A DNA stretch of 64,000 nucleotides, from the NCBI RefSeq assembly GCF_024138125.1, contig NZ_CP099993.1, positions 1,860,001 to 1,924,000 on the forward strand. The letters run 5' to 3'. A model generated the notes under the pieces. It was not told the DNA's origin and ran no database searches. It saw nothing but the letters and a program-made list of their open reading frames with translations. Shown in pieces: positions 1 through 64,000 of the stretch. The position numbers and the translations under genes are program-made. How positions within the stretch are numbered: the stretch's first letter is position 1; each line of letters begins with the position of its first letter. Origin of the DNA: Halorussus salilacus (GTDB lineage Archaea > Halobacteriota > Halobacteria > Halobacteriales > Haladaptataceae).

Positions 1-105
1 GGTCGCGGTGATGGATGTGGCCGACGAGCAAGGACTCGGTCTTCGAGGAATTTCGGTTCGTCACCGCGACGACGCCGGGGAGTAACTGCTGTCGAGGACC
101 TTCAC
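1..105 (-). pseudogene. possible remnant of a PIN (VapC-like) toxin gene
   Basis: A GTG that overlaps the stop of the upstream antitoxin remnant (GTGA) opens a reading frame beginning VKVLDSSY, which resembles the usual start of PIN-domain toxins (a hydrophobic strand ending in a catalytic Asp). The frame stops after 14 codons. Further downstream, other frames read PGVVAVTNRN, similar to the C-terminal strand of PIN domains. The middle of a normal 130-residue toxin is missing and the window edge cuts the rest. The call is an inference from order and short motifs. Confidence 0.3.
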
Positions 106-273
106 AGCTCCCGCTCGAAGTCCTCGTCCATCTCCGACTTTACCTCGCGGACGACTTCGTCGATGCCCCGTGTCGCTCCACGCCCCAAATCCGGCGAGGG
201 GGTCGTCCTCTAGCTCGTGGGCGATTACCGCGTCGAAACTCTCGTCCATCTACACAGGGATGTGTACGCTCGT
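102..273 (-). pseudogene. decayed VapB-like antitoxin gene
   Basis: Read in segments, this stretch encodes TSVHIPV, then an in-frame stop (250-252), then MDESFDAVIAHELEDDPLAG and, after a one-base frame change in the C run at 166-169, GIDEVVREVKSEMDEDFE before a stop at 102-104. Short haloarchaeal VapB-type antitoxins start with a beta-strand like the first segment and continue with a helix resembling the second. About 20 codons that should lie between them are absent. A deletion plus a frameshift therefore makes this a remnant. A toxin remnant follows with a GTGA overlap, the usual antitoxin-toxin order. Confidence 0.5.
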
Positions 274-340
274 TTCATTTCGGTGTTTCCCCGCCTACTA
301 CACGGGAGGCTTCGAGTGCTACTCGGGGACTTCCGACGAC

Positions 341-405
341 GCCAGCTACTCCCGTCACCGGTGAAACCGCACCGCGACCGCAGGCCTCACGCCTCCCCAG
401 CCTCG
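341..405 (+). repeat. dispersed intergenic repeat, single arm
   Basis: The sequence beginning agctactcccgtcacc and running through an accgcaccgcgaccgcaggc block to gcctccccagcc closely matches both terminal arms of the element at 23446-23819 (the right arm in reverse complement). The opposite arm is not found nearby, so this looks like a solo end or decayed copy. The rest of the gene-free stretch 274-520 shows only low-complexity GC-rich palindromes such as the CGCG-rich block at 420-455. Confidence 0.5.
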
Positions 406-520
406 GCGGCCGCGTCGCGGCCGCCTCCCTCGCGCGCGTTGCTCGCGCGCGCCGACGACCATAAGAATAGGATGCGCTCGGACTCCACCTTTTTATCCCT
501 CCGCGCGCGTACTCACGCCC

Positions 521-895
521 ATGAGTCAGAACCCCGAACCGCTGGTGCGCCGGAGCGACGACATCGAGTACGAGGACGTGGGTGCCGCCGAGGGAATGCG
601 AAAGGGCGTCCTCGTCGACGAGAGCCGCGGCGCGCCCAACTTCGCGATTCGTCGGTTCGAACTCGACCCGGGCGCGTCGGTCCCCGAACACACCAACGAG
701 GTCGAACACGAGCAGTACGTCCTCTCTGGCGAGTACGTCGTGGGAATCGGCGACGAGGAGTACACGGTGGCGGCGGGCGACTCCCTGCTAATCCCCGCGG
801 GCGTCGTCCACTGGTACCGAAACGAGGGCGACGAACCGGGTGCGTTCCTCTGTGCGGTGCCGAACGGCGACGACGAGATAGAACTGGTCGAGTAG
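521..895 (+). CDS. cupin-fold protein
   Basis: A 124-residue single-domain cupin. The core carries cupin motif 1 (PEHTNEVEHEQYVLSGE, residues about 66-82) and motif 2 (GDSLLIPAGVVHWYRN, about 86-102), giving two His and a Glu plus a later His that normally bind one divalent metal in the beta-barrel. Small stand-alone cupins of this type include sugar- or quinol-modifying enzymes and ligand sensors; the substrate cannot be told from sequence. A TATA-like tttttatc at 490-497 lies 27 bases before the ATG, consistent with a leaderless message. It is cytoplasmic with no signal peptide. It stands alone and is convergent with the small gene downstream. Confidence 0.85.
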   Translation: MSQNPEPLVRRSDDIEYEDVGAAEGMRKGVLVDESRGAPNFAIRRFELDPGASVPEHTNEVEHEQYVLSGEYVVGIGDEEYTVAAGDSLLIPAGVVHWYRNEGDEPGAFLCAVPNGDDEIELVE

Positions 896-907
896 TCGAG
901 CGGGAGG

Positions 908-1081
908 CTACTCGTACTCGGGGAGCGAGACGAGGGCCGAGATGTCGGCGGAAATCCATTCCTCCGGGGAGGTCCGGTCCTGCATCCTGACCGTGGGTCG
1001 TCCGTCGGCGTCGTCCTCGATTTCGAGTGTCACTCGGTCGTCGAACCGCTTGGGCAACTTCCTGTTGTGGCTCCCCCTCAT
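908..1081 (-). CDS. small haloarchaeal protein, unknown function
   Basis: A 57-residue reading frame starting MRGSHNRKLPKRF and ending SALVSLPEYE. It has a basic N-terminus followed by an acidic body with the segment TSPEEWISADISALVSL. That W-I-x-A-D-x-S-A-x-V-x-L pattern resembles the C-terminal half of short uncharacterised haloarchaeal proteins. Codon use is typical of the host (GC at wobble), which supports a real gene despite its size. It is convergent with the cupin gene, 12 bases away. No catalytic motif is visible. The function is unknown. Confidence 0.6.
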   Translation of the reverse strand: MRGSHNRKLPKRFDDRVTLEIEDDADGRPTVRMQDRTSPEEWISADISALVSLPEYE

Positions 1082-1143
1082 GTCTTCTGTGGGTATCCGG
1101 CGGTAGCGACGAGTCGGTCTTTGTTATTTGCCGATTGCCGGGT

Positions 1144-1162
1144 CGGTATTCCCGGAATACCG
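1144..1162. promoter_or_regulatory. 19-base palindrome upstream of the helicase gene
   Basis: Nine-base arms, cggtattcc and ggaataccg, are perfect complements around a single central C. The site lies in the 250-base divergent region between the small gene ending at 1081 and the helicase start at 1334. Its symmetry and A+T content relative to surroundings suggest an operator, but no regulator is linked to it. Confidence 0.35.
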
Positions 1163-1260
1163 CCTGCCGGACTCGGTTATGCCGAGCTTACCCAGCGTTA
1201 TCGGCGCGTTTCCCGGGGGCTGTGCGCTCCGCGGCGGTCCACGGCGGTCGCGAGGGCGGG

Positions 1261-1293
1261 CGGTCGGTTCGCGTCGCCGACGCGAACCGACCG
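1261..1293. repeat. 16-bp perfect inverted repeat in helicase leader region
   Basis: The arms cggtcggttcgcgtcg (1261-1276) and its exact reverse complement (1278-1293) are separated by one base. It sits just before a TATA-like ctcaaatacc (about 1304-1313) that precedes the helicase start. It could be an operator or a terminator against upstream read-through. Confidence 0.4.
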
Positions 1294-1333
1294 TTCCGAA
1301 CCGCTCAAATACCGCGAGCCACTACGGAGGGGT

Positions 1334-3388
1334 GTGTCGAAGCAGGTCCCGCAGGTGGACACGCTGTTCCTCCACGAGCAGTCGGGCGACTACCTCGCGG
1401 TCGTCGAGCGCGAGGGGTCGCGCGTCTTCCGCGCGAAGCTCGAACTCAAGGAGACGGGCGCGGGTCCCCGGCCCGCGAAGCTCCGGATTCAGCGCGGGTC
1501 GAGCGAGGAACCGCGGAGTCCCGACCAGTTCGTGGAGATCGCGCGCAGAGCCGACCGCACCCGCATCTCCGAGCAGACCTCCCCGGAGGGCCGCGAGGAG
1601 CTACGGGAGATGCTCGACGGCTACCAGCTCGACGCCAAGGTCGTCCGGACGTGTCGGCTCTGCGCGTCGGGCGGCCACTACTCGCCCATCACGAGCGAGA
1701 CGGCCGTCGATGCGGGCGAGGAGTACATCTGCCCCGACTGCGCCACGGAGGAGCTGGAGCGCGAACTCTCCTTCCGGGGCGACCTGACGGGGCAGGCCCA
1801 GGACCGGCTCGAAGACCTCCTGCTCGAAGTGCAGGACTTAGAACGCATCACCAACCTCCTCAAGGGTCAGCTCGACCCGGACCTCACCAAGTTCGACGAG
1901 ATAAGCGCGAACGTCGAGGACGTAGACAACATCCGGGTCGAAACGCTTTCCCTCCATCCGGGCATCCAGAACCTCCTCGAAGACCGCTTCGAGGAACTGC
2001 TCCCGGTCCAGAGCCTCGCGGTCCAGAACGGACTGCTCGACGGCGACGACCAGCTCGTGGTGAGCGCCACCGCGACCGGCAAGACCCTCGTGGGCGAGAT
2101 GACCGGCATCGACCGCGTGCTCAACGGCAAGGGCAAGATGCTCTTTCTCGTCCCCCTCGTCGCGCTCGCCAACCAGAAGCACGAGGACTTCGCCGAGGAG
2201 TACGGCGACCTCGTGGACGTGACCATCCGAGTCGGCGCGAGCAGGGTCCGCGACGACGGACAGGCGTTCGACCCGAGCGCCGACGTCATCGTCGGCACCT
2301 ACGAGGGCGTCGACCACGCGCTCCGGACCGGCCGCGACTTGGGCGACATCGGGACCGTCGTCATCGACGAGGTCCACACCCTCAAGGAGCAGGAACGCGG
2401 TCACCGACTCGACGGCCTCATCGCGCGGCTCAAGCACTACTGCGAGACGCGCGCCTCGCGCCGCGAGAGCTACGACGGCGCGCAGTACGTCTACCTCTCG
2501 GCGACGGTGGGCAACCCCGCCAGCCTCGCCGAGTCGCTGGCGGCCAACCTCGTGGAGTTCGAGGAGCGGCCGGTCCCGCTCGAACGCCACGTCACCTTCG
2601 CCGACGGCAAGGAGAAGGTCGACATCGAGAACAAGCTGGTCAGACGCGAGTACGACTCCAAGTCCTCGAAGGGCTACCGGGGCCAGACCATCATCTTCAC
2701 CAACTCCCGGCGGCGGTGTCACGAGATATCGCGCCAGCTGGAGTACAGCTCCGCGCCCTACCACGCGGGGCTCGACTACGGCCGCCGGAAGAAAGTAGAG
2801 CGCATGTTCGGGAATCAGGACCTCGCGGCGGTCGTGACGACCGCCGCGCTCGCCGCGGGAGTGGACTTCCCGGCGTCGCAGGTCGTCTTCGACACGCTCG
2901 CGATGGGCATCGAGTGGCTCTCCGTGCAGGAGTTCCACCAGATGCTCGGGCGGGCGGGCCGCCCCGACTACCACGACGAGGGGACGGTGTACGTTCTCGT
3001 CGAACCCGACTGCGCGTACCACAACAGCATGGAGATGACCGAGGACGAGGTCGCGTTCAAGCTCCTCAAGGGCGAGATGGAGGACGTGCGGACCCTCTAC
3101 GACGAGAGCGCGGCGGTCGAGGAGACGCTGGCGAACATCACGGTCGCGGGCAAGCGTGCCAAGCGGCTCAACGACCGGATGATCGGCGAGGTCCCGACCA
3201 AGCACGCGCTGGGTAGGCTCCTCGAATACGGCTTCATCGACGGGCTGGAACCGACCGACCTCGGTCGCATCGTCACGACCCACTTCCTCGCGCCCGACGA
3301 GGCGTTCAAGATACTCGACGGGATTCGAAAGGACAAACCGCCGTTCGAAATCGTCGCGGAACTCGAACTCCACGGCGAGGACGAGTGA
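1334..3388 (+). CDS. DEAD/DEAH-box (Ski2-like) helicase with zinc ribbon
   Basis: A 684-residue superfamily 2 helicase. An N-terminal domain carries a four-cysteine zinc-ribbon (CRLC at 107-110, CPDC at 133-136). The motor follows: Walker A ATATGKT (about 246-252), Walker B/motif II DEVH (345-348), motif III SAT, and motif VI QMLGRAGRP (536-544). ATP-driven nucleic acid unwinding is thus expected. The N-terminal extension is typical of a haloarchaeal helicase group not found in Hel308. I chose the GTG at 1334 (VSKQVPQVDTL) because homology-like sequence starts there and a TATA-like box lies about 25 bases upstream; upstream in-frame sequence is GC-rich and unlike protein. The substrate (RNA or DNA) is not evident. 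Confidence 0.88.
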   Translation: MSKQVPQVDTLFLHEQSGDYLAVVEREGSRVFRAKLELKETGAGPRPAKLRIQRGSSEEPRSPDQFVEIARRADRTRISEQTSPEGREELREMLDGYQLDAKVVRTCRLCASGGHYSPITSETAVDAGEEYICPDCATEELERELSFRGDLTGQAQDRLEDLLLEVQDLERITNLLKGQLDPDLTKFDEISANVEDVDNIRVETLSLHPGIQNLLEDRFEELLPVQSLAVQNGLLDGDDQLVVSATATGKTLVGEMTGIDRVLNGKGKMLFLVPLVALANQKHEDFAEEYGDLVDVTIRVGASRVRDDGQAFDPSADVIVGTYEGVDHALRTGRDLGDIGTVVIDEVHTLKEQERGHRLDGLIARLKHYCETRASRRESYDGAQYVYLSATVGNPASLAESLAANLVEFEERPVPLERHVTFADGKEKVDIENKLVRREYDSKSSKGYRGQTIIFTNSRRRCHEISRQLEYSSAPYHAGLDYGRRKKVERMFGNQDLAAVVTTAALAAGVDFPASQVVFDTLAMGIEWLSVQEFHQMLGRAGRPDYHDEGTVYVLVEPDCAYHNSMEMTEDEVAFKLLKGEMEDVRTLYDESAAVEETLANITVAGKRAKRLNDRMIGEVPTKHALGRLLEYGFIDGLEPTDLGRIVTTHFLAPDEAFKILDGIRKDKPPFEIVAELELHGEDE

Positions 3389-3474
3389 CCGGTCGCCCCT
3401 CGAATCGCCGGACAGCCGTCGAATCGCCGGTTCGTCGACCGAACCGGGTCGAGCGTCTGCACTCGTCTACCGGG

Positions 3475-3482
3475 TTTTAATA
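3475..3482 (+). promoter_or_regulatory. TATA box for the HalOD1 gene
   Basis: ttttaata, 26-33 bases before the ATG at 3508, in an otherwise GC-rich intergenic region; spacing fits leaderless transcription. Confidence 0.6.
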
Positions 3483-3507
3483 GGCTGTACTATCAAACCC
3501 CGTACCG

Positions 3508-3807
3508 ATGGCGACAGCAAACGGCGACCGACCATACTGCGGCGTCTCTCCGGTTTGCGAACTCCGCCACGACACGTCCGGTGACACACATCTCAGCTCG
3601 TCGATAATCGAGGCCGTTTCGACCGCCAAGAAGGTCGACCCGACCGACTGCGACCTCGAACTGTACGACGCGGTGGACCTCGAAGCGCTCGATACCCTGT
3701 TCGAGCGGCGAGCGCCCGACGGCCACTGGAAGTTCGAGTTCGGAGTCGGCGACCACGTCGTCGTGGTGAACGGTTGCGGTCGCATCGCCGTGTACGACAG
3801 CTCGTAG
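3508..3807 (+). CDS. HalOD1 output domain protein
   Basis: A 99-residue protein consisting almost entirely of a HalOD1-type domain: SSSIIEAVSTAKKVDPTDCDL, then LYDAVDLEALDTLFE, and a C-terminal beta-hairpin GDHVVVVNGCGRIAVYDSS. In haloarchaea this domain occurs alone or fused to sensor and response modules and is considered an output domain of signalling systems; its partner is unknown. The gene is monocistronic, with a clear TATA box upstream and a strong hairpin 15 bases downstream. Confidence 0.8.
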   Translation: MATANGDRPYCGVSPVCELRHDTSGDTHLSSSIIEAVSTAKKVDPTDCDLELYDAVDLEALDTLFERRAPDGHWKFEFGVGDHVVVVNGCGRIAVYDSS

Positions 3808-3822
3808 TCCCGACACGTTTCC

Positions 3823-3856
3823 CGCCGAAACCGGGCCGGTCGGCCCGGTTTCGGCG
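3823..3856 (+). terminator. 15-bp stem hairpin after the HalOD1 gene
   Basis: Arms cgccgaaaccgggcc (3823-3837) and ggcccggtttcggcg (3842-3856) are perfect complements with a GGTC loop, directly after the stop at 3807. A T-rich tract does not follow, so termination activity is inferred from position only. Confidence 0.45.
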
Positions 3857-3960
3857 TTCGGCCGGGACTGGTCGGCGTTCGGCCGGGACCGGTTGGCTTC
3901 GTCCGGAACTGGTCGGCGTTCGGTCGGGACCGGTTGGCTTCGTCCGGGACCGGTCGGGGG
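3850..3960 (+). repeat. degenerate tandem repeats before the SLC13 gene
   Basis: The stretch consists of repeated ggtcggcgttcggccgggac and ggttggcttcgtccgggac units: roughly two pairs arranged in alternation with one to three mismatches. It lies between the terminator-like hairpin and the permease start. Non-coding by position; arose by local duplication. Confidence 0.6.
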
Positions 3961-4008
3961 ACCGCGAAGTCCGTACCATTTTTCCGCCCCCGTCGAGTTG
4001 TAACCGCC

Positions 4009-5838
4009 GTGGTAGTCTCGGAGCTGACAGCTGGCATCGTGGTCGTCCTCCTCGTCATCCTGGCGGCGCTCGTGCTGTTCGCCACGGAGCCGGTGCCCAT
4101 CGATATCACCGCTATCGGCATCATGGTGGCGCTGATGGTGCTGGAGCCGTGGACCCGGGTCTTGCCGACCGAGGGCGTCTCGGGGTTCGCCAGCACTGCG
4201 ACCGTCACGGTGCTGGCGATGTTCGTGCTGAGCTACGGCGTCCAGCGGACCGGCGCGGTCCAGATACTCGGGCGCAAGATAGCGGGGTTCACCCGCGAGG
4301 ACGAGAACCGCCAGCTCGGCGCGACAATCGGCGTGGTCGCGCCCATCTCGGGGTTCATCAACAACACCGCGGCGGTCGCCATCCTCATGCCGATGGTGAC
4401 CGACCTCGCCCACGAGGGCAAGACCTCCCCCTCGAAGCTCCTGCTCCCGCTGTCGTACGCCTCGATGTTCGGCGGGACGCTCACCCTCATCGGCACCTCG
4501 ACCAACATCCTCGCCAGCGACCTCTCGGCGCGGCTCGCCGTCGACCACCCCGACCTCCACGCGTTCTCGATGTTCGAGTTCACCGCCCTCGGCCTCCTCG
4601 TGTCGGTCGTGGGCGCGGCGTATCTCATGACGGTCGGGAAGTGGCTCACCCCCGCGCGCATCCCCGTCCGGGACGACCTCACCGAGGAGTTCGAGCTTGA
4701 GGAGTACCTGACCGAGGTGGTGGTCGAGGAGGACTCGCCGCTGGTCGGTAGGATAGTCGCCGACGCGCTCGCGGAGACCGACTTCGACATCGACCTCCTC
4801 CAGCTCATCCGTGGGCGACAGACGTTCGTCGAGCCGCTCGGTCCCAAGGAGATACAGGCGGGCGACGTGTTCGCGCTCCGGACCGACCGCGAGACGCTCG
4901 TCGACCTCCTCGACGCCGAGGGGCTGTCGTTGCTCCCCGAGGTGGACGTGACCGACGAGGAACTCGAAGAGCGCGGCGACGCCGAGCGGAGCCTCGTGGA
5001 GGTCGTCATCGCGCCCCGGTCGTCGCTGGTCGGCGAGACGCTCGCCTCCGCGAGCTTCCGCGACCGATACGACGCGACCGTGCTGGCGCTCCGGCGCGGC
5101 CCGGAGTACATCCGCAAGCGCATGGACCACACCGCGTTGCGGGTCGGCGACACCTTGCTGGTGCAGGCGACCGAGGACAGCATCTCGCGGCTGAACGTCA
5201 ACCGCGACTTCATCGTGGCCCAAGAGATCGAACGCCCCGATTACCGGGAGTCGAAGATACCGCTCGCGGTCGGCATCGTCACCGTGGTGGTCACGGTGGC
5301 CGCGCTCGACCTGCTTCCGATCATGGTGTCGGCGCTCGCCGGGGCGCTCGCGATGGTCGTGACCGGCGTGCTCAAGCCCCCGGAGGTCTACGAGGCCGTC
5401 GAGTGGGACGTCATCTTCCTGCTCGCTGGCGTCATCCCGCTGGGCATCGCGCTGGAGAAGACCGGCGGGGCCGACCTCCTCGCCGACCTCGTGGTCGCGT
5501 CGGCCGACTTCCTGCCCGCTATCGCGGTGCTGGGGCTGTTCTACGTCGTGACCGCCGCGCTCACCAACGTCATCAGCAACAACGCCAGCGTGGTGCTGAT
5601 GATCCCGGTCGCCGCGGAGGCCGCGGCCCAGCTCGGAGCCAACGCCTTCGCGTTCGTGCTGGCGGTCACGTTCGCGGCGTCCACCGCGTTCATGACGCCC
5701 GTGGGCTACCAGACCAACCTCTTCGTCTACGGCCCCGGGGGCTACAAGTTCACCGACTACATGCGCGTCGGCGGGCCGCTCCAGTTGGTGTTCGCGCTCG
5801 TGACGACCTTCGGCATCGCGGCCATCTGGGGCGTGTGA
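4009..5838 (+). CDS. SLC13/DASS-family permease with two RCK_C (TrkA-C) domains
   Basis: A 609-residue membrane transporter. An N-terminal bundle of hydrophobic helices (residues about 5-220) includes the motifs NNTAAVAILMP and GTSTNIL that are typical of the divalent anion/Na+ symporter family (the SNT-like sodium and substrate sites). Two soluble RCK_C domains follow (about 240-325 and 330-415), then a second helical half with ITNVISNNASVVLM and GYQTN. This architecture is shared with predicted sulfate, phosphate or dicarboxylate carriers; the substrate is unknown and the RCK_C domains suggest regulation by a bound ligand. The GTG at 4009 is preferred, since it begins just before the first helix; the frame is open 75 bases further upstream. 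Confidence 0.88.
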   Translation: MVVSELTAGIVVVLLVILAALVLFATEPVPIDITAIGIMVALMVLEPWTRVLPTEGVSGFASTATVTVLAMFVLSYGVQRTGAVQILGRKIAGFTREDENRQLGATIGVVAPISGFINNTAAVAILMPMVTDLAHEGKTSPSKLLLPLSYASMFGGTLTLIGTSTNILASDLSARLAVDHPDLHAFSMFEFTALGLLVSVVGAAYLMTVGKWLTPARIPVRDDLTEEFELEEYLTEVVVEEDSPLVGRIVADALAETDFDIDLLQLIRGRQTFVEPLGPKEIQAGDVFALRTDRETLVDLLDAEGLSLLPEVDVTDEELEERGDAERSLVEVVIAPRSSLVGETLASASFRDRYDATVLALRRGPEYIRKRMDHTALRVGDTLLVQATEDSISRLNVNRDFIVAQEIERPDYRESKIPLAVGIVTVVVTVAALDLLPIMVSALAGALAMVVTGVLKPPEVYEAVEWDVIFLLAGVIPLGIALEKTGGADLLADLVVASADFLPAIAVLGLFYVVTAALTNVISNNASVVLMIPVAAEAAAQLGANAFAFVLAVTFAASTAFMTPVGYQTNLFVYGPGGYKFTDYMRVGGPLQLVFALVTTFGIAAIWGV

Positions 5839-5915
5839 CTCGGCGTCTTTTCGGACCTCCCACCGCCGCCACAAACGAAACCCTTTACAGGACCTCGCGC
5901 GCTATTGAGAGATGC

Positions 5916-5988
5916 GGGACCGTGGGGTAGCTTGGTATCCTTTCGGCCTTGGGTGCCGATAACCTCGGTTCGAATCCGAGCGGTCCCA
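5916..5988 (+). tRNA. tRNA-Pro (anticodon TGG)
   Basis: The acceptor stem GGGACCG (5916-5922) pairs with CGGTCCC (5981-5987), with discriminator A at 5988. The anticodon stem TCGGC/GCCGA encloses the loop CTTGGGT, giving anticodon TGG at 5950-5952. The T arm is CTCGG-TTCGAAT-CCGAG. All arms fold. No CCA is encoded. The last 15 bases plus one flanking base are copied at 9300-9314, marking this gene as an integration target. Confidence 0.95.
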
Positions 5989-5989
5989 T
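5975..5989 (+). repeat. direct repeat, left copy (attL-like, tRNA-Pro 3' end)
   Basis: tccgagcggtcccat, formed by the 3' half of the T stem and the acceptor stem of tRNA-Pro. It is repeated identically at 9300-9314. Archaeal integrative elements commonly use the 3' part of tRNA genes as attachment sites, leaving such a copy at the far end. Confidence 0.75.
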
Positions 5990-6048
5990 CTCCGGCGACA
6001 AAACGGTGAGCGACGCGTAGCGGCGCGAACTACTACTGTCGCCGAAAG

Positions 6049-6080
6049 TGGCCCTACCGAGGATTCGAACCCTGCAAGTC
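6049..6080 (-). other. tRNA 3'-end-like fragment
   Basis: On the minus strand the sequence reads GCAGGGTTCGAATCCTCGG followed by TAGGGCCA, which looks like a T arm and acceptor 3' strand. No matching 5' acceptor strand (GGCCCTA) occurs within tRNA length, and the T stem has one mismatch. It is thus not a working tRNA; it may be an old attachment-site copy from a different tRNA. The remaining part of 5990-6290 shows no gene. Confidence 0.35.
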
Positions 6081-6293
6081 GCACGCCTGGAACGGCCGGA
6101 CCGAGGCGCGAAGTGCTGTCCGGAGTGCGATTCGCGGTGCCCGTCCAGTACGAACCTTCGACGTGGTGTGTCGGGTCGCCACGGGACCGAGAGGACACCA
6201 ATTACTATGTTCCGGTTCGGTCCTCCTGGATTCGAGCGCCGGTAATGCAAGCTTCGACGTTGGGGTGTGCGCTGGCCGCTTGGTCTCCTTCGC

Positions 6294-9188
6294 TCACTCT
6301 TCGGACTCCTCGCCGCCGACTAACTGACGCTTTAACAAGTACACGGCACCAGTCAGTGCGCCAATCGCTGTACCGAACCCGAAGCCAGGTTGGTCTGCCT
6401 CCGATGCCGTCGACGTTCCGCGAGCCGTGCTTTCCGTCCCCGACTGGTGGGTAGTCGTCGTTTCCGAGGTATCGATACGTTCGGACTCATTCGTCTCGCC
6501 CGTGGTTGACGTGAGAGTAGAGGTCGATGTCGAAGTCTCGGTCGAACTAGTCGTCTCCGTGGTGGGTACCTCGCTCCCATTCTCCGGAACGGTCGCCGAC
6601 GCGGTTGATAACGCCTGTCTCGCGTACGGGTCCGTACCGTCGACGAGCGCGAGTTCGATTTCGTCACCGGGACGGAACGGCACACTTGGCTCGTCGTAAT
6701 TGACCCGGACGCTTGTCCGCTGGTCTGCGCCGGGAGAAGGCTCTACCAGTAGTGTTCCCCACGAGGAACCTGCCTCGGTGTAGAGTCGGATAGCTGGCGA
6801 CCGCTCAGGCGAATACCCTTCTTCGAGCCCGTAATCGATAGTGAGGGAATTCGTGTAGGGTGCTGGCGGTTTCGCGATTTCGACGACGGTTTCTTCACCC
6901 GCCGTCGTGACCGTCGCGACATCCACTGGGTCGTCCACCGACTCGTGAACCAATGCGAGTTCCACGTCGGTGTCGGACGGCAATCCATCATTGAGGTCGG
7001 CCACCTCGTCCAAAACGAACGTCCGGCGGTCGTACGCCCCCGGTTCGACGCTTGTAAGCGTCGCAGTACGCTCGCCGCCGATGCGTAGTTCCACCTGCCC
7101 CTCACCGGTGAGGGTTCCGGGAAGCAGGAACTCGGCCGTGAGGTCAGAGGCTCCCGCGATAGGAGCTTCTACGTACTGAATTCCCGCCACTACGGTACAT
7201 TTGACCACGATAGCATCGTCGATGTGCCCCCAATCTTCCGGAAACGCACGTAGCGTGGCGGTCTCGCCGAGTTGGAGCGTCCCCGACGGAATCTCGTAGG
7301 CGTCCGTCCCGGACGATCCGGGATCGACGAAGTCCAACCCAATACCCCACTGACCTCCACCGTTTTCGGGAAAGAGACGCGTTCGAACCGCCTTACCGAA
7401 CGACTCGGCGACACTGGTCTCCACCTGAATAGATGTCTCGTCGACAGTCGGGGGCCCGGCGAAGCTGATGTCGACTTCGTCGTGTTGCATGGTCTCGACA
7501 TCACAGGAGCTCATCTCCGTCTCCTCTCCGGTAGCGTCCCCGCCGACCGTGACCGAATCCGTCGCGACCGCACGGGACGGGGTGATATTGCCGGGAGGGA
7601 TCAGCCAGACTTCCACCTCGTCGCCAGACGCGAACGGAATTCCGGTTTCGCTGGACGACAGTTCGAACGTTTCCGTTCGACTCTCACCAGGCCTGACGCT
7701 AGTCAATTGAAGGTTACGCTCCCAGTGCGGCCCTTCCCCGTCGGGGACGAGATACAGATCCGCCCTGTCGGCGGATTCGGAAGCTCCGTACGTAATTTTG
7801 ACCGTGTCATCGTCGGGCCCCACGGTCCGTTCGAACTTGGTCGCGTAACGTACCGTCGCTGACCGAGACAGCACCACGTCCCCCTCTGGCGGTGACACCC
7901 GAAGGGTGACTTCGTCGCCGAGTGACAGTGGGCCTTTGAGTTCGATTCGGACACGATTCGAGACACCGGCGACCACCGTCGTTGGCTCTACGGAAATCTC
8001 TTCGCTTCCGCGATAGACCCGAACCCGCAACCGGTCCTCTGCTGTACCTTCCACGTAACAATCGACGGTGAGCCGTTCCACGCCCGCAATCAGCTCCTCC
8101 CGAAACGAGACTCCCTCGATTTCGTTACGGCTTCGATGGTGTGCGATCAGGTCTGAAACGATTTTCGGCGAGTACGAGTGATCCGTATCGTCGTACACCT
8201 CGAATCGGGTGTCGGCATCGACACGGTCGTGAACCGCTTCGCTGAACGTCATTCTATCCTCTTGCATGTCCTCTCCGTACACCTCCTGGGCCTTCTCGGC
8301 CTGCTCCTCGCTCCAGACGTCCCGGTACGGTAGCGTGTCGTCGTTCGGACTCGTCTCCGTTTCGCCCATGTAACAAAACAGCGCTACGTCCCGCCAGGCG
8401 TTGAGGTCGAACGGCGAGCCGGTGAGTTCTTCCAAATCTGCGATGCCGATCTGATAATTGAGAGTGTGGTCCTTCGCTTCCCGTACCGGGAGCGTGGCCA
8501 TCCCGTTCACCGCCCCGGCAGTCACTGACGTGAGACGCTCCGGGTGCATGACCGCGAAATTATCGACGAAGTTGCCGGATGCGGAGAACCCGTTCATCAT
8601 GAAATCGGACGGAAGCTCGAGGCCGTCCTCGGCAATCCGCTCTCGGGCGTCGTCGACCATCGCGATGAGTTGTCGGTCGATTCGCTCGAATCGCCCGGAG
8701 TCGATATGCATCGTCTCGGTATCCAGCGACTGGACGAACTTCTCGTAGAATCCGTCGGAGACGGGGTTCGCAAATACGGGTACGACGAGCGCAACTCGAA
8801 GTTCGTCACAAAGACGCCGTGCTACCCCGTCTGTTACGGTGCTCTCGGCCGCGTCCAAATCCTCTTGGAACTCGTCGGAGCCAGCCCCCGAGTTCACTGG
8901 TTCGACGAGTAGCGGCTTCTCACGCGCCTCTGGAGGCACGTACAGATAGTACGGGAAATTGAACCCTGCGTCCGGATCCTTCTCGATGAGCGTCGGCCCG
9001 CGGCGAGACTCCTGTGACTGCTGATTCGCCGACCCTGTTCGGGCGCTCGCGTCACTCAGGAGCCCCATCCCGACAGCGACAGAGAGCGATTGCAACGCCG
9101 CCCGGCGCGAAAATCCCGTGTCGCCGTGACACCCCTTTTTTATCGGTCTCCGGTGCCCGTCCGTGGTGTCCTTCGGAGATTTAGTCAA
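6294..9188 (-). CDS. Tat-exported alpha/beta-hydrolase-like surface protein with PGF-CTERM-like anchor
   Basis: A 964-residue exported protein. A twin-arginine signal (FSRRAALQSL, about residues 26-35, then a hydrophobic stretch) begins it. The next 330 residues resemble an esterase-type alpha/beta hydrolase with a nucleophile elbow GFSASG and a late histidine in DDTDHSYSP. About 500 residues of repeated beta-rich modules follow, each with phrases like RPGDEIELALVDG or SGDEVEVWL. The tail is Ser/Thr-rich, a probable O-glycosylated stalk, and ends in QPGFGFGTAIGALTGAVYLL-KR, matching the tripartite archaeosortase signal (PGF, hydrophobic helix, basic end). Translation likely starts at TTG (9188), since a GGAGG precedes it by about 7 bases and a stop codon lies upstream. 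It is the only gene of the tRNA-Pro islet. The substrate is unknown. Confidence 0.75.
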   Translation of the reverse strand: MTKSPKDTTDGHRRPIKKGCHGDTGFSRRAALQSLSVAVGMGLLSDASARTGSANQQSQESRRGPTLIEKDPDAGFNFPYYLYVPPEAREKPLLVEPVNSGAGSDEFQEDLDAAESTVTDGVARRLCDELRVALVVPVFANPVSDGFYEKFVQSLDTETMHIDSGRFERIDRQLIAMVDDARERIAEDGLELPSDFMMNGFSASGNFVDNFAVMHPERLTSVTAGAVNGMATLPVREAKDHTLNYQIGIADLEELTGSPFDLNAWRDVALFCYMGETETSPNDDTLPYRDVWSEEQAEKAQEVYGEDMQEDRMTFSEAVHDRVDADTRFEVYDDTDHSYSPKIVSDLIAHHRSRNEIEGVSFREELIAGVERLTVDCYVEGTAEDRLRVRVYRGSEEISVEPTTVVAGVSNRVRIELKGPLSLGDEVTLRVSPPEGDVVLSRSATVRYATKFERTVGPDDDTVKITYGASESADRADLYLVPDGEGPHWERNLQLTSVRPGESRTETFELSSSETGIPFASGDEVEVWLIPPGNITPSRAVATDSVTVGGDATGEETEMSSCDVETMQHDEVDISFAGPPTVDETSIQVETSVAESFGKAVRTRLFPENGGGQWGIGLDFVDPGSSGTDAYEIPSGTLQLGETATLRAFPEDWGHIDDAIVVKCTVVAGIQYVEAPIAGASDLTAEFLLPGTLTGEGQVELRIGGERTATLTSVEPGAYDRRTFVLDEVADLNDGLPSDTDVELALVHESVDDPVDVATVTTAGEETVVEIAKPPAPYTNSLTIDYGLEEGYSPERSPAIRLYTEAGSSWGTLLVEPSPGADQRTSVRVNYDEPSVPFRPGDEIELALVDGTDPYARQALSTASATVPENGSEVPTTETTSSTETSTSTSTLTSTTGETNESERIDTSETTTTHQSGTESTARGTSTASEADQPGFGFGTAIGALTGAVYLLKRQLVGGEESEE

Positions 9189-9299
9189 TTGTGGCCCTCC
9201 ATGGTAGTTGTTCCCGATAAATCAAGCTGTCATCTTAAATTATTTGTACTGGAGAGGGTTCATCGAGAACATATAATATAGCAGAATACTATCACCATG

Positions 9300-9314
9300 T
9301 CCGAGCGGTCCCAT
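9300..9314 (+). repeat. direct repeat, right copy (attR-like)
   Basis: tccgagcggtcccat, identical to tRNA-Pro bases 5975-5989. The similarity ends on both sides of the 15 bases, as expected for a recombination-generated copy and not for a second tRNA. Confidence 0.75.
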
Positions 9315-9432
9315 TCTGCTGACCCGAGTCGCGAGGGAGGCGTCGCGTCTATCGCTGTCCGGTCCCGAGCAGAGGAGCCGGAGAAATAATTATGTTCTAT
9401 GGTGGCAAACTGTTGCCCGGTACGGAGCTCAC

Positions 9433-10095
9433 ATGAGCGACTCGACACCGACGCGCTCGGCGACCGCCGACGAGGACCGCTCGATGTCCCTCGACGAGAT
9501 CCGCGGGGTGTACGCCGACCAGGCCGACTGGGTCGCCCGGATGGCCCCGCTCGACCGGCTGTTCATGGGGCGGTACCGGCGTCGGCTCTTCGGGCGGGCG
9601 GAGGGCCGCGTGCTCGACGTCGCCTGCGGAACCGGGACGAACGTCCCCCACCTCCCCGACTCGGTGGCGTACGTCGGCGTCGACATCAGCCCCGAGATGC
9701 TGGCGAAGGCCGCAGAGCGGTTCGACGACCTCGAACTCGGCGAGGACCTGCTGGAGATGGACGCCCAGGAACTCGACTTCCCGGACGACAGCTTCGACAC
9801 CGTCATCTCGGCGCTCTCGACCTGCACGTTCCCGGACCCGGTCGCGGCCCTGCGGGAGATGAGCCGGGTCTGCAGGCCCGACGGACGGATTCTCCTGCTC
9901 GAACACGGACGCAGTGACGTGGGTGCCGTCGCGCGGTTCCAGGACTGGCGCGCCGACGCCCACTTCGAGAAGCACGGGTGTCGGTGGAACCAGGAACCGC
10001 TGGCGGTCGTCTCGCGCGCCGACCTGCCGATTCGGGAGGCCACCTCTCGATTCCTCGGGATTCTCACCGCAGTCGAAGCGCGACCCAAACGGTAG
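9433..10095 (+). CDS. class I SAM-dependent methyltransferase
   Basis: A 220-residue protein with a Rossmann-type methyltransferase core. Motif I VLDVACGTGTNVPHL lies near residues 59-73, followed by GVDISPEML (motif II acidic residue), MDAQELDFPDDSFDTVIS (motifs II-III) and REMSRVCRPDGRILLLEHG (post-III). It resembles the UbiE/COQ5 group, which methylates quinone precursors or small lipophilic substrates, yet such resemblance does not fix the substrate. An A+T-rich aaataatta at 9384-9392 may be its promoter. It lies just outside the islet. Confidence 0.85.
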   Translation: MSDSTPTRSATADEDRSMSLDEIRGVYADQADWVARMAPLDRLFMGRYRRRLFGRAEGRVLDVACGTGTNVPHLPDSVAYVGVDISPEMLAKAAERFDDLELGEDLLEMDAQELDFPDDSFDTVISALSTCTFPDPVAALREMSRVCRPDGRILLLEHGRSDVGAVARFQDWRADAHFEKHGCRWNQEPLAVVSRADLPIREATSRFLGILTAVEARPKR

Positions 10096-10198
10096 TTTGC
10101 TCGAACGAACCCTCCGCCATCGCGCACTCGAACTTCCACCGTCTCGATTGGGCAGTTGCTCACCCCGGGTCGGCCCGGTCTCTCTCGTCAGTTCCGTC

Positions 10199-11290
10199 TC
10201 ACTCCCCGCCGTCCCACTCCTGCACGATGGGTTCCTCGTCGCGAACCGCCATGTAGCAGAGCGGGTCGTTCTCGTACACCGCCACACCCTCGGGTCGCCC
10301 GGTGACGTAGCCGTCGTGATCGGACTCGACGGTCGCCTTCGGGTCGCCGTGGGGTGTGACGATGTCGGCGACGGGGTCGCCAGCCTCGACCACGTCGCCC
10401 GGTTCGACTCGGTGGCGCACGATGCCCGCCGTCTCGGCGTGGGGGTGCTGGGCGCGTCTCACCGGGTACTCGACGGGCGACTCGTGGCCGGGGTCGGCGG
10501 CCGCGATTTCGTCGGCCACCGAGTCGAGCATCCCGAGTTCGACCATCACCCGGTGACACCCCGCGACCCCCGCGGCCACCAGGTCGTCGTCGACGACGCT
10601 GTGGCCCCCGATTTCGGGCGTGAACGCGGGGATACCCGAGGTGTCGAGCGCCGCGCCGGTCGTCGAGCGCTGGAGCCCCCGGTCGGTGTACTCCCCGCCG
10701 GGGTACTGATTCACGATAGGGAGGCCGAACGCCTCCATCAGGCGGCCCTGGAGCTCGGCGAGCTCCTCGGCCTCCTCGCGGGTCCGGCGGTTACCGTAGA
10801 ACACCCGGTGGCGGATGTCGAACGGGACCGAGTCGACGACCGAGGTGTGGAGGTTGACGAGAGCGTCGGCGCTGTCGACGAACGCCTCGTAGATGCGTCG
10901 GTCGATGAGTTCCTGGACCTTGGGCGGGCGAGCGCTCTCGCTCGTGGGGTCGGGGAAGTAGCGGTTCGGGTCGTCGTCGTGGTAGTAGGAGGTCCGCTCG
11001 TTGCGGCGCAGGCCCGCGGGGTTGAGGTTCGGGATGCAGACCACGGTGCCCGCGAGGTCGTCGGGGAGGTCCTCGCGCATCGCGTCCTGAGCGCCCGCGA
11101 GGCCGGTCACCTCGTCGCCGTGGAGCGTGCCCGTGATCCAGAGTTCGGGCCCGTCCTCGTCGCCGAGGGCGACGAGGACGGGCAGGCGCTCGGCCCCGCC
11201 GGTCGGGAGGTCCGTGACTTCGAGGTAGCCGGTCGACAGCTCGCCCGCGTCGGCATCGGCGGTGCCCAGTTGCATGCTTCGGTCGTCCAT
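10199..11290 (-). CDS. succinylglutamate desuccinylase/aspartoacylase family metallohydrolase
   Basis: A 363-residue M14-like zinc hydrolase. The zinc ligands are apparent as TGTLHGDEVTG (H-x-x-E, about residues 54-64) and a later LVNLHTS. NLNPAGLRRNER fits the substrate-binding arginine region. The C-terminal 90 residues form a beta-rich biotinyl-like domain (RHRVEPGDVVEAGDPVADIV, DGYVTGRPEGVAVYENDPL) common in this family. It would deacylate an N-acyl amino acid or related amide; specificity is not determinable. It faces the methyltransferase gene convergently. A second possible start (MQLGT) is five codons in. Confidence 0.85.
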   Translation of the reverse strand: MDDRSMQLGTADADAGELSTGYLEVTDLPTGGAERLPVLVALGDEDGPELWITGTLHGDEVTGLAGAQDAMREDLPDDLAGTVVCIPNLNPAGLRRNERTSYYHDDDPNRYFPDPTSESARPPKVQELIDRRIYEAFVDSADALVNLHTSVVDSVPFDIRHRVFYGNRRTREEAEELAELQGRLMEAFGLPIVNQYPGGEYTDRGLQRSTTGAALDTSGIPAFTPEIGGHSVVDDDLVAAGVAGCHRVMVELGMLDSVADEIAAADPGHESPVEYPVRRAQHPHAETAGIVRHRVEPGDVVEAGDPVADIVTPHGDPKATVESDHDGYVTGRPEGVAVYENDPLCYMAVRDEEPIVQEWDGGE

Positions 11291-11306
11291 CCCCGGCTAC
11301 AAAAGC

Positions 11307-11388
11307 TCGGAGCATCCGGCAGTTCGCTCGTTCGGAGCATCCGGCAGGGACAGCCTCGCGACCGGGCGGGCAAGCCCGCCCGGTCGCG
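11307..11388. repeat. direct repeat pair and GC hairpin before mcm
   Basis: tcggagcatccggcag occurs at 11307-11322 and again at 11332-11347. A perfect 15-bp inverted repeat follows, cgcgaccgggcgggc (11357-11371) against 11374-11388 with an AA centre. The two lie in the divergent region between the hydrolase start and mcm. Confidence 0.6.
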
Positions 11389-11488
11389 GGGCGGTTTCAC
11401 TTTCGGCGCGCTTTCGGCGTCTCTCCGGCTTCACTTCCGGGATGCTTTACGAACCTTCTTATCGGAGGAGGAACTACGAAATGCCTGA

Positions 11489-14400
11489 ATGGCTCGCGCG
11501 GAGAACACGGAGCTAGTCGACGATTTCGAGCAGTTCTACCGGCGGTACTACAGCGACGAAATCGGGGACCTCGCCGCGAAGTACCCGGGGGAGAAGCGGT
11601 CGCTGTTCGTCGACTGGAACGACCTCTACCGGTACGACGCCGACCTCGCCGACGACTACCTCTCGAAGCCCGAACAGCTACAGGAGTACGCCGAGGAGGC
11701 CCTGCGCCTCTACGACCTCCCGGTGGACGTGAGCCTCGGACAGGCCCACGTTCGCATCCAGAACCTCCCGGAGACGACCGACATCCGCGCGATTCGCGCC
11801 CGCCACGTCAACACGCTGGTCAGCGTGCAGGGCATCGTCCGGAAGGCGACCGACGTCCGGCCGAAGATTCGGGAGGCCGCCTTCGAGTGCCAGCGATGCG
11901 GCACCCTGACCTACATCCCACAGAGCGGCGGCGACTTCCAGGAACCCCACGAGTGTCAGGGGTGTGAGCGACAGGGCCCCTTCCAGATAAACTTCGACCA
12001 GTCGGAGTTCATCGACTCCCAGAAGCTCCGCGTCCAGGAGAGCCCCGAGGGACTCCGGGGCGGCGAGACCCCCCAGAGCATCGACGTCAACATCGAGGAC
12101 GACATCACGGGCGAGGTCACGCCCGGCGACCACGTCACCGTCACGGGCGTCCTCCACCTCGAACAGCAGGGCAGCGGGCAGGACAAGTCGGCGGTCTTCG
12201 ACGTGTACATGAACGGCGTCTCGGTGACCATCGAGGACGAGGAGTTCGAGGACATGGACATCACCGACGAGGACAAAAAGGAGATCATCGAACTCTCGAA
12301 CGAGAGCGACATCTACGAGCAGATGGTCGGTTCGATGGCTCCCGCCATCTACGGCTACGACGAGGAGAAGCTCGCGATGATTCTTCAGCTGTTCTCTGGT
12401 GTGACCAAGCATCTTCCGGACGAATCTCGTATTCGTGGCGATTTGCACATGCTCCTTATAGGGGACCCCGGAACTGGTAAGTGTATTAAAGGCGACACGA
12501 AAGTCACGCTCGCAGATGGGGCCGAGAAGCCGATACGTGAAATCGTCGAATCCCATCTTACCGACCCGAAACCGATAGACGATGGCGTGTACCAAGAGGT
12601 CGATATTCCGCTTCCGTCGATGAGTGCCGACGGGACACTCGTTCAGAAACGCGCGACGAAGGTCTGGAAGCGTGAAGCCCCCGACGAGATGTACCGGATT
12701 CGGACGAGGAGCGGAACGGAAATCGAGGTCACTCCCTCTCACCCGCTTTTCGTCCAAAGTCAAGGTGAGTTTAGCCCCGTCCAGGCTGAGGAAATTGGCG
12801 AAGGTGATTTCATCGCGACTCCTCGGTCACTCCCGACAGAAGGAGACAATAGTCTCGAAGTCGACTATAGGTCGTCACAATCGTACAATGCAGTCGAACT
12901 TGATTTACCGAACAAATGGACACCGAAGTTAGCTCGATTACTCGGGTACATCATTGCAGAGGGGTATGTAGAATCCCGGTCCGACAACACAGGCTACGTC
13001 ACTGTTACAAACAAGGATCGAGAGATTCTTGACGATGTCGCCGGCGCTTTTGACGAACTCGGTTTGAATTACACTGAGCGAGCGTCACGCCCGGACAAAT
13101 CTGCCGAAGAAATCACTTGTTCGTCTGGCGAGTTTGTTAGCTTCCTCAGGAATCTTGACCCTGCAATCACTCAAGGTTCCGCTGAACAGCGAGTTCCGGA
13201 TACTCTAATGAATGCCTCTACGGAGGTGAAATGTGAGTTCCTTCGAGCATATATCGATGCAGAAGGTCACGTTTCGGTTGGCCAGAGAGAAGTCAGTGTT
13301 GCTTCAGTGAGTGAGGAACTGCTCAAACAGGTCCGAAGTCTTCTACTTTCAGTCGGTATTACATCACAACTCTCCGAACGCCAAAAAGGCAGTTATCGAC
13401 TTCGAATTAGTGGTAAACAGTTCCAACAGTACCTCCAAGATATCGGCTTCGTCACAGCACGAAAATCTGCCAGTGCCAGAGCAGTCGATAACGGAACGAA
13501 GAACACGAATTGTGACGTAATTCCCGCTCTCTCCGCCGACCTTCGGCGTATCAGAGAGTCACTTGCACTTTCGCAATCCGAGTGTGGACTTGCACGATCC
13601 ACCTACCAACACTATGAACGAGGCGACCGAAACCCGAGCCGAGAGAGTCTGCAAACCGTCGTAGAAACCTTTAGAACTCGACTTGATCGAATCTACAAAC
13701 TCCGTCAAAAAGTCGAAAACGGTGATTGGGAAGCCATCGAAACGGCACGACAAGAGTTGAATCTCTCCCAACAGGAGCTTGCAGATGGTATTGGCGTTTG
13801 CCAGCGTTCGGTCAGCTTGTACGAACTAGGGGAAGTCGTTCCAGACGGTGGCCGAGTAACCGATGCGAGGAGCGTCGTTCTCGACCGTATCGACGAAGCT
13901 CTCCGTGTTGAAGGCGATATAGAGGCGCTTTGGGCACTCGTAGATAGCGACATCACTTGGGACCGCATCAGGTCCATCGAATCTATCGAACCCGACTACG
14001 ACTGGGTGTACGACCTCGAAGTTGCTGGAACCCACAACTACCTGACGAACAACGTCGTCTCGCACAACTCCCAGATGATTTCGTACGTCCAGAACATCGC
14101 GCCGCGCTCGGTGTACACCTCCGGGAAAGGTAGTAGCTCCGCGGGTTTGACCGCCGCAGCGGTCCGCGACGACTTCGGCGACGGCCAGCAGTGGACCCTC
14201 GAAGCCGGGGCGCTCGTGCTCGCCGACAAGGGCATCGCGGCGGTCGACGAACTCGACAAGATGGCCCCCGACGACCGCTCTGCGATGCACGAGGGGCTCG
14301 AACAGCAGAAGATCTCGGTCTCGAAGGCGGGCATCAACGCGACGCTCAAGTCACGATGCTCGTTGCTCGGGGCGGCCAACCCCAAGTACGGTCGGTTCGA

Positions 14401-15172
14401 CCAGTACGAACCCATCGGCGAGCAGATAGACCTCGAACCCGCGCTCATCTCGCGGTTCGACCTCATCTTCACGGTCACCGACCAGCCCGACGAGGAGCAC
14501 GACCGGCGGCTGGCCGAACACATCCTCCAGACCAACTACGCGGGTCAGCTCAACACCCAGCGGACCGAGATGAGCGCGCCCAACATCTCCGAGGAGGAGG
14601 TCCGGAGCCAGACCGAGGAGGTCGCGCCCGCCATCGACGCCGACCTGTTGCGCAAGTACATCGCCTACGCCAAGCGCAACTGCTTCCCGACGATGACCGA
14701 CGAGGCGATGGCGACCATCGAGGACTTCTACGTCGACCTCCGGTCGAAGGGCGTCGACGAGGACGCCCCGGTGCCGGTCACCGCCCGCCAGCTGGAGGCG
14801 CTGGTCAGGCTCGCGGAGGCCAGCGCCCGGGTGCGACTCTCCGACGAGGTCGAAGTCGGGGACGCCGAGCGCGCGGTGGATATCACCCGGTCGTGTCTCC
14901 AGGACATCGGCGTCGACCCCGAGACGGGCCAGTTCGACGCCGACGTGGTCGAGACCGGGACCTCGAAGACCCAGCGCGACCGCATCAAGAACATCAAACA
15001 GCTCATCGCCGACATCGAGGACGAGTACGACGAGGGCGCGCCAATCGACGTCGTCCTCGACCGCGCCGAGGACATCGGGATGGACCACTCGAAGGCCGAA
15101 CACGAGATAGACAAGCTGAAACAGAAGGGCGAGGTGTACGAGCCCTCGACCGACCACCTCCGGACGACCTGA
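11489..15172 (+). CDS. mcm: replicative minichromosome maintenance helicase MCM, intein-containing precursor
   Basis: A 1227-residue precursor that gives a 698-residue MCM after removal of residues 332-860. The N-terminal domain carries a zinc finger (CQRCG...CQGCERQ, about residues 134-158) and OB fold. The AAA+ core has Walker A GDPGTGK, split from its following Ser by the intein, then Walker B DELDKM, the sensor-1 region LLGAANPKYG and an arginine finger in LISRFDLIF. A C-terminal winged helix ends the protein. MCM forms the hexameric 3'-5' helicase at archaeal replication forks. Protein splicing is needed for function because the intein separates the two halves of the ATP site. The next gene starts one base after the stop. 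Confidence 0.97.
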   Translation: MARAENTELVDDFEQFYRRYYSDEIGDLAAKYPGEKRSLFVDWNDLYRYDADLADDYLSKPEQLQEYAEEALRLYDLPVDVSLGQAHVRIQNLPETTDIRAIRARHVNTLVSVQGIVRKATDVRPKIREAAFECQRCGTLTYIPQSGGDFQEPHECQGCERQGPFQINFDQSEFIDSQKLRVQESPEGLRGGETPQSIDVNIEDDITGEVTPGDHVTVTGVLHLEQQGSGQDKSAVFDVYMNGVSVTIEDEEFEDMDITDEDKKEIIELSNESDIYEQMVGSMAPAIYGYDEEKLAMILQLFSGVTKHLPDESRIRGDLHMLLIGDPGTGKCIKGDTKVTLADGAEKPIREIVESHLTDPKPIDDGVYQEVDIPLPSMSADGTLVQKRATKVWKREAPDEMYRIRTRSGTEIEVTPSHPLFVQSQGEFSPVQAEEIGEGDFIATPRSLPTEGDNSLEVDYRSSQSYNAVELDLPNKWTPKLARLLGYIIAEGYVESRSDNTGYVTVTNKDREILDDVAGAFDELGLNYTERASRPDKSAEEITCSSGEFVSFLRNLDPAITQGSAEQRVPDTLMNASTEVKCEFLRAYIDAEGHVSVGQREVSVASVSEELLKQVRSLLLSVGITSQLSERQKGSYRLRISGKQFQQYLQDIGFVTARKSASARAVDNGTKNTNCDVIPALSADLRRIRESLALSQSECGLARSTYQHYERGDRNPSRESLQTVVETFRTRLDRIYKLRQKVENGDWEAIETARQELNLSQQELADGIGVCQRSVSLYELGEVVPDGGRVTDARSVVLDRIDEALRVEGDIEALWALVDSDITWDRIRSIESIEPDYDWVYDLEVAGTHNYLTNNVVSHNSQMISYVQNIAPRSVYTSGKGSSSAGLTAAAVRDDFGDGQQWTLEAGALVLADKGIAAVDELDKMAPDDRSAMHEGLEQQKISVSKAGINATLKSRCSLLGAANPKYGRFDQYEPIGEQIDLEPALISRFDLIFTVTDQPDEEHDRRLAEHILQTNYAGQLNTQRTEMSAPNISEEEVRSQTEEVAPAIDADLLRKYIAYAKRNCFPTMTDEAMATIEDFYVDLRSKGVDEDAPVPVTARQLEALVRLAEASARVRLSDEVEVGDAERAVDITRSCLQDIGVDPETGQFDADVVETGTSKTQRDRIKNIKQLIADIEDEYDEGAPIDVVLDRAEDIGMDHSKAEHEIDKLKQKGEVYEPSTDHLRTT
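12482..14068 (+). other. intein in MCM with LAGLIDADG homing endonuclease and two HTH motifs
   Basis: 529 residues begin with Cys (CIKGDTKVTLADG, block A) and end with VVSHN before Ser (block G), with block B at EIEVTPSHPLFV and block F at YDWVYDLEVAGTHNYL. These splice-site residues are all intact. Two dodecapeptide motifs, LLGYIIAEG and LRAYIDAEG, give a LAGLIDADG endonuclease. Between the endonuclease and block F lie two XRE-like helix-turn-helix segments (LALSQSECGLARSTYQHYER and LNLSQQELADGIGVCQRSVS). Codons in the intein use A/T at wobble positions far more than MCM, showing a foreign source. Insertion within Walker A is a known intein site in archaeal MCM. Confidence 0.93.
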
Positions 15173-15173
15173 C

Positions 15174-15509
15174 ATGGACCGCATCTCCGCCCTTCGGAAC
15201 GTCGAGGACGCGCTGGCCGACTTCGAGTCGGGCGAGGCCGACCTCCGAGCGACCGAGAAGCGCGTCCTGACGGTCCTGCGGACCTACGCCACCGAGTTCG
15301 AGGACGACGACCTGACGGCCTTCCGCGCGTCGGGCGAGGCGCGCGCCGACGGGCTGGTCGTGGTCGCCGAGTCGCGCTCGGAGGCCCGGAGTCGGGTCGA
15401 GGCCCTGCTCGGCGACGACTGCGATTCGTCGGGCTCGCGGGACCGCTCGGACGCGGCCGACGTTCCCACTGGCGACCCCGATGTCGAATTCGAGATCGAG
15501 CGGCTGTGA
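15174..15509 (+). CDS. small acidic protein downstream of mcm, unknown
   Basis: A 111-residue acidic protein beginning MDRISALRNVEDALADFESG. The first 60 residues are predicted helical with a regular charged pattern (ATEKRVLTVLRTYATEFED), followed by DGLVVVAESRSEARSRVEALL. The ATG lies one base past the mcm stop, so the two are almost certainly co-transcribed and translationally coupled, which suggests a replication-linked role. I recognise no named family or catalytic motif. Confidence 0.75.
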   Translation: MDRISALRNVEDALADFESGEADLRATEKRVLTVLRTYATEFEDDDLTAFRASGEARADGLVVVAESRSEARSRVEALLGDDCDSSGSRDRSDAADVPTGDPDVEFEIERL

Positions 15510-15613
15510 CGGGACTTCCCGAGAAGGGAAAATAAATAAGTTCGGCTGTCTAAACCAAACTAACGACGAATCTTTGTCGACCGGGGCCAGAAACCGAACG
15601 GAACACACTCACG

Positions 15614-16243
15614 ATGCAAACGAAGGGTCACAACGGGGATGGGTCGTTGCAGGACGCCGTCGAGCGAGGGGCTTGCGTCCTAGTGCTCTCGCCGTCGATC
15701 CACGACGCCACCGACGACGCGTGTCTCGACCTGCTCTCGCTCGACGACCCTTCCGAGCAGAACGTCCTCTGGGTCGCGTACACGCGCTCGCCCGACGCCT
15801 GCATCCAAGACTGGGTCTCGTCCGTGGGCGAGCGCCCGCGGAACTTGCGGTTCGTCAGCGTCGGCGAGACGACCCGCTCGGCGTCGGCGGTCTCCGGTGG
15901 TGACGGGACCCGCGGGGAGGTCGTCGACGCGCTGTCGAGTCCGGGCGACCTGACGGGACTCGGAATCAAACTCAGCGAGGTCCTCAAGGCGTGGGACAGC
16001 AACGACAACGAGACGGTCGCGTGTTTCGACTCGCTGACCGCCCTGCTCCAGTACGCCGACCTCCAGACGGTCTACAAGTTCCTCCACGTCCTGACCGGCC
16101 GGTTCGACGCCGCGGGCGTGACCGCCCACTTTCACCTCGACCCCGACGCCTGCGACGACCAGACGGTCAGCACCCTCACCTCGCTGTTCGACACGGTTCT
16201 CGAACTCGACGACGACGGCGAGTGGGCCGTCCGGACCAGATAG
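15614..16243 (+). CDS. degenerate RecA/KaiC-like protein (haloarchaeal), no Walker A
   Basis: A 209-residue protein with the strand pattern of RecA-superfamily ATPases: CVLVLSPSI in the place of the P-loop strand, NVLWVAYTRSP, and a Walker B-like strand ETVACFDSLTALLQY. No GxxxxGK[ST] is present, so ATP hydrolysis is unlikely. Haloarchaea carry many such proteins, often near signalling genes; they are presumed to bind partners or ligands. An A+T-rich aaaataaataag (about 15528-15540) is the likely promoter. It stands alone between mcm's partner and the next unit. Confidence 0.65.
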   Translation: MQTKGHNGDGSLQDAVERGACVLVLSPSIHDATDDACLDLLSLDDPSEQNVLWVAYTRSPDACIQDWVSSVGERPRNLRFVSVGETTRSASAVSGGDGTRGEVVDALSSPGDLTGLGIKLSEVLKAWDSNDNETVACFDSLTALLQYADLQTVYKFLHVLTGRFDAAGVTAHFHLDPDACDDQTVSTLTSLFDTVLELDDDGEWAVRTR

Positions 16244-16279
16244 AGTAATTTTAAGACGAATCAAGCCGAATTTATCGGC

Positions 16280-16618
16280 GTGTTGCTGGTCGTGACGTAC
16301 TCGCAGGCGGCCCGCCAGACCCTCCGGAACGTCTGTAACGGCCACGAGGAGGCGGTCGTCCAGCGGTTCGGGCGGGCGGTCCTGTTCGAGGCGACCGAAC
16401 TCGGCGCCTTTCTCGCGCTCCGTCTGCGCGCGAAGCACACGGGCGACGTCCAGATAGAGCGGACCGCGCCGTTCAACGAATTCGACGAGGTACCGCGCGC
16501 GGTCCGCGAGGCCGCCGCGGCGTACGAGGGCCGCGACAGTCCGAGCACGCCGTACGCGAAGTTCGCGGCCGGAACCGACCACCCCGACCCCGAGGAACTG
16601 GTCGACGCCGAGCTATGA
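16280..16618 (+). CDS. conserved haloarchaeal protein, unknown
   Basis: A 112-residue protein starting at GTG (LLVVTYSQAARQTLRNVC) with TATA-like ttttaaga about 27 bases upstream. It contains EEAVVQRFGRAVLFEATELGAF and AKHTGDVQIERTAPFNEFDE. No known domain is recognised. Its stop overlaps the next start as ATGA, so it heads a four-gene run that ends with a MinD-like ATPase. Confidence 0.7.
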   Translation: MLLVVTYSQAARQTLRNVCNGHEEAVVQRFGRAVLFEATELGAFLALRLRAKHTGDVQIERTAPFNEFDEVPRAVREAAAAYEGRDSPSTPYAKFAAGTDHPDPEELVDAEL

Positions 16619-17510
16619 GGTTGCGAGTCGCCGAGGACACCTGGACGGGTCGGGCCGTCGACCTCCGGGCGGCGACTCTCGACGTTTCTGCGCGCGAGGT
16701 GGTGCGCGCGGTCCGGGACGGCGACTCCGGAGGGCCCGACGGCGTCTCGGTCGCGTGTCCCGACCCCGGACCGGCCCACGAGCGCGTCGGCGCGATTCGC
16801 CCCGACGTGGCGCTCGCCCTGCGGCCCGCGCTCGCGGCCGCCGCCCGCTCGCGCGGTCGCGCGGCCCCGCAGGACGACGAGCTGGCCGCCCTCCGCGAGC
16901 GCCTCGACGCGCTCGCTCCCGACGACATCGACCTCGCGGGCGCACGGCGGCGGGTCGCCGAGACCGGCGACGAGGAGGCCCGACTCCGCGAGCGGGTCGC
17001 GAGCCTCCGGGGTCGAGTCCGGGCGCTCCGCGAGCGCGGCGGGGACGCCGACCTCGCCGACGCGGAGGCCGACCTCTCGGCGGCGACCCGCCGACTCGCG
17101 GAGGTCGAGACCGAGCGCATCGCCGCCGAGCAGTCGCTCGCCCGGGCCCGCTCGCGGGCCCGGGCGAGTCGCGCCGACCGCCGCGAACGCCTCCGGCTCC
17201 GGGACCGCGCCGACAACCTCCGTCGGGCCGCCCGCGAACACCTCGCGGGGCGGTCCGGGAGGCGTTCGACGACGCGCTCGCCGCGGTTCCGCCCCGTTCG
17301 GAATCGTCCTGTTCGGAATCGTCCCGTCCGGAATCGTCCCGTCCGGAATCGACCGCCAGCGCCGACGCGACCGAGTCGGTCGCGTCGGCGCTTGCGGTCG
17401 CGCGCGTGGCCGACCTCCGCGCGCCGGTGGTCCTCGATTCCGAGATTCGTCGGTTCCCCAGCGCTGCGCGGGCGTCCCGGTGGCTCGACGCAGCCGTCGT
17501 TCGCGTGTAG
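16615..17510 (+). pseudogene. coiled-coil protein gene interrupted by a frameshift
   Basis: From ATG 16615 the frame encodes MRLRVAEDTWTGRAVDL, then a long coiled coil (RLRERVASLRGRVRALRER through ARSRARASRADRRER). Near 17246-17252, in cgcggggcgg, the coding signal moves to another frame, which continues AVREAFDDALAAVPP and ends ...ASRWLDAAVVRV at 17510. One extra G in the G run would join both parts into a protein of about 298 residues. The carboxyl segment includes a Ser/Glu-rich linker from a 15-base tandem repeat. Either the gene is broken or the run was miscalled; unbroken host-like codon use on both sides favours a recent event or an error. Function is unknown. Confidence 0.75.
17287..17351 (+). 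repeat. 15-base tandem repeat inside the coiled-coil gene
   Basis: Four and a bit copies of gttcggaatcgtccc with C/T variants. In the restored frame it encodes a pentapeptide such as SESSR or PESSR, a flexible acidic linker before the C-terminal segment. Confidence 0.8.
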
Positions 17511-17542
17511 GTTTAACACCGAAGACGCCCCGAATCGGGGCC

Positions 17543-18190
17543 ATGGCGAACTCCTTCGAAGCCGACCCCGCAGTCGGTTCCGACCCCGCGGTGGACCTCG
17601 ACTGGCGCGTCGATTCCAGCGCCGGAATCTCGCTCGTGGAACTGACCGTGACGAACTCTGCTGGGACCCCGCGGCGGGTCCGACTCGGGAACCGCCTCGA
17701 CGGACCGGTGTGCCCGCCCCGCCGCGAGGGCGTCCCCGAGGCCGGGTGGGACGACGGCGGCTTCGAGGGCGTCCTCGCGCCCGGCGAGCGGCGCGCGCTC
17801 GGCTACGCCGCGCGCGCCCCGCCCGCCGACCCCCCGGTCGAGGTGGTCTGGTCCGAGCGCGCCGGGGACTCCGAGACCGACGGGAACCGTACCGAAATCG
17901 ACCGCCCCGCGGTCGAAGCGACCCCCGAGGGCGTCGTCCGGGCGCTCGGCGACGCCCGGCCACCTGCCGACGCCGTGCCGGTGCCCGCCGTCGAGGACTG
18001 TGGGACTCCCTCGGACGCCGACCCGGTCCCCGACCCGGTCGACGCGTGGCTCTCGGCGGTCGAGACGCGCGCCGACGACGGGACGGCCGACCTCTCCGAG
18101 GACGACCGCCGAGCGCTCGACGCGGTGGCCCGCCGAATCGGGGCCCTGCGCGACCGCGCCGACGAATCGGCGACGGGAGGGTCGCCGTGA
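17543..18190 (+). CDS. conserved haloarchaeal protein with beta-sandwich-like N-terminus, unknown
   Basis: A 215-residue protein. Residues 15-105 have alternating strands (ISLVELTVTNSAGTPRRVRLGNRLDG, GVLAPGERRALGYAARAP) like an immunoglobulin-type or protein-interaction beta-sandwich. The C-terminal part is helical and ends in DDRRALDAVARRIGALRDRADE. The ATG at 17543 is preferred: a gtttaac box lies about 29 bases before it, inside the end of the preceding gene. The stop overlaps the GTG of the MinD-like gene (GTGA), indicating translational coupling. No enzyme motif is visible. Confidence 0.7.
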   Translation: MANSFEADPAVGSDPAVDLDWRVDSSAGISLVELTVTNSAGTPRRVRLGNRLDGPVCPPRREGVPEAGWDDGGFEGVLAPGERRALGYAARAPPADPPVEVVWSERAGDSETDGNRTEIDRPAVEATPEGVVRALGDARPPADAVPVPAVEDCGTPSDADPVPDPVDAWLSAVETRADDGTADLSEDDRRALDAVARRIGALRDRADESATGGSP

Positions 18191-18864
18191 TACTCGCGGT
18201 CGCGGGCGGCAAGGGCGGTGTCGGCAAGTCGACCCTCTCGCTCAACCTCGCGGCGGAACTCGACGCGGTGGTCGTGGACGCCGACCTCGGGATGGCAGAC
18301 CTCCCCGGGGCGCGCGGGCCCGACCTCCACGACGTGCTGGCCGGGCGGGCCGACCCCGTCGAGGCGGTCTGCGAGTCGGGGCCGGTCGACATCCTCCCGT
18401 GCGGTCGGACGCTGGCGGGCGCGCGGGCGGGCGACGTGACCGGCCTCGTCGCGGCGGTCGAGGCGGTCGCGGGGGCGTACGGTCGGGTCGTCGTGGACTG
18501 TCCCGCCGGGATGGCCGCCGACGCCGGAATGCCCCTGCTGGCGGCCGACGCGTCGTTGCTGGTCGCCTCGCCACGGACGTTCGCGCTGGCCGATGCGCTC
18601 CGGACGCGGGCGCTCGCGCGAGAACTCGACGCCGGACTCGCGGCGGTCGCGCTGAACCGCGCGGGAAAGAATCCGCCGACCGACCAGATTCGGTCGGCGC
18701 TCGGCGCGCCGGTCGTGGCGGTCCCCGACGACGAGCGGGTCGCTCGCGCCCAGCGCCACGGAATCGCGGTCCGGTCGCTCGCGCCCGGGAGTTGCCCAGC
18801 CGAACGGTTCTCGGAACTGGCCGACGAAGTCCGGTTTCGCGAGAATCAGTCCTGCAGGTCGTAG
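18187..18864 (+). CDS. MinD/ParA-type P-loop ATPase
   Basis: A 225-residue deviant Walker A ATPase. The P-loop VAGGKGGVGKSTLSLNLA (residues 4-21) has both signature lysines, followed by DADLGMADLPG (switch I) and VVVDCPAGMAADAGM (switch II). Members of this group dimerise on ATP and position other complexes at the membrane or on DNA; haloarchaea have several, only some affecting cell shape or polar structures. Its companions here, coupled by 4-base overlaps, are unknown proteins, which suggests a shared haloarchaea-specific assembly. No C-terminal amphipathic membrane helix is clear. The 3' end overlaps the convergent TFB gene by 19 bases. Confidence 0.85.
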   Translation: MILAVAGGKGGVGKSTLSLNLAAELDAVVVDADLGMADLPGARGPDLHDVLAGRADPVEAVCESGPVDILPCGRTLAGARAGDVTGLVAAVEAVAGAYGRVVVDCPAGMAADAGMPLLAADASLLVASPRTFALADALRTRALARELDAGLAAVALNRAGKNPPTDQIRSALGAPVVAVPDDERVARAQRHGIAVRSLAPGSCPAERFSELADEVRFRENQSCRS

Positions 18865-19721
18865 TACGCCGACCGGAGGGTCACGGCCGTCACGTCGGCC
18901 ACCTCGGCGGCCTCCGCTTGGGTCACGTCGCGACCCCGCTCGCGCGCCGCGGCGTAGAGGCAGGCCGCGGCGAACCCGCCGGGGTTGCGGCCGCTGACGA
19001 GGTTCTCGTCGAACCCGCGCTCGACCAGTTCGGCCGCGCGGCGCTCGACCTCGGTGGGGAGGTCGAGGCGGCTGGCGAACCGCGGCAGGTACTCGCGGGG
19101 GTCGATGGGGCCCGTGGGCAGGCCGAGTTCGCGGTTCAGGGCGTCGTAGGCGGTCTTGAGTTCGCTGCGGGTCGCGCGAGCCACGTCGAGGACCTCGTCG
19201 AGCGTGCGCGAGACCGAGGCGGTCCGGCAGGTCGCGTACACCGCGGCCGACGCGAACCCCTCCAGCGACCGCCCGCGGAGCAGGTCCTCCGACTGGGCCG
19301 ACTCGAACAGGACGCAGGCGCGGTCCCGAACCGTCTCCGACAGCTGGAGCGCGCTCACGAGGCGGCGAATCTCGGTGAAGGCGTACACCTGATTGCGTTC
19401 GGTCTTCGAGGCGATTCGGGCGCGGTCGTGTTCCCTGCGCATCCGGGCGACCCGCCTGCGCTTTCGCCCCGTCAGCCGGAGGTCGCCGGAGTGGCCGATC
19501 TCGGTACTCAGCCCGCGGTCGTGGCGCGACCGGGTGAGGGGCGCGCCGGTCCGCTCCTTGCTCGTGTCGTCGTCGCTGAACGACCGCCACTCGGGACCGC
19601 GGTCGATGCGGTCCTCGGCGACCACCAGACCGCAGTCGGCGCAGACCGTCTCGTCGCGGTCGGCGGTCAGTCGTCCGTCGCACTCGGGGCAGGTCGGCGA
19701 GGGAGAGCGTGCTTTGCTCAT
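18846..19721 (-). CDS. tfb: transcription initiation factor TFB
   Basis: A 291-residue TFIIB homologue. An N-terminal zinc ribbon (CPECDGRL...CADCGLVV) is followed by the B-finger region with GPEWRSFSD and SKERTGAPLTRSRHDRGLST, then two cyclin-like repeats (about residues 105-195 and 205-290). The second repeat contains RNPGGFAAACLYAAARERG and an HTH (TQAEAAEVADVTAVTLRSAY) that contacts the BRE. TFB recruits RNA polymerase to TBP-bound promoters; haloarchaea have many paralogues with different targets. The ATG at 19721 is chosen over a GTG one codon upstream. A TTTAAA box at about 19750 is the likely promoter. Confidence 0.92.
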   Translation of the reverse strand: MSKARSPSPTCPECDGRLTADRDETVCADCGLVVAEDRIDRGPEWRSFSDDDTSKERTGAPLTRSRHDRGLSTEIGHSGDLRLTGRKRRRVARMRREHDRARIASKTERNQVYAFTEIRRLVSALQLSETVRDRACVLFESAQSEDLLRGRSLEGFASAAVYATCRTASVSRTLDEVLDVARATRSELKTAYDALNRELGLPTGPIDPREYLPRFASRLDLPTEVERRAAELVERGFDENLVSGRNPGGFAAACLYAAARERGRDVTQAEAAEVADVTAVTLRSAYYDLQD

Positions 19722-19792
19722 CACAACTCGAACTTCGCCCGGAACGGCATTTAAAGCAAGGTAGGTGGAAGGTGAAACGACCCAACTCGCCC

Positions 19793-19825
19793 CGAGGAGC
19801 CTACCGGTAACCGGTAGGCTCCTCG
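19793..19825. promoter_or_regulatory. 33-base near-perfect palindrome between divergent genes
   Basis: The 16-base arms cgaggagcctaccggt and its reverse complement meet around one A. It lies between the divergent promoters of the TFB gene and of the gene starting at 19895, so an operator controlling one or both is plausible. A role as a cruciform or fossil repeat is also possible. Confidence 0.4.
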
Positions 19826-19894
19826 CGGCGTCGCTCCGCTATTTCCCGATTTCGGGTGCGGGAATTTAAGTCGGTGTCGGGACAACTCACGAAC

Positions 19895-20410
19895 GTGACG
19901 CTCTCGGACATCGCCGACGGCCTCGAAGTCACCACCGAGCAGCGCGACCGCGGGGTCGCGGCGGTGGACGCTCGGCCCGGCGAACTCCGCGAGCGACTCG
20001 CGGAGTTCGCCGACGACCTGCCCTGCGACCCCGCGTCGGCCGCCGCGATTCTGGAGGGCCACACCGCCGGGAAGTCGGTCGGCGCGAGCGCCCGCGAGGC
20101 GGGAGTCGCGCCCGTCACCGCGTCCAAGACCCTCCACCTGCTCGGCTGTGAGGGCGTCTCGCCGCTGACGCCGCGCGCACACGAGGTCCTCAGAGATTGG
20201 CTCTCGGCCGACCTCTCTCGGACCGAGGCCCGCGAGCTGACCGGCGCGTCCGAGACGGAGTTCGCGCTGGCGGCGTTCGTCGAGACCCACGACCCGATTC
20301 CGGGGTCAGGCGGCGTCGTCGAGGGAGCGTTCGAGGACCGCGGGGGCGCGACGCTCGCCAAGCGCGACGAACTCGGTGAGACCTACAGTAGCGTGGGCGA
20401 CCTCCTGTAG
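19895..20410 (+). CDS. conserved haloarchaeal protein with HTH-like segments, possible regulator
   Basis: A 171-residue protein beginning VTLSDIADGLEVTTEQRDRG. The central part GKSVGASAREAGVAPVTASK reads like a helix-turn-helix, and a second similar stretch SRTEARELTGASETEFALAA follows. This suggests nucleic-acid binding, possibly transcriptional. I take the GTG at 19895 because a TATA-like gaatttaag (19862-19870) lies about 28 bases upstream, which fits leaderless initiation; the frame is open to 19856. Its divergent neighbour is a TFB gene. No named family is recognised with certainty. Confidence 0.6.
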   Translation: MTLSDIADGLEVTTEQRDRGVAAVDARPGELRERLAEFADDLPCDPASAAAILEGHTAGKSVGASAREAGVAPVTASKTLHLLGCEGVSPLTPRAHEVLRDWLSADLSRTEARELTGASETEFALAAFVETHDPIPGSGGVVEGAFEDRGGATLAKRDELGETYSSVGDLL

Positions 20411-20504
20411 TTCGGTCGCGTGGGTCCCGTTCATCCGATACCTCCGACGGCTCCGAGCGATTTCGATTCGCTCGACCCGCTCGACCCGCTTGACTCGGGC
20501 GTAG

Positions 20505-20930
20505 CTACGAGTCCAGATAGGTAGTCTGGCAGTTCTCCTCGATTCTCACGTCGATGTCCGAGTCCGACTTCCCGCGAATCCACACCTCTATCCCCATCCA
20601 CGTCCCGTCGCGACACTCCGCGTTCGGCCACCGTCTCTCGAACTCTACGCCGTCGACGGTGACGAGGACGGTGGACGGGTCACTCGATTCCGGAAACGTC
20701 GCGTCCTCGTCCGACTCGTTCGTCTCGGACATCGTGTAGGACTTCTCGAAGAGGGACTCCTCGGCGTCGTTCCGGACGACGACGGTCACGTCCCGAGTTA
20801 TCTCGTGGTCTACGTGATAGACGGTAACGGTGTGTGCCGGAGTGCGGTCGTCGCCCGAGAGCCGTCTCAGACACCCCGCGCTCGCTATGCTGACGGCTAC
20901 TGCGGTCCGGAGTGCGTGTCGTCGTTTCAT
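20505..20930 (-). CDS. predicted lipoprotein, unknown
   Basis: A 141-residue protein starting MKRRHALRTAVAVSIASAGC. The Arg pair, hydrophobic stretch and terminal lipobox SAGC indicate export and lipid attachment at Cys20. The mature part is beta-rich (HTVTVYHVDHEITRDVTVVV, FEKSYTMSE, STVLVTVDGVEFERRW) and acidic, typical of small haloarchaeal surface lipoproteins. I start at the ATG next to the signal peptide instead of one four codons upstream. Function is unknown. Confidence 0.7.
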   Translation of the reverse strand: MKRRHALRTAVAVSIASAGCLRRLSGDDRTPAHTVTVYHVDHEITRDVTVVVRNDAEESLFEKSYTMSETNESDEDATFPESSDPSTVLVTVDGVEFERRWPNAECRDGTWMGIEVWIRGKSDSDIDVRIEENCQTTYLDS

Positions 20931-21012
20931 GTCCTGAAGCAAGCGTTGTCGTGTTACTGCTGTAATCGTTCTCTCGTCCCGAAATAACTCGCGAGGTGAT
21001 GACGGTCTCCGT

Positions 21013-21861
21013 TCAGTCGAGGGTGGCCTCGGACTGGTCGAGCGTCATCAGCGTGTCGCCGTCTCCTTCGGTTCCGGTCGTCTGTTCGCCGACTTCGGTA
21101 TCGACCGAATAGCTCACCGAGATGCCAGCCGGGAACGACACCCCGAACGACGAGCTGACCTCTACGTCCGTCCATGTGTGCATGTACTGACCGAACACCT
21201 CGCGCTGGTCGATAGTGCAGTCCCCGATGGGTTCGATGTTCAGCCCGCAGTAGAGGTTGTCGCCGTCACCTGCCGAAACGTCGTCGACGGAGTAGGCGAT
21301 TCCGTCGTTGTTGTTGTCGTCTTCGGCCGTGACGTAGTTGCTGGTGTAGGTCGTCTCGCTCAGGGAGTTGGAGTAGTAGTCCCAGCAGCCGTCGGTGTAG
21401 TAGAGCGCGGCCCCGTCGTCGGGCTGTTGGCCGTAGTCGCTGGCTTCGAGGTCGTACGTCCACTCCATGTCGATGGTGTATATCGTGTTCTGGGAGTTGG
21501 TATACAGCGTGAAATCGAGGCAGATATCGCAGTCGCTGGGAGAGCCATCGACGTTGTCGAACTCGTCCGTGGAGACCGAATCGTCGTCTTTCTCCGTGAT
21601 GACCATCGGGCGACGCACGGTGTCGTATCCGATGCCCTTCTTTTCGAGGAACCGCAACATCGCCTGTCGGCCCTGCTTCTCGCGGATTTCGTTGGCCGCT
21701 TCCTGGATAGCGAAGTACTTCCGGTCGGGGTTCGCCGCCGACACGCGTCCGAGGACACCGGTTCCGGTGACGGCCGCTCCCGCCACACCGAGCGACTTGA
21801 GTGCGCTTCGTCGGTTCACCGTTCTGTTCCGTTCTCGTCCGGATTCACTTTCTTTTTCCAT
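21013..21861 (-). CDS. Tat-exported protein, unknown
   Basis: A 282-residue protein with a twin-arginine signal, VNRRSALKSLGVAGAAVTG (residues about 15-33), cleaved near VSAANP. The mature region is acidic with Tyr, Asn and Cys-rich parts, including CDICLDFTLYTNSQ and DGCWDYYSNSL, and a C-terminal segment SSFGVSFPAGISVSYSVDT that looks like paired beta strands. Four cysteines could form disulfides outside the cell. A strongly A+T-rich promoter region with gtttaatact (21890-21899) precedes it. The lower G+C of gene and leader relative to neighbours hints at acquisition. No known family recognised. Confidence 0.65.
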   Translation of the reverse strand: MEKESESGRERNRTVNRRSALKSLGVAGAAVTGTGVLGRVSAANPDRKYFAIQEAANEIREKQGRQAMLRFLEKKGIGYDTVRRPMVITEKDDDSVSTDEFDNVDGSPSDCDICLDFTLYTNSQNTIYTIDMEWTYDLEASDYGQQPDDGAALYYTDGCWDYYSNSLSETTYTSNYVTAEDDNNNDGIAYSVDDVSAGDGDNLYCGLNIEPIGDCTIDQREVFGQYMHTWTDVEVSSSFGVSFPAGISVSYSVDTEVGEQTTGTEGDGDTLMTLDQSEATLD

Positions 21862-22061
21862 ACTGCATCCAACATCTTCCGATGCAATTGTTTAATACTT
21901 TATATTAATTATATTATTGGAATTATCCTAGTCATCGTGAATAGTTATCATGGGAGTCGTATGAGTTCTACATACTCGGGTGAGCGAGCGCCACCTCTGG
22001 GGGCCGAACGGGTCGTCTCCGACCGTTCGCCGAGCAGCGTATCGGACCGAACGGTTCGAAG

Positions 22062-22832
22062 TCAGGACAGCGGGTCGGGCAGGTACTCCTCGGCGTCGAG
22101 GTCGAACAGCCCCGACTCCTCGAATTCGAGGTCCAGTTCCGCGTCGAAGAGGGCCTCGGCGGCGCGCGCGACCGCGGGCGCGAACTCGGCTTCGGGGTCG
22201 GGCGCGCTGGCGGGGACCGCCCGGACGCCGGTCGCGTCGCTCTCGGGGACAGCGGCGTCGGCGCTCCGGACCGGGTGGTCGGGCTCGGCGCGGTTGGCGA
22301 GGACGAGGTCCGCGCTCGCGCCCACGTCGGCGACGCGGCCGAGCGCGCGCTGGACCGCGTCCACGCCGCGCTCGCTGGCGGGCGCGACGACGGCCACGCG
22401 GTCGGCGGCGTTCACGGCGGCCACGCTCTGGTTCGCGGCGACCGGCGGCGCGTCCACGAGGACGTGGTCGAACGCCTCGGCGGCGTCGGCGAGCAGGGTC
22501 TCGAACCGCCGTGCGGCGTCGGCGGTCTTGGCGCGGGCCACGCGCTCGAACGGCGCGCGGGCCGGGCAGACCGCGAGTCGCCCCGCGAGGTCGGCGGCGG
22601 CGTCGTGGTCGCGCAGGCCCGCCGAGACCGGTCGGTCCTCCGTGAGCAGTTCGGTCACGTCGGGGTCGATGCGTCCCGAGACGTGGCGGGCGAGTCCCTC
22701 GGTGGCGAACGCGGCGTCGAGGACCGCGACGTCGCGGCCGTCGCGGGCGAGCGTCGCGCCGAGTTCGACCGCGAGTCGCGTGGTTCCGGCCCCGCCGGTC
22801 GCGCCGACGAGGGTGGCGGTGGAGTGGGCCAT
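22062..22832 (-). CDS. ParA/MinD-like protein lacking Walker A lysines
   Basis: A 256-residue protein with the fold pattern of MinD/ParA ATPases: the P-loop position reads VGATGGAGTTRLAVELG, then DVAVLDAAFATEGLARHV, then FDHVLVDAPPVAANQ for switch II. Both lysines of the usual KGGVGK[ST] are replaced (T-G-G-A-G-T-T). Related CpaE- and TadZ-like proteins that localise pili assembly also show altered P-loops, so a scaffold role without ATP turnover is possible. It is a single gene, downstream of nothing obvious. Distinct from the intact MinD homologue at 18187. Confidence 0.75.
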   Translation of the reverse strand: MAHSTATLVGATGGAGTTRLAVELGATLARDGRDVAVLDAAFATEGLARHVSGRIDPDVTELLTEDRPVSAGLRDHDAAADLAGRLAVCPARAPFERVARAKTADAARRFETLLADAAEAFDHVLVDAPPVAANQSVAAVNAADRVAVVAPASERGVDAVQRALGRVADVGASADLVLANRAEPDHPVRSADAAVPESDATGVRAVPASAPDPEAEFAPAVARAAEALFDAELDLEFEESGLFDLDAEEYLPDPLS

Positions 22833-22910
22833 TGATTCGGGGCTTGTTCGTGATGATATAAAAGCGTGGGCTTCGCAGGTGGCGGCCGGATTTCGCCCGC
22901 CAGAGTCGGT

Positions 22911-23339
22911 CTACCGCGTGTTCTGAATCTCCGCGGCGATCTCGTCGAGCTTCTCGTCGGAGAGGTCCGGGCGCTGGCCCGCGACCGCGTGGATGGGTCT
23001 GCCGCCGTCGTCCTCGAACCGCGGGATGATGTGGCCGTGGACGTGCGGGACCTCCTGTCCGGCGGCGGGGCCGTCGTTGAACGCGACGTTGGCGGCGGGC
23101 GCGTCCACCGCGTTCTGGACCGCGGTGTTGAGCCGATGGAGCACGCCGAACAGGTGGGCGGCGGTCTCCTCGGGCACCTCGCTCAGCGTCTCGTAGTGCT
23201 CTTTCGGAACGACGAGGGTGTGGCCGGGCGCGAGGGGGTTCGCGTCGAGGAAGGCCTTCGCGGTGTCGTCCTCGAAGACGGTTCGGCTCGGGATGTCGCC
23301 CTCGACTATCTGGCAGAAGATGCAGTCGTCTTGGCTCAT
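22911..23339 (-). CDS. HIT-family nucleotide hydrolase
   Basis: A 142-residue histidine-triad protein. CIFCQIVEGDIPS opens the domain and HVHGHIIPR (near residues 99-107) is the catalytic triad H-x-H-x-H, in which the middle His forms the nucleotidyl intermediate. Also present is APGHTLVVPKEHYETLSE. HIT enzymes cleave AMP from adenosine phosphoramidates, diadenosine polyphosphates or aminoacyl-AMP by-products. The two N-terminal cysteines may bind zinc. Length and motif order are normal for the Hint/Fhit-like family. Confidence 0.92.
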   Translation of the reverse strand: MSQDDCIFCQIVEGDIPSRTVFEDDTAKAFLDANPLAPGHTLVVPKEHYETLSEVPEETAAHLFGVLHRLNTAVQNAVDAPAANVAFNDGPAAGQEVPHVHGHIIPRFEDDGGRPIHAVAGQRPDLSDEKLDEIAAEIQNTR

Positions 23340-23445
23340 GGGTCTATCCGGAGCGTTGGACGGCCCGATGTATCAAGGTTGAGGCTACTACGTGGGGACT
23401 ACTTCGAGGTTCACCGATTCCGAGGCCGACTCCGACGGCGAGACG

Positions 23446-23819
23446 CTAGCTACTCCCGTCACCTGTGAGAACCGCACCTCGTCCTCCCCAACCGACTGCG
23501 CTTCTCGGCCTCCGGCCTGCGATGCTCGTCCCTCGCACGAGAATCGCGGCCAAACCGCGGGCCGCGATTCCGCGCGCCGGGAGGGCAACGAAGATGCGCG
23601 ATACCGACCCGTCCACCCGGCGCGTGCTGGCGCGGTCGTCGGGAGCGAAGCGACCGACTGCTCGGCGGACGCGGTTTGTCCGTCGGTGTCCGGCTGTTTT
23701 GGGCCGCGCCATCATCGCGCGAGGGATGACTGAGCGACCGGAGGGAGCGAAGGAATCGGCTGGGGAGGCGTGTGGCCCGCGGTCGCGGTGCGGTCTCCTA
23801 GGTACCGGGAGTAGCTAGC
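23446..23819. mobile_element. MITE-like element with terminal inverted repeats
   Basis: Perfect 14-bp ends gctagctactcccg (23446-23459) and cgggagtagctagc (23806-23819) lie 374 bp apart. Beyond those, the arms remain alignable for about 35 bases (accgcacc in both). The interior is GC-rich, without a credible protein frame, with multiple palindromic blocks. Arm-like sequences recur at 341-405 and near 30287-30330. A non-autonomous transposable element or structured dispersed repeat is the best explanation. The remaining parts of the gene-free interval 23340-23997 hold a tandem repeat and no gene. Confidence 0.6.
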
Positions 23820-23820
23820 C

Positions 23821-23886
23821 GCTCGCGTCGGGTCACCTCTGTCGCTCGCGTCGGGTCACCTCTGTCGCTCGCGTCCGGTCACCTCT
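23821..23886 (+). repeat. 23-base tandem repeat, nearly three copies
   Basis: The unit gctcgcgtcgggtcacctct-gtc occurs at 23821-23843 and 23844-23866, and a partial third copy with one change ends at 23886. It starts one base past the inverted repeat of the MITE-like element. Confidence 0.85.
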
Positions 23887-23997
23887 CGCCCAGTTCCACC
23901 GACTCCGGAAACGCAGGACTCGATTTCACCACCGACCGAGTACAGACCCGACTGCACAACCGAACCCGATTTAACTTCGCAGGAGAACACCACGTAC

Positions 23998-26900
23998 ATG
24001 AGCAGGTTCGGCGAGGTAGACGACCAGTACGACCCCGACGCGGTCGAGGAGCGCGTCTTCTCGTACTGGGACGACGTGAACGCCTACGAGAAGGCGAAGG
24101 AGCATCGAGCCGACGGCGAGGACTTCTTCTTCGTGGACGGGCCGCCGTACACCTCCGGGGCGGCCCACATGGGGACGACGTGGAACAAGACGCTCAAGGA
24201 CGCCTACATCCGCTATCTGCGGATGTCCGGCTACGACGTGACCGACCGGCCGGGCTACGACATGCACGGCCTGCCCATCGAGACCCGGGTCGAGGAGAAA
24301 CTCGGTTTCGAGAACAAGAAGGACATCGAGGAGTTCGGCGAGGAGAACTTCATCGACGAGTGCAAGGCCTACGCCGAGGAGCAACTGGAGGGCCTCCAGT
24401 CGGACTTCCAGTCGTTCGGCGTCTGGATGGACTGGGAGAACCCCTACAAGACGCTCAATCCCGAGTACATGGAGGCGGCGTGGTGGGGCTTCGAGCAGGC
24501 CCACGAGAAGGGGCTGGTCGAGCAGGGCCAGCGCTCCATCTCCCAGTGCCCGCGGTGTGAGACCGCCATCGCCAACAACGAGGTCGAGTACGAGGACGTC
24601 GAGGACCCCTCCATCTACGTGAAGTTCCCCCTGCGCGACCGCGAGGGCTACCTCGTCATCTGGACCACGACGCCGTGGACCATCCCCGCGAACACCTTCG
24701 TCGCGGTCGACGAGGACCTCACGTATCAGGCCGTCCGCGCCGAGAATGACGGCGACGAGGAGGTCCTCTACGTCGCCGAGGAGTGCGTCGAGGGCGTCCT
24801 GAAGGCGGGCCGGTACGACGACTACGAGGTCGAAGACGAACTGACGGGCGAGGAGATGGTCGGCTGGGAGTACGACCACCCCCTCGCCGAGGAGGTGCCC
24901 GACCACCCCAGCGGCGAGGGCGCGTTGCAGGTCTACGACGCCGACTACGTCGAAGCCGACCGCACCGGCCTCGTCCACTCCGCGCCCGGCCACGGCGAGG
25001 AGGACTTCGAGCGCGGGACCGAACTCGGTCTCGACGTGTTCTGTCCCGTGGGCGGCGACGGCGTCTATGGCGACTCGGCCGGGAAGTACGCCGGGCAGTT
25101 CGTCAAGGACGCCGACGACGAGATAATCGCCGACCTCGAATCGAAGGGGCTGATGCTCCGGTCGGACACCGTCACACACAGCTACGGCCACTGCTGGCGG
25201 TGTGACACCGGCATCCTCCAGATCGTCACCGACCAGTGGTTCATCACGGTCACCGACGTCAAAGACGAACTGCTCGACAACATCGAGGACAGCGAGTGGC
25301 ACCCCCAGTGGGCCCGCGACAACCGCTTCCGGGACTTCGTCGAGGACGCGCCCGACTGGAACGTCTCGCGCCAGCGCTACTGGGGCATCCCCATCCCCAT
25401 CTGGACGCCCGATAGCGAGGCGACAGCATCGAACGGAGGCGGCGAAGCCGCCGAAGACTGGTCCGGCGAGATGGACGACGTAATCGTCGTCGGCACTCGC
25501 GAGGAGCTCGCCGAGCGGGTCGACCAGGAGGTCGACCCCGAGGCGGTCGACCTCCACAAGGGGACGGTCGACGAGCTGACCATCACGGAAGACGGCACGA
25601 CCTACACCCGCGTCCCGGACGTGTTCGACGTGTGGCTCGACTCGTCGGTCGCGTCGTGGGGCACGCTGGACTACCCCGAGGAGGAGGCGGCCTTCGAGGA
25701 GCTGTGGCCCGCCGACCTCATCATGGAGGCCCACGACCAGACCCGCGGGTGGTTCTGGTCCCAGCTCGGGATGGCGACCGCCGCGATGGGCGAGATTCCC
25801 TACGAGGAGGTGCTGATGCACGGCTACGCCAACATGCCCGACGGCCGCGGCATGTCCAAGTCCAAGGGCATCCTCGTCGACCCCCACGAGGTCATCGAGG
25901 AGTACGGCACCGACCCGATGCGGATGTTCCTGCTCTCGACGAATCCGCAGGGCGAGGACATGCGGTTCTCGTACGACGAGACCGAGGAGATGCAGCGGGA
26001 CCTCAACATCCTCTGGAACGTGTTCCGGTTCCCGCTACCGTACATGCGACTCGACGACTTCGAGCCCGGCGTTCGGCCGGAGGCGGAACGAGACGGAGGC
26101 GGCGAAGCCGCCGGAGTGACCCTCGACGACGTAGACGAGGACCTCGAACTCGTCGACGAGTGGGTTCTCGCGCGCCTCCAGACGGTCGTCGCCGAGATGA
26201 CCGACCACTGGGAGGAGTTCCGCCAGGACAGGGCGCTCCACGCGTTGCTGAACTTCGTGGTCGAGGACGTCTCGCGGTTCTACATTCAGGTCGTCCGCGA
26301 GCGCATGTGGGACGAGGCAGACAGCGCCTCCAAGCGGGCGGCCTACGCCACGTTCTACGAGGTGCTGACGACGGTCGTCGCCCTGCTCGCGCCCTACGCG
26401 CCGTTCGTCGCCGAGGAGATATACGGCACGCTCACGGGCGACGAGGGGTACGACACCGTCCACATGTGCGACTGGCCCGAGGTCGACGAGTACTGGCGCG
26501 ACGAGCAGCTGGAGACCGACGTGGCGCTGCTCCGCGAGATCGAGGAGGCCGGGTCGAACGCCCGCCAGCAGGCCGAGCGCAAGCTCCGGTGGCCCGTCAC
26601 GCGGGTCGTCGTGAATGCGGACGACGAGCGCGTGGTCGAGGCGGTCGAGCGCCACCGCGACCTGCTGGCCGACCGGCTCAACGCCCGCGAAATCCAGCTC
26701 GTCGCGCCCGGCGACGACTGGGGCGAACTCGCCTACAGCGCCGAGGCCGACATGAGCGTCCTCGGGCCCGCGTTCGGCGACGACTCGGGCAGGGTCATGC
26801 AGGCGCTCAACGACGCCCGCGTCGAGGAACCGAGCCTCGACGCGCTCGAAGCCGCGGTCGGCGAGGCGACCGGAATCGACGCCGACCTCACCGACGAGAT

Positions 26901-27279
26901 GGTCGAGTTCGTCACCCAGACGCCCGATGGCGTCACCGGCGTCGGCTTCGACACCGACGGCGACCGCAGAGGCGTCGTCTACGTCGACACCGAACTCACC
27001 GACGACATCGAGAGCGAGGGCTACGCCCGCGAGGTCATCCGCCGGGTCCAGGAGATGCGCAAGGAGATGGACCTCGACATCGAACAGCGCGTGCGCCTCG
27101 AACTCGACGTGGCCGACGAGCGCGTGGCAGACCTCGTCGACGAGCGCATGGACCTCGTGACGGCGGAGGTCCGCGCCGACGAGGTCGGCGACGTGGAGGA
27201 CGGCCACCGAAAGACGTGGGATGTCGAGGGCGTCGAGATGGAGATAGCTGTGGTTCCGCTGGCGGAAGCCGAGGCGTAG
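23998..27279 (+). CDS. ileS: isoleucyl-tRNA synthetase
   Basis: A 1093-residue class Ia synthetase that charges tRNA-Ile. The HIGH motif appears as HMGT (residues 57-60) in PPYTSGAAHMGTTWNK, and KMSKS as GMSKS (618-622). The editing domain (WTTTPWTIPANTF, about 221-233; APGHGEED near 328) removes mischarged Val. The anticodon-binding domain and a long C-terminal extension follow, as in archaeal/eukaryotic-type IleRS. Two in-frame low-complexity inserts, SNGGGEAAED (about 479) and RDGGGEAAGV (about 700), come from the same DNA word containing ggcggcgaagccgcc. No terminal zinc loss is evident. Confidence 0.96.
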   Translation: MSRFGEVDDQYDPDAVEERVFSYWDDVNAYEKAKEHRADGEDFFFVDGPPYTSGAAHMGTTWNKTLKDAYIRYLRMSGYDVTDRPGYDMHGLPIETRVEEKLGFENKKDIEEFGEENFIDECKAYAEEQLEGLQSDFQSFGVWMDWENPYKTLNPEYMEAAWWGFEQAHEKGLVEQGQRSISQCPRCETAIANNEVEYEDVEDPSIYVKFPLRDREGYLVIWTTTPWTIPANTFVAVDEDLTYQAVRAENDGDEEVLYVAEECVEGVLKAGRYDDYEVEDELTGEEMVGWEYDHPLAEEVPDHPSGEGALQVYDADYVEADRTGLVHSAPGHGEEDFERGTELGLDVFCPVGGDGVYGDSAGKYAGQFVKDADDEIIADLESKGLMLRSDTVTHSYGHCWRCDTGILQIVTDQWFITVTDVKDELLDNIEDSEWHPQWARDNRFRDFVEDAPDWNVSRQRYWGIPIPIWTPDSEATASNGGGEAAEDWSGEMDDVIVVGTREELAERVDQEVDPEAVDLHKGTVDELTITEDGTTYTRVPDVFDVWLDSSVASWGTLDYPEEEAAFEELWPADLIMEAHDQTRGWFWSQLGMATAAMGEIPYEEVLMHGYANMPDGRGMSKSKGILVDPHEVIEEYGTDPMRMFLLSTNPQGEDMRFSYDETEEMQRDLNILWNVFRFPLPYMRLDDFEPGVRPEAERDGGGEAAGVTLDDVDEDLELVDEWVLARLQTVVAEMTDHWEEFRQDRALHALLNFVVEDVSRFYIQVVRERMWDEADSASKRAAYATFYEVLTTVVALLAPYAPFVAEEIYGTLTGDEGYDTVHMCDWPEVDEYWRDEQLETDVALLREIEEAGSNARQQAERKLRWPVTRVVVNADDERVVEAVERHRDLLADRLNAREIQLVAPGDDWGELAYSAEADMSVLGPAFGDDSGRVMQALNDARVEEPSLDALEAAVGEATGIDADLTDEMVEFVTQTPDGVTGVGFDTDGDRRGVVYVDTELTDDIESEGYAREVIRRVQEMRKEMDLDIEQRVRLELDVADERVADLVDERMDLVTAEVRADEVGDVEDGHRKTWDVEGVEMEIAVVPLAEAEA

Positions 27280-27335
27280 GCAACGAGTATCACTCGGTTC
27301 CCGACTCGGATTTTTCTCTACCTCGACTCTATAGG

Positions 27336-27343
27336 TATTTATA
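27336..27343 (+). promoter_or_regulatory. TATA box for the gene at 27369
   Basis: tatttata, 26-33 bases before the ATG, with no ribosome binding site between; leaderless spacing. Confidence 0.6.
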
Positions 27344-27368
27344 CTGTGACGTAACGAAATATGGGTGA

Positions 27369-28214
27369 ATGGTCGGACGAATCAGTCTCAGTGTCGTCGC
27401 TCTCATTTTCCTCTTGATACCCGGTCTCTTCGGGATGAAGGCGTTCCTTCGAGCGTACATCAAGTTGGACGACCTCTCTCGATTCGACAAGCTAGCGGTG
27501 ATTATGACTATCGGCATCTTCGCGCTTGCAATCCCGCCACTCGCCCTGAACTGGGACTGCTGGACGGGTCATCTGACGTCGTTTCTTTTCCAATGGCAGG
27601 TTCCTGGCCCGACCGAATTGACAGACTCGGCGACGTGGTGTTCTGATACCGTGATAACGTTCGGAAATATGATGATGACCGAACAACTATCTGACGTTCC
27701 ACTGGTCATCATCATCTCCTTCCTCGGAGTTCAGACGGCGTTCGTCACCAGTCTCTCCTACGTAATCGGCCGAATCCTCAACAGATGGGGAGACGGTCCG
27801 CCGCGAGAACCGAAGTTCATAGAGCAACCGTGGGAGTACGCGTCGAAGAAGACCGCACGCGAGTCGGATAACGCTACGGTCATCACGACACAAGGCAAGG
27901 AGATTCGCGGAACTGTGCATCGAATTGGGTCCCCGTCGGAGGATTACGACATACTGCTCAAAGACCCCGAGAAGATCGTTCGAGACGACCGTACTGACGT
28001 GGAAGTCGACACGCGTGACCTCGGAGCGTATACCTATCACCATTACCGGGACATCTCCCGGATTCGGTTCCCGAATCTCGATACGTACGAGGAATACGAA
28101 ATCGACCTCGCAGACGCGAGTAGACGTTTCGAGGAGGAAGTCGGTTCACGAGCGGACCAAGTCCCAGGAGAAGACGAGTCGTCCGACGTTGGACTCCCGC
28201 CGAGAACTGGATAA
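27369..28214 (+). CDS. membrane protein, DUF6338-like
   Basis: A 281-residue protein with three or four hydrophobic helices in its first 140 residues (ISLSVVALIFLLIPGLFGM, LAVIMTIGIFALAIPPLAL, VPLVIIISFLGVQTAFVTSL). The cytoplasmic half contains QPWEYASKKTARESDNATVI and a strand-rich segment KEIRGTVHRIGSPSEDYDILL, a layout that resembles DUF6338 proteins (membrane helices followed by a small SH3-like barrel). The molecular role of that family is unclear. Codon use is less GC-biased than in ileS upstream. It converges with a SocA/Panacea-like gene 14 bases away, and the two together form an accessory islet. Confidence 0.6.
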   Translation: MVGRISLSVVALIFLLIPGLFGMKAFLRAYIKLDDLSRFDKLAVIMTIGIFALAIPPLALNWDCWTGHLTSFLFQWQVPGPTELTDSATWCSDTVITFGNMMMTEQLSDVPLVIIISFLGVQTAFVTSLSYVIGRILNRWGDGPPREPKFIEQPWEYASKKTARESDNATVITTQGKEIRGTVHRIGSPSEDYDILLKDPEKIVRDDRTDVEVDTRDLGAYTYHHYRDISRIRFPNLDTYEEYEIDLADASRRFEEEVGSRADQVPGEDESSDVGLPPRTG

Positions 28215-28228
28215 GCCGCGCGCCGAAC

Positions 28229-28684
28229 TCAACTGAGTACGCTGTTTTCCGCGTAGTCGGGGTACTCGTTGTACACGTAATCGAGTAGCTTCGAGATACT
28301 CATTTTGTTGAAGCCGCCGATGACTTCACTCGATGTCGCTCGAATCTGCTCGATCTCCTCGGCGTCCGGACTCTCTCGCAGGTTTCTCTCGAAGTTTTGC
28401 TTTCCCTCCCCCGTCAACTGATAGATGTACTTCTCTGACCCGTCCCACGTTCGCTCGATCCGACGGTCGATGAGTCCCTCCTCGTCGTACTCTTCGAGGG
28501 CGTCAAGCAGATCCTTGGAAAACGGACCGTAATCGTAGGCGATGTACCGATACGGCCGAAGCCCCTCATCGTTTAGCCGCTTCTGTGCGAGGAAGACGAG
28601 CTTTTGCATTCTGGTTCGACCCTGCACCTGATGGTTGTCGGCTTCGTAGAGCAGGGACAGTGGCAACAGCCGTTTGACGTTCAT
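28229..28684 (-). CDS. SocA/Panacea-like domain protein (possible antitoxin or regulator)
   Basis: A 151-residue protein. MNVKRLLPLSLLYEADNHQV, then GRTRMQKLVFLAQKRL and YRYIAYDYGPFSKDLLDALEE make up the typical all-helical core of the SocA/Panacea group (K-L-Q/M-K-x-x-F-x-A and x-G-P-x-S). Panacea proteins act as antitoxins or chaperone-like adaptors in several toxin-antitoxin systems. A winged-helix-like C-terminal half (GLIDRRIERTWDGSEKYIYQ) is also seen. I choose the ATG at 28684; the frame is open upstream to 28762. The only candidate partner is the convergent membrane gene. Confidence 0.6.
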   Translation of the reverse strand: MNVKRLLPLSLLYEADNHQVQGRTRMQKLVFLAQKRLNDEGLRPYRYIAYDYGPFSKDLLDALEEYDEEGLIDRRIERTWDGSEKYIYQLTGEGKQNFERNLRESPDAEEIEQIRATSSEVIGGFNKMSISKLLDYVYNEYPDYAENSVLS

Positions 28685-28851
28685 GATTGGGCTCGGTCTA
28701 TCGTGACGGATACCGTTATCTGGTCCGCCCTCGCGTTTCACCCGAATATTCGGGCTCCGCATTTATCACGGTTTTCATTATGCCCATATTATTATAAAAA
28801 TCATTGCCTGAATTTAGCGCGCTTCCGGAGTCGCGTCTCGGTTTCCGTTTG

Positions 28852-29712
28852 TTATCGTAGCGCACCCGAAATCTCGGGCGCGACGGAAACCTTACTAACG
28901 GCCCGCTCTATCGTGTCGGTCCCGTAAATCGCCTCGACGCCAGCCCGCGAGAGCTTCGTCACCGCGTTCGACGCCAGCATCGGATGGACGCACGTCACGA
29001 ACACCCCGCTCGCGCCCTTCTCGCCCAGTATCTCGACCGCGCCCGCCATCGTCGACCCGGTGGCGATGATGTCGTCGGTGACGACCACGTCCCGGCCCGC
29101 CACGTCGGTGTCGCTGGGGGTCAACTCGACCTCGGTGCCCGAGTGTCGGACCTTCTCGAAGTAGTCGACCTCGCCCGCGCCGTAGGCGTCACGCGCCGAT
29201 TCGGCGATGTCGAGCGCGCCGTCGTCGGGCGAGAGGAACACGGGGTCGTTCAGGTTCGCGGGCAGGGGGTCGGCGAGTCGCCCCGCGGCGTCGACCGACT
29301 CGGCGGGCACGTCGAAGAAGTCGCAGACCGCCTCCTCGTGGGGGTTGACAGTCAGCACGCGGTCGGTCCCCGACGAGACGGCGCGGGCGACCGCCCGGGC
29401 CGAGACGGGATGGCCCGCCTCGAAGGCCTTGTCCTGCCGGGAATATCCCATGTACGGAACCACGGTCACGACCTCCTCGGCACCCCACTCGCGGGCGGCG
29501 TCCTGCAACTGAAGGAGTTCGAGGTGGGCGTCCGACGAGACCGTCGACGCGACGACGACGGCTCGGTCGGCGTCTGCCTCGGCGACGCCCGGCGCGCTCG
29601 CCAGCACTTCGCCGTCCGGGAATCGCTCGTACTCGACGCTCGCGAGCGGTTCGTCCAACTCGGCCGCGAGTTCGGCCGCCAGCACCTGCGAGGCGGACCC
29701 GCTGACAATCAT
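28852..29712 (-). CDS. prs: ribose-phosphate pyrophosphokinase (PRPP synthetase)
   Basis: A 286-residue enzyme making PRPP from ribose 5-phosphate and ATP for histidine, nucleotide and tryptophan synthesis. Motifs: SVEYERFPDGE (ATP-binding flexible loop), YMGYSRQDKAF (catalytic loop), and the PRPP-binding loop VVVTDDIIATGSTM (about residues 212-225). The start MIVSGSASQVLAAELA is chosen; an upstream ATG 13 codons earlier would add a non-conserved stretch. Shorter than bacterial enzymes, matching the archaeal class. Three his genes occur in the next 10 kb, though not in an operon with it. Confidence 0.95.
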   Translation of the reverse strand: MIVSGSASQVLAAELAAELDEPLASVEYERFPDGEVLASAPGVAEADADRAVVVASTVSSDAHLELLQLQDAAREWGAEEVVTVVPYMGYSRQDKAFEAGHPVSARAVARAVSSGTDRVLTVNPHEEAVCDFFDVPAESVDAAGRLADPLPANLNDPVFLSPDDGALDIAESARDAYGAGEVDYFEKVRHSGTEVELTPSDTDVAGRDVVVTDDIIATGSTMAGAVEILGEKGASGVFVTCVHPMLASNAVTKLSRAGVEAIYGTDTIERAVSKVSVAPEISGALR

Positions 29713-29813
29713 GTGCGAGGGGTGGATGCGGGCGGATAAATCGGTTTTCACTCGCTTCGAAGATGGTACGAAGTCGTCGATAGGAGATTCCCTGTCGGTG
29801 AGCCGTCCTACTG

Positions 29814-30164
29814 AATCGAGAACAGCCAGAAAGCCCCCGCCCGCTCGCTATGAACCGTCAGTTCCGGAATCGAGAACAGCCAGAAAGCCCCCGCCCGCTC
29901 GCTATGAACCGTCAGTTCCGGAATCGAGAACAGCCAGAAAGCCCCCGCCCGCTCGCTATGAACCGTCAGTTCCGGAATCGAGAACAGCCAGAAAGCCCCC
30001 GCCCGCTCGCTATGAACCGTCAGTTCCGGAATCGAGAACAGCCAGAAAGCCCCCGCCCGCTCGCTATGAACCGTCAGTTCCGGAATCGAGAACAGCCAGA
30101 AAGCCCCCGCCCGCTCGCTATGAACCGTCAGTTCCGGAATCGAGAACAGCCAGAAAGCCCCGCC
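29814..30164 (+). repeat. 54-base tandem repeat array, six full copies
   Basis: A unit starting gaatcgagaacagccagaaa and ending gtcagttccg is repeated six times without change, followed by a partial seventh copy. Because 54 is a multiple of three, both strands have open frames made of 18-residue repeats, but codon use is not host-like and no start context exists, so translation is unlikely. The seventh copy runs directly into the hairpin element at 30153, whose left boundary gaaagcccc is within each unit. Confidence 0.9.
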
Positions 30165-30280
30165 CGCTCGCGTCGTCTCGGCGACATATCGGCGCGCTCT
30201 CAACACCGCCCGCGCGCCGATAGTGGTCGCCGAGACGACCACAGGCCTGCGGCCCGCGAGCGGGCGGCCCCTTTCAGTCC
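30153..30280. mobile_element. long-hairpin dispersed element, copy 1
   Basis: From gaaagcccc to cccctttcagtcc the sequence folds on itself. Arms 30173-30197 and 30212-30238 are complementary apart from a two-base bulge and a T/G change, and an outer gcccgctcgcg pairs with cgcgagcgggc. The loop holds tctcaacaccgccc. A second copy with the same ends, loop and compensated arm changes is at 53010-53134. The stretch 30281-30440 continues with another repeat-like block (accgcggccgcaggcc) and no gene. Confidence 0.65.
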
Positions 30281-30467
30281 ACCCCTCACCACCGGACCGC
30301 GGCCGCAGGCCACGCCCTCCCCAACCGACTGCGGTCCTCACGCCTCACTTCGTTCGGCGTTGCGGTCCTCATCCCTCGCGCGAACGATGGTCCGGCGCAA
30401 ACCGCGCGCCGGACCAGCGCGCGCCGGACGAGAAAATCGAGAGAGTCGAAACTATCCGAAAACTCGA

Positions 30468-31250
30468 TTACGGCGCGGCGACAGCGCGAACTCCGCGAAG
30501 CCCGAGGACCTGCGAGCGCCAGCCGTCGCCGACCGACAGCAGGAAGGTGCCGTCCTCGGTGACCGCGTAGACGCCCTCACCGTGGTCGAGCGCGACGACC
30601 GCTTCGTCGGTGGGCACCTCGGCTTCGCGCCACGCGCCGTCTTCGCGGGTGAACAGCCCCGACTCGCCAGCGGCGTGCGCCCAGTTCGACCCTCCCGCGC
30701 TGACCGCGCGGAACTCCCCGTCGAGTTCCCTCATCCAGCCGTTTCCGAGTTTGTAGAGCCCGTCGGCCGTCGCGGCCAGCGGGACGCCTTCGGCGGCCAC
30801 GTCCCGCGCGTCGTCCAGTCCCGCGTGTTCGAGGCCGTCGGTCGCCCGGTAGACGCCCGACTCGGCGGCAACGAACTCGCCGTCGATGGCGCGCACGCCG
30901 TCGAGTTCGCCGAGTTCGGTCCAGTCGTCGCCGTCGCCGCGCAAAATCGCGCCGTCCTCGCGGGCGACCAGCAGGTCGCGGTCGGCGAACCCGACCGCGG
31001 TCGCGGGCCCCGAACCGAGCGCGTCGAACGCCTCGCCGTCGCCGACCAGCACGTCCTCGTCGGTGGCGACCGCGAGTCGGCCGTCTGCGCCCGCAGCGTC
31101 GCGGGCGGTGCATCGGCGTTCGAGACCGAACTCGCCCACGAGGTCGTCGGAGGTCCGCACGACCGCGACCCCGAACTCACCGACGACGTACACCGGGACG
31201 TCCTCGCCGTCCCCGTCGTACACCCGCTTCTCGTCGATGCTGATGTCCAT
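30468..31250 (-). CDS. predicted beta-propeller protein (HVO_0234-like)
   Basis: A 260-residue acidic protein with roughly five to six short repeats, each ending in a phrase such as GVYRATDGLEHAG, GLYKLGNGWMREL, GLFTREDGAWREA or GVYAVTEDGTFLL. This is a compact beta-propeller pattern, as in the haloarchaeal HVO_0234 family. No signal peptide is present, so it is likely cytoplasmic. Ligand and role are unknown. It is divergent from the phosphoglucosamine mutase gene with a 123-base shared promoter region. Confidence 0.75.
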   Translation of the reverse strand: MDISIDEKRVYDGDGEDVPVYVVGEFGVAVVRTSDDLVGEFGLERRCTARDAAGADGRLAVATDEDVLVGDGEAFDALGSGPATAVGFADRDLLVAREDGAILRGDGDDWTELGELDGVRAIDGEFVAAESGVYRATDGLEHAGLDDARDVAAEGVPLAATADGLYKLGNGWMRELDGEFRAVSAGGSNWAHAAGESGLFTREDGAWREAEVPTDEAVVALDHGEGVYAVTEDGTFLLSVGDGWRSQVLGLRGVRAVAAP

Positions 31251-31373
31251 GCGCGAACGTCGAACTTCCGGGGGATTAGGCGTTCGGGTTCGGCGGGCGC
31301 GGGTCTGACGCCGAGCCGACACGACCCGCGCGTCTCCGGAATGCCTTTTGCGCCCCGGTCCACACCCTCGGAC

Positions 31374-32738
31374 ATGAAGGTATTCGGGTCCAGCGGAACC
31401 CGAGGGGTCGCGAACGAGACGCTGACCCCCCAGTTCGTACTGAAGGTCGCCAAGGCCGCGGGGACCGTCTGGCGGTCCGACCGGGTGGCGGTCGCCCGCG
31501 ACACGCGGGCGACCGGCCGGATGCTCGCCGACGCCGCCGCGAGCGGACTCGCGAGCGTCGGGGCCGATATCGACCGACTCGGCGTCGTCCCCACGCCCGG
31601 CGCGCAGGCGTACGCCGAGCGCGAGTCGGTGCCGGTCGTGATGATAACCGCCTCGCACAACCCCCCGGAGTACAACGGCGTGAAGCTCGTGGGCGACGAC
31701 GGCGTCGAACTCGCGGTCGAGGACTTAGAACGCATCGAGCAGAAGTTCCTCACCGAGCAGTTCGACTCGGTCCGGTGGAGCGAGACGGGCGTCAGCCGGT
31801 CAATCGAGGGGGCTCGCCGGGAGTACGTCGAGGGCCTGCTCGCGGCGGTCGACCGCGAGACGATAGCCGACGCCGACCTCACGGTCGCGCTCGACCCCGG
31901 CCACGGCGCGGGGTCGCTCACCAGCCCCGAGTTCTTCCGGAAACTGGGCTGTCGGGTCGTCACCGCCAACAGCCAGCCCGACGGCCACTTCCCCGGCCGG
32001 GACCCCGAACCGGTCCCCGAGAACCTCGGGGACCTCGGTCGCCTCGTCGAGGCGACCGACGCCGACGTGGGCATCGCCCACGACGGCGACGCCGACCGGG
32101 CCATCTTCTACGACGAGAACGGCGAGTACGTCGAGGGCGACGCCACGCTCGCGGCGCTCGCGGCCGCCGAACTCGACCCCGGCGACTCGGTCGTCTCGGC
32201 GGTCAACGTCTCCCAGCGCCTCGTCGACGTTGCCGACGACCGGGAGGCCTACCTCGAACTCACGCCCATCGGCTCGACCAACCTCATCACCCGCATCGAG
32301 GAGCTCCAGACGCAGGGCAAGTCGGTCCCGGTCGCCGGGGAGGGCAACGGCGGCATCTTCTTCCCCGACTACCTCCTCGCGCGCGACGGGGCCTACACCG
32401 CCGCGAAGTTCCTCGAACTCCTGACCGACCGGCCGGTCAGCGAGGTGGTCGCGCCCTACGACGGTTATCACAACGTCCGAATCAACATCGGATACGACGA
32501 CGACCCCGAGCGCGAGGCACTGCTCGAAGCCGCCGAGCGCGAGGCCCACGACGCCGACGCCGAGGTCACGACCCTCGACGGCTACCGCCTCGACTACGGC
32601 GACGCGTGGGTGCTGGCCCGACCCAGCGGCACCGAGCCGATGGTCCGGATCTACGCCGAGGCCCGCGACATCGAGCGGGCCGAGGAACTCGCCGAGGCGA
32701 TGGAGTCGGCCCTGCTGGACGCGAAGGCCGAGGTCTAA
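31374..32738 (+). CDS. glmM: phosphoglucosamine mutase / phosphohexomutase
   Basis: A 454-residue alpha-D-phosphohexomutase. The active-site phosphoserine lies in MITASHNPPEYNG (about residues 90-102), the Mg-binding loop is HDGDADR (near 237-243), the sugar-binding loop GEGNGGI, and the phosphate-binding loop RPSGTEPMV near the C-terminus. It converts glucosamine 6-phosphate to the 1-phosphate for UDP-GlcNAc, or an equivalent hexose step, used in glycan synthesis. Archaeal members cannot always be assigned to glucose, mannose or glucosamine by motif alone. I choose ATG 31374 (MKVFGSSGTRG), the normal beginning of the family. Confidence 0.9.
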   Translation: MKVFGSSGTRGVANETLTPQFVLKVAKAAGTVWRSDRVAVARDTRATGRMLADAAASGLASVGADIDRLGVVPTPGAQAYAERESVPVVMITASHNPPEYNGVKLVGDDGVELAVEDLERIEQKFLTEQFDSVRWSETGVSRSIEGARREYVEGLLAAVDRETIADADLTVALDPGHGAGSLTSPEFFRKLGCRVVTANSQPDGHFPGRDPEPVPENLGDLGRLVEATDADVGIAHDGDADRAIFYDENGEYVEGDATLAALAAAELDPGDSVVSAVNVSQRLVDVADDREAYLELTPIGSTNLITRIEELQTQGKSVPVAGEGNGGIFFPDYLLARDGAYTAAKFLELLTDRPVSEVVAPYDGYHNVRINIGYDDDPEREALLEAAEREAHDADAEVTTLDGYRLDYGDAWVLARPSGTEPMVRIYAEARDIERAEELAEAMESALLDAKAEV

Positions 32739-33880
32739 CGCTCCGGATACTCCGCCAGCGCCGCGTCCAGTTTCTCCTTCCGCTCGCGCAACTCCGCCAG
32801 CTCCTCCTCGACAGCGCCGCTCTCGACCTTCCGGCGCTCGGCGTCCGACAACTGCTCGTCGGCCTCTGCGGCGGTCCGCAGGCGCTCGAAGCGCTCCTCG
32901 TCGCGGACGACCGACTGCACGTCCCGGAGGTCGGCGACGACCTCCTCGGGCGCGAACCGGGCGACGACCGACACCAGTTCCTTGACGCGCCACCGGAGGT
33001 CGGCCGCGGGTCGGGGCGGCCACTCGATACGCAGGGGGTCGGCGTCGAGGCGTTCGAGGTACGTCTCGTTGGTCGCGACCGCGCGCTTGAGCGCCGCGGG
33101 GTCGTCGACGTAGTGGTCGAGCTTCGAGTTCGAGTACCGGGCGTACTTCAGCAGGTCGGGTATCGGCTCGGTCCCGGCCTCGCGGTCGCCGACGTACCGC
33201 CGGAGGTTCTCGGGCGGGCGCTCGAACGCCACGAGCGGGTAGTCGTGGGTCGTCTCCACGAAGTCGAGGAGGTCGCGGGCGCTCGCCTCCCGGCGGAAGT
33301 CGTCGAACGCGTCGCTCACGGCGTCGTTGTACGACTCGATGGGGTCCCGGACCTCCTCGACCGGCGCGTCGAGGTCGGCGTCGCCGAGTTCGAGCAGGCG
33401 CTCGCGGTCGGCGATCTCGTTCTCGACCGCCGAGACCGCCCGCTCGACGTCGCGCCGGAGACCCCGATACTGCGAGAGCGCCTCCCGGCGGTCCTCTAGC
33501 AGGCCCGCGACCTCGGCGGCGGGTTCGAGGTCCTCGCGGGCCCCCTCGAAGTCGCGCTCGTTGAGCCGGTTCTTGTCGAACCGGTCGCCCGCCGCGTCGA
33601 AGGCGTCGTACGCGGGGAGGTCCTCGGGGAGGTCCTCGACTAACGAGGCGAACTTGCCCTTGAACTCCACGAACTTCCGGAAGTTCTCCCGGCCGGTACC
33701 GGTCGCGCGCTCCTCGTAGCGCGCCATCAGATCGGTCGCGCGGCCGTGGGCGTCGGCGACCTCCTCGACGGTCTCCTCGCCGTACTCCCCGATTCGCTCG
33801 TCTATCTCGCGGTACTCGGCGTCGGCGTCGGCGAGGTCGGCGATTACGTCGGGGGTCGACCGGGTGGCTTGCTCGCTCAT
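32735..33880 (-). CDS. coiled-coil protein, unknown
   Basis: A 381-residue acidic protein, helical nearly throughout. Heptad-like stretches run through VEEVADAHGRATDLMARYEER, LEDRREALSQYRGLRRDVER and a C-terminal AELRERKEKLDAALAEYPER. A central part, TTHDYPLVAFERPPENLRRYV, is the only non-helical segment. This composition is typical of a conserved haloarchaeal family without known function. The ATG lies one base past the hisI stop, so the two genes are co-transcribed, although a metabolic link is not obvious. The 3' end overlaps the convergent glmM by four bases. Confidence 0.7.
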   Translation of the reverse strand: MSEQATRSTPDVIADLADADAEYREIDERIGEYGEETVEEVADAHGRATDLMARYEERATGTGRENFRKFVEFKGKFASLVEDLPEDLPAYDAFDAAGDRFDKNRLNERDFEGAREDLEPAAEVAGLLEDRREALSQYRGLRRDVERAVSAVENEIADRERLLELGDADLDAPVEEVRDPIESYNDAVSDAFDDFRREASARDLLDFVETTHDYPLVAFERPPENLRRYVGDREAGTEPIPDLLKYARYSNSKLDHYVDDPAALKRAVATNETYLERLDADPLRIEWPPRPAADLRWRVKELVSVVARFAPEEVVADLRDVQSVVRDEERFERLRTAAEADEQLSDAERRKVESGAVEEELAELRERKEKLDAALAEYPER

Positions 33881-33881
33881 C

Positions 33882-34295
33882 TCACTCGTACACGTCGTCG
33901 GGGTCGAACGCGCGGTCGGCGACCTCCTCGCCGTCGAGGGTCCGGTAGAAGCAGGTCTCGTAGCCGGTGTGACACGCCCCGCCCTCCTGATCGACGAGGT
34001 AGAGCAGGGAGTCGCCGTCGCAGTCGACCCGTACCTCCCGGACGCGCTGGACGTGGCCGCTCGTCGCGCCCTTCTGCCAGAGTTCCTGCCTGCTCCGGGA
34101 GTAGTAGTGGGCGAGCCCGGTCTCTCTGGTCTGCTCGACGGCTTCGGGCGTGACGTAGGCCAGCATCAGCACTTCGCCGGTGTCGGCGTCCTGTGCGACT
34201 GCGGGGATGCGGCCGGACTCGCCGAAGTCGAGGTCGACCGCGATGTCGGTGGCGTCGGCGGTCGCACCCGCCTCGGCGCTGGGGGCGTCGCTCAT
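33882..34295 (-). CDS. hisI: phosphoribosyl-AMP cyclohydrolase
   Basis: A 137-residue enzyme for the third step of histidine synthesis, opening the purine ring of PR-AMP. Metal ligands are seen in [12 protein letters not shown] (about residues 86-97) and [13 protein letters not shown] (about 103-115), and [14 protein letters not shown] is the conserved substrate loop. Only the HisI domain is present; there is no fused HisE. The N-terminal extension (first 20 residues) is acidic and haloarchaea-like. First gene of a two-gene unit with the coiled-coil gene. Confidence 0.95.
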
Positions 34296-34374
34296 GGAAC
34301 GTGGGTTCGGCTTTCCCGGCGATATGTCTTGTGTGTGCGAGCGTCCGGCAGGCGGGTCGCGTCGGTCCCCCGCG

Positions 34375-34430
34375 TTCACTCGCCGATTTCGGCCCGCACG
34401 TTCACTCGCCGATTTCGGCCCGCCCGCTGG
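34375..34430 (-). repeat. tandem duplication of the 3' end of the IMPACT-family gene
   Basis: A 26-base unit, gttcactcgccgatttcggc plus cgcac, occurs twice in a row. The copy nearest the gene carries its last codons (GRAEIGE and stop); the other is a spare copy past the stop. Confidence 0.8.
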
Positions 34431-35019
34431 TCGCGCTCCGGACGCGGTCGCGGAGGCCCTCGGCCTCCGCGACCGGAACCCGGACCTCGAAGGCGACGCG
34501 CTCGGCGTAGTCGGCGTCGAACTCGACCTCGGCGCTCTCCAGAATCCCACGGACCGTCCCCGAGTCGTCGTACTCGACCGCGATTCGGATGCGCTCGTGG
34601 GGTCGCTCCTCGACGAGTCCGGCGTCCTCGACCGCCTCCTTGACGGCCCGCGAGTACGAGCGCGCCAGTCCCCCCACGCCGAGGTTGGTCCCGCCGTAGT
34701 ACCGGGTCACGACCGCGACGACGTTCTCGACGCCCTCCTGCTGGAGGACGTTGAGCGCGGGCTTGCCCGCCGACCCGGAGGGCTCGCCGTCGTCGTCGCC
34801 GTACTCCCGGAGGAAGTCCCCGCCCTCCGCGCGGACCCGGTAGGCGGGGACGTTGTGGGTCGCGTCGGCGTACTCCTCGCGGACCTCCGCGACGAACGCC
34901 TCGGCCGCCTCGCGGCCGTCTGCGGGACCGGCGTGGCCGATGAACTCCGACCCCCGGACCTCGAAGGCCGCCCGTCCCCGTCCGGCGACCGTCAGGTAGG
35001 GCTCCGTGTCGTCGGTCAT
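34402..35019 (-). CDS. YigZ/IMPACT family protein
   Basis: A 205-residue protein. The N-terminal IMPACT domain shows [38 protein letters not shown] and [22 protein letters not shown], the signature of the UPF0029/IMPACT family. The C-terminal ferredoxin-like domain includes [18 protein letters not shown]. In eukaryotes IMPACT regulates translation control kinases; the prokaryotic role is unsettled, perhaps related to translation. The C-terminal tail lies in a 26-base duplication. Confidence 0.9.
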
Positions 35020-35133
35020 TGCCGGGGATTCGCGGGCGACCCACGAGAGCGTTGCGTCTCCGGCGCAGCGATGCTCGGGGTTCCGGCGGCGAATCGCGGT
35101 CCTTTTTCCGCGCTCGCCCCACGATTCGCTCGA

Positions 35134-35622
35134 ATGCCTGACCTCCGCCTGCGGCGGTACGAACCCCGCGACGGCGACCGCGTGCTGGAACTGGAGCGCG
35201 AGGCGCTGGAGTCGGTCGACGCCCGCCCGGACGACGACGATTGGACCGACGACCTCCGGGCGATTCGGGAGACGTACCTCGATTCGGCCGGGGAGTTCCT
35301 GGTTGGCGAGGTCGGCGTGGGAGACGCCGAGACCGAGGCCGAACTCGTCGCGATGGGCGGGCTCAAGCGCGTGGACGCCTCGACCGCCGAGGTGACTCGG
35401 ATGCGGGTCGACCCCGGCCACCACCGCCGGGGGTTCGGCGAGGCGGTCCTGCTGGAACTGGAGGAGCGGGCCACGGACCTCGGATACGAGGTGCTCGAAC
35501 TGGAGACGACCGCGCGCCAGCGCGCGGCCCAGTCCCTCTACGAGAAGCACGGCTACGAGCGAGTCGGTCGGCGGTCTCAGGGCCGGTTCGAGGTGCTGGC
35601 CTACCGCAAGCGACTCGGATAG
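35134..35622 (+). CDS. GNAT family N-acetyltransferase
   Basis: A 162-residue acetyltransferase fold. Motif A is TRMRVDPGHHRRGFGEAVLLELE (acetyl-CoA pyrophosphate loop R-R-G-F-G, about residues 88-103), with motif B in AAQSLYEKHGYERVGRR. It would transfer an acetyl group to an amine; the target is not known. A TATA-like ccttttt lies about 31 bases upstream of ATG 35134. It abuts, tail to tail, the ACT-domain gene. Confidence 0.88.
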   Translation: MPDLRLRRYEPRDGDRVLELEREALESVDARPDDDDWTDDLRAIRETYLDSAGEFLVGEVGVGDAETEAELVAMGGLKRVDASTAEVTRMRVDPGHHRRGFGEAVLLELEERATDLGYEVLELETTARQRAAQSLYEKHGYERVGRRSQGRFEVLAYRKRLG

Positions 35623-36126
35623 CTACTTCAGCTCTATCTTCCGGACGAAGTCGAGGTTCTTGAGGTCGTTCAGCACGTCGCCCGGCACGTCGGCGTCGGT
35701 CACGAGGTAGAGGCGCGGTTCGTCGGTGAACTCGGGGTCCTCGCTTATCGTCTGGCGGATGGAGATGTCGTTGTCGGCGAGCAGGCCGGTCACGGTCGCG
35801 ACGATGCCGGGTTCGTCGGCGTCGTTGACCTCGACGGTGAGGACGGTCAAATCGAGGACGGGCGCGAGGTCCATCAGGCTCGGGATCGACGAGATGTTCT
35901 GGAAGATTCGCCGGAGCTCCTCGTCTGCGAGGATGGCGTCGGTCGTGGAATCGACGACCCGGCGGTCCACGTCTATCTCGCGGGCGATCTGGGTGTTCGG
36001 AATCTCGATTGACCCCGAGACCACCCGCCCCCCGTCGTTGACCGAGAAGCCGCGTTCGAGGAGGAGCCGGATGACCGCCTGCTGGGAGGGGCTCCCCTCG
36101 AACTTCCGCATTATCTCGTCGAACAT
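35623..36126 (-). CDS. HTH plus ACT-domain regulator
   Basis: A 167-residue protein. Residues 1-75 contain a winged-helix-like segment (SPSQQAVIRLLLERGFSVND, IPNTQIAREIDVDRRVVDST), and 85-165 form an ACT domain (LTVLTVEVNDADEPGIVATV, DNDISIRQTISEDPEF). ACT domains bind amino acids, so an amino-acid-responsive transcription regulator is likely. The gene begins at MFDEIMRKFEG, the first conserved-looking residue; further upstream ATG-like codons give low-complexity sequence. The surrounding amino-acid synthesis genes (his, ser, met) are candidates for its targets, but no operator is recognised. Confidence 0.8.
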   Translation of the reverse strand: MFDEIMRKFEGSPSQQAVIRLLLERGFSVNDGGRVVSGSIEIPNTQIAREIDVDRRVVDSTTDAILADEELRRIFQNISSIPSLMDLAPVLDLTVLTVEVNDADEPGIVATVTGLLADNDISIRQTISEDPEFTDEPRLYLVTDADVPGDVLNDLKNLDFVRKIELK

Positions 36127-36261
36127 CTCTTGGGTGGTATTGTGCGAGGTGGGGCTTAGTGGTGTTGTTGTGGCGCTCGGAGCTCGATTCGATAGCCGTC
36201 CTCCCACAGACGAACGTTTAAAACGTAGAACGAAGGAGCGACGACCACGAGGTGTAATCGA

Positions 36262-36330
36262 ATGAACGGGTACCTACTGAGTTCGAGTTCGGATTACGAC
36301 CGTCGAAAAGCTTCACGATTTCAGATATGA
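36262..36330 (+). CDS. 22-residue leader-type peptide coupled to the membrane gene
   Basis: ATG at 36262 opens MNGYLLSSSSDYDRRKASRF and ends with TGA overlapping the next ATG as ATGA. A purine-rich gaggtg at 36249-36254 matches the haloarchaeal anti-Shine-Dalgarno, and a tttaaaac box lies at about 36216. The arrangement suggests that the peptide is translated first and couples initiation of the membrane protein. It could also be just leader sequence; no relatives are known to me. Confidence 0.4.
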   Translation: MNGYLLSSSSDYDRRKASRFQI

Positions 36331-36920
36331 CCGAAAATCGGGCGAACGACTCCCCACGAGACAACTCGGCTTGGAACCGAGACCGATTTTCGGCGTGGGA
36401 TTCCGACGAACGTGCGCTTCGTGCGGCCCGAACCGAAGCCCGGGAATCACTGGAGGAGACCATCGATTCCATCCATCGAATCGACGAATCCGCGATGACG
36501 GCTCTTCGAATCGACTTGTTGATTGCCGGTCTCTCTTTGACCGCCGCTTCCTCGTTCCAATATACGTGGCAGCTCATCAACGAACTCACCGTGCTCGGTT
36601 TCGTCGGAGTGTCCCTCTCTGCGGTGGTTGCCGTCGTGACGACTCTCGGGTCCAAGTACCCGACGGGTGTGAGCGCGGAATACATCGACGAGTTTCAACG
36701 TTCCTCGTGGTCGGAACGCGAGTGGAACGAGTGGATGGTACGCGAATATTGCCTCTGGCTATCGGAAGCGAACGAGATGGTCGAAGGTGAGGCGCGAGGG
36801 CTATTCTACACCCAGACCTTGCTCGGGGCTGGGCTACTGCTGTTGATCGGAGGAATCGTCTTTGGGACCGCGGGCGTCGTCGAACCGATACCGATGCTCG
36901 AACCCATCCCGGATACGTAG
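36327..36920 (+). CDS. small membrane protein with three predicted helices, unknown
   Basis: A 197-residue protein. Residues 1-55 are charged and helical (RTEARESLEETIDSIHRIDE), two transmembrane helices follow (LRIDLLIAGLSLTAASSF and VLGFVGVSLSAVVAVVTTLG), then a soluble 55-residue helical part (SSWSEREWNEWMVREYCLWL) and a final helix LLGAGLLLLIGGIVFGTAGVV. The layout resembles membrane effectors of nucleotide-signal defence modules (SLATT/Pycsar-like), though no signal-generating enzyme is adjacent, so this is only an analogy. Wobble positions are less GC-rich than in neighbours, suggesting transfer. The start overlaps the preceding 22-codon frame. Confidence 0.6.
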   Translation: MTENRANDSPRDNSAWNRDRFSAWDSDERALRAARTEARESLEETIDSIHRIDESAMTALRIDLLIAGLSLTAASSFQYTWQLINELTVLGFVGVSLSAVVAVVTTLGSKYPTGVSAEYIDEFQRSSWSEREWNEWMVREYCLWLSEANEMVEGEARGLFYTQTLLGAGLLLLIGGIVFGTAGVVEPIPMLEPIPDT

Positions 36921-36934
36921 CTTTCCCGGACTGG

Positions 36935-36943
36935 TTTTAAATA
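36935..36943 (+). promoter_or_regulatory. TATA box for the 35-residue peptide gene
   Basis: ttttaaata, 23-31 bases before ATG 36966 with no ribosome binding site in between, as in leaderless archaeal promoters. Confidence 0.6.
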
Positions 36944-36965
36944 CGAAGCCGAACATACGGTACCT

Positions 36966-37073
36966 ATGGGGAAATCACCGAAGACCGGTCGAGAGGTGGA
37001 ACCACAGCGTGCCCGTAAGGGACCGAAGATTTTCGCTCGCATCGTCCGGTCGTTCGCGAAAGACGACGATTGA
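36966..37073 (+). CDS. 35-residue basic peptide, unknown
   Basis: The peptide MGKSPKTGREVEPQRARKG continues with PKIFARIVRSFAKDDD. It is strongly basic except for the terminal DDD, unusual in a haloarchaeal proteome, and its second half could form an amphipathic helix (IFARIVRSFAK). It has its own TATA box at the right spacing and lies 45 bases after the membrane protein gene. Too short for family assignment. Confidence 0.5.
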   Translation: MGKSPKTGREVEPQRARKGPKIFARIVRSFAKDDD

Positions 37074-37175
37074 CCGTCGGTGCCGCCACTACGCCGTCCG
37101 TTCGCCTCGTATCTGGGCTGTTTCCCCCGTTCCGCGAGCAATCCCGTTCGGAATCCGGCGACTCCGCTCGCGGTT

Positions 37176-37763
37176 CTAGAGTTGACCCTTCGTGCTCGCC
37201 ACGTCGCTCCGACGCTCGTCGATCCGAGTAGCGTCGTCGAGCGCCCGCGCGACCCCCTTGAACAGCGCCTCTATCTCGTGGTGGGCGTTCTCGCCCTCGA
37301 CCGCGAGGTGGAGGGTCAGGCCCGCGTTCGTCGCCAGCGACCGGAAGAAGTGCTTCGCCATGTGGCTGGTCATCTCCCCGACTGAATCCTGCGAGAACTC
37401 CCCCTCGAACGCGAAGAGGGGGCGGCCGCTCACGTCGACGACGACGCTCGCGACCGCCTCGTCGAGCGGCACTCGCCGGTCGGCGAAGCGCTCGATACCC
37501 CGCTTTTCGCCCAGCGCGTCCTCGAACGCCCGGCCGAGCGCGATGGCGACGTCCTCGACGGTGTGGTGGTCGTCGATCTCGAGGTCGCCGTCACACCGCA
37601 CCGTGAGGTCGAACAGCCCGTGCTTGGCGAAGCTTTCGAGCATGTGGTCGAAGAAGCCCACGCCCGTCTCGACGGTCGAATCGCCGTCGCCGTCCACGTC
37701 GAGGGTCACCTCGATGTCGGTTTCGGCCGTCTCGCGGGTCACCGCGGCGGTTCGGTCGCTCAT
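37176..37763 (-). CDS. hisB: imidazoleglycerol-phosphate dehydratase
   Basis: A 195-residue single-function HisB, step seven of histidine synthesis. Manganese ligands are in the two [10 protein letters not shown] and [12 protein letters not shown] motifs, with [15 protein letters not shown] near the N-terminus and [12 protein letters not shown] later. There is no fused phosphatase domain. ATG 37763 ([19 protein letters not shown]) is chosen as the normal family start. It is divergent from a small membrane-protein gene. Confidence 0.95.
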
Positions 37764-37872
37764 GTCCGAGAGTTCGTCCGGAGGTACAAGGTCGTTGTCC
37801 TCCGCCCCGACGTTGATGACGAGCGTCTGACACAGGTTTTTGTATCCCCCGTTCGTAGCTTCTAGCGAGAGC

Positions 37873-38067
37873 ATGAGAAAGAGTGATGTGCTGGGTGCGT
37901 CCGCGGTGCTGACGGGAGGACTGCTCGCGCTACCGGGAGAGAGCGTCGTCGCCGCGCCGCTGGTGGCGGCCGCGGCCGTCTGGATGCGGCCGGAGACGCG
38001 ACCGGACCGCGAGACCGTGACCGAGCGGTTCGGCGCGCTCCGGCGTCTCCGGGCGCGCGGTCGGTGA
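37873..38067 (+). CDS. small membrane protein, unknown
   Basis: A 64-residue protein [20 protein letters not shown] with two short hydrophobic segments ([14 protein letters not shown] and [14 protein letters not shown]) followed by a charged tail ([20 protein letters not shown]). It sits between hisB and hisA and points toward hisA convergently. Codon use is host-like, supporting translation. Function unknown. Confidence 0.6.
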
Positions 38068-38073
38068 ACCGCC

Positions 38074-38796
38074 TCAGATCGACTTCGCTTCTTCGAGCGT
38101 GAACTCTCCCTCGTAGAGCGCGGTCCCGACGACGACCGCGGCCGCGCCCGCCTCGCGGAGCGCGCGCACGTCGTCCAGCGTCGCGACCCCGCCCGAGGCG
38201 ACGACCGGGATGTCGACCGCCTCGACCACCGCGCTGACGCGGTCGGTCTGGACGCCAGCGAGTCGACCCTCCACGTCCACGTCGGTGAACAGTATCGCGC
38301 CCGCGCCCAACTCCTCGTAGCGCGCCGCGGCCTCGGCGGGGTCGAGGCCGGTCCCCTCGGTCCACCCAGAGACGACGACCTCGCCGCCCTTGGCGTCGAG
38401 GCTGACCGTCACCGACCCCGGATACTCCGCGCTGATTTCGGCCACGATGTCGGGGTTCTCGACCGCGGCGGTCCCGAGGATGACGCGGTCGACCCCGCGC
38501 GAGAGGAGGCCGACGGCGTCGTCGGCGGTCCGGATGCCCCCGCCCAACTGCACGTCCACGTCGACCGCCGTCAGAATCGCTTCGACTGCGTCGGCGTTCG
38601 CGCGCTCGCCCTCGAACGCGCCGTCTAAGTCCACGAGGTGGAGCGTCTCCGCACCCGCCTCGACCCACTCCTCGGCGGCTGAGACGGGGTCGCCGTAGGT
38701 CTTCTCGGTGCCGCGCTCGCCCTGGACGAGCTGGACGACCTCGCCGTCCTGCATGTCGACCGCGGGAATCACCTCGAACTCGGGGAAGGGTGCCAT
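38074..38796 (-). CDS. hisA: ProFAR isomerase
   Basis: A 240-residue (beta/alpha)8 barrel catalysing the fourth step of histidine synthesis (ProFAR to PRFAR). Two half-barrel phosphate sites are evident: [10 protein letters not shown] and [13 protein letters not shown]. The catalytic acids are Asp in [12 protein letters not shown] (about residue 14) and Asp in [27 protein letters not shown] is also conserved. The length is normal. Two other his genes lie within 5 kb, unlinked. Confidence 0.95.
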
Positions 38797-38889
38797 GGGA
38801 GTCGGTAGGTGGAGTGGCGGTCTAAATCCCTCGGGTTCGCGGTCGCGTTCGTCGGACTCGTTTCGTTCGCTTTCGAGGGCGACGAGCGT

Positions 38890-39639
38890 CTACTCGTCGG
38901 AGTACCGGTCGGGAAGACTCGCACGAATCGACTCGAAGAGCGCCGTCTCTAATCCGGTGTCGCGGTAACCCGCCGCGAGATTGACGTCTACCGCCCAGAA
39001 CCGGTCCTCGTGGTCTCTGATGAAGTCGACCCCAACGCCCCGGAGGTCGAGCCGTTCGACGAGGCGGCGCAGACGGGACGCAAGCGCCGGTCTGGTCCGC
39101 GCCCGGCCGAGGAAGCGTTTGGGTCCGTAGAGTTTCGAAGTGACGCGCCTGCCCGCCGTCCACGTCCGTTCGCCGTCGCTGACGGCGTAGTACTTGTAAT
39201 CGACTGGCTCCGTCGGAATCAGCTCCTGGTAGAAGTCCCCCTCACCGTTCAGTTCGGGCGCTCCGTCCCAGACGTGCCAATCCTTCGCCACGTACTCGCC
39301 GTCGGGCTTCTCGAAGGTCACCGGGGGAGTGCGAAATCCCACCGCTTCGAGCGCGTTCAGTCCGACCAGCCGCGAACTCAGTGCGACCGTCGCGGTGACG
39401 TTGTTCCACACGGCGGTTTCCGTTCGCCGAGCGTATCTGAGGGCGGGGAGCGTGACCGGGAACACTTGCTTGTTGACGATCAGCGAGAGGTCGTCGACGC
39501 GGCTCGACGGGAGTTCGGATCGAGGATCGAGGAACCGAACCCTATTGCCCGCGTTCCGAAGGCGCTCGGCGACGGTCGAGAATACCGGCTGCTCGTCATC
39601 GACGAGGATACCGATGCAGTCGTACCCGTTCGTACTCAT
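38890..39639 (-). CDS. ATP-grasp (RimK-like) protein
   Basis: A 249-residue protein. An N-terminal Rossmann-like part (YDCIGILVDDEQPVFSTVAER, RVRFLDPRSELPS) precedes an ATP-grasp core: FEKPDGEYVAKDWHVWDGA, YQELIPTEPVDYKYYAVSD, LRGVGVDFIRDHEDRFWAVDVNLAAGY, the last carrying the Mg-binding D-x-N. Such enzymes ligate a carboxylate to an amine or thiol through an acyl-phosphate. Its core is shorter than RimK, and substrate cannot be predicted. ATG 39639 (MSTNGYDCIG) is taken as start. It has slightly lower G+C than hisA. Confidence 0.7.
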   Translation of the reverse strand: MSTNGYDCIGILVDDEQPVFSTVAERLRNAGNRVRFLDPRSELPSSRVDDLSLIVNKQVFPVTLPALRYARRTETAVWNNVTATVALSSRLVGLNALEAVGFRTPPVTFEKPDGEYVAKDWHVWDGAPELNGEGDFYQELIPTEPVDYKYYAVSDGERTWTAGRRVTSKLYGPKRFLGRARTRPALASRLRRLVERLDLRGVGVDFIRDHEDRFWAVDVNLAAGYRDTGLETALFESIRASLPDRYSDE

Positions 39640-39851
39640 CTGATGCGTACTAGTCAGGAAGGCGCGGGATAAGCGCTTGGCCGCCTGCATCGAAGGACTC
39701 GACGGAGTTCACGGTCACTCGTCACGTTCGACTCCGAGGCCGTCCCGGGCACGTTGGGCCATCGTTCAGCTACGTCGGTGTCGAGTCGCTCACGTTCGCC
39801 CAATCTGCGCCTTCCGGTCGTTTCAAGCCCCCGGCCCTCGAATCTCCGGCC

Positions 39852-40490
39852 ATGACGCTGGTCGCGTTCGACTTCGACGGCACGCTCTCGGACTCGGAGA
39901 TGACGGTCCTGCTCGGCGAGCGGATGGGGGTCGCCGACGAGATGGCCGACATAACGGCGCGAGCGATGAACGACGAGATCAGCTACGCGCGGAGCCTCCG
40001 CGACCGCGCTGGCCTGCTGGAGGGCCTCCCGGTCGAAGACGCCGAGGCCGCCTTCGACGAGGTGGTCCTCCGACCCGACGCGGCGACGGTCATCCGGGAG
40101 CTGAACGAGGCGGGCGTGACCACCGCGATTCTGACCGGCGGGTTCGAGCGCGGGGTCGAGCGCGCGCTGGAGAAGGAGGGCGTCTCGGTCGACGCGGTCG
40201 TCGCCAACCGCCTCCCGGTCGCCGACGGCGAACTGACCGGCGAGGTCGAGGGGCCGCTAATCGAGGGGACCAAGGACGATGCGCTCGAACGCCTCGCGGC
40301 CGAGTACGAGATACCCATCAGTCGGACCGTCGCGGTCGGCGACGGCGCGAACGACCTCCCGATGCTCGAAGTCGCGGGTCTCTCGGTCGGGTTCGTCCCC
40401 AAGCCCGCGGTCCGCCCGGCCTGCGACGTGGTGGTCGCCACGATGGAGCGCCTCCGCGAGGTGCTCGACGACGAGGGGCTGTTCGACTGA
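39852..40490 (+). CDS. serB: phosphoserine phosphatase
   Basis: A 212-residue HAD-superfamily phosphatase making serine from phosphoserine. Motif I FDFDGTLSDSE has the nucleophile Asp8 and acid Asp10, motif II is AILTGGFERGVE, motif III/IV VGDGANDLPMLEVAG. The small helical cap (DEMADITARAMNDEISYARSLRDR) resembles SerB, which supports the assignment over a generic HAD. A 17-bp hairpin follows the stop. Confidence 0.88.
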   Translation: MTLVAFDFDGTLSDSEMTVLLGERMGVADEMADITARAMNDEISYARSLRDRAGLLEGLPVEDAEAAFDEVVLRPDAATVIRELNEAGVTTAILTGGFERGVERALEKEGVSVDAVVANRLPVADGELTGEVEGPLIEGTKDDALERLAAEYEIPISRTVAVGDGANDLPMLEVAGLSVGFVPKPAVRPACDVVVATMERLREVLDDEGLFD

Positions 40491-40518
40491 CCCGGAGTCC
40501 GGACGCCGCGACCGGGTG

Positions 40519-40556
40519 CGAGGACCGACCGTCGGCTCGCCGACGGTCGGTCCTCG
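40519..40556 (+). terminator. 17-bp stem hairpin after serB
   Basis: Arms cgaggaccgaccgtcgg (40519-40535) and 40540-40556 are exact complements around a CTCG loop, 29 bases past the stop codon. It may also protect the convergent gene pair. Confidence 0.5.
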
Positions 40557-40644
40557 ATAGTGTTGCGACACTCGCCACGAGAGTTCAGACGCAGGTACTC
40601 CCCCGTTTCGGGTCGAACGCCGGTCGATTCGGGGAGTCGCCCCG

Positions 40645-41868
40645 TCAGTCCCCGAACAGGCTGGCGTGGACCGGCGCGAACTCCCGGTCCTCGTCGGAGT
40701 CGCTCACCGCCCGGCCCTCGACGCCCGCCGCGAGGAAGTCCCGGACGGGCGGCCCCACCTTCTCGGGTTCGACGAGGAAGGCGTCGTGGCCGTGGTCGCT
40801 CTCGACGACGTGGTTCGCCACGTCGGCGCCCGCGGCCTCGAACGCGGCCGCAAGGCGGTCGGCCTGCTCGACCGTGAAGTGCCAGTCGCCGGTGAAGCTG
40901 ACCACGAGCGCCTCGCCCGAAAAGCCAGCGAGCGCGTCGGCGTCCGAGTCGTAGCCCGACGCGAGGTCGTAGTCGTCCATCGCCCGACTCAGGTAGAGGT
41001 AGCTGTTGGCGTCGAAGCGCTCGACGAAGCGCTCGGCCTGATAGTCGAGGTACGACTCGACCTCCCGGTAGGGGAAGTACTCGCCTGCGGGGTCGGCGGG
41101 AGCGAAGCCCTCCGAGGCGACCCGGCCCGCCGACCGCCTGCCGAACTTCCGGCCCATCGAGTCCTTCGAGAGGTACGAGACGTGGCCGAGCTGTCGGGCG
41201 ATTGCGAGCCCCTGCTCGGGGTCGGGGCCCTCCCCGTAGTAGTCCCCTCCGTTCCAATTCGGGTCGCTCGTGATGGCCCGGCGCGCGACCGCCCGCATCG
41301 CGAGCATCTGGGGGTCGAGGCGGGCCGCGGTCGCGACCGCCAGCACCCGAGCGACGCGCTCGGGGTAGCGCTTGGCCCAGTCGAGGGCGTTCATCCCGCC
41401 GACGCTCCCGCCCACGACGGCCCGGAGCGGGCCGACTCCGAGGTGGTCGAGCAGGCGGGCCTGTGCCCGGGTCCAGTCGGCCACGGTCACGGGCGGGAAG
41501 TCCGGGCCGTAGGGGTCGCCGGTCTCCGGATTCTCGCTCGCCGGGCCGGTCGTGCCGTAGCACGACCCCGGAACGTTCGCGCAGACCACGAAGTACTCGC
41601 GGGTGTCGATGGCCTTGCCCGGGCCGACCACGTCGCTCCACCACGCCGCCGACTGGCCGTCGGTTCCGGCCGCGTCCTCGCTGCCGGTGTCGCTCGCGCT
41701 CCGCCCGGTTCCGGCGACGTGCTGACTGCCGGTGAGCGCGTGACACACCAGCACCGCGTTGTCCCCGCGGTACTCGCCGTAGGTCTCGTAGGCGACGTCG
41801 AGGGGGACGGTCCGCCCGCACTCGAACTCGAAGTCACCGAGGTCGGCGGTGTCGCGGGTGCGGTTCAT
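40645..41868 (-). CDS. metX: homoserine O-acetyltransferase
   Basis: A 407-residue alpha/beta hydrolase-fold acyltransferase, the first committed step of methionine synthesis. The family signatures are [13 protein letters not shown], the nucleophile elbow [15 protein letters not shown] (Ser near residue 157) and the catalytic Asp and His in [12 protein letters not shown] and [13 protein letters not shown] haloarchaeal insert between residues 55 and 72 ([16 protein letters not shown]) is acidic and flexible. Acetyl or succinyl transfer cannot be separated by motif alone. It overlaps the upstream sulfhydrylase by ATGA, forming a two-gene operon. Confidence 0.92.
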
Positions 41869-43202
41869 GGCTCGTTCCCCGCCGCCTCGATGGCGCGCTC
41901 GAAGTCGGCGAGCAGGTCGGCCGGGTCCTCGATTCCCACCGAGAGGCGCACGAGGTCGGGCGAGACGCCCGCGGCGCGCTGTTCGTCGGGCGACAGTTGG
42001 GCGTGGGTCGTGCTCGCGGGGTGGATGACGAGGGTCTTCGCGTCGCCGATGTTGGCGAGGAAACTGGCGAGTTCGACGCGCTCGCAGAACCGCTTGCCCG
42101 CCTCGAATCCTCCTTCCAGTCCGAAGGCGACCATCCCGCCGTACCCGCCCGCCAGATACTCGCTGGCGTTCTCGTGGGTCCGGTGGCTCTCCAGTCCGGG
42201 GTAGGCGACCCACGCCACGTCGTCGCGGTCGGCGAGGTACTCCGCGACGATGGCGGCGTTCTCGCAGTGGCGCTCCATCCGGAGGGGGAACGACTCCAGA
42301 CCCTGCAGGGTCTGCCACGCGTCGAAGGGCGACTGCTGATTGCCGAGGCTCCGGAGCGCGCGGAACCGGGCCGCGGTCGCGAGGGGGGCGTCGGGGAAGT
42401 CCCGCGAGAAGTCGGTGTCGTGGTAGGCGGGGTTGTCGCCCGCGAGTTCGGGGTAGTCGTCCTCGCGGGCCTCCCAGTCGAAGCTCCCGCCGTCGACGAG
42501 GACGCCCCCGACCGTGGTGCCGCTCCCGTGGAGCCACTTGGTCGTGGAGTGCCAGACCGCGTCGGCACCGTGGTCGAGGGGAGTACAGAGGTACGGCGTC
42601 GCGAAGGTGTTGTCGACCACGAGGGGCGCGCCCGCGTCGTGGGCGATTCCCGCGACGCGCTCGAAGTCGGGCGTGACGAGCGAGGGGTTCCCGACGGTCT
42701 CGACGTGGACGTAGGCGGTGTCCGAATCGACGGCCTCCTCGTAGGCGTCGTAGTCGAGCGTCTCCACGAACCGGGCCTCGATTCCGCGCTTGCTGGCGGT
42801 GTGGCGGAGGTACGCCGTCGTCCCGCCGTAGGTGTCGGTCGAGCAGACCACGTTGTCGCCCGACTCGGCGAGCACGAGCGTCAGCGAGTCGAGCGCGGCC
42901 ATCCCGCTCGCGGTGGCAACCGCGCCCGTCCCGCCTTCGAGGCTGGCGAGTCGGTCTTCGAGCGCGCGGGTCGTCGGGTTCGAGATGCGCGAGTAGACGT
43001 CGCCCTCGGCGTCGAGCGCGTAGAGGTCGGCGGCGCGGTCGGCGTCCTCGAACTCGTAGGAGGTGGTCTGGTAGATGGGCGGCGCGCGCGCCCCCGTCGC
43101 CGGGTCGGCCCCGTGGCCCGCGTGGAGGCTCCGGGTGTCGAACTCGCGCTCGGCGTCGCGAGAACGCGACGCCGAGCGCGGCTGGTCGTCCTCTGCGGTC
43201 AT
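41865..43202 (-). CDS. metY: O-acetylhomoserine sulfhydrylase-type PLP enzyme
   Basis: A 445-residue Cys/Met-metabolism PLP enzyme. The pyridoxal lysine lies in [16 protein letters not shown], and [22 protein letters not shown] and [17 protein letters not shown] are typical. Length and the long C-terminal domain ([20 protein letters not shown]) fit O-acetylhomoserine aminocarboxypropyltransferases, which make homocysteine from the metX product and sulfide. Position first in the operon ahead of metX supports the pathway. No operator is recognised. Confidence 0.92.
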
Positions 43203-43274
43203 GTGCTATACGCATATTCTCGAAGGAAGTTATAACCGGGAGTTACGGCAAGGGTTGCTGAGCGTGCGAGTTTG

Positions 43275-43472
43275 TCACACGCTATCGCCGAGCAGGAGAC
43301 CGACGACCGACCGGCCCCAGAGGAGCCAGAATCCAGCGATAGCGACGATGAGAAGCCCGAGTCCGAACGCCGAGAAACTCACGTCGAACAGCTCCAGCAG
43401 TTCGACGCCGAGGAGGGCGGCCAGCAGGATGGTGATGCGGTCGAGGCGGGCGAGGAGGTCGGGGTCGGCCAT
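43275..43472 (-). CDS. small two-helix membrane protein, unknown
   Basis: A 65-residue protein. A first hydrophobic segment ITILLAALLGVELLELFDV and a second FGLGLLIVAIAGFWLLWG are joined by a short turn, and the N-terminus (MADPDLLARLDR) is polar. No family or function is recognised. Lies between the methionine operon and the S66 peptidase. Confidence 0.6.
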   Translation of the reverse strand: MADPDLLARLDRITILLAALLGVELLELFDVSFSAFGLGLLIVAIAGFWLLWGRSVVGLLLGDSV

Positions 43473-43564
43473 GCGCGAGACGTTCGAAGCCGGGAGCTTT
43501 CAGTCCTTGCGATTTTCCGACACACCACCGAAACCCATACGGAGGCCGACACGCAACTCCGACC

Positions 43565-44629
43565 ATGAGCGAGTTCGTCGTCCCGCCCGCGCTCGACCCC
43601 GGCGACAGGGTCGCCGTGGTCGCGCCCGGTTCGAACCGAGCGACCCAGTATCCCCACGTCTACGAACTCGGCCTCGAACGCCTCCGGGAGGTGTTCGACC
43701 TCGAACCGGTCGAGTACCCGACCGCGACGAGGGACAGCGAGTACCTCTACGACCACCCCGCCGAGCGCGCACGGGACGTGATGGACGCGTTCGCCGACCC
43801 CGAGATTCGGGGCGTCGTCGCGGTCATCGGCGGGTTCGACCAGATTCGCATCCTCCGACACCTCGACCCCGAGGTGCTGGCCGAGAACCCCACCCGGTTC
43901 TACGGCATCAGCGACAACACCAACCTCGCGCTGTACCTCTGGAACCTCGGCGTCGTCTCGTTCTACGGCGGGACCCTGCTGACTGACCTCGCGATGCAGG
44001 GCGAGATGCACGACTACACCGTCGAGTCGCTCGAAACCGCGTTCTTCGCCGACGACCTCGACGCCTTCGGCGAACTCCGGCCCGCCGAGCGGTTCACCGA
44101 CCACGACCTCGACTGGGCCGACCCCGACAATCTGGACGAGTACCGCGAGATGGAACCGAACCCGGGCCGGACGTGGCGCGGGGCCGACCGCCGCGTCTCG
44201 GGCCGGACGTGGGGCGGGTGTCTCTCCATCGTGGACCAGCAGCTCCGGACCGACCGCTACCTCCCCGCGCCCGAGGATTTGGACGGTCGCATCCTCCTGC
44301 TCGAAACCAGCGAGGAGCTCCCCGACGCGAGCTACGTCCGCCAGTTCCTCATCGGGATGGGCGAGCGCGGCCTGCTCGAACGCTTCGACGGCGTCCTCGT
44401 GGGTCGCGCGAAGGCGCGCAACCTCTTCGAGGACCCCGGCCCGGAGGCCCGCGCGGAGTTCCGCGAGCGCCAGCGCGAGGCCGTCGCGGAGGTCCTCGCG
44501 GAGTACAACCCCGACGCGCCGGTCGTCTTCGATCTGGAGTTCGGCCACACCGCGCCCGCCGCCGCGATTCCGGTCGGCGGCCGGGTCGAACTCGACCCCG
44601 CGAGCGAGACCGTGGCGTTCGGACGATAG
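43565..44629 (+). CDS. S66 family peptidase (LD-carboxypeptidase-like)
   Basis: A 354-residue protein. The nucleophile elbow is FYGISDNTNLAL (Ser near residue 118), and catalytic Glu and His are expected in ILLLETSEELPDA and DLEFGHTAPAAAIPVGG. RVAVVAPGSNRATQYPHV is the typical N-terminus. LD-carboxypeptidases of bacteria trim peptidoglycan, which haloarchaea lack; members here may act on microcin-like or other peptides. The last 23 coding bases before GG-stop are duplicated at 45445-45467 beyond the inserted toxin-antitoxin pair. Confidence 0.88.
   Translation: MSEFVVPPALDPGDRVAVVAPGSNRATQYPHVYELGLERLREVFDLEPVEYPTATRDSEYLYDHPAERARDVMDAFADPEIRGVVAVIGGFDQIRILRHLDPEVLAENPTRFYGISDNTNLALYLWNLGVVSFYGGTLLTDLAMQGEMHDYTVESLETAFFADDLDAFGELRPAERFTDHDLDWADPDNLDEYREMEPNPGRTWRGADRRVSGRTWGGCLSIVDQQLRTDRYLPAPEDLDGRILLLETSEELPDASYVRQFLIGMGERGLLERFDGVLVGRAKARNLFEDPGPEARAEFRERQREAVAEVLAEYNPDAPVVFDLEFGHTAPAAAIPVGGRVELDPASETVAFGR
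44598..44620 (+). repeat. 23-bp direct repeat, left copy
   Basis: ccgcgagcgagaccgtggcg plus ttc, inside the 3' end of the S66 peptidase gene. It is identical to 45445-45467. Confidence 0.85.
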
Positions 44630-44642
44630 GACGCCCTCGGAT

Positions 44643-45104
44643 TCAGTAGTCGAGGTAGTCGTTCAGTTCGGCGAACTCCTCGGGTGAGAGGACGACCTCG
44701 GTCGAAACCCCGTCGATGCGTCGGAAGTCGTCGTCGAGAGTGAGTATCGTCTCGACGCCCTCCTCGACCGCGACCCGAGCGTAGTAGCCGTCCCACCCCT
44801 CGACGTTCTCCCTCCCGGCACACTCGAACCCCGCGCGAACGGTGGACTCGTCGATCTCGTCGTACCAGTGGACTCGGTTCGCGTCCATGAACCGCCGCAT
44901 GAGTCCCGACGCCTCCGCGTTCGAGAAGCCGTAGACACCGGTGAGGACGTGATGTGCGCCGACGAGAGAGGCGTACGGGACCACGGCGTCGATTTCGCCG
45001 GAAATCGCGCGTCTGACGTACGAGAGGGGGGTGTCGCTCACGGGCGTCCCGGCGTGTGCCAGCGCAGTGACCCCGACGTCGAAGAGATAGGGTCCGTCAC
45101 TCAT
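44643..45104 (-). CDS. vapC: PIN-domain toxin (VapC-type)
   Basis: A 153-residue PIN-fold ribonuclease. It opens with YLFDVGVTALAHAGTP (first acidic residue), has VPYASLVGAHHVLTGVYG, and ends in a GVETILTLDDDFRRIDGVST strand where the last catalytic Asp lies. The usual Asn next to the first Asp is Val, so activity may differ from classic VapC. It overlaps the antitoxin gene by 8 bases, so translation is coupled. The toxin would cleave tRNA or other RNA when free of the antitoxin. Confidence 0.85.
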   Translation of the reverse strand: MSDGPYLFDVGVTALAHAGTPVSDTPLSYVRRAISGEIDAVVPYASLVGAHHVLTGVYGFSNAEASGLMRRFMDANRVHWYDEIDESTVRAGFECAGRENVEGWDGYYARVAVEEGVETILTLDDDFRRIDGVSTEVVLSPEEFAELNDYLDY

Positions 45105-45396
45105 CGGTGGCGTCGCCGCGGTCGTTGCGCGCGTCGCTTGCCCCGCGCCGGATGGTCTCGACGTGATTGCGCGCGTCGGGGTCGAGTTCGTCGCCGGGCG
45201 TCGGCTCTCGCTCCGCCGTCGCGTCCTCGATTCGCCGTTCGAGGTCCTCGATGATGTCCTCGGGACGTTCCTCGGGTTCGACGACCGCGCGACCGTCCTC
45301 CTCGCGAACGTCTACCGCCGTTCCGGCGTCGAGACCGAGCCGTTCTCGAACGTCCTGTGGCAGGACGATACGTCCCTTCGAATCCACCACGACCAT
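45097..45396 (-). CDS. vapB: SpoVT/AbrB-type antitoxin
   Basis: A 99-residue protein beginning MVVVDSKGRIVLPQDVRERL, the swapped-hairpin AbrB DNA-binding fold (residues 1-45), followed by an acidic tail (PEDIIEDLERRIEDATAER) that would wrap the toxin. I choose the ATG at 45396 over 45420 because the TATA-like CTTAAAT is centred at 45422, 26 bases upstream, whereas 45420 would lie within that box. An 8-bp inverted repeat between box and start is a probable autoregulatory operator. Confidence 0.85.
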   Translation of the reverse strand: MVVVDSKGRIVLPQDVRERLGLDAGTAVDVREEDGRAVVEPEERPEDIIEDLERRIEDATAEREPTPGDELDPDARNHVETIRRGASDARNDRGDATDE

Positions 45397-45417
45397 ATTC
45401 CCACTACCGGTGGGAAT
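45397..45417 (-). promoter_or_regulatory. operator-like inverted repeat of the toxin-antitoxin promoter
   Basis: attcccac (45397-45404) and gtgggaat (45410-45417) are exact complements with a 5-base spacer. It occupies the gap between the TATA-like box (45419-45425) and the vapB start. A dimer of the AbrB-type antitoxin bound here would block initiation, the standard autoregulation of such loci. Binding is inferred. Confidence 0.55.
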
Positions 45418-45444
45418 CATTTAAGTGTTTCGCGGGCACTGCCT

Positions 45445-45467
45445 CCGCGAGCGAGACCGTGGCGTTC
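45445..45467 (+). repeat. 23-bp direct repeat, right copy
   Basis: Identical to 44598-44620 and followed by ccggtaggac, which restores a peptidase-like ending (SETVAFR, then TAG). It is a displaced copy of the S66 gene's 3' end. Confidence 0.85.
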
Positions 45468-45558
45468 CGGTAGGACCGGGGATTCGACCGCCAGCGTCGA
45501 CCGGAGGGGTCAAGTGCGAGCGATTCGACCCTCGAAACCACGCGAGGTCCGAACCAAC

Positions 45559-46155
45559 ATGCCCGAGACCAGCGGTTCCGAACCGGCGGCGTCGGACACC
45601 GACGCCGCCGGAGAGTTCTCGATGACCGAGGGATTTCACCCCTTCCGCGGTCGGAGTCGACGCTCGCAGGCCGCGGTCCTCCTCGGCGGATTCCTCGTCT
45701 GGTTCGTCGCGTACGCGGCGTCGGTGACGACCCTCGGCGGGGCGGCCGCCGCGACCGCGGCGGCCGCCGACGCCGTGGTCGCCCGGCGGAACGCGGCGGC
45801 GCTCGCGAGCGCCGCGACCGGCCTGTACTTCGGCGCGCTCTGGACGCGGGCGCACGGCGGCCCCCTGCTCAACGTCGTCTACGTCCTCGGCGTGCAGGTG
45901 TTCGTCCCGGGCCGGGCGTACGCCCTCGGCGGGACGCCGCCCGAACACGTCCTCTCGGCGGCCGACTCGTCGTTCGTCCTGCTCCTCGCCGACCCGGCGT
46001 GGATTCTGCATCGCGCGGTGACGATACTCCCCGGATTCGCGGTCTTCGCCCTCGTGCTGGCGGTCTGGGGGGCGACGCTGAGCCCGGACGAGCAGGACGC
46101 CTTCGTGGAGTCCCACCTCCCGGAGGCGTGGCTCGACCTCCGGGAGACCGAGTAG
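45559..46155 (+). CDS. membrane protein, unknown
   Basis: A 198-residue protein with about four hydrophobic helices: AAVLLGGFLVWFVAYAASV, ALASAATGLYFGALW, NVVYVLGVQVFVPGRAYAL and ILPGFAVFALVLAVWGATL. The N-terminal 35 residues are acidic and lie in the cytoplasm if the first helix exits. No known family motif is seen. It precedes an MFS gene in the same direction by 76 bases; a TATA-like cctataac before 46232 suggests separate transcription. Confidence 0.6.
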   Translation: MPETSGSEPAASDTDAAGEFSMTEGFHPFRGRSRRSQAAVLLGGFLVWFVAYAASVTTLGGAAAATAAAADAVVARRNAAALASAATGLYFGALWTRAHGGPLLNVVYVLGVQVFVPGRAYALGGTPPEHVLSAADSSFVLLLADPAWILHRAVTILPGFAVFALVLAVWGATLSPDEQDAFVESHLPEAWLDLRETE

Positions 46156-46231
46156 TCCGACGCCGAGGCGGGCGCGACCGTCGACTCCGAAACAGGACCT
46201 ATAACATCGAGCGGGCCCAACCGCCGCATCC

Positions 46232-47431
46232 GTGAGTCCCACTCGACGCGACCGGTCGGTGCTCGCCAGCGTGGTGTTCGCCGTCCTGCTCGCGCAGGTC
46301 CTGCTGTACCCCGGCGTCCCGGACCTCGTCGCGGCGGTCGGCGCGACCACGGCGCTCGACGCGAGCATGTGGTTCCTCGTCGCGGAGTTCGCGGCGTTCG
46401 TGGTCTGCGCGGGCCTCTGGGGCGCGGCCAGCGACACCGCCGGGCGGCGCGTTCCCTTCATCGTCGCGGGCGCGCTCGGCGGTGCCGTCGGCTACTTCGC
46501 GCTGGCGGTCCTCCCCGCCGCGCTGTCGCTGTCGTTCGCCGAGGTCCTCGTGGTCCGGGCCCTCCAAGGCGCGACCACCATCGGCGCGTTCTCGCTCGCG
46601 ATGACGATGCTGATGGACCTCGGCGGCGGCCACGGCAGGAACATGGGCGCGGCGGGCATCGCCATCGGTCTCGGCACCGCCATCGGCGCGCCGTTGGGCG
46701 GCCAGCTCTACGGGTTCGGCCCGTTCGTCCCCCTCTACGCGGCGGGCGTCCTGCTGGTCTGTGCCGGAGGACTCGCGCTGTTCATCCCCGACCGCGCGCC
46801 CGGAGAGCGACGGAGCGGTCGCCTCTCGCGGGCGCTCGCGACCCTCTCCGAGCGCCCCTCGCTCGGACTCCCCTACGTCTTCGGGTTCATCGACCGACTC
46901 ACCGCGGGCTTCTTCGCTCTCGTCGGCACCGTCTACTTCCGGGAGGCGTTCGGCCTCGACGCCGCGGCGACCGGCGTGATGCTCGGCCTGTTCTTCGCGC
47001 CGTTCGCGCTCCTCCAGTACCCCTTCGGGGTCCTGTCGGACCGCGTCGGGCGCGCGGTCCCCATCGCGGTCGGGTCGGCGCTCTACGGCCTCGCGGTGGT
47101 CGGCGTCGGCCTCTCGCCCACCGTCGAAATCGCGGGCGTCGCGATGGTCGCCGTGGGCGTCATCGGCGCGCTGATGGCCCCCGCGACGATGGCGCTGGTC
47201 TCGGACCTCGCCGACGATTCGGCCCGCGGGACCGCGATGGCGGGGTTCAACGTCTTCGGGAGTCTGGGCTTCCTCGTCGGGATGCTCGTCGGCGGGACGG
47301 TCGCCGACGAATTCGGCTTCCTCGCGGCGTTCGTCGTCGCGGGTGCGCTGGAGACGGGACTGGCGCTGGTCTCGCTCCCGCTGTTCTTCCGGTTCGACTT
47401 CGAGGACAGGCGGGCGGTGTTCGGGCGGTAG
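46232..47431 (+). CDS. MFS transporter
   Basis: A 399-residue protein with 12 predicted helices in two halves. GLWGAASDTAGRRVPFI and FGVLSDRVGRAVPI are the conserved loop 2-3 and 8-9 motifs (G-x-x-x-D-x-x-G-R-R). Loop 6-7 is short and basic (RAPGERRSGRLSRALATLSE). The substrate is not identifiable; a drug/sugar-type efflux role is usual for similar sequences. The start is GTG 46232, located before the first helix. Confidence 0.88.
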   Translation: MSPTRRDRSVLASVVFAVLLAQVLLYPGVPDLVAAVGATTALDASMWFLVAEFAAFVVCAGLWGAASDTAGRRVPFIVAGALGGAVGYFALAVLPAALSLSFAEVLVVRALQGATTIGAFSLAMTMLMDLGGGHGRNMGAAGIAIGLGTAIGAPLGGQLYGFGPFVPLYAAGVLLVCAGGLALFIPDRAPGERRSGRLSRALATLSERPSLGLPYVFGFIDRLTAGFFALVGTVYFREAFGLDAAATGVMLGLFFAPFALLQYPFGVLSDRVGRAVPIAVGSALYGLAVVGVGLSPTVEIAGVAMVAVGVIGALMAPATMALVSDLADDSARGTAMAGFNVFGSLGFLVGMLVGGTVADEFGFLAAFVVAGALETGLALVSLPLFFRFDFEDRRAVFGR

Positions 47432-47480
47432 GCGTTCGAAGGAGGCCGTGACAGCCGATTGTGAGATAAACCGTCACGGC

Positions 47481-47488
47481 TATTTATG
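47481..47488 (+). promoter_or_regulatory. TATA box for the gene at 47508
   Basis: tatttatg, 20-27 bases before the ATG, in a leaderless arrangement. Confidence 0.55.
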
Positions 47489-47507
47489 TCTCGGAACACC
47501 GAGGTGT

Positions 47508-48224
47508 ATGGCTATCGAGGCGTTCCGATACTACACCGACTGGCACGATTGGATGAACCGGAACCGATATGCCGAGCCCGCCGACCCCTGGAACCTGATT
47601 CACGTCGACCCCGATGCTCTCACCGAATACATGACCGTCTCGCTCAAGTGGGGTCTCGGGAGGGTCCGTGGCGGTCGCTGGGACCGGACTGGACGCGAGG
47701 TGCTCGCAGAGACGAAGTTGTATTCGGGTCTCGAAGATCGCTACGCCGACGGCGAGCCGTGGGAAGAGACGGCGTACTACGAGTGGGGACAGGAGAAACT
47801 CGACGGCGCGGAGTCGTTCCGCGGCTGTGCGGACATCGAGGAGTTCGTGGACCGACGCTGTGCCGCCCTCGACGAACTGGTGGCGGACCTGAGGACGGAG
47901 GGCTACCGCTCGAATTATGGACGCCTCTACGACTCGCCCTCCGAACTCGACTATATCACGCAGATGGAACCAATCGCGCTCGTCGACCGCAACGGCGACT
48001 TGTTACTCACGGAGGGGTATCACCGCGTCATCCTCGGCCAGTTGCTCGGCGTCGAGTCGATTCCCGTCCACGTCCTCCGCCGACACGAGCAGTGGCAGCG
48101 GGTCAGAGATGCAGTCCACGACGACGGCGTTGTCACGACCGACGGCGTGACTCGCTCCCATCCGGACCTGCAGGATGTCCATCCGTCGGCCGACGGAACG
48201 CCTCCGACACGGATCGACGCCTGA
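47508..48224 (+). CDS. ParB/Srx-like domain protein, unknown
   Basis: A 238-residue protein. Residues 1-140 are helix-rich with aromatic residues (FRYYTDWHDWMNRNRYAE, LIHVDPDALTEYMTVSLKW). The C-terminal part PIALVDRNGDLLLTEGYHRV-ILGQLLGVESIPVHVLRRH resembles the ParB-like nuclease fold (D/E-G-x-H-R followed by LG and an IPV strand). Such domains in archaea occur in stand-alone proteins of unknown purpose, sometimes beside surface-glycan genes. There is no HTH after it, so chromosomal ParB function is unlikely. Confidence 0.6.
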   Translation: MAIEAFRYYTDWHDWMNRNRYAEPADPWNLIHVDPDALTEYMTVSLKWGLGRVRGGRWDRTGREVLAETKLYSGLEDRYADGEPWEETAYYEWGQEKLDGAESFRGCADIEEFVDRRCAALDELVADLRTEGYRSNYGRLYDSPSELDYITQMEPIALVDRNGDLLLTEGYHRVILGQLLGVESIPVHVLRRHEQWQRVRDAVHDDGVVTTDGVTRSHPDLQDVHPSADGTPPTRIDA

Positions 48225-48328
48225 ATCCTGTGCCGACACGCTCCCCACACGCCATCGATAGCTCACGGGAGTACTCACTTTCGGTTCGCACTACGTACGT
48301 CCCGAATCCGTCTTCGACGTAGCGATGG

Positions 48329-49516
48329 TTACCGCAGTTCCTCGCGGGCCGCCTCGATACCCGCCTCGCGGTCCACGTCGGCGCCGACCTCCTCGAAGGC
48401 CTCGCCGACCGTGCGAACGCCCCGGAGAATCTGCTCGGCCGAGAGGCCGCCCATGTTGCTGACCCGGAATATCTCGCCGCCGAGGTGGGCCTGCCCGCCC
48501 GAAATTGAGACGCCCCGGTCCTCGACCGCGTCGAAGAAGGCGTCGGACTCGCCGCGCACGTCGGTGGGGAGCGCCACCGCGGTCAAGGTGTTCGAGTACT
48601 CGGAGGCGTCGTTGCGCTCGGCGAACAGGTCGAGGCCCATCGCGGAAAAGCCCTCGCGGAACGCCCGCGACTGGCGGCGGTGGCGCTCGATGCGGGTGGG
48701 CATGCCCTCCTCGTGGATATCCTCGACTGCGACCGCGAGGCCCCGGAAGAGGGGGACCGCGCTCGTGAAGGGGGTCTGGTGGGACTCGGCCTTCCGGAGG
48801 TGCCAGTCCAAGTCCTCGTAGAAGGGCGCGGCGTCGCCGTCGAACTGCTCCTGAGCGCGCTCGGTGGCGTACATCGCGGAGGTGCCCGGCGGCGCGGCCA
48901 GACACTTCTGGGCGTCGGTGACCGCCACGTCGACGTTCCAGTCGTCGATGCGGAACTCGTCGCCGCCGATGGAGGTCACGCCGTCCACGACGAACGTGGC
49001 GTCGTGCTCTTCGGCTATCTCGCCGACTTCCTCGACCGGGTTCAGCAGGCCCGTGGAGGTCTCGTTGTGGACCATCGTCACCACGTCGGTGTCGTCGTCG
49101 ACGGCCTCGGCGACCGCGTCGAGGTCGAGCGACTGGCCCCACTTGGCCTCTACGGCGTCGACCGAGGCGTAGCGGTCGGCGATTCGCTTGAATCGCCGAC
49201 CGAACTTCCCGTTGACGAGCGCGACGACGTTCCCGCCGTCGCCCCGACCGCCGAGACACCCCACCAGGTTGGCGACCGCGGCCTCCATCGCCATCGTCGC
49301 GGTCCCGTTGAAGACGAGGCTGGTGCCGTCGCTTGCGGTCGAGGAGCCGTCGAGCGTGGATTGGGTGAACACGTAGTCGAGCGCGGTCTGGGCCCGCTCG
49401 TAGACCGATTCGAACTCCGCGGAGCGGTGCGAGACCATGGGTTCGCTCATCGCCTCGCGCACCTCTCGGGTCACGGGAACCGGGCCGGGGTTCAGGAGGA
49501 GGAAGTCCTCGCGCAT
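48329..49516 (-). CDS. class V PLP-dependent aminotransferase (alanine-glyoxylate/serine-pyruvate type)
   Basis: A 395-residue fold-type I enzyme. LLNPGPVPVTREVREAM is the usual N-terminus; VHNETSTGLLNPVEEV and FVVDGVTSIGGDEF contain cofactor contacts; the pyridoxal lysine is in VTDAQKCLAAPPGTSAM (near residue 200). HLGGEIFRVSNMG is near the C-terminus. It resembles serine-pyruvate or alanine-glyoxylate aminotransferases; in archaea related enzymes may make serine or other amino acids. I take ATG 49516 (MREDFLLLNPG) rather than one three codons upstream. It is the only gene in its unit. Confidence 0.88.
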   Translation of the reverse strand: MREDFLLLNPGPVPVTREVREAMSEPMVSHRSAEFESVYERAQTALDYVFTQSTLDGSSTASDGTSLVFNGTATMAMEAAVANLVGCLGGRGDGGNVVALVNGKFGRRFKRIADRYASVDAVEAKWGQSLDLDAVAEAVDDDTDVVTMVHNETSTGLLNPVEEVGEIAEEHDATFVVDGVTSIGGDEFRIDDWNVDVAVTDAQKCLAAPPGTSAMYATERAQEQFDGDAAPFYEDLDWHLRKAESHQTPFTSAVPLFRGLAVAVEDIHEEGMPTRIERHRRQSRAFREGFSAMGLDLFAERNDASEYSNTLTAVALPTDVRGESDAFFDAVEDRGVSISGGQAHLGGEIFRVSNMGGLSAEQILRGVRTVGEAFEEVGADVDREAGIEAAREELR

Positions 49517-49647
49517 GACTCTCACGACGACGGCCGTCGGCTTAAAGTCGGGGTTGGTCGCAAATGCCGCCTCCGCCGTCGAGACGTACTCGCGAACTGA
49601 TAAACGGCCACAGCAGTCTTGGGCGTGACCGGCGTACGTCCAGTGCG

Positions 49648-49887
49648 ATGACAGCCAACTTCACAGAGAACGACGAGGGCAAACCCGTCGTGATGGGGGA
49701 CGAGAAAGTCGGCATGATCAAGCGCGTCGAACACGGCACCGCGCACGTCGACCCCGACCCGGGAATCACGGACAAGATCAAGTCCACGCTCGACTGGGGC
49801 GACCACGACGAGGACACCTACCCACTGGAGGAAGGGCGGGTCGAGACCATCACCGACGACGAGGTCCGACTGCAGAGTCGGATGTAG
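49648..49887 (+). CDS. PRC-barrel-like small protein
   Basis: A 79-residue acidic protein: ANFTENDEGKPVVMGDEKVG, then HGTAHVDPDPGITDKIKSTL and YPLEEGRVETITDDEVRLQS. The strand-rich layout (a short barrel with a terminal DDEVRL) matches small haloarchaeal PRC-barrel-type proteins. Their roles are unknown, possibly stress or RNA-related. It is divergent from the aminotransferase gene, sharing a 131-base promoter region. Confidence 0.65.
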   Translation: MTANFTENDEGKPVVMGDEKVGMIKRVEHGTAHVDPDPGITDKIKSTLDWGDHDEDTYPLEEGRVETITDDEVRLQSRM

Positions 49888-50052
49888 CAGTCTGGACACG
49901 GACGCCGGGATTGCCGGTATTTAAATCTTTTTAACGGAGCGGCATATCGCCGCCGTGCGGCGGCGAAACCCGATGATAATGCCGTTTTCATATTTGATAT
50001 TTTCACTGATAAGTAAGAAAGCTATATGTCTCATCGATGAGGGAACGGTGAC

Positions 50053-50601
50053 ATGGTGCAGTTCGAAACGTTCGACGATGGCGTCGAGGCCAAGGGCCAG
50101 ACGATCAAATCGATGTTGGCGGGTGCCGGTGACCTCTCTAGCGTCTTCGAGAAGCGGATGAACGAGATGCTCGCCGAGAACGGTATCGAGGACCTGCAGG
50201 CCGACGAGTGGTACTCGAATCAGGCGTATCTCGACTCGTTCGAAGCGGTCGCCGACTCGATTGGCGAACAGACGGTGGCGAACATCGGGAAGAAGATTCC
50301 CGAGAACGCCGAGTGGCCGCCGGGAATCGACTCGGTGAGCGCGGGCCTCGAATCCATCGACGACGCCTACCAGATGAACCACCGCGGCGGCGAAATCGGT
50401 TACTACGACTTCGAACTGACCGGCGACTCCGAGGGCGAGATCGCGTGCAAGAACCCGTATCCCTGTGCGATGGACGAGGGACTCGTCACCGCGGTCGCCG
50501 AGAAGTTCAGCGCCGAGGGCGCGCTGGTGGAGGTCGAGGAAGTTGGCGACTCCTGTCGGGCGTCGGGCGGCGAAGAGTGCGTCTACCGAGTCTCGTGGTA
50601 A
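50053..50601 (+). CDS. predicted sensory partner of the downstream transducer
   Basis: A 182-residue protein. The N-terminal half is helical (FDDGVEAKGQTIKSMLAGAG); the C-terminal half (PPGIDSVSAGLESIDDAYQMNHRGG, ACKNPYPCAMDEGLVTAVAEKF, and two cysteines in GDSCRASGGEECVYRVSW) looks like a V4R- or heme-NO-binding-like small-molecule sensor domain with four Cys that may bind metal. Its stop overlaps the transducer's start (TAATG), so the two are translated together. A tatatg-rich box lies about 30 bases before ATG 50053. Family name is uncertain. Confidence 0.6.
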   Translation: MVQFETFDDGVEAKGQTIKSMLAGAGDLSSVFEKRMNEMLAENGIEDLQADEWYSNQAYLDSFEAVADSIGEQTVANIGKKIPENAEWPPGIDSVSAGLESIDDAYQMNHRGGEIGYYDFELTGDSEGEIACKNPYPCAMDEGLVTAVAEKFSAEGALVEVEEVGDSCRASGGEECVYRVSW

Positions 50602-52034
50602 TGTCCGGTCACTCGGAACCACACGACGAGGCCGAGTTCGCTGGCGAGTTCGTCTCTGCCGAAGTCGAACCGCCCTCGACGCTCCTGTCGGTCTCTGACC
50701 GCGACGCCGACCGACTCCGAGGCGTGGACTTCGCGAGCGCCAGCGACGACGCGGTCGAAGCCCTGTACGAGGACATCGACGGCCCCGAAGTCGCCCCCGA
50801 CGACTCGTACACGGTCGAAGAACTCAAGCGCGCACAGAAGGCGCAGTTGGCGTCTCTCGGGCGAGACGACGGCGACGAGGAGGCGGTGCTCCGCGACCGG
50901 ATTCGTGGCGGTCAGCTCCACGCGATGGCCGACGTGCCGCTGGCCGACCACGTCGGCCTGTACGCGAAGCTTCACGACGCCATCGTCCCCGAACTCGTCT
51001 CACAGGTGGTCGGCGAGTACGACGATGAGAACGTCGCGAGCGCGGTCGAGGAGGTCGCAGACCTCATCGGGGCCGTGACTCGGGCGAGCATCCGCGACGT
51101 GCAACTCGCGGTCGACGCCTACGAGGCGACCGACGACGGGGGCGAGAGCGACGAAATCGCGGTCGAGGCGGCGTCGCTCCGCGAGACGCTCGAATCGGAT
51201 GTCAGGCCCGCGGTCGAGGAACTCGGGATGGCGACCGGCGATATCGCGGAGAACGCCGACGAGATAAACGCGCTGACGGCCTCCCAGTCGCGGAAGATTC
51301 GCAAACTTAGCAACGAGACCGCCGACCTGAGCGCGACGACCGAGGAGATCGCGGCCAGCACCGAGCAGGTCAACACGGTCAGCGACCGCGCGGAGGCCCT
51401 CGCCGAAGACGGACTCGACCACTCCCGCGAGGCTATCGAGGAGATGCACCGGGTCGAGGACGCGCGGACGAGCGTCGAGTCGGACTTCGACGCCCTCCGC
51501 GAGAACGTCGAGCGGATCGACGACGTGGTCGCGGTCATCAACGACATCGCCGACCAGACCAACGTGCTGGCGCTCAACGCATCCATCGAGGCGGCCCGCG
51601 CTGGCGAGGCCGGGTCGGGGTTCGCCGTGGTCGCCGAGGAGGTCAAGGAACTCGCCGAGGAGACCCAGAGCCACGCCGACGACATCGAGACGATGATCGC
51701 CGAGGTCCAGCAGTACACCGACGACACGATGGAGAGCCTCGACGAGACCGGCGAGCGCGTCGAGCGCGGGGCCGAACGGGTCGAGAGCGCGATGGAGACG
51801 CTTCAGGAGGTCGGAGAGTCCATCGCGGAGGTGTCCCACGGCATCGACGAGGTCGCCGACGCGACCGACCAGCAGGCCGCGAGCGCCGAGGAGGTCGCAA
51901 CGATGATAGACGAGGCCGCCTCGGAGATGTCGGACGTGTCGAGCGGCATGGAGACCATCACCGCCTCGAACGAGGAACTGTCGGCGCTGGTCAACGGGGT
52001 TCAGGTGGCGGTCGATTCGGAACTCGACGAGTAG
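50601..52034 (+). CDS. soluble methyl-accepting chemotaxis transducer (HemAT-like)
   Basis: A 477-residue transducer without transmembrane helices. Residues about 25-190 resemble a globin-coupled sensor (SYTVEELKRAQKAQLASLG, RDRIRGGQLHAMADVPLADH, which could hold the heme-ligating His). The signalling half has the conserved hairpin tip IADQTNVLALNASIEAARAG and FAVVAEEVKELAEET, typical of MCPs, with Glu/Gln pairs for methylation. It likely controls CheA. The heme role is an inference from the alignment pattern and is not as clear as in HemAT. Confidence 0.85.
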   Translation: MSGHSEPHDEAEFAGEFVSAEVEPPSTLLSVSDRDADRLRGVDFASASDDAVEALYEDIDGPEVAPDDSYTVEELKRAQKAQLASLGRDDGDEEAVLRDRIRGGQLHAMADVPLADHVGLYAKLHDAIVPELVSQVVGEYDDENVASAVEEVADLIGAVTRASIRDVQLAVDAYEATDDGGESDEIAVEAASLRETLESDVRPAVEELGMATGDIAENADEINALTASQSRKIRKLSNETADLSATTEEIAASTEQVNTVSDRAEALAEDGLDHSREAIEEMHRVEDARTSVESDFDALRENVERIDDVVAVINDIADQTNVLALNASIEAARAGEAGSGFAVVAEEVKELAEETQSHADDIETMIAEVQQYTDDTMESLDETGERVERGAERVESAMETLQEVGESIAEVSHGIDEVADATDQQAASAEEVATMIDEAASEMSDVSSGMETITASNEELSALVNGVQVAVDSELDE

Positions 52035-52064
52035 TCTCCGCTTCGGCGTTCGATTCGCTTCGCT

Positions 52065-52889
52065 TCAGCGCTCGATTCGCTCGGCGACGGCGTCGAGGTG
52101 GTCGAGTCCGACGATAGCGACCGCGTCGCCCGCCGCGCGTAGCGACCGCAGGTTCTCGGCCATGCACTCCTCGCGGGTCTCGTCGCGGAGCCGGACGGAG
52201 GTCGGCGGGTCGAACGCCCGCGCGAACGACCGCGAGCGTTCGGCCTGCTCGCGCTCGTCGCGGGCCTGCTCGTTCGGCGGGTCGGCGCGCGTGCAGTCGT
52301 GCTCGACGGGCGCGTCGACCTCGACGCGGAGCGAGGTCCGGGCCGCAACCGTGGCCGCGATTCGACAGATCGCGGCGTGGCGGGTCACCGAGGCGAGTCC
52401 CGACGCCAGTCGCCGGACGGTCTCTACGTCGGCGCGTTCGTCCCAGCAGTTCCGGGCGAGTCGGGCGCAGAACTCGGGGGTCGGGGCGTCGATACCGACG
52501 AGGTCGGCGTCGCGCTCGCGCGCCGCGAGCGCGGCGGCGCTCATCTCGCCGCCGAACGACGGGGGAGAGCGAGCGCCTCGGGCGTACTCCCGGTAGAGCG
52601 CGAGCGCCAGCGGCGGCACTTCGAGCGCGACCGTCTCGGGGTCGCGCTCGCGCACGACGGCCCGCGCGCGGTACGCGCTCGCGGGGTGGTCGTGGACCAC
52701 CCCGACGAGCGTCACGTCGCCCTCGGGGTGAGAGACCGTCCGGATGTACTCGCCGTTCATCCGGGGGTCGTCGGGAGCGTCGGACGGTTCGGAAGGGGTG
52801 TCTTCGAGGGCGTCGGTCGGTTCGGAGAGGTCGGGCGATGCGGTCGATTCGAGAGACGACGATTCGGGGGAGTCGGAGGGCGCAGACAT
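52065..52889 (-). CDS. TraB/PrgY-like protein
   Basis: A 274-residue protein with an acidic Ser-rich N-terminus (about 45 residues), then VTLVGVVHDHPASAYRARAV, ERDPETVALEVPPLALALYR and SPPSFGGEMSAAALAARERD: the order of the TraB/PrgY family (GxxH and ExxxR motifs, then the GGE segment). VAIVGLDHLDAVAERI closes it as the second His motif. Bacterial PrgY limits peptide pheromone, and archaeal homologues often have membrane helices; this one lacks them, so it may be a soluble variant. I choose the ATG at 52889. Confidence 0.65.
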   Translation of the reverse strand: MSAPSDSPESSSLESTASPDLSEPTDALEDTPSEPSDAPDDPRMNGEYIRTVSHPEGDVTLVGVVHDHPASAYRARAVVRERDPETVALEVPPLALALYREYARGARSPPSFGGEMSAAALAARERDADLVGIDAPTPEFCARLARNCWDERADVETVRRLASGLASVTRHAAICRIAATVAARTSLRVEVDAPVEHDCTRADPPNEQARDEREQAERSRSFARAFDPPTSVRLRDETREECMAENLRSLRAAGDAVAIVGLDHLDAVAERIER

Positions 52890-53009
52890 CGACGTGAGCG
52901 CTGGTATCACGCACCCCTCATAGGCCTTCGGATTCGGGTGCGGCGAGTCGTTGATAACGGGTGTCGTACCGAGGCGATGTTCTCTGCTATCAGAACGAAG
53001 AACGCCGCG

Positions 53010-53134
53010 AAAGCCCCCGCTCGCTCGCGGTCGCTCAGCGGCATATCCGGCGCTCTCCGCACCGCCCGCGCCGAATATGTCGCTTAGACGACTGAAGTGA
53101 ACGCGAGCGAGCGACCCCTTTCAGTCCCACCCCG
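53010..53134. mobile_element. long-hairpin dispersed element, copy 2
   Basis: Same boundaries as 30153-30280: gaaagcccc at the left and cccctttcagtccc at the right. Arms 53032-53054 and 53069-53092 pair almost fully, an outer cgctcgctcgcg pairs with cgcgagcgagcg, and the loop keeps the tctc..caccgccc core. Differences from copy 1 in one arm are matched by changes in the other. It fills most of the gene-free stretch 52890-53217; no gene is seen there. Confidence 0.65.
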
Positions 53135-53181
53135 AGGTCTCCGTCACCGAGCTACGCCCCTAAAAGCCGAGTTCGTCGTGA

Positions 53182-55332
<2,151 letters not shown>

Positions 55333-55342
55333 GGCATTCGCT

Positions 55343-55377
55343 GACGGCCGCCGCGCCGTCGCGGCGCGGCGGCCGTC
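55343..55377 (+). terminator. 15-bp stem hairpin after ligA
   Basis: Arms gacggccgccgcgcc (55343-55357) and 55363-55377 are exact complements with a five-base loop, 10 bases after the ligA stop. Confidence 0.5.
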
Positions 55378-55380
55378 GGC

Positions 55381-55458
55381 GGTCGGCGAAACCGGGAACC
55401 CGCGACTTCAGAGGTCGGCGAAATCGGGGAGCCGCGACTTCAGAGGTCGGCGTTCTCG
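55381..55458 (-). repeat. 32-base tandem repeat across the 3' end of the ABC permease gene
   Basis: The unit ggtcggcgaaaccgggaacc plus cgcgacttcaga is present at 55381-55412 and 55413-55444 with three mismatches, and a partial copy continues into the coding end of the permease. The stop codon lies within the repeat. Confidence 0.75.
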
Positions 55459-56330
55459 AAGACCCAGTAGCCGACCGCGACCGGGACCAGTAGCCAGAGC
55501 AGGAGGTACGAGACGACGAACCCGTTCGATAGGTACACCGGGAGCGAGTCGCCGAACGCCTGAGCCGCGGCCTGCTGGCGCATGAAGCCGAACGTCATGA
55601 CCCGCGACTGGACCGCAGATTCCAGCAGGAACGAGTCGATGAGCGTCTTGTACGCCTGCGTCGGATTCAGTAGCTTGAGCAACAGCACCAGTTCCATCTG
55701 GGTCTGTCCCGCCAGGTCCAGATACCTGTTGAGCAGGTTCACGGTCTGGTTCGCGAAGGAGTTCCAGAGGATGACGAACCAGAAGAAGAAGCCGATGACC
55801 GCGACCATCGCGCGCCGACCGGTGCTCGCGGCCGCCGAGATGCCGACCGACAGGCCGACGAACACGACGCCGAGAAGCACCGTCAGCACCGCGAACAGCG
55901 CGAAGTTAGCGAACTGGAAATCGAGCGACGTGAGCAGGATGACCACCGCCGCGACCGCGAAGCCGATGGCGATGGGCAGCGACAGCACGCCCGCCCGTCC
56001 GAGCACCTTGCCGAACACCACGTCCTCGCGGGAGTGGGGAAGCGAGAGCAGGAGCTTCAGCGACCCGGACTCGCGTTCCTGCGTGATGGAGGCGTAGGCG
56101 ACCACGATGGCGATGAGCGGGATGAGGACCGAGGTCCCCTGCTTCATCAGGTAGACGAACGCGTCGGAGGTGCCGGATTCGCCCTGCGGCGGGGTCGCGC
56201 CCATCTCCAGGTAGAACACGAGGATGGGCGGGAGGGTGAACACCCCGACGAACAGCAGCGACAGCGCCCAGAGCCACTTCGAGCGCACCGCGTCCCGGAA
56301 GTCCTTCCGGGCGACGGCCTGCCACGTCAT
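55440..56330 (-). CDS. ABC transporter permease (ABC-2 type)
   Basis: A 296-residue integral membrane protein with six predicted helices. AVARKDFRDAVRSKWLWALS is the cytoplasmic amphipathic start; SITQERESGSLKLLLSLPHSREDVVFGK is the coupling-helix motif of ABC-2 permeases (NosY-like, E-R-E-x-G-S/T). A large external loop follows the first helix, and another is between helices five and six. It pairs with the ATPase, which overlaps by ATGA. The cargo is unknown; similar haloarchaeal pairs export copper-linked factors or lipids. Confidence 0.85.
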   Translation of the reverse strand: MTWQAVARKDFRDAVRSKWLWALSLLFVGVFTLPPILVFYLEMGATPPQGESGTSDAFVYLMKQGTSVLIPLIAIVVAYASITQERESGSLKLLLSLPHSREDVVFGKVLGRAGVLSLPIAIGFAVAAVVILLTSLDFQFANFALFAVLTVLLGVVFVGLSVGISAAASTGRRAMVAVIGFFFWFVILWNSFANQTVNLLNRYLDLAGQTQMELVLLLKLLNPTQAYKTLIDSFLLESAVQSRVMTFGFMRQQAAAQAFGDSLPVYLSNGFVVSYLLLWLLVPVAVGYWVFENADL

Positions 56331-57250
56331 GCTTCCACCTCCTGTTCCTCGGCGGTGTACGCCATGAACAGGTCTTCGAGCGACGACTCCTCCATCTCGA
56401 AGTCCTCGACCTCCGCGCCCGCGGATTCGAGCGTCGTGATGACGGTCGCCTTCACGCCGCTGTCGCAGGTCACGCGGAGGCGGTGGTCCTCGCGCGAGAC
56501 CTCGGTGACGCCGTCGATCTCCCGGAGGTCGGCGAGCGCGCCCTCGGGGACCGAATCGACCCGGACCTTCAGCACCGAGTCGCTTCCGGCGGCCTCCCGA
56601 AGCCCCTCGATGGAGTCCTCGGCGACCAGTTCGCCGCCGCGGAGGATGCCCACGCGGTCGCAGACCGCCTCGACCTGTCCGAGGATGTGGCTGGAGAAGA
56701 AGACGGTCGCACCGCGGTCGGCCTCCCGGCGCACGATGTCGCGCATCTGCTTCGCGCCGTTGGGGTCGAGTCCCGTGGAGGGTTCGTCGAGGATGAGGAG
56801 GTCGGGGTCGCCCACCAGCGCCATCCCGAGGACGAGTCGCTGGGCCATCCCCTTCGAGTAGCCTCCCGCCTTGCGGTCGCGGTCGGCCGGGTCGAGACCC
56901 ACTCGGTCGAGGAGGGCGTCGGGGTCGGCGTCGACGCCCTTCGACTCGATGGCGAATTCGAGGTGCTGGCGTCCGGTCAGTCGGTCGTACACCGAGAACC
57001 CCTCGGGGAGGACGCCGAGGCGCTCGCGAACCGCGACGCTGTCGTCGTGGGCGTCGAGGCCCAGCACTCGTATCTCGCCCTCGGTCGGGCGAACGAAGTC
57101 CAGTAGCATGTTGATGGTCGTGGACTTGCCCGCGCCGTTCGGGCCGAGGAAGCCGAACACCTCGCCCTCCTCGACTTCGAGAGAGAGGTCCCGGACGGCG
57201 ACCACGTCGCCGTACCGTTTCGTCACGTCGTCCAGTTCGATGGCGGCCAT
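56327..57250 (-). CDS. ABC transporter ATP-binding protein
   Basis: A 307-residue nucleotide-binding protein. Walker A GFLGPNGAGKSTTINMLL (about residues 33-50), Q-loop replaced by VLPEGFSVYDRLT, signature GGYSKGMAQRLVLGMAL, Walker B LLILDEPSTGLDPNG and the switch His in FFSSHILGQVE. The C-terminal 80 residues include a small beta-domain (SVLKVRVDSVPEGALADLRE). Start MAAIELDDVTKRYG is at 57250. Forms an operon with the permease. Confidence 0.93.
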   Translation of the reverse strand: MAAIELDDVTKRYGDVVAVRDLSLEVEEGEVFGFLGPNGAGKSTTINMLLDFVRPTEGEIRVLGLDAHDDSVAVRERLGVLPEGFSVYDRLTGRQHLEFAIESKGVDADPDALLDRVGLDPADRDRKAGGYSKGMAQRLVLGMALVGDPDLLILDEPSTGLDPNGAKQMRDIVRREADRGATVFFSSHILGQVEAVCDRVGILRGGELVAEDSIEGLREAAGSDSVLKVRVDSVPEGALADLREIDGVTEVSREDHRLRVTCDSGVKATVITTLESAGAEVEDFEMEESSLEDLFMAYTAEEQEVEA

Positions 57251-57335
57251 AGTTCCGCGTTTTGCCCCATCGTACGTAAACCCTTGTCTTGTCGCGTTGC
57301 GCGACGAACCACGTCTCGGGCTGTCCGATTCCCGA

Positions 57336-57599
57336 CTACACCGCGTCGTCGGGGTCGTGTTCCTCGGCCATCCGGGCAACCTCCTCGGCGTACCGCCGAC
57401 GGGTCTCGTCGTCGTCCACGGGTTCGAGGCTCTCGGGGTCGGCGGTGACGGCGGCGGTCACGCCGTCGGACTGGCGTAGCGCGTTCATCGACCGCTGTCG
57501 GTGGAGCGAGCGCTCGCCGTCGGGGGTGGCGTACACCAGCGAGACGAGTCCCTTGTCGGTGTAGGTGCGCTCGACCAGCCAGAGTCGCGTCTCGTCCAT
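57336..57599 (-). CDS. small conserved haloarchaeal protein, unknown
   Basis: An 87-residue acidic protein: TRLWLVERTYTDKGLVSLVY, ATPDGERSLHRQRSMNALR and a helical tail ETRRRYAEEVARMAEEHDPD. The first part looks like an antiparallel sheet with conserved aromatic residues; the tail is charged. Host-like codon use supports a real gene. No known family; it is transcribed in the same direction as the ABC pair but 85 bases upstream. Confidence 0.6.
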   Translation of the reverse strand: MDETRLWLVERTYTDKGLVSLVYATPDGERSLHRQRSMNALRQSDGVTAAVTADPESLEPVDDDETRRRYAEEVARMAEEHDPDDAV

Positions 57600-57714
57600 A
57601 CCTCCACCAAGGGCGGGCCGGGGGTTGAATCCTCCGGGTCGTCGCCCGCCGGTCGTTTCTCTTCGCTGACACCGCCAGTAGTGTTAAGACGCAAAGCGGC
57701 GTACCGACTGACGA

Positions 57715-57804
57715 ATGACTGAGTACGGGTGGCAGGCGCACGTGCAGTCTGGGGTACGGAGTATCAGTCGCGACCAGTTCACCGTCCGTCCGGCCACGAG
57801 GTGA
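57715..57804 (+). CDS. possible 29-residue upstream reading frame
   Basis: ATG 57715 opens MTEYGWQAHVQSGVRSISRD and stops at 57804, two bases before the ATG of the next gene. A gttaag box at 57683 lies about 29 bases upstream, which would make this the leaderless first frame. It could regulate translation of the downstream gene. The evidence is spacing only. Confidence 0.3.
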   Translation: MTEYGWQAHVQSGVRSISRDQFTVRPATR

Positions 57805-57806
57805 CC

Positions 57807-58415
57807 ATGAGCCAGTCCCCGCTGTCTCAGGCAACGGACGACCGCCTGTCCAGCATGCTCTTCCAGGGCGAGGAGGTACGAGAGGAGCTCTCGGTCGACG
57901 GCGCGCGCGTCGCGGTCACGACCCATCGCGTGCTGGTGTTCACGCCCGACGGCGACGGACGCCGGTTCGACCACGCAGACCGGCCGAACGTGGTCGACGC
58001 GAGCGTCGAGACCACCGGCCGGGACTCGTACGTCTCGTGGGGGACCCGTATCGGCGTCTACGGCGCGGTGCTGCTCGGTGGCGGCGTCCTCCTGAAGGCC
58101 AGCGGCATCCTCGACCGGTTGGGCGGCGCGACCCCGCCGGAGAACGGCCCGGGCGCGAGCATCGCCGGGACGGTCGATTTCCTCCCGACCGTCCTCGGCG
58201 CGCTCACCGACGGCTTCCTGCTCGTCGGCGGACTGCTGTTGCTGGCCGCGGCGTCGCTGACCGCGCTCTATCTCGGCTCGCGCTCCCAGGAGCTCGTCAT
58301 CGAGCGCGCGGGCCGCGAGCCGATGCGGGTTCCGCTCCACGGCGACGACGGCGAGGAGGTGGCCCGACGGCTCCGCTCCGCGATAGGAACAGGTTCAAAG
58401 CCGCAGAGCGACTAG
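57807..58415 (+). CDS. membrane protein with PH-like cytoplasmic domain, unknown
   Basis: A 202-residue protein. Residues 1-70 are strand-rich (EEVREELSVDGARVAVTTHR-VLVFTPDG), similar to a bacterial PH-like domain; helices TRIGVYGAVLLGGGVLLKASG and GFLLVGGLLLLAAASLTALYL follow, then a second short soluble part (QELVIERAGREPMRVPLHGD). It ends 9 bases before uvrC, so the two may be co-transcribed, though no functional link is apparent. Confidence 0.6.
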   Translation: MSQSPLSQATDDRLSSMLFQGEEVREELSVDGARVAVTTHRVLVFTPDGDGRRFDHADRPNVVDASVETTGRDSYVSWGTRIGVYGAVLLGGGVLLKASGILDRLGGATPPENGPGASIAGTVDFLPTVLGALTDGFLLVGGLLLLAAASLTALYLGSRSQELVIERAGREPMRVPLHGDDGEEVARRLRSAIGTGSKPQSD

Positions 58416-58424
58416 TTCGCCCCG

Positions 58425-60296
58425 ATGGATGGGGACGCGGTCCGGGAACGCGCGAACGAGCTACCGCGCGAGCCCGGAGTGTACCAGTTCGAGGACGGCG
58501 GGACCGTCGTCTACGTCGGGAAGGCGGTCGACATCCGGGACCGCGTGCGGTCGTACGCCGACCCGCGCGGGCGGCGCATCCGCCGGATGGTCGAGCGCGC
58601 CGACGCCATCGACTACTCGGTCACCGACACCGAGACCCAGGCGCTCCTGCTCGAAGCCAACCTCATCAAGCGGTTCCAGCCCCGGTACAACGTCCGGCTG
58701 AAGGACGACAAGTCCTACCCGCTCGTCCAGCTCACCGACCACGAGTACCCCCGCATCGAGATAACGCGGGACCCCGACCCCGAGGCGACCGCCAGACGCG
58801 GGGCGGGTCGCGGGTCGGGCGGCCGTCGCCGCGGGCCGCCCCGCGGCGACGGCGGTGCGGCCCGCGGCAACGGTGGTGCGGTCGCCGACTCCCCGAACAC
58901 CCGCGGACCGCGGGTGTTCGGCCCCTTCACGAACAAGACGCGGGTCGAAATCGTGGTGAAGGCCCTCAGAGAGACCTACGGCGTGCGGGGGTGTTCGGAC
59001 CACAAGTTCGCGAATCGCGACCGGCCCTGCCTCGACTACGACATCGGCCTCTGCACCGCGCCCTGCACGGGCGAGATCGACCGCGGGTCGTACGTCGCCG
59101 ACGTTGAGTCCGTGGTCCGGTTCTTCGAGGGCGAGACCGGGGTGCTTGCCGACCCGCTCCGCCGGGAGATGGAGCGGGCCGCCAGCCAGCGGGAGTTCGA
59201 GCGCGCCGCCAATCTCCGCGACAGGCTCGACGCCGTCGAGGGCTTCCACGGCGGCGCTGGCGAGGCCGTCTCCAGCCGGGGGGACGAGCGCGCGGTGGAC
59301 GTGCTGGGGGTCGCGCTCGAAGGCGACTCGGCGACGGTGGCGCGCCTCCACAGCGAGTCGGGCCAATTGGTCGAGCGCGAGCGCCACGCCGTGAGCGTGC
59401 CGGAGGGCGGCGACACCAATATCGACACCCGAACTGGCGCGGTCCTCTCGGCGTTCGTCCCGCAGTACTACGCCGAGCGCGACCTGCCCGACGCGCTCCT
59501 GTTCTCCGAACGCCCCGACGAGGAGGTCCTCGACTGGCTCGACGCCGAGGGGGTCTCGGCGCGGGTCCCCGGCGCGGGCCGGGAGGCGACCCTCGTCGAC
59601 CTCGCGCTGAAGAACGCCCGGTGGGGCGCGAGCGAACCCGACGCGCTCGCGGCGCTCCGCGACGCCCTCGACCTCGACGCGGTTCCCCGGCGCATCGAGG
59701 GGTTCGACGTGAGCCACGCGCAGGGCTCGGCGGTCGTCGGGAGCGACGTCTCCTTCGAGGACGGGTCGGCCGACAAGTCGGGCTACCGGCGAAAGAAGCT
59801 CGACGACCGCAACGACGACTACGCCAACATGTACGACCTCGTTCGGTGGCGGGCCGACCGCGCCGTCGAGGGCAGGGACGACCGGCCGGACCCCGACCTG
59901 CTTCTCATCGACGGCGGCGCGGGCCAGCTCTCGGCCGCCCGCGAGGCGCTCGCCGACGCCGGGTGGGACGTGCCCGCGGTCGCGCTCGCCAAGGACGAGG
60001 AGCTCGTCGTCACGCCCCGGGGAACGTACGACTGGCCGAGCGACGCCGCCCACCTCCACGTCCTCCAGCGCGTCCGCGACGAGGCCCACCGGTTCGCGGT
60101 CCGGTATCACCAGACGGTCCGGGACGACGTCTCGACCGAACTCGACAACGTGCCCGGAATCGGACCCGAGACGCGCCGGAGGCTCCTCCGGCGCTTCGGG
60201 AGCGTCGAGGGAGTTCGGGAGGCGTCGGTGGCGGAGTTGCGCGAGGTCGAGGGGGTCGGCGAGAAGACCGCCGAGACCCTGCAATCGCGGCTCTAA
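58425..60296 (+). CDS. uvrC: UvrABC nuclease subunit C
   Basis: A 623-residue excision-repair endonuclease. The N-terminal GIY-YIG nuclease ([19 protein letters not shown]) makes the 3' incision; [29 protein letters not shown] is a Cys-rich segment; the UVR domain ([20 protein letters not shown]) binds UvrB; the RNase H-like 5' nuclease ([33 protein letters not shown]) and tandem HhH ([20 protein letters not shown]) follow. A Gly/Arg-rich insert of about 35 residues at 127-160 separates the GIY-YIG domain from the rest. Works with UvrB, encoded 2.3 kb away. Confidence 0.95.
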
Positions 60297-60616
60297 TCGA
60301 CCTCCAGTCGCTCGCGCGTTCGCCCCGACCACCCCACCACCAGCGCGACGGCCAGCAGGACCGCGAGTCCGAGCAGGAACGGCGACTGCAACAGCGCCAG
60401 CACGACCATCCCGACCGTCGCCGCCAGCGACGCCCGATAGCGCTCCGTCCAGATGCCGACGGCGCCTCCCGTCGCGAGGGCGAGCGCGAGCAGGTACGCG
60501 AGCAGTCCCTCCCCACCGAACCCGCCTCGGACGAGGACGTACCCGCCGACCAGCAGGAGGACGAGGACCACTGCGACCGCGAAGCCGCGGGCGAGGGCCG
60601 AGCGCACGTTCGCCAT
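60293..60616 (-). CDS. small membrane protein, unknown
   Basis: A 107-residue protein with three to four hydrophobic helices ([63 protein letters not shown]) and a basic end. No family is recognised. It overlaps the uvrC stop by four bases on the opposite strand and is divergent from the SPFH gene. Confidence 0.6.
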
Positions 60617-60683
60617 ATTCCCTCGTCGCTTCCCAGTGACATAAACGTCAACCGTTAAGCCCGTGGGGCGTCGTGTAACTGAT

Positions 60684-61799
60684 ATGAACGGCCCCTTCTA
60701 CGAACTGGGGCGGCTCACCTCGGGGGTGGACCGCTCGACGGTCGCGGTCGTCGGAGCGGTCGTGGTCGGCCTCCTCGTCGCTCTCCCGTACCTCGACGCC
60801 GTGACGGCGGTCGGCCTGCTCGTACTGGGGCTCGCGGCCGCGCTCCTCTCCAGCGCCGTGGAGATCGTCGGGGCCTACGAGAAGCGGGCGCTCACCGTGT
60901 TCGGCGAGTACCGGGGCCTGCTCCAACCGGGACTCAACGTCGTCCCGCCGCTGGTCAGCGCGACCCACACCTTCGACATGCGGACCCAGACGCTCGACGT
61001 TCCCCCGCAGGAGGCCATCACGCGGGACAACTCGCCCGTGACCGCCGACGCGGTCATCTTCGTCCGGGTGATGGACGCCGAGAAGGCGTATCTGGAGGTC
61101 GAGGACTACCGCGACGCGGTGGCGAACCTCGCCCAGACCACCCTCCGGGCCGTGGTCGGCGACATGGACCTCGACGACACCCTGCGCCAGCGGGCCGAGA
61201 TAAACGCCCGCATCCACGAGGAGCTCGACCCCCAGACCGACCAGTGGGGCGTCCGGGTCGAGGCCGTCGAGGTCCAGTCGGTGATGCCCACGCCGACCGT
61301 CGTGAGTGCGATGGAACAGCAGACCGCGGCCGAGCGCCGCCGCCGCGCGATGATTCTCGAAGCGCAGGGCGAGCGCCGCAGCGCCATCGAGAGGGCTCAA
61401 GGCGACAAGCAGTCGGACATCATCCGCGCGCAGGGCGAGAAGCGGAGTCAGGTGCTGGAGGCCCAAGGCGACGCGGTCTCGACGGTTCTGCGGGCGCGCT
61501 CGGCCGAGTCGATGGGCGAGCGCGCGGTCCTCGACAAGGGCATGGAGACGCTGGACGCCATCGGGCAGGGCGACTCGACGACGTTCGTCCTCCCGCAGGA
61601 ACTCTCGTCGCTGGTGGGCCGATACGGCAAGCACCTGACCGGGAGCGACGTGAAGGTCGACGGCGAGGTGCTGGAGAGCAGGGAGTTCGACGCCGAGACC
61701 GAGGAGTGGCTGGGGCTGGACGACGTGGACGAGATGCTGGCGGAGTTGGACGACGTGGACGATGAGACCGCGATAACCAAACAGTCGCAAACCGAATGA
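60684..61799 (+). CDS. SPFH/band 7 (stomatin-like) membrane protein
   Basis: A 371-residue protein. Two hydrophobic segments (VAVVGAVVVGLLVALPYL and VGLLVLGLAAALLSSAVEIV) anchor it; the SPFH domain runs from AYEKRALTVFGEYRGLLQPG to about residue 215 with DVPPQEAITRDNSPVTADAV. A long coiled coil follows (AMEQQTAAERRRRAMILEAQ then repeated AQGE/AQGD units). Such proteins form membrane rafts and scaffold proteases. Usually a NfeD gene accompanies them; none is adjacent here. A gttaag box at 60654-60659 is 28 bases upstream. Confidence 0.9.
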   Translation: MNGPFYELGRLTSGVDRSTVAVVGAVVVGLLVALPYLDAVTAVGLLVLGLAAALLSSAVEIVGAYEKRALTVFGEYRGLLQPGLNVVPPLVSATHTFDMRTQTLDVPPQEAITRDNSPVTADAVIFVRVMDAEKAYLEVEDYRDAVANLAQTTLRAVVGDMDLDDTLRQRAEINARIHEELDPQTDQWGVRVEAVEVQSVMPTPTVVSAMEQQTAAERRRRAMILEAQGERRSAIERAQGDKQSDIIRAQGEKRSQVLEAQGDAVSTVLRARSAESMGERAVLDKGMETLDAIGQGDSTTFVLPQELSSLVGRYGKHLTGSDVKVDGEVLESREFDAETEEWLGLDDVDEMLAELDDVDDETAITKQSQTE

Positions 61800-61830
61800 T
61801 ATCCCGTCCTGGTTTCGTCGTCATACTGGG

Positions 61831-61840
61831 ATTTAAAATA
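61831..61840 (+). promoter_or_regulatory. TATA box of the Doc operon
   Basis: atttaaaata, about 25-34 bases before the ATG at 61865, on an A+T-rich background. Confidence 0.5.
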
Positions 61841-61864
61841 GTTCCGTTCGTCGGATGAGCCAGG

Positions 61865-62404
61865 ATGACCGAGGATGAAGACGAGGTCGACATTGAAGCC
61901 CGTTATGACCCGTCCTATTCTTATCCTACTGTCGAGGAGATCATCGATATTCACGGCGACATCATCGAAGACGATCCCAACGCCGAACCCGGTCTGAAAA
62001 ACCGCGGTGACTTAGAGTACGCCATCGACCACATCGAACACGGCCACTTCGGAGAAGGTCCCGAAACCCTCCACGAGAAGGCCTATCAGCTTATGCGGCT
62101 CATCGCCGCCAATCATCCGTTTGTAGACGGAAACAAGCGCACAGCCCTCGCTACTACTGTCTATTTCTACTTCTGGAACGGATACGAACTGGAGTATCAA
62201 GCGGAACTGGAAGCGATGCTTATTCTCATCTCGATTCGCGAAGACTTCATCAATCCCGAAACCGCGGTGGAGTACCTCGAGGGCATCGCCGAAGAGTTCG
62301 AAATCGGGCACGTTCTGAACCTCTTTGAAGGTCTGGATTTACTTACGGAGGTCGCCGAGAACATGGGGAACGAGTCTGAGGAAGAGGATGGCCGGTCCCC
62401 ATAG
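61865..62404 (+). CDS. doc: Doc/Fic-type toxin
   Basis: A 179-residue death-on-curing family protein. YPTVEEIIDIHGDIIEDDP opens it and the catalytic loop is AANHPFVDGNKRTALATTV (H-x-F-x-D-G-N-K-R, residues about 81-91), all key residues intact. Doc phosphorylates EF-Tu in bacteria; Fic relatives AMPylate. The extra 40 C-terminal residues are acidic. The presumed antitoxin frame follows 3 bases later, opposite to the usual phd-doc order. G+C is lower than in flanking genes. Confidence 0.85.
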   Translation: MTEDEDEVDIEARYDPSYSYPTVEEIIDIHGDIIEDDPNAEPGLKNRGDLEYAIDHIEHGHFGEGPETLHEKAYQLMRLIAANHPFVDGNKRTALATTVYFYFWNGYELEYQAELEAMLILISIREDFINPETAVEYLEGIAEEFEIGHVLNLFEGLDLLTEVAENMGNESEEEDGRSP

Positions 62405-62407
62405 TTT

Positions 62408-62632
62408 ATGCCCGACAACCGAGTAGATAGGCTCACGATGAGTACCGATGACCTCGAAGTCTCGCCGGAGGGCCTCTCCCGCGAAGAACTACTGCACGCT
62501 CTCAAGACCGGCGAGATCACGATTCAGGAGGTCCGAGAGAACGAAGCGCTCCGCCAGCAGGTCCGCCAGCTTATCGTGAAACGGGACATGGAAAAGCACC
62601 GCGAAATCTACGACCGCCTTGCTGAGGTTTAG
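62408..62632 (+). CDS. small partner of the Doc toxin (putative antitoxin)
   Basis: A 74-residue acidic, helical protein; a second possible start (MSTDDLEVSPEG) lies ten codons in. The core SREELLHALKTGEITIQEVR-ENEALRQQVRQLIV may make a helical hairpin that could insert beside the Fic loop. Position immediately after doc indicates co-expression. Antitoxin function is inferred; it does not match Phd or AbrB DNA-binding folds, so regulation of the operon could differ. Confidence 0.6.
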   Translation: MPDNRVDRLTMSTDDLEVSPEGLSREELLHALKTGEITIQEVRENEALRQQVRQLIVKRDMEKHREIYDRLAEV

Positions 62633-62659
62633 TAACGCGGTCAGTTTCTCCTCCGTTTC

Positions 62660-64000
<1,341 letters not shown>

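Follow-up and report, generated by a model that had tools for sequence, protein, structure and literature searches.

How did a single gene for a putative exported hydrolase come to lie between two copies of the 3' end of tRNA-Pro(TGG), with no integrase gene in between? The locus belongs to a stretch of 64,000 nucleotides of the Halorussus salilacus genome, here called the window. We read the islet as the stripped, integrase-less remnant of an element integrated into the last 14-15 bp of tRNA-Pro(TGG), with a probability of roughly 0.55. The features on which the argument turns are given below; G numbers are our labels for the genomes compared.

5916..5988, forward strand: intact tRNA-Pro(TGG), from ARAGORN and Rfam (57.3 bits)
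5975..5989, forward strand: left 15-mer copy (14 tRNA bases and one flanking base), candidate attL; exact match
5989..6054, forward strand: tRNA trailer with a short inverted repeat, resembling the trailers of G001, G003, G016 and G017 (by eye, from side-by-side flanks)
6055..6146, forward strand: decayed tRNA-tail hairpin including a 'tRNA-like fragment' (inverted T-arm, 6061-6083); covariance model R1, 25.5 bits, and exact pattern match
6122..6147, forward strand: weak candidate for a decayed D2 (direct copy of the tRNA end); local alignment
6294..9188, reverse strand: cargo gene for a putative exported hydrolase of 964 residues, its tail PGF-CTERM-like; ORF list
9300..9314, forward strand: right 15-mer copy, candidate attR; exact match
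9315..9349, forward strand: sequence like a tRNA trailer, perhaps the native flank moved away from the tRNA; alignment with the G016 tRNA-Pro trailer
9433..10095, forward strand: methyltransferase gene, also within the variable tract between tRNA and MCM
10199..11290, reverse strand: AstE/AspA-like gene, also within the variable tract; it adjoins MCM in G008 as well

The 3.6-Mb genome contains exactly two copies of the 15-mer TCCGAGCGGTCCCAT, one at the tRNA-Pro(TGG) 3' end and one 3.3 kb further downstream, and the reversed control has no match in the same 3.6 Mb. A first-pass annotation, made from the letters alone, had noticed this exact downstream copy and is right on that point, and the repeat is also not common genome-wide, which it had named as a possible objection. 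It had counted 15 tRNA bases plus one flanking base, however, where there are 14 plus one. The exact 13-base tails of the 45 tRNA genes of this genome were also searched up to 15 kb downstream. Copies within 800 bp were found for 11 of them, and far copies (0.8-15 kb) for two only, tRNA-Phe at 10.0 kb and tRNA-Pro at 3.3 kb. At tRNA-Phe a Phage_integrase gene overlaps the tail copy, so that tRNA-Pro is the sole tRNA with a far tail copy but without an integrase. That the 15-bp match arose by chance and the hydrolase gene arrived by an unrelated route seems to us far-fetched. Four congeners (G014, G004, G006 and G007) do carry cargo at this site in tracts where, as far as these were read, no tail copy with up to two mismatches was found, but an exact 15-mer within 3.3 kb is very unlikely to be accidental, and the reverse-strand control of the scan (45 tRNAs, up to 15 kb) gave no match.

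The segment between the repeats (5990-9299) is A+T-richer than its surroundings, as had been noted at first reading, with 60.1% G+C against 67.0% in the whole window. One long intact ORF of 964 codons with a TTG start lies in it. The codon-bias profile that had been proposed as a check also sets this gene apart (GC3 0.70, mean log2 RSCU -0.07; GC3 is above 0.85 in most of the long genes picked in the window), though low values are found as well in the intein-bearing MCM and in several other picked frames. The cargo gene thus looks foreign by composition, and it is patchily distributed: a 300-aa stretch from the N-terminal domain of its protein, used as query, found homologues of that domain in 8 of 59 genomes, the own genome included. 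The protein is called a hydrolase because a GFSASGNF motif is kept in most of eight aligned homologues; a conserved His was also noted. No Pfam hydrolase match was obtained for the window protein, and Abhydrolase_1 matches at no more than E = 0.018, in three of eight family members, the window protein not among them. A Tat-like stretch (SRRAAL) was recognized by eye, and the PGF-CTERM motif is visible in the tail with scores under the curated cut-offs (15.4 versus 24.5 bits and 13.3 versus 18.8). A single-sequence structure prediction of the hydrolase domain was unusable (pLDDT 33) and was set aside. When two integrases from other tRNA sites were compared with 5901-11500, nothing convincing resulted (lowest E = 0.014), and with its single long ORF the islet is, as first described, a one-gene segment in which no integrase was found.

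The 3' flank of tRNA-Pro(TGG) was compared in the 17 congeners of our search set and in three outgroups. A CitMHS-like transporter is kept upstream of the tRNA in the congeners. Fourteen of the 17 have MCM downstream; in G001, G012 and G017 about 29 kb of flank was read without meeting it. The tRNA-MCM gap ranges from 124 bp to 26 kb. A search for empty sites and for different cargo had been suggested earlier as a check; near-empty sites were found in four congeners, with 124 (G010), 149 (G015), 218 (G002) and 334 bp (G009) between tRNA and MCM. These relatives are different species, and an exact empty junction is not among the sites compared. Elsewhere the cargo varies: 56 congener ORFs, picked by composition, were scanned and include ABC transporters, TGT-like proteins, proline dehydrogenase, hydantoinase and provirus-like genes. 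The range of gaps and the differing cargo therefore make this flank an insertion hotspot with near-empty sites. The variable tract reaches beyond the islet to the methyltransferase and AstE-like genes; among the tracts searched, only G008 has a close AstE relative beside MCM.

The tRNA-Pro(TGG) end is also used by an integrase-bearing element. The 14 bp CCGGGCGGTCCCAT of this end are repeated 17.0 kb downstream in G013, where a 341-aa tyrosine recombinase (L358:6672-7694, in element L100/L358) ends just before the downstream copy, and 17.3 kb downstream in G008. Like the islet, the G013 element has a 14-15 bp repeat of the tRNA-Pro(TGG) 3' end and leaves the tRNA intact; unlike it, it measures about 17 kb and carries its recombinase beside the right repeat, whereas the islet has one gene in 3.3 kb and no recombinase. 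As an integrase-bearing element of a congener uses this same tRNA end, a remnant that kept a useful enzyme, one of the two options offered by the first-pass annotation, is the best reading. Like tyrosine-recombinase elements, the islet is bordered on both sides by a directly repeated tRNA 3' end, leaves the tRNA intact and has near-empty counterparts in four congeners; a recombinase gene inside it is missing. The copy at 9300-9314 would suit an attR in length and position: its 15 bp begin in the T stem, as do the copies in G008 and G013. A 14-nt att site at a tRNA 3' end is known from haloarchaeal SNJ2 (PMC8371274), an example of the archaeal tRNA-targeting tyrosine-recombinase elements with which the islet in general compares best.

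As a remnant, the islet would have begun with a tyrosine recombinase inserting a larger element at the 3' end of tRNA-Pro(TGG), by which 5975-5989 would have become attL and 9300-9314 attR, and the native trailer would have been pushed beyond 9314. Most of the element including its integrase would later have been deleted and the surface hydrolase retained. With attR at 9300, the pre-insertion site would read ...CGGTCCCAT joined to TCTGCTGACCC... We counted against this reading that the islet shows no integrase trace, that the trailer match after 9314 is weak, that the islet has no DNA in common with what the elements of G013 and G008 carry, and that the closest relatives with an empty site belong to other species and do not show the exact junction.

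The other option offered at first reading, mobilisation in trans, would make the islet an active cassette or satellite that relies on an integrase from another locus; we consider this improbable. The intact cargo gene is flanked by matching tRNA ends, and tyrosine-recombinase elements are present at tRNA-Phe in the own genome and at tRNA-Pro(TGG) in congeners. Mobilisation in trans is nevertheless not supported. The cassette was not met a second time: a search with the hydrolase domain has one match in the own genome, and the homologues elsewhere are 40-50% identical. A pattern search of genome contigs for the hydrolase had no match. A comparable region is known from Haloquadratum walsbyi, in which 6.7 kb without an integrase and with a partial tRNA-Thr copy were interpreted by the authors as the remnant of a prophage or integrative plasmid (PMC3119063). 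It resembles the islet in the partial tRNA copy downstream and in the absence of an integrase, but its copy is an imperfect one of 57 nt, it contains many pseudogenes, and it is present in both strains (PMC3119063).

The best evidence that the hydrolase family travels on tRNA-Pro islands comes from another isoacceptor. In G001 and G008 a homologue of the cargo hydrolase lies about 2.1 kb behind tRNA-Pro(CGG), in an island whose left edge is the 3' end of that tRNA. Immediately upstream of the tRNA the two genomes share 70-76% identity. From the tRNA onward this rises to 99.9% over 5 kb, and for most of the 20 kb after that it is 96-97%, interrupted by gaps and, in G001, by a 2-kb insertion. 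In G008 the island ends on the right, at +37,445, with an exact 14-bp copy of the tail, and what comes next resembles the native G003 trailer; no matching copy was found in the G001 stretch. The island shares with the islet its start at a tRNA-Pro 3' end and the homologous hydrolase. It differs in its size of 37 kb or more and in its genes, among them a resolvase-like gene, DUF1156 and DUF499 proteins resembling parts of the Hma defence system, and a McrBC-like protein; none of its nine scanned ORFs is a tyrosine recombinase. The island carries a member of the hydrolase family; the islet, read as a remnant, illustrates how a useful surface gene may stay at its tRNA site once the means of movement are gone.

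A further repeat-like feature has to be accounted for. The 'tRNA-like fragment' GGATTCGAACCCTGCAAGTCGCA at 6061-6083 had been taken as part of the islet, which is not supported: it belongs to a decayed tRNA-tail hairpin, of a kind that stands behind many tRNAs where there is no cargo. We had also considered whether a second integrated tRNA had left the fragment behind as debris, and rejected this on its recurrence behind tRNAs of many kinds. With up to three mismatches the pattern was found in 34 of 40 genomes, and 38 of 40 pattern loci read lie downstream of a tRNA of the same strand, in most cases no more than 200 bp from it. At tRNA-Pro(TGG) itself, R1 detects units in G016, G017, G003 and G001 and gives weak matches in G020 and G011, while most other congeners have no match; presence therefore varies between species. 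The decayed unit of the window was probably in place beforehand.

This hairpin opens a second route to the islet. The copy at 9300 may be the D2 of a hairpin or tandem unit, the hydrolase gene having entered the unit or an inter-unit gap by homologous or illegitimate recombination without a site-specific integrase. We regard this as possible but doubtful. Units accompany the tail copies found within 800 bp of 11 tRNAs, they occur in tandem, as in the five behind tRNA-Arg(GCG), a decayed one is present in the window, and the sequence after 9314 resembles a tRNA-Pro trailer. Direct copies within units begin at GGTTCRAATCC, however, and the 15 bp at 9300 lack the T-loop, which is as expected of an att site and not of a unit, in which a T-loop loss would be required; moreover, the only other far tail copy among the 45 tRNAs, at tRNA-Phe, comes with an integrase. 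A difficulty for the remnant reading is the hairpin between tRNA and cargo, for a simple order attL-element-attR needs the unit to lie within the element; alternatively, the insertion may have taken place in a later tRNA-end copy, at which attL has since decayed. Two weak signals bear on this. Alignment of 6096-6160 with the expected end of a unit leaves a weak D2 trace (p = 0.017 by base shuffling), and 9315-9349 aligns weakly with the G016 tRNA-Pro trailer (p = 0.008; of five trailers tested, this one alone was significant). Together these lead us to lean towards an attR at 9300, with the unit already in place.

The hairpin outweighs the islet in importance. In each unit a tRNA and its trailer are followed by an inverted T-arm copy, then by a conserved core, and last by a direct copy of that tRNA's own 3' end. 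A covariance model, R1, was built from 28 units, and in 97 distinct units aligned to it 96.6% of the cells pair. The helices covary: 17 of 21 pairs are changed on both sides versus 6.5 in shuffles, the alignment of the 97 units being fitted to the structure, and a MAFFT alignment of the 28 units agrees (10 of 21 versus 3.9). R1 has 24 matches in the own genome, which leaves 22 units since two are reverse-strand echoes. With 44 tRNAs from Rfam plus tRNA-Pro(CGG) as reference, 21 of these lie 3' of 16 tRNA genes on the same strand, and one lies behind a tRNA-like 3' end without a recognised tRNA. Beyond this genome, 182 of 194 sampled haloarchaeal genomes have R1 matches, from 1 to 22 or more each. 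We examined 64 hit loci (30 from relatives, 20 from the own genome and 14 from other genera), which are the best-scoring ones and partly stem from one tandem array. ARAGORN finds a tRNA upstream at 62 of them, mostly within 250 bp; the remaining two lie, by eye, behind degenerate tRNA-like 3' ends. The units follow their own tRNA closely, the 12 bases after the T-loop being identical in 49 of 60; in comparisons with different tRNAs a match of 10 of 12 is reached in 2.1% of the pairs.

Rfam 15 has no match for the haloarchaeal hairpin, and no description was found in a literature search that left most subscription journals outside its reach; the hairpin is apparently unnamed so far. Its anatomical counterpart is the RtT RNA of E. 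coli (tyrT/tyrV, RF00391), behind tRNA-Tyr, in which trailer, inverted tRNA-end copy (GGGGAAGGAT), core and direct copy (ATCCTTCCCC) likewise follow each other in tandem units. The haloarchaeal hairpin is many-copy and phylogenetically wide; unlike RtT, it stands behind 26 isoacceptors in the set read and has a conserved core of its own. The RF00391 model matches neither the haloarchaeal units nor the window, and no Rfam match links the two; as we use it, 'RtT-like' describes a likeness of anatomy only.

Other relations of the hairpin were considered and rejected. The strict palindrome with its variable loop suggested an integron attC site, but the arm GGTTCRAATCC disagrees with the attC core, GTTRRRY. 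Three viral contigs fit the short pattern and none scored with R1, and phage and plasmid collections yielded short matches only.

We hold it to be an even matter whether the following general picture is correct: a large share of haloarchaeal tRNA genes carries a 3' RtT-like hairpin with inverted and direct copies of their own tRNA end around a conserved core, which multiplies in tandem, varies between species, tracks its own tRNA and may either influence, as RNA, how tRNA 3' ends are processed or serve, at DNA level, as a site of recombination or as a decoy for integrases that target tRNAs. Copies of tRNA 3' ends near haloarchaeal tRNAs need further evidence before they are read as integration scars, and if the hairpins are recombination or decoy sites, islets such as the present one would sit in an arena of spare tRNA ends. 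As to RNA or DNA, the pairing points both ways. The inner helices look DNA-like, with 5 G.U versus 9 A.C among 961 cells despite many double changes, while the outer helix has 48 G.U versus 17 A.C.

Many haloarchaeal tRNA genes are followed by a hairpin which is composed of the tRNA's own 3' end, present in one inverted and one direct copy. With R1, a covariance model built from 28 such units, matches were obtained in 182 of the 194 sampled haloarchaeal genomes. The hairpin matches no Rfam family; its likeness to RtT, the E. coli RNA behind tRNA-Tyr, concerns the anatomy only, and in this sense it is called RtT-like.

Window 6055-6146: decayed RtT-like hairpin copy (model R1)
L224 1480-1720, minus strand: hairpin units after degenerate tRNA-like 3' ends
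L259 1480-1900, minus strand: hairpin units after degenerate tRNA-like 3' ends

The degenerate 3' ends at these two loci are tRNA-Leu-like and tRNA-Glu-like, and neither belongs to an intact tRNA. Behind tRNA-Arg(GCG) of H. salilacus five units stand in tandem (C1:1417739-1418448) with a period of about 155 bp, and some of them have identical scores.

In the same genome tRNA-Phe is followed by an element roughly 10 kb long (L325, C1:1284407-1299680), whose Phage_integrase gene overlaps the tail copy. At tRNA-Pro(CGG) an island of at least 37 kb is found in the Halorussus genomes G008 (L121/L363/L364) and G001 (L122/L365/L366), the first 5 kb of which are 99.9% identical between these two species. 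It encodes Hma-, McrBC- and resolvase-like genes together with a homologue of the hydrolase. The T stem of this tRNA shows a paired change, GCGATTCGAATTCGC in G008 and G003 versus GCAGTTCGAATCTGC in G001 and H. salilacus (G000).

MCM (window 11489-15172) contains intein-like insertions in which G+C falls to about 48-55%; according to alignments their number varies among congeners. An L4-Archaeoglobi ribosomal protein leader (RF03135) is strongly matched in a Halorussus genome (75.8 bits, L209 2294-2393, plus strand).
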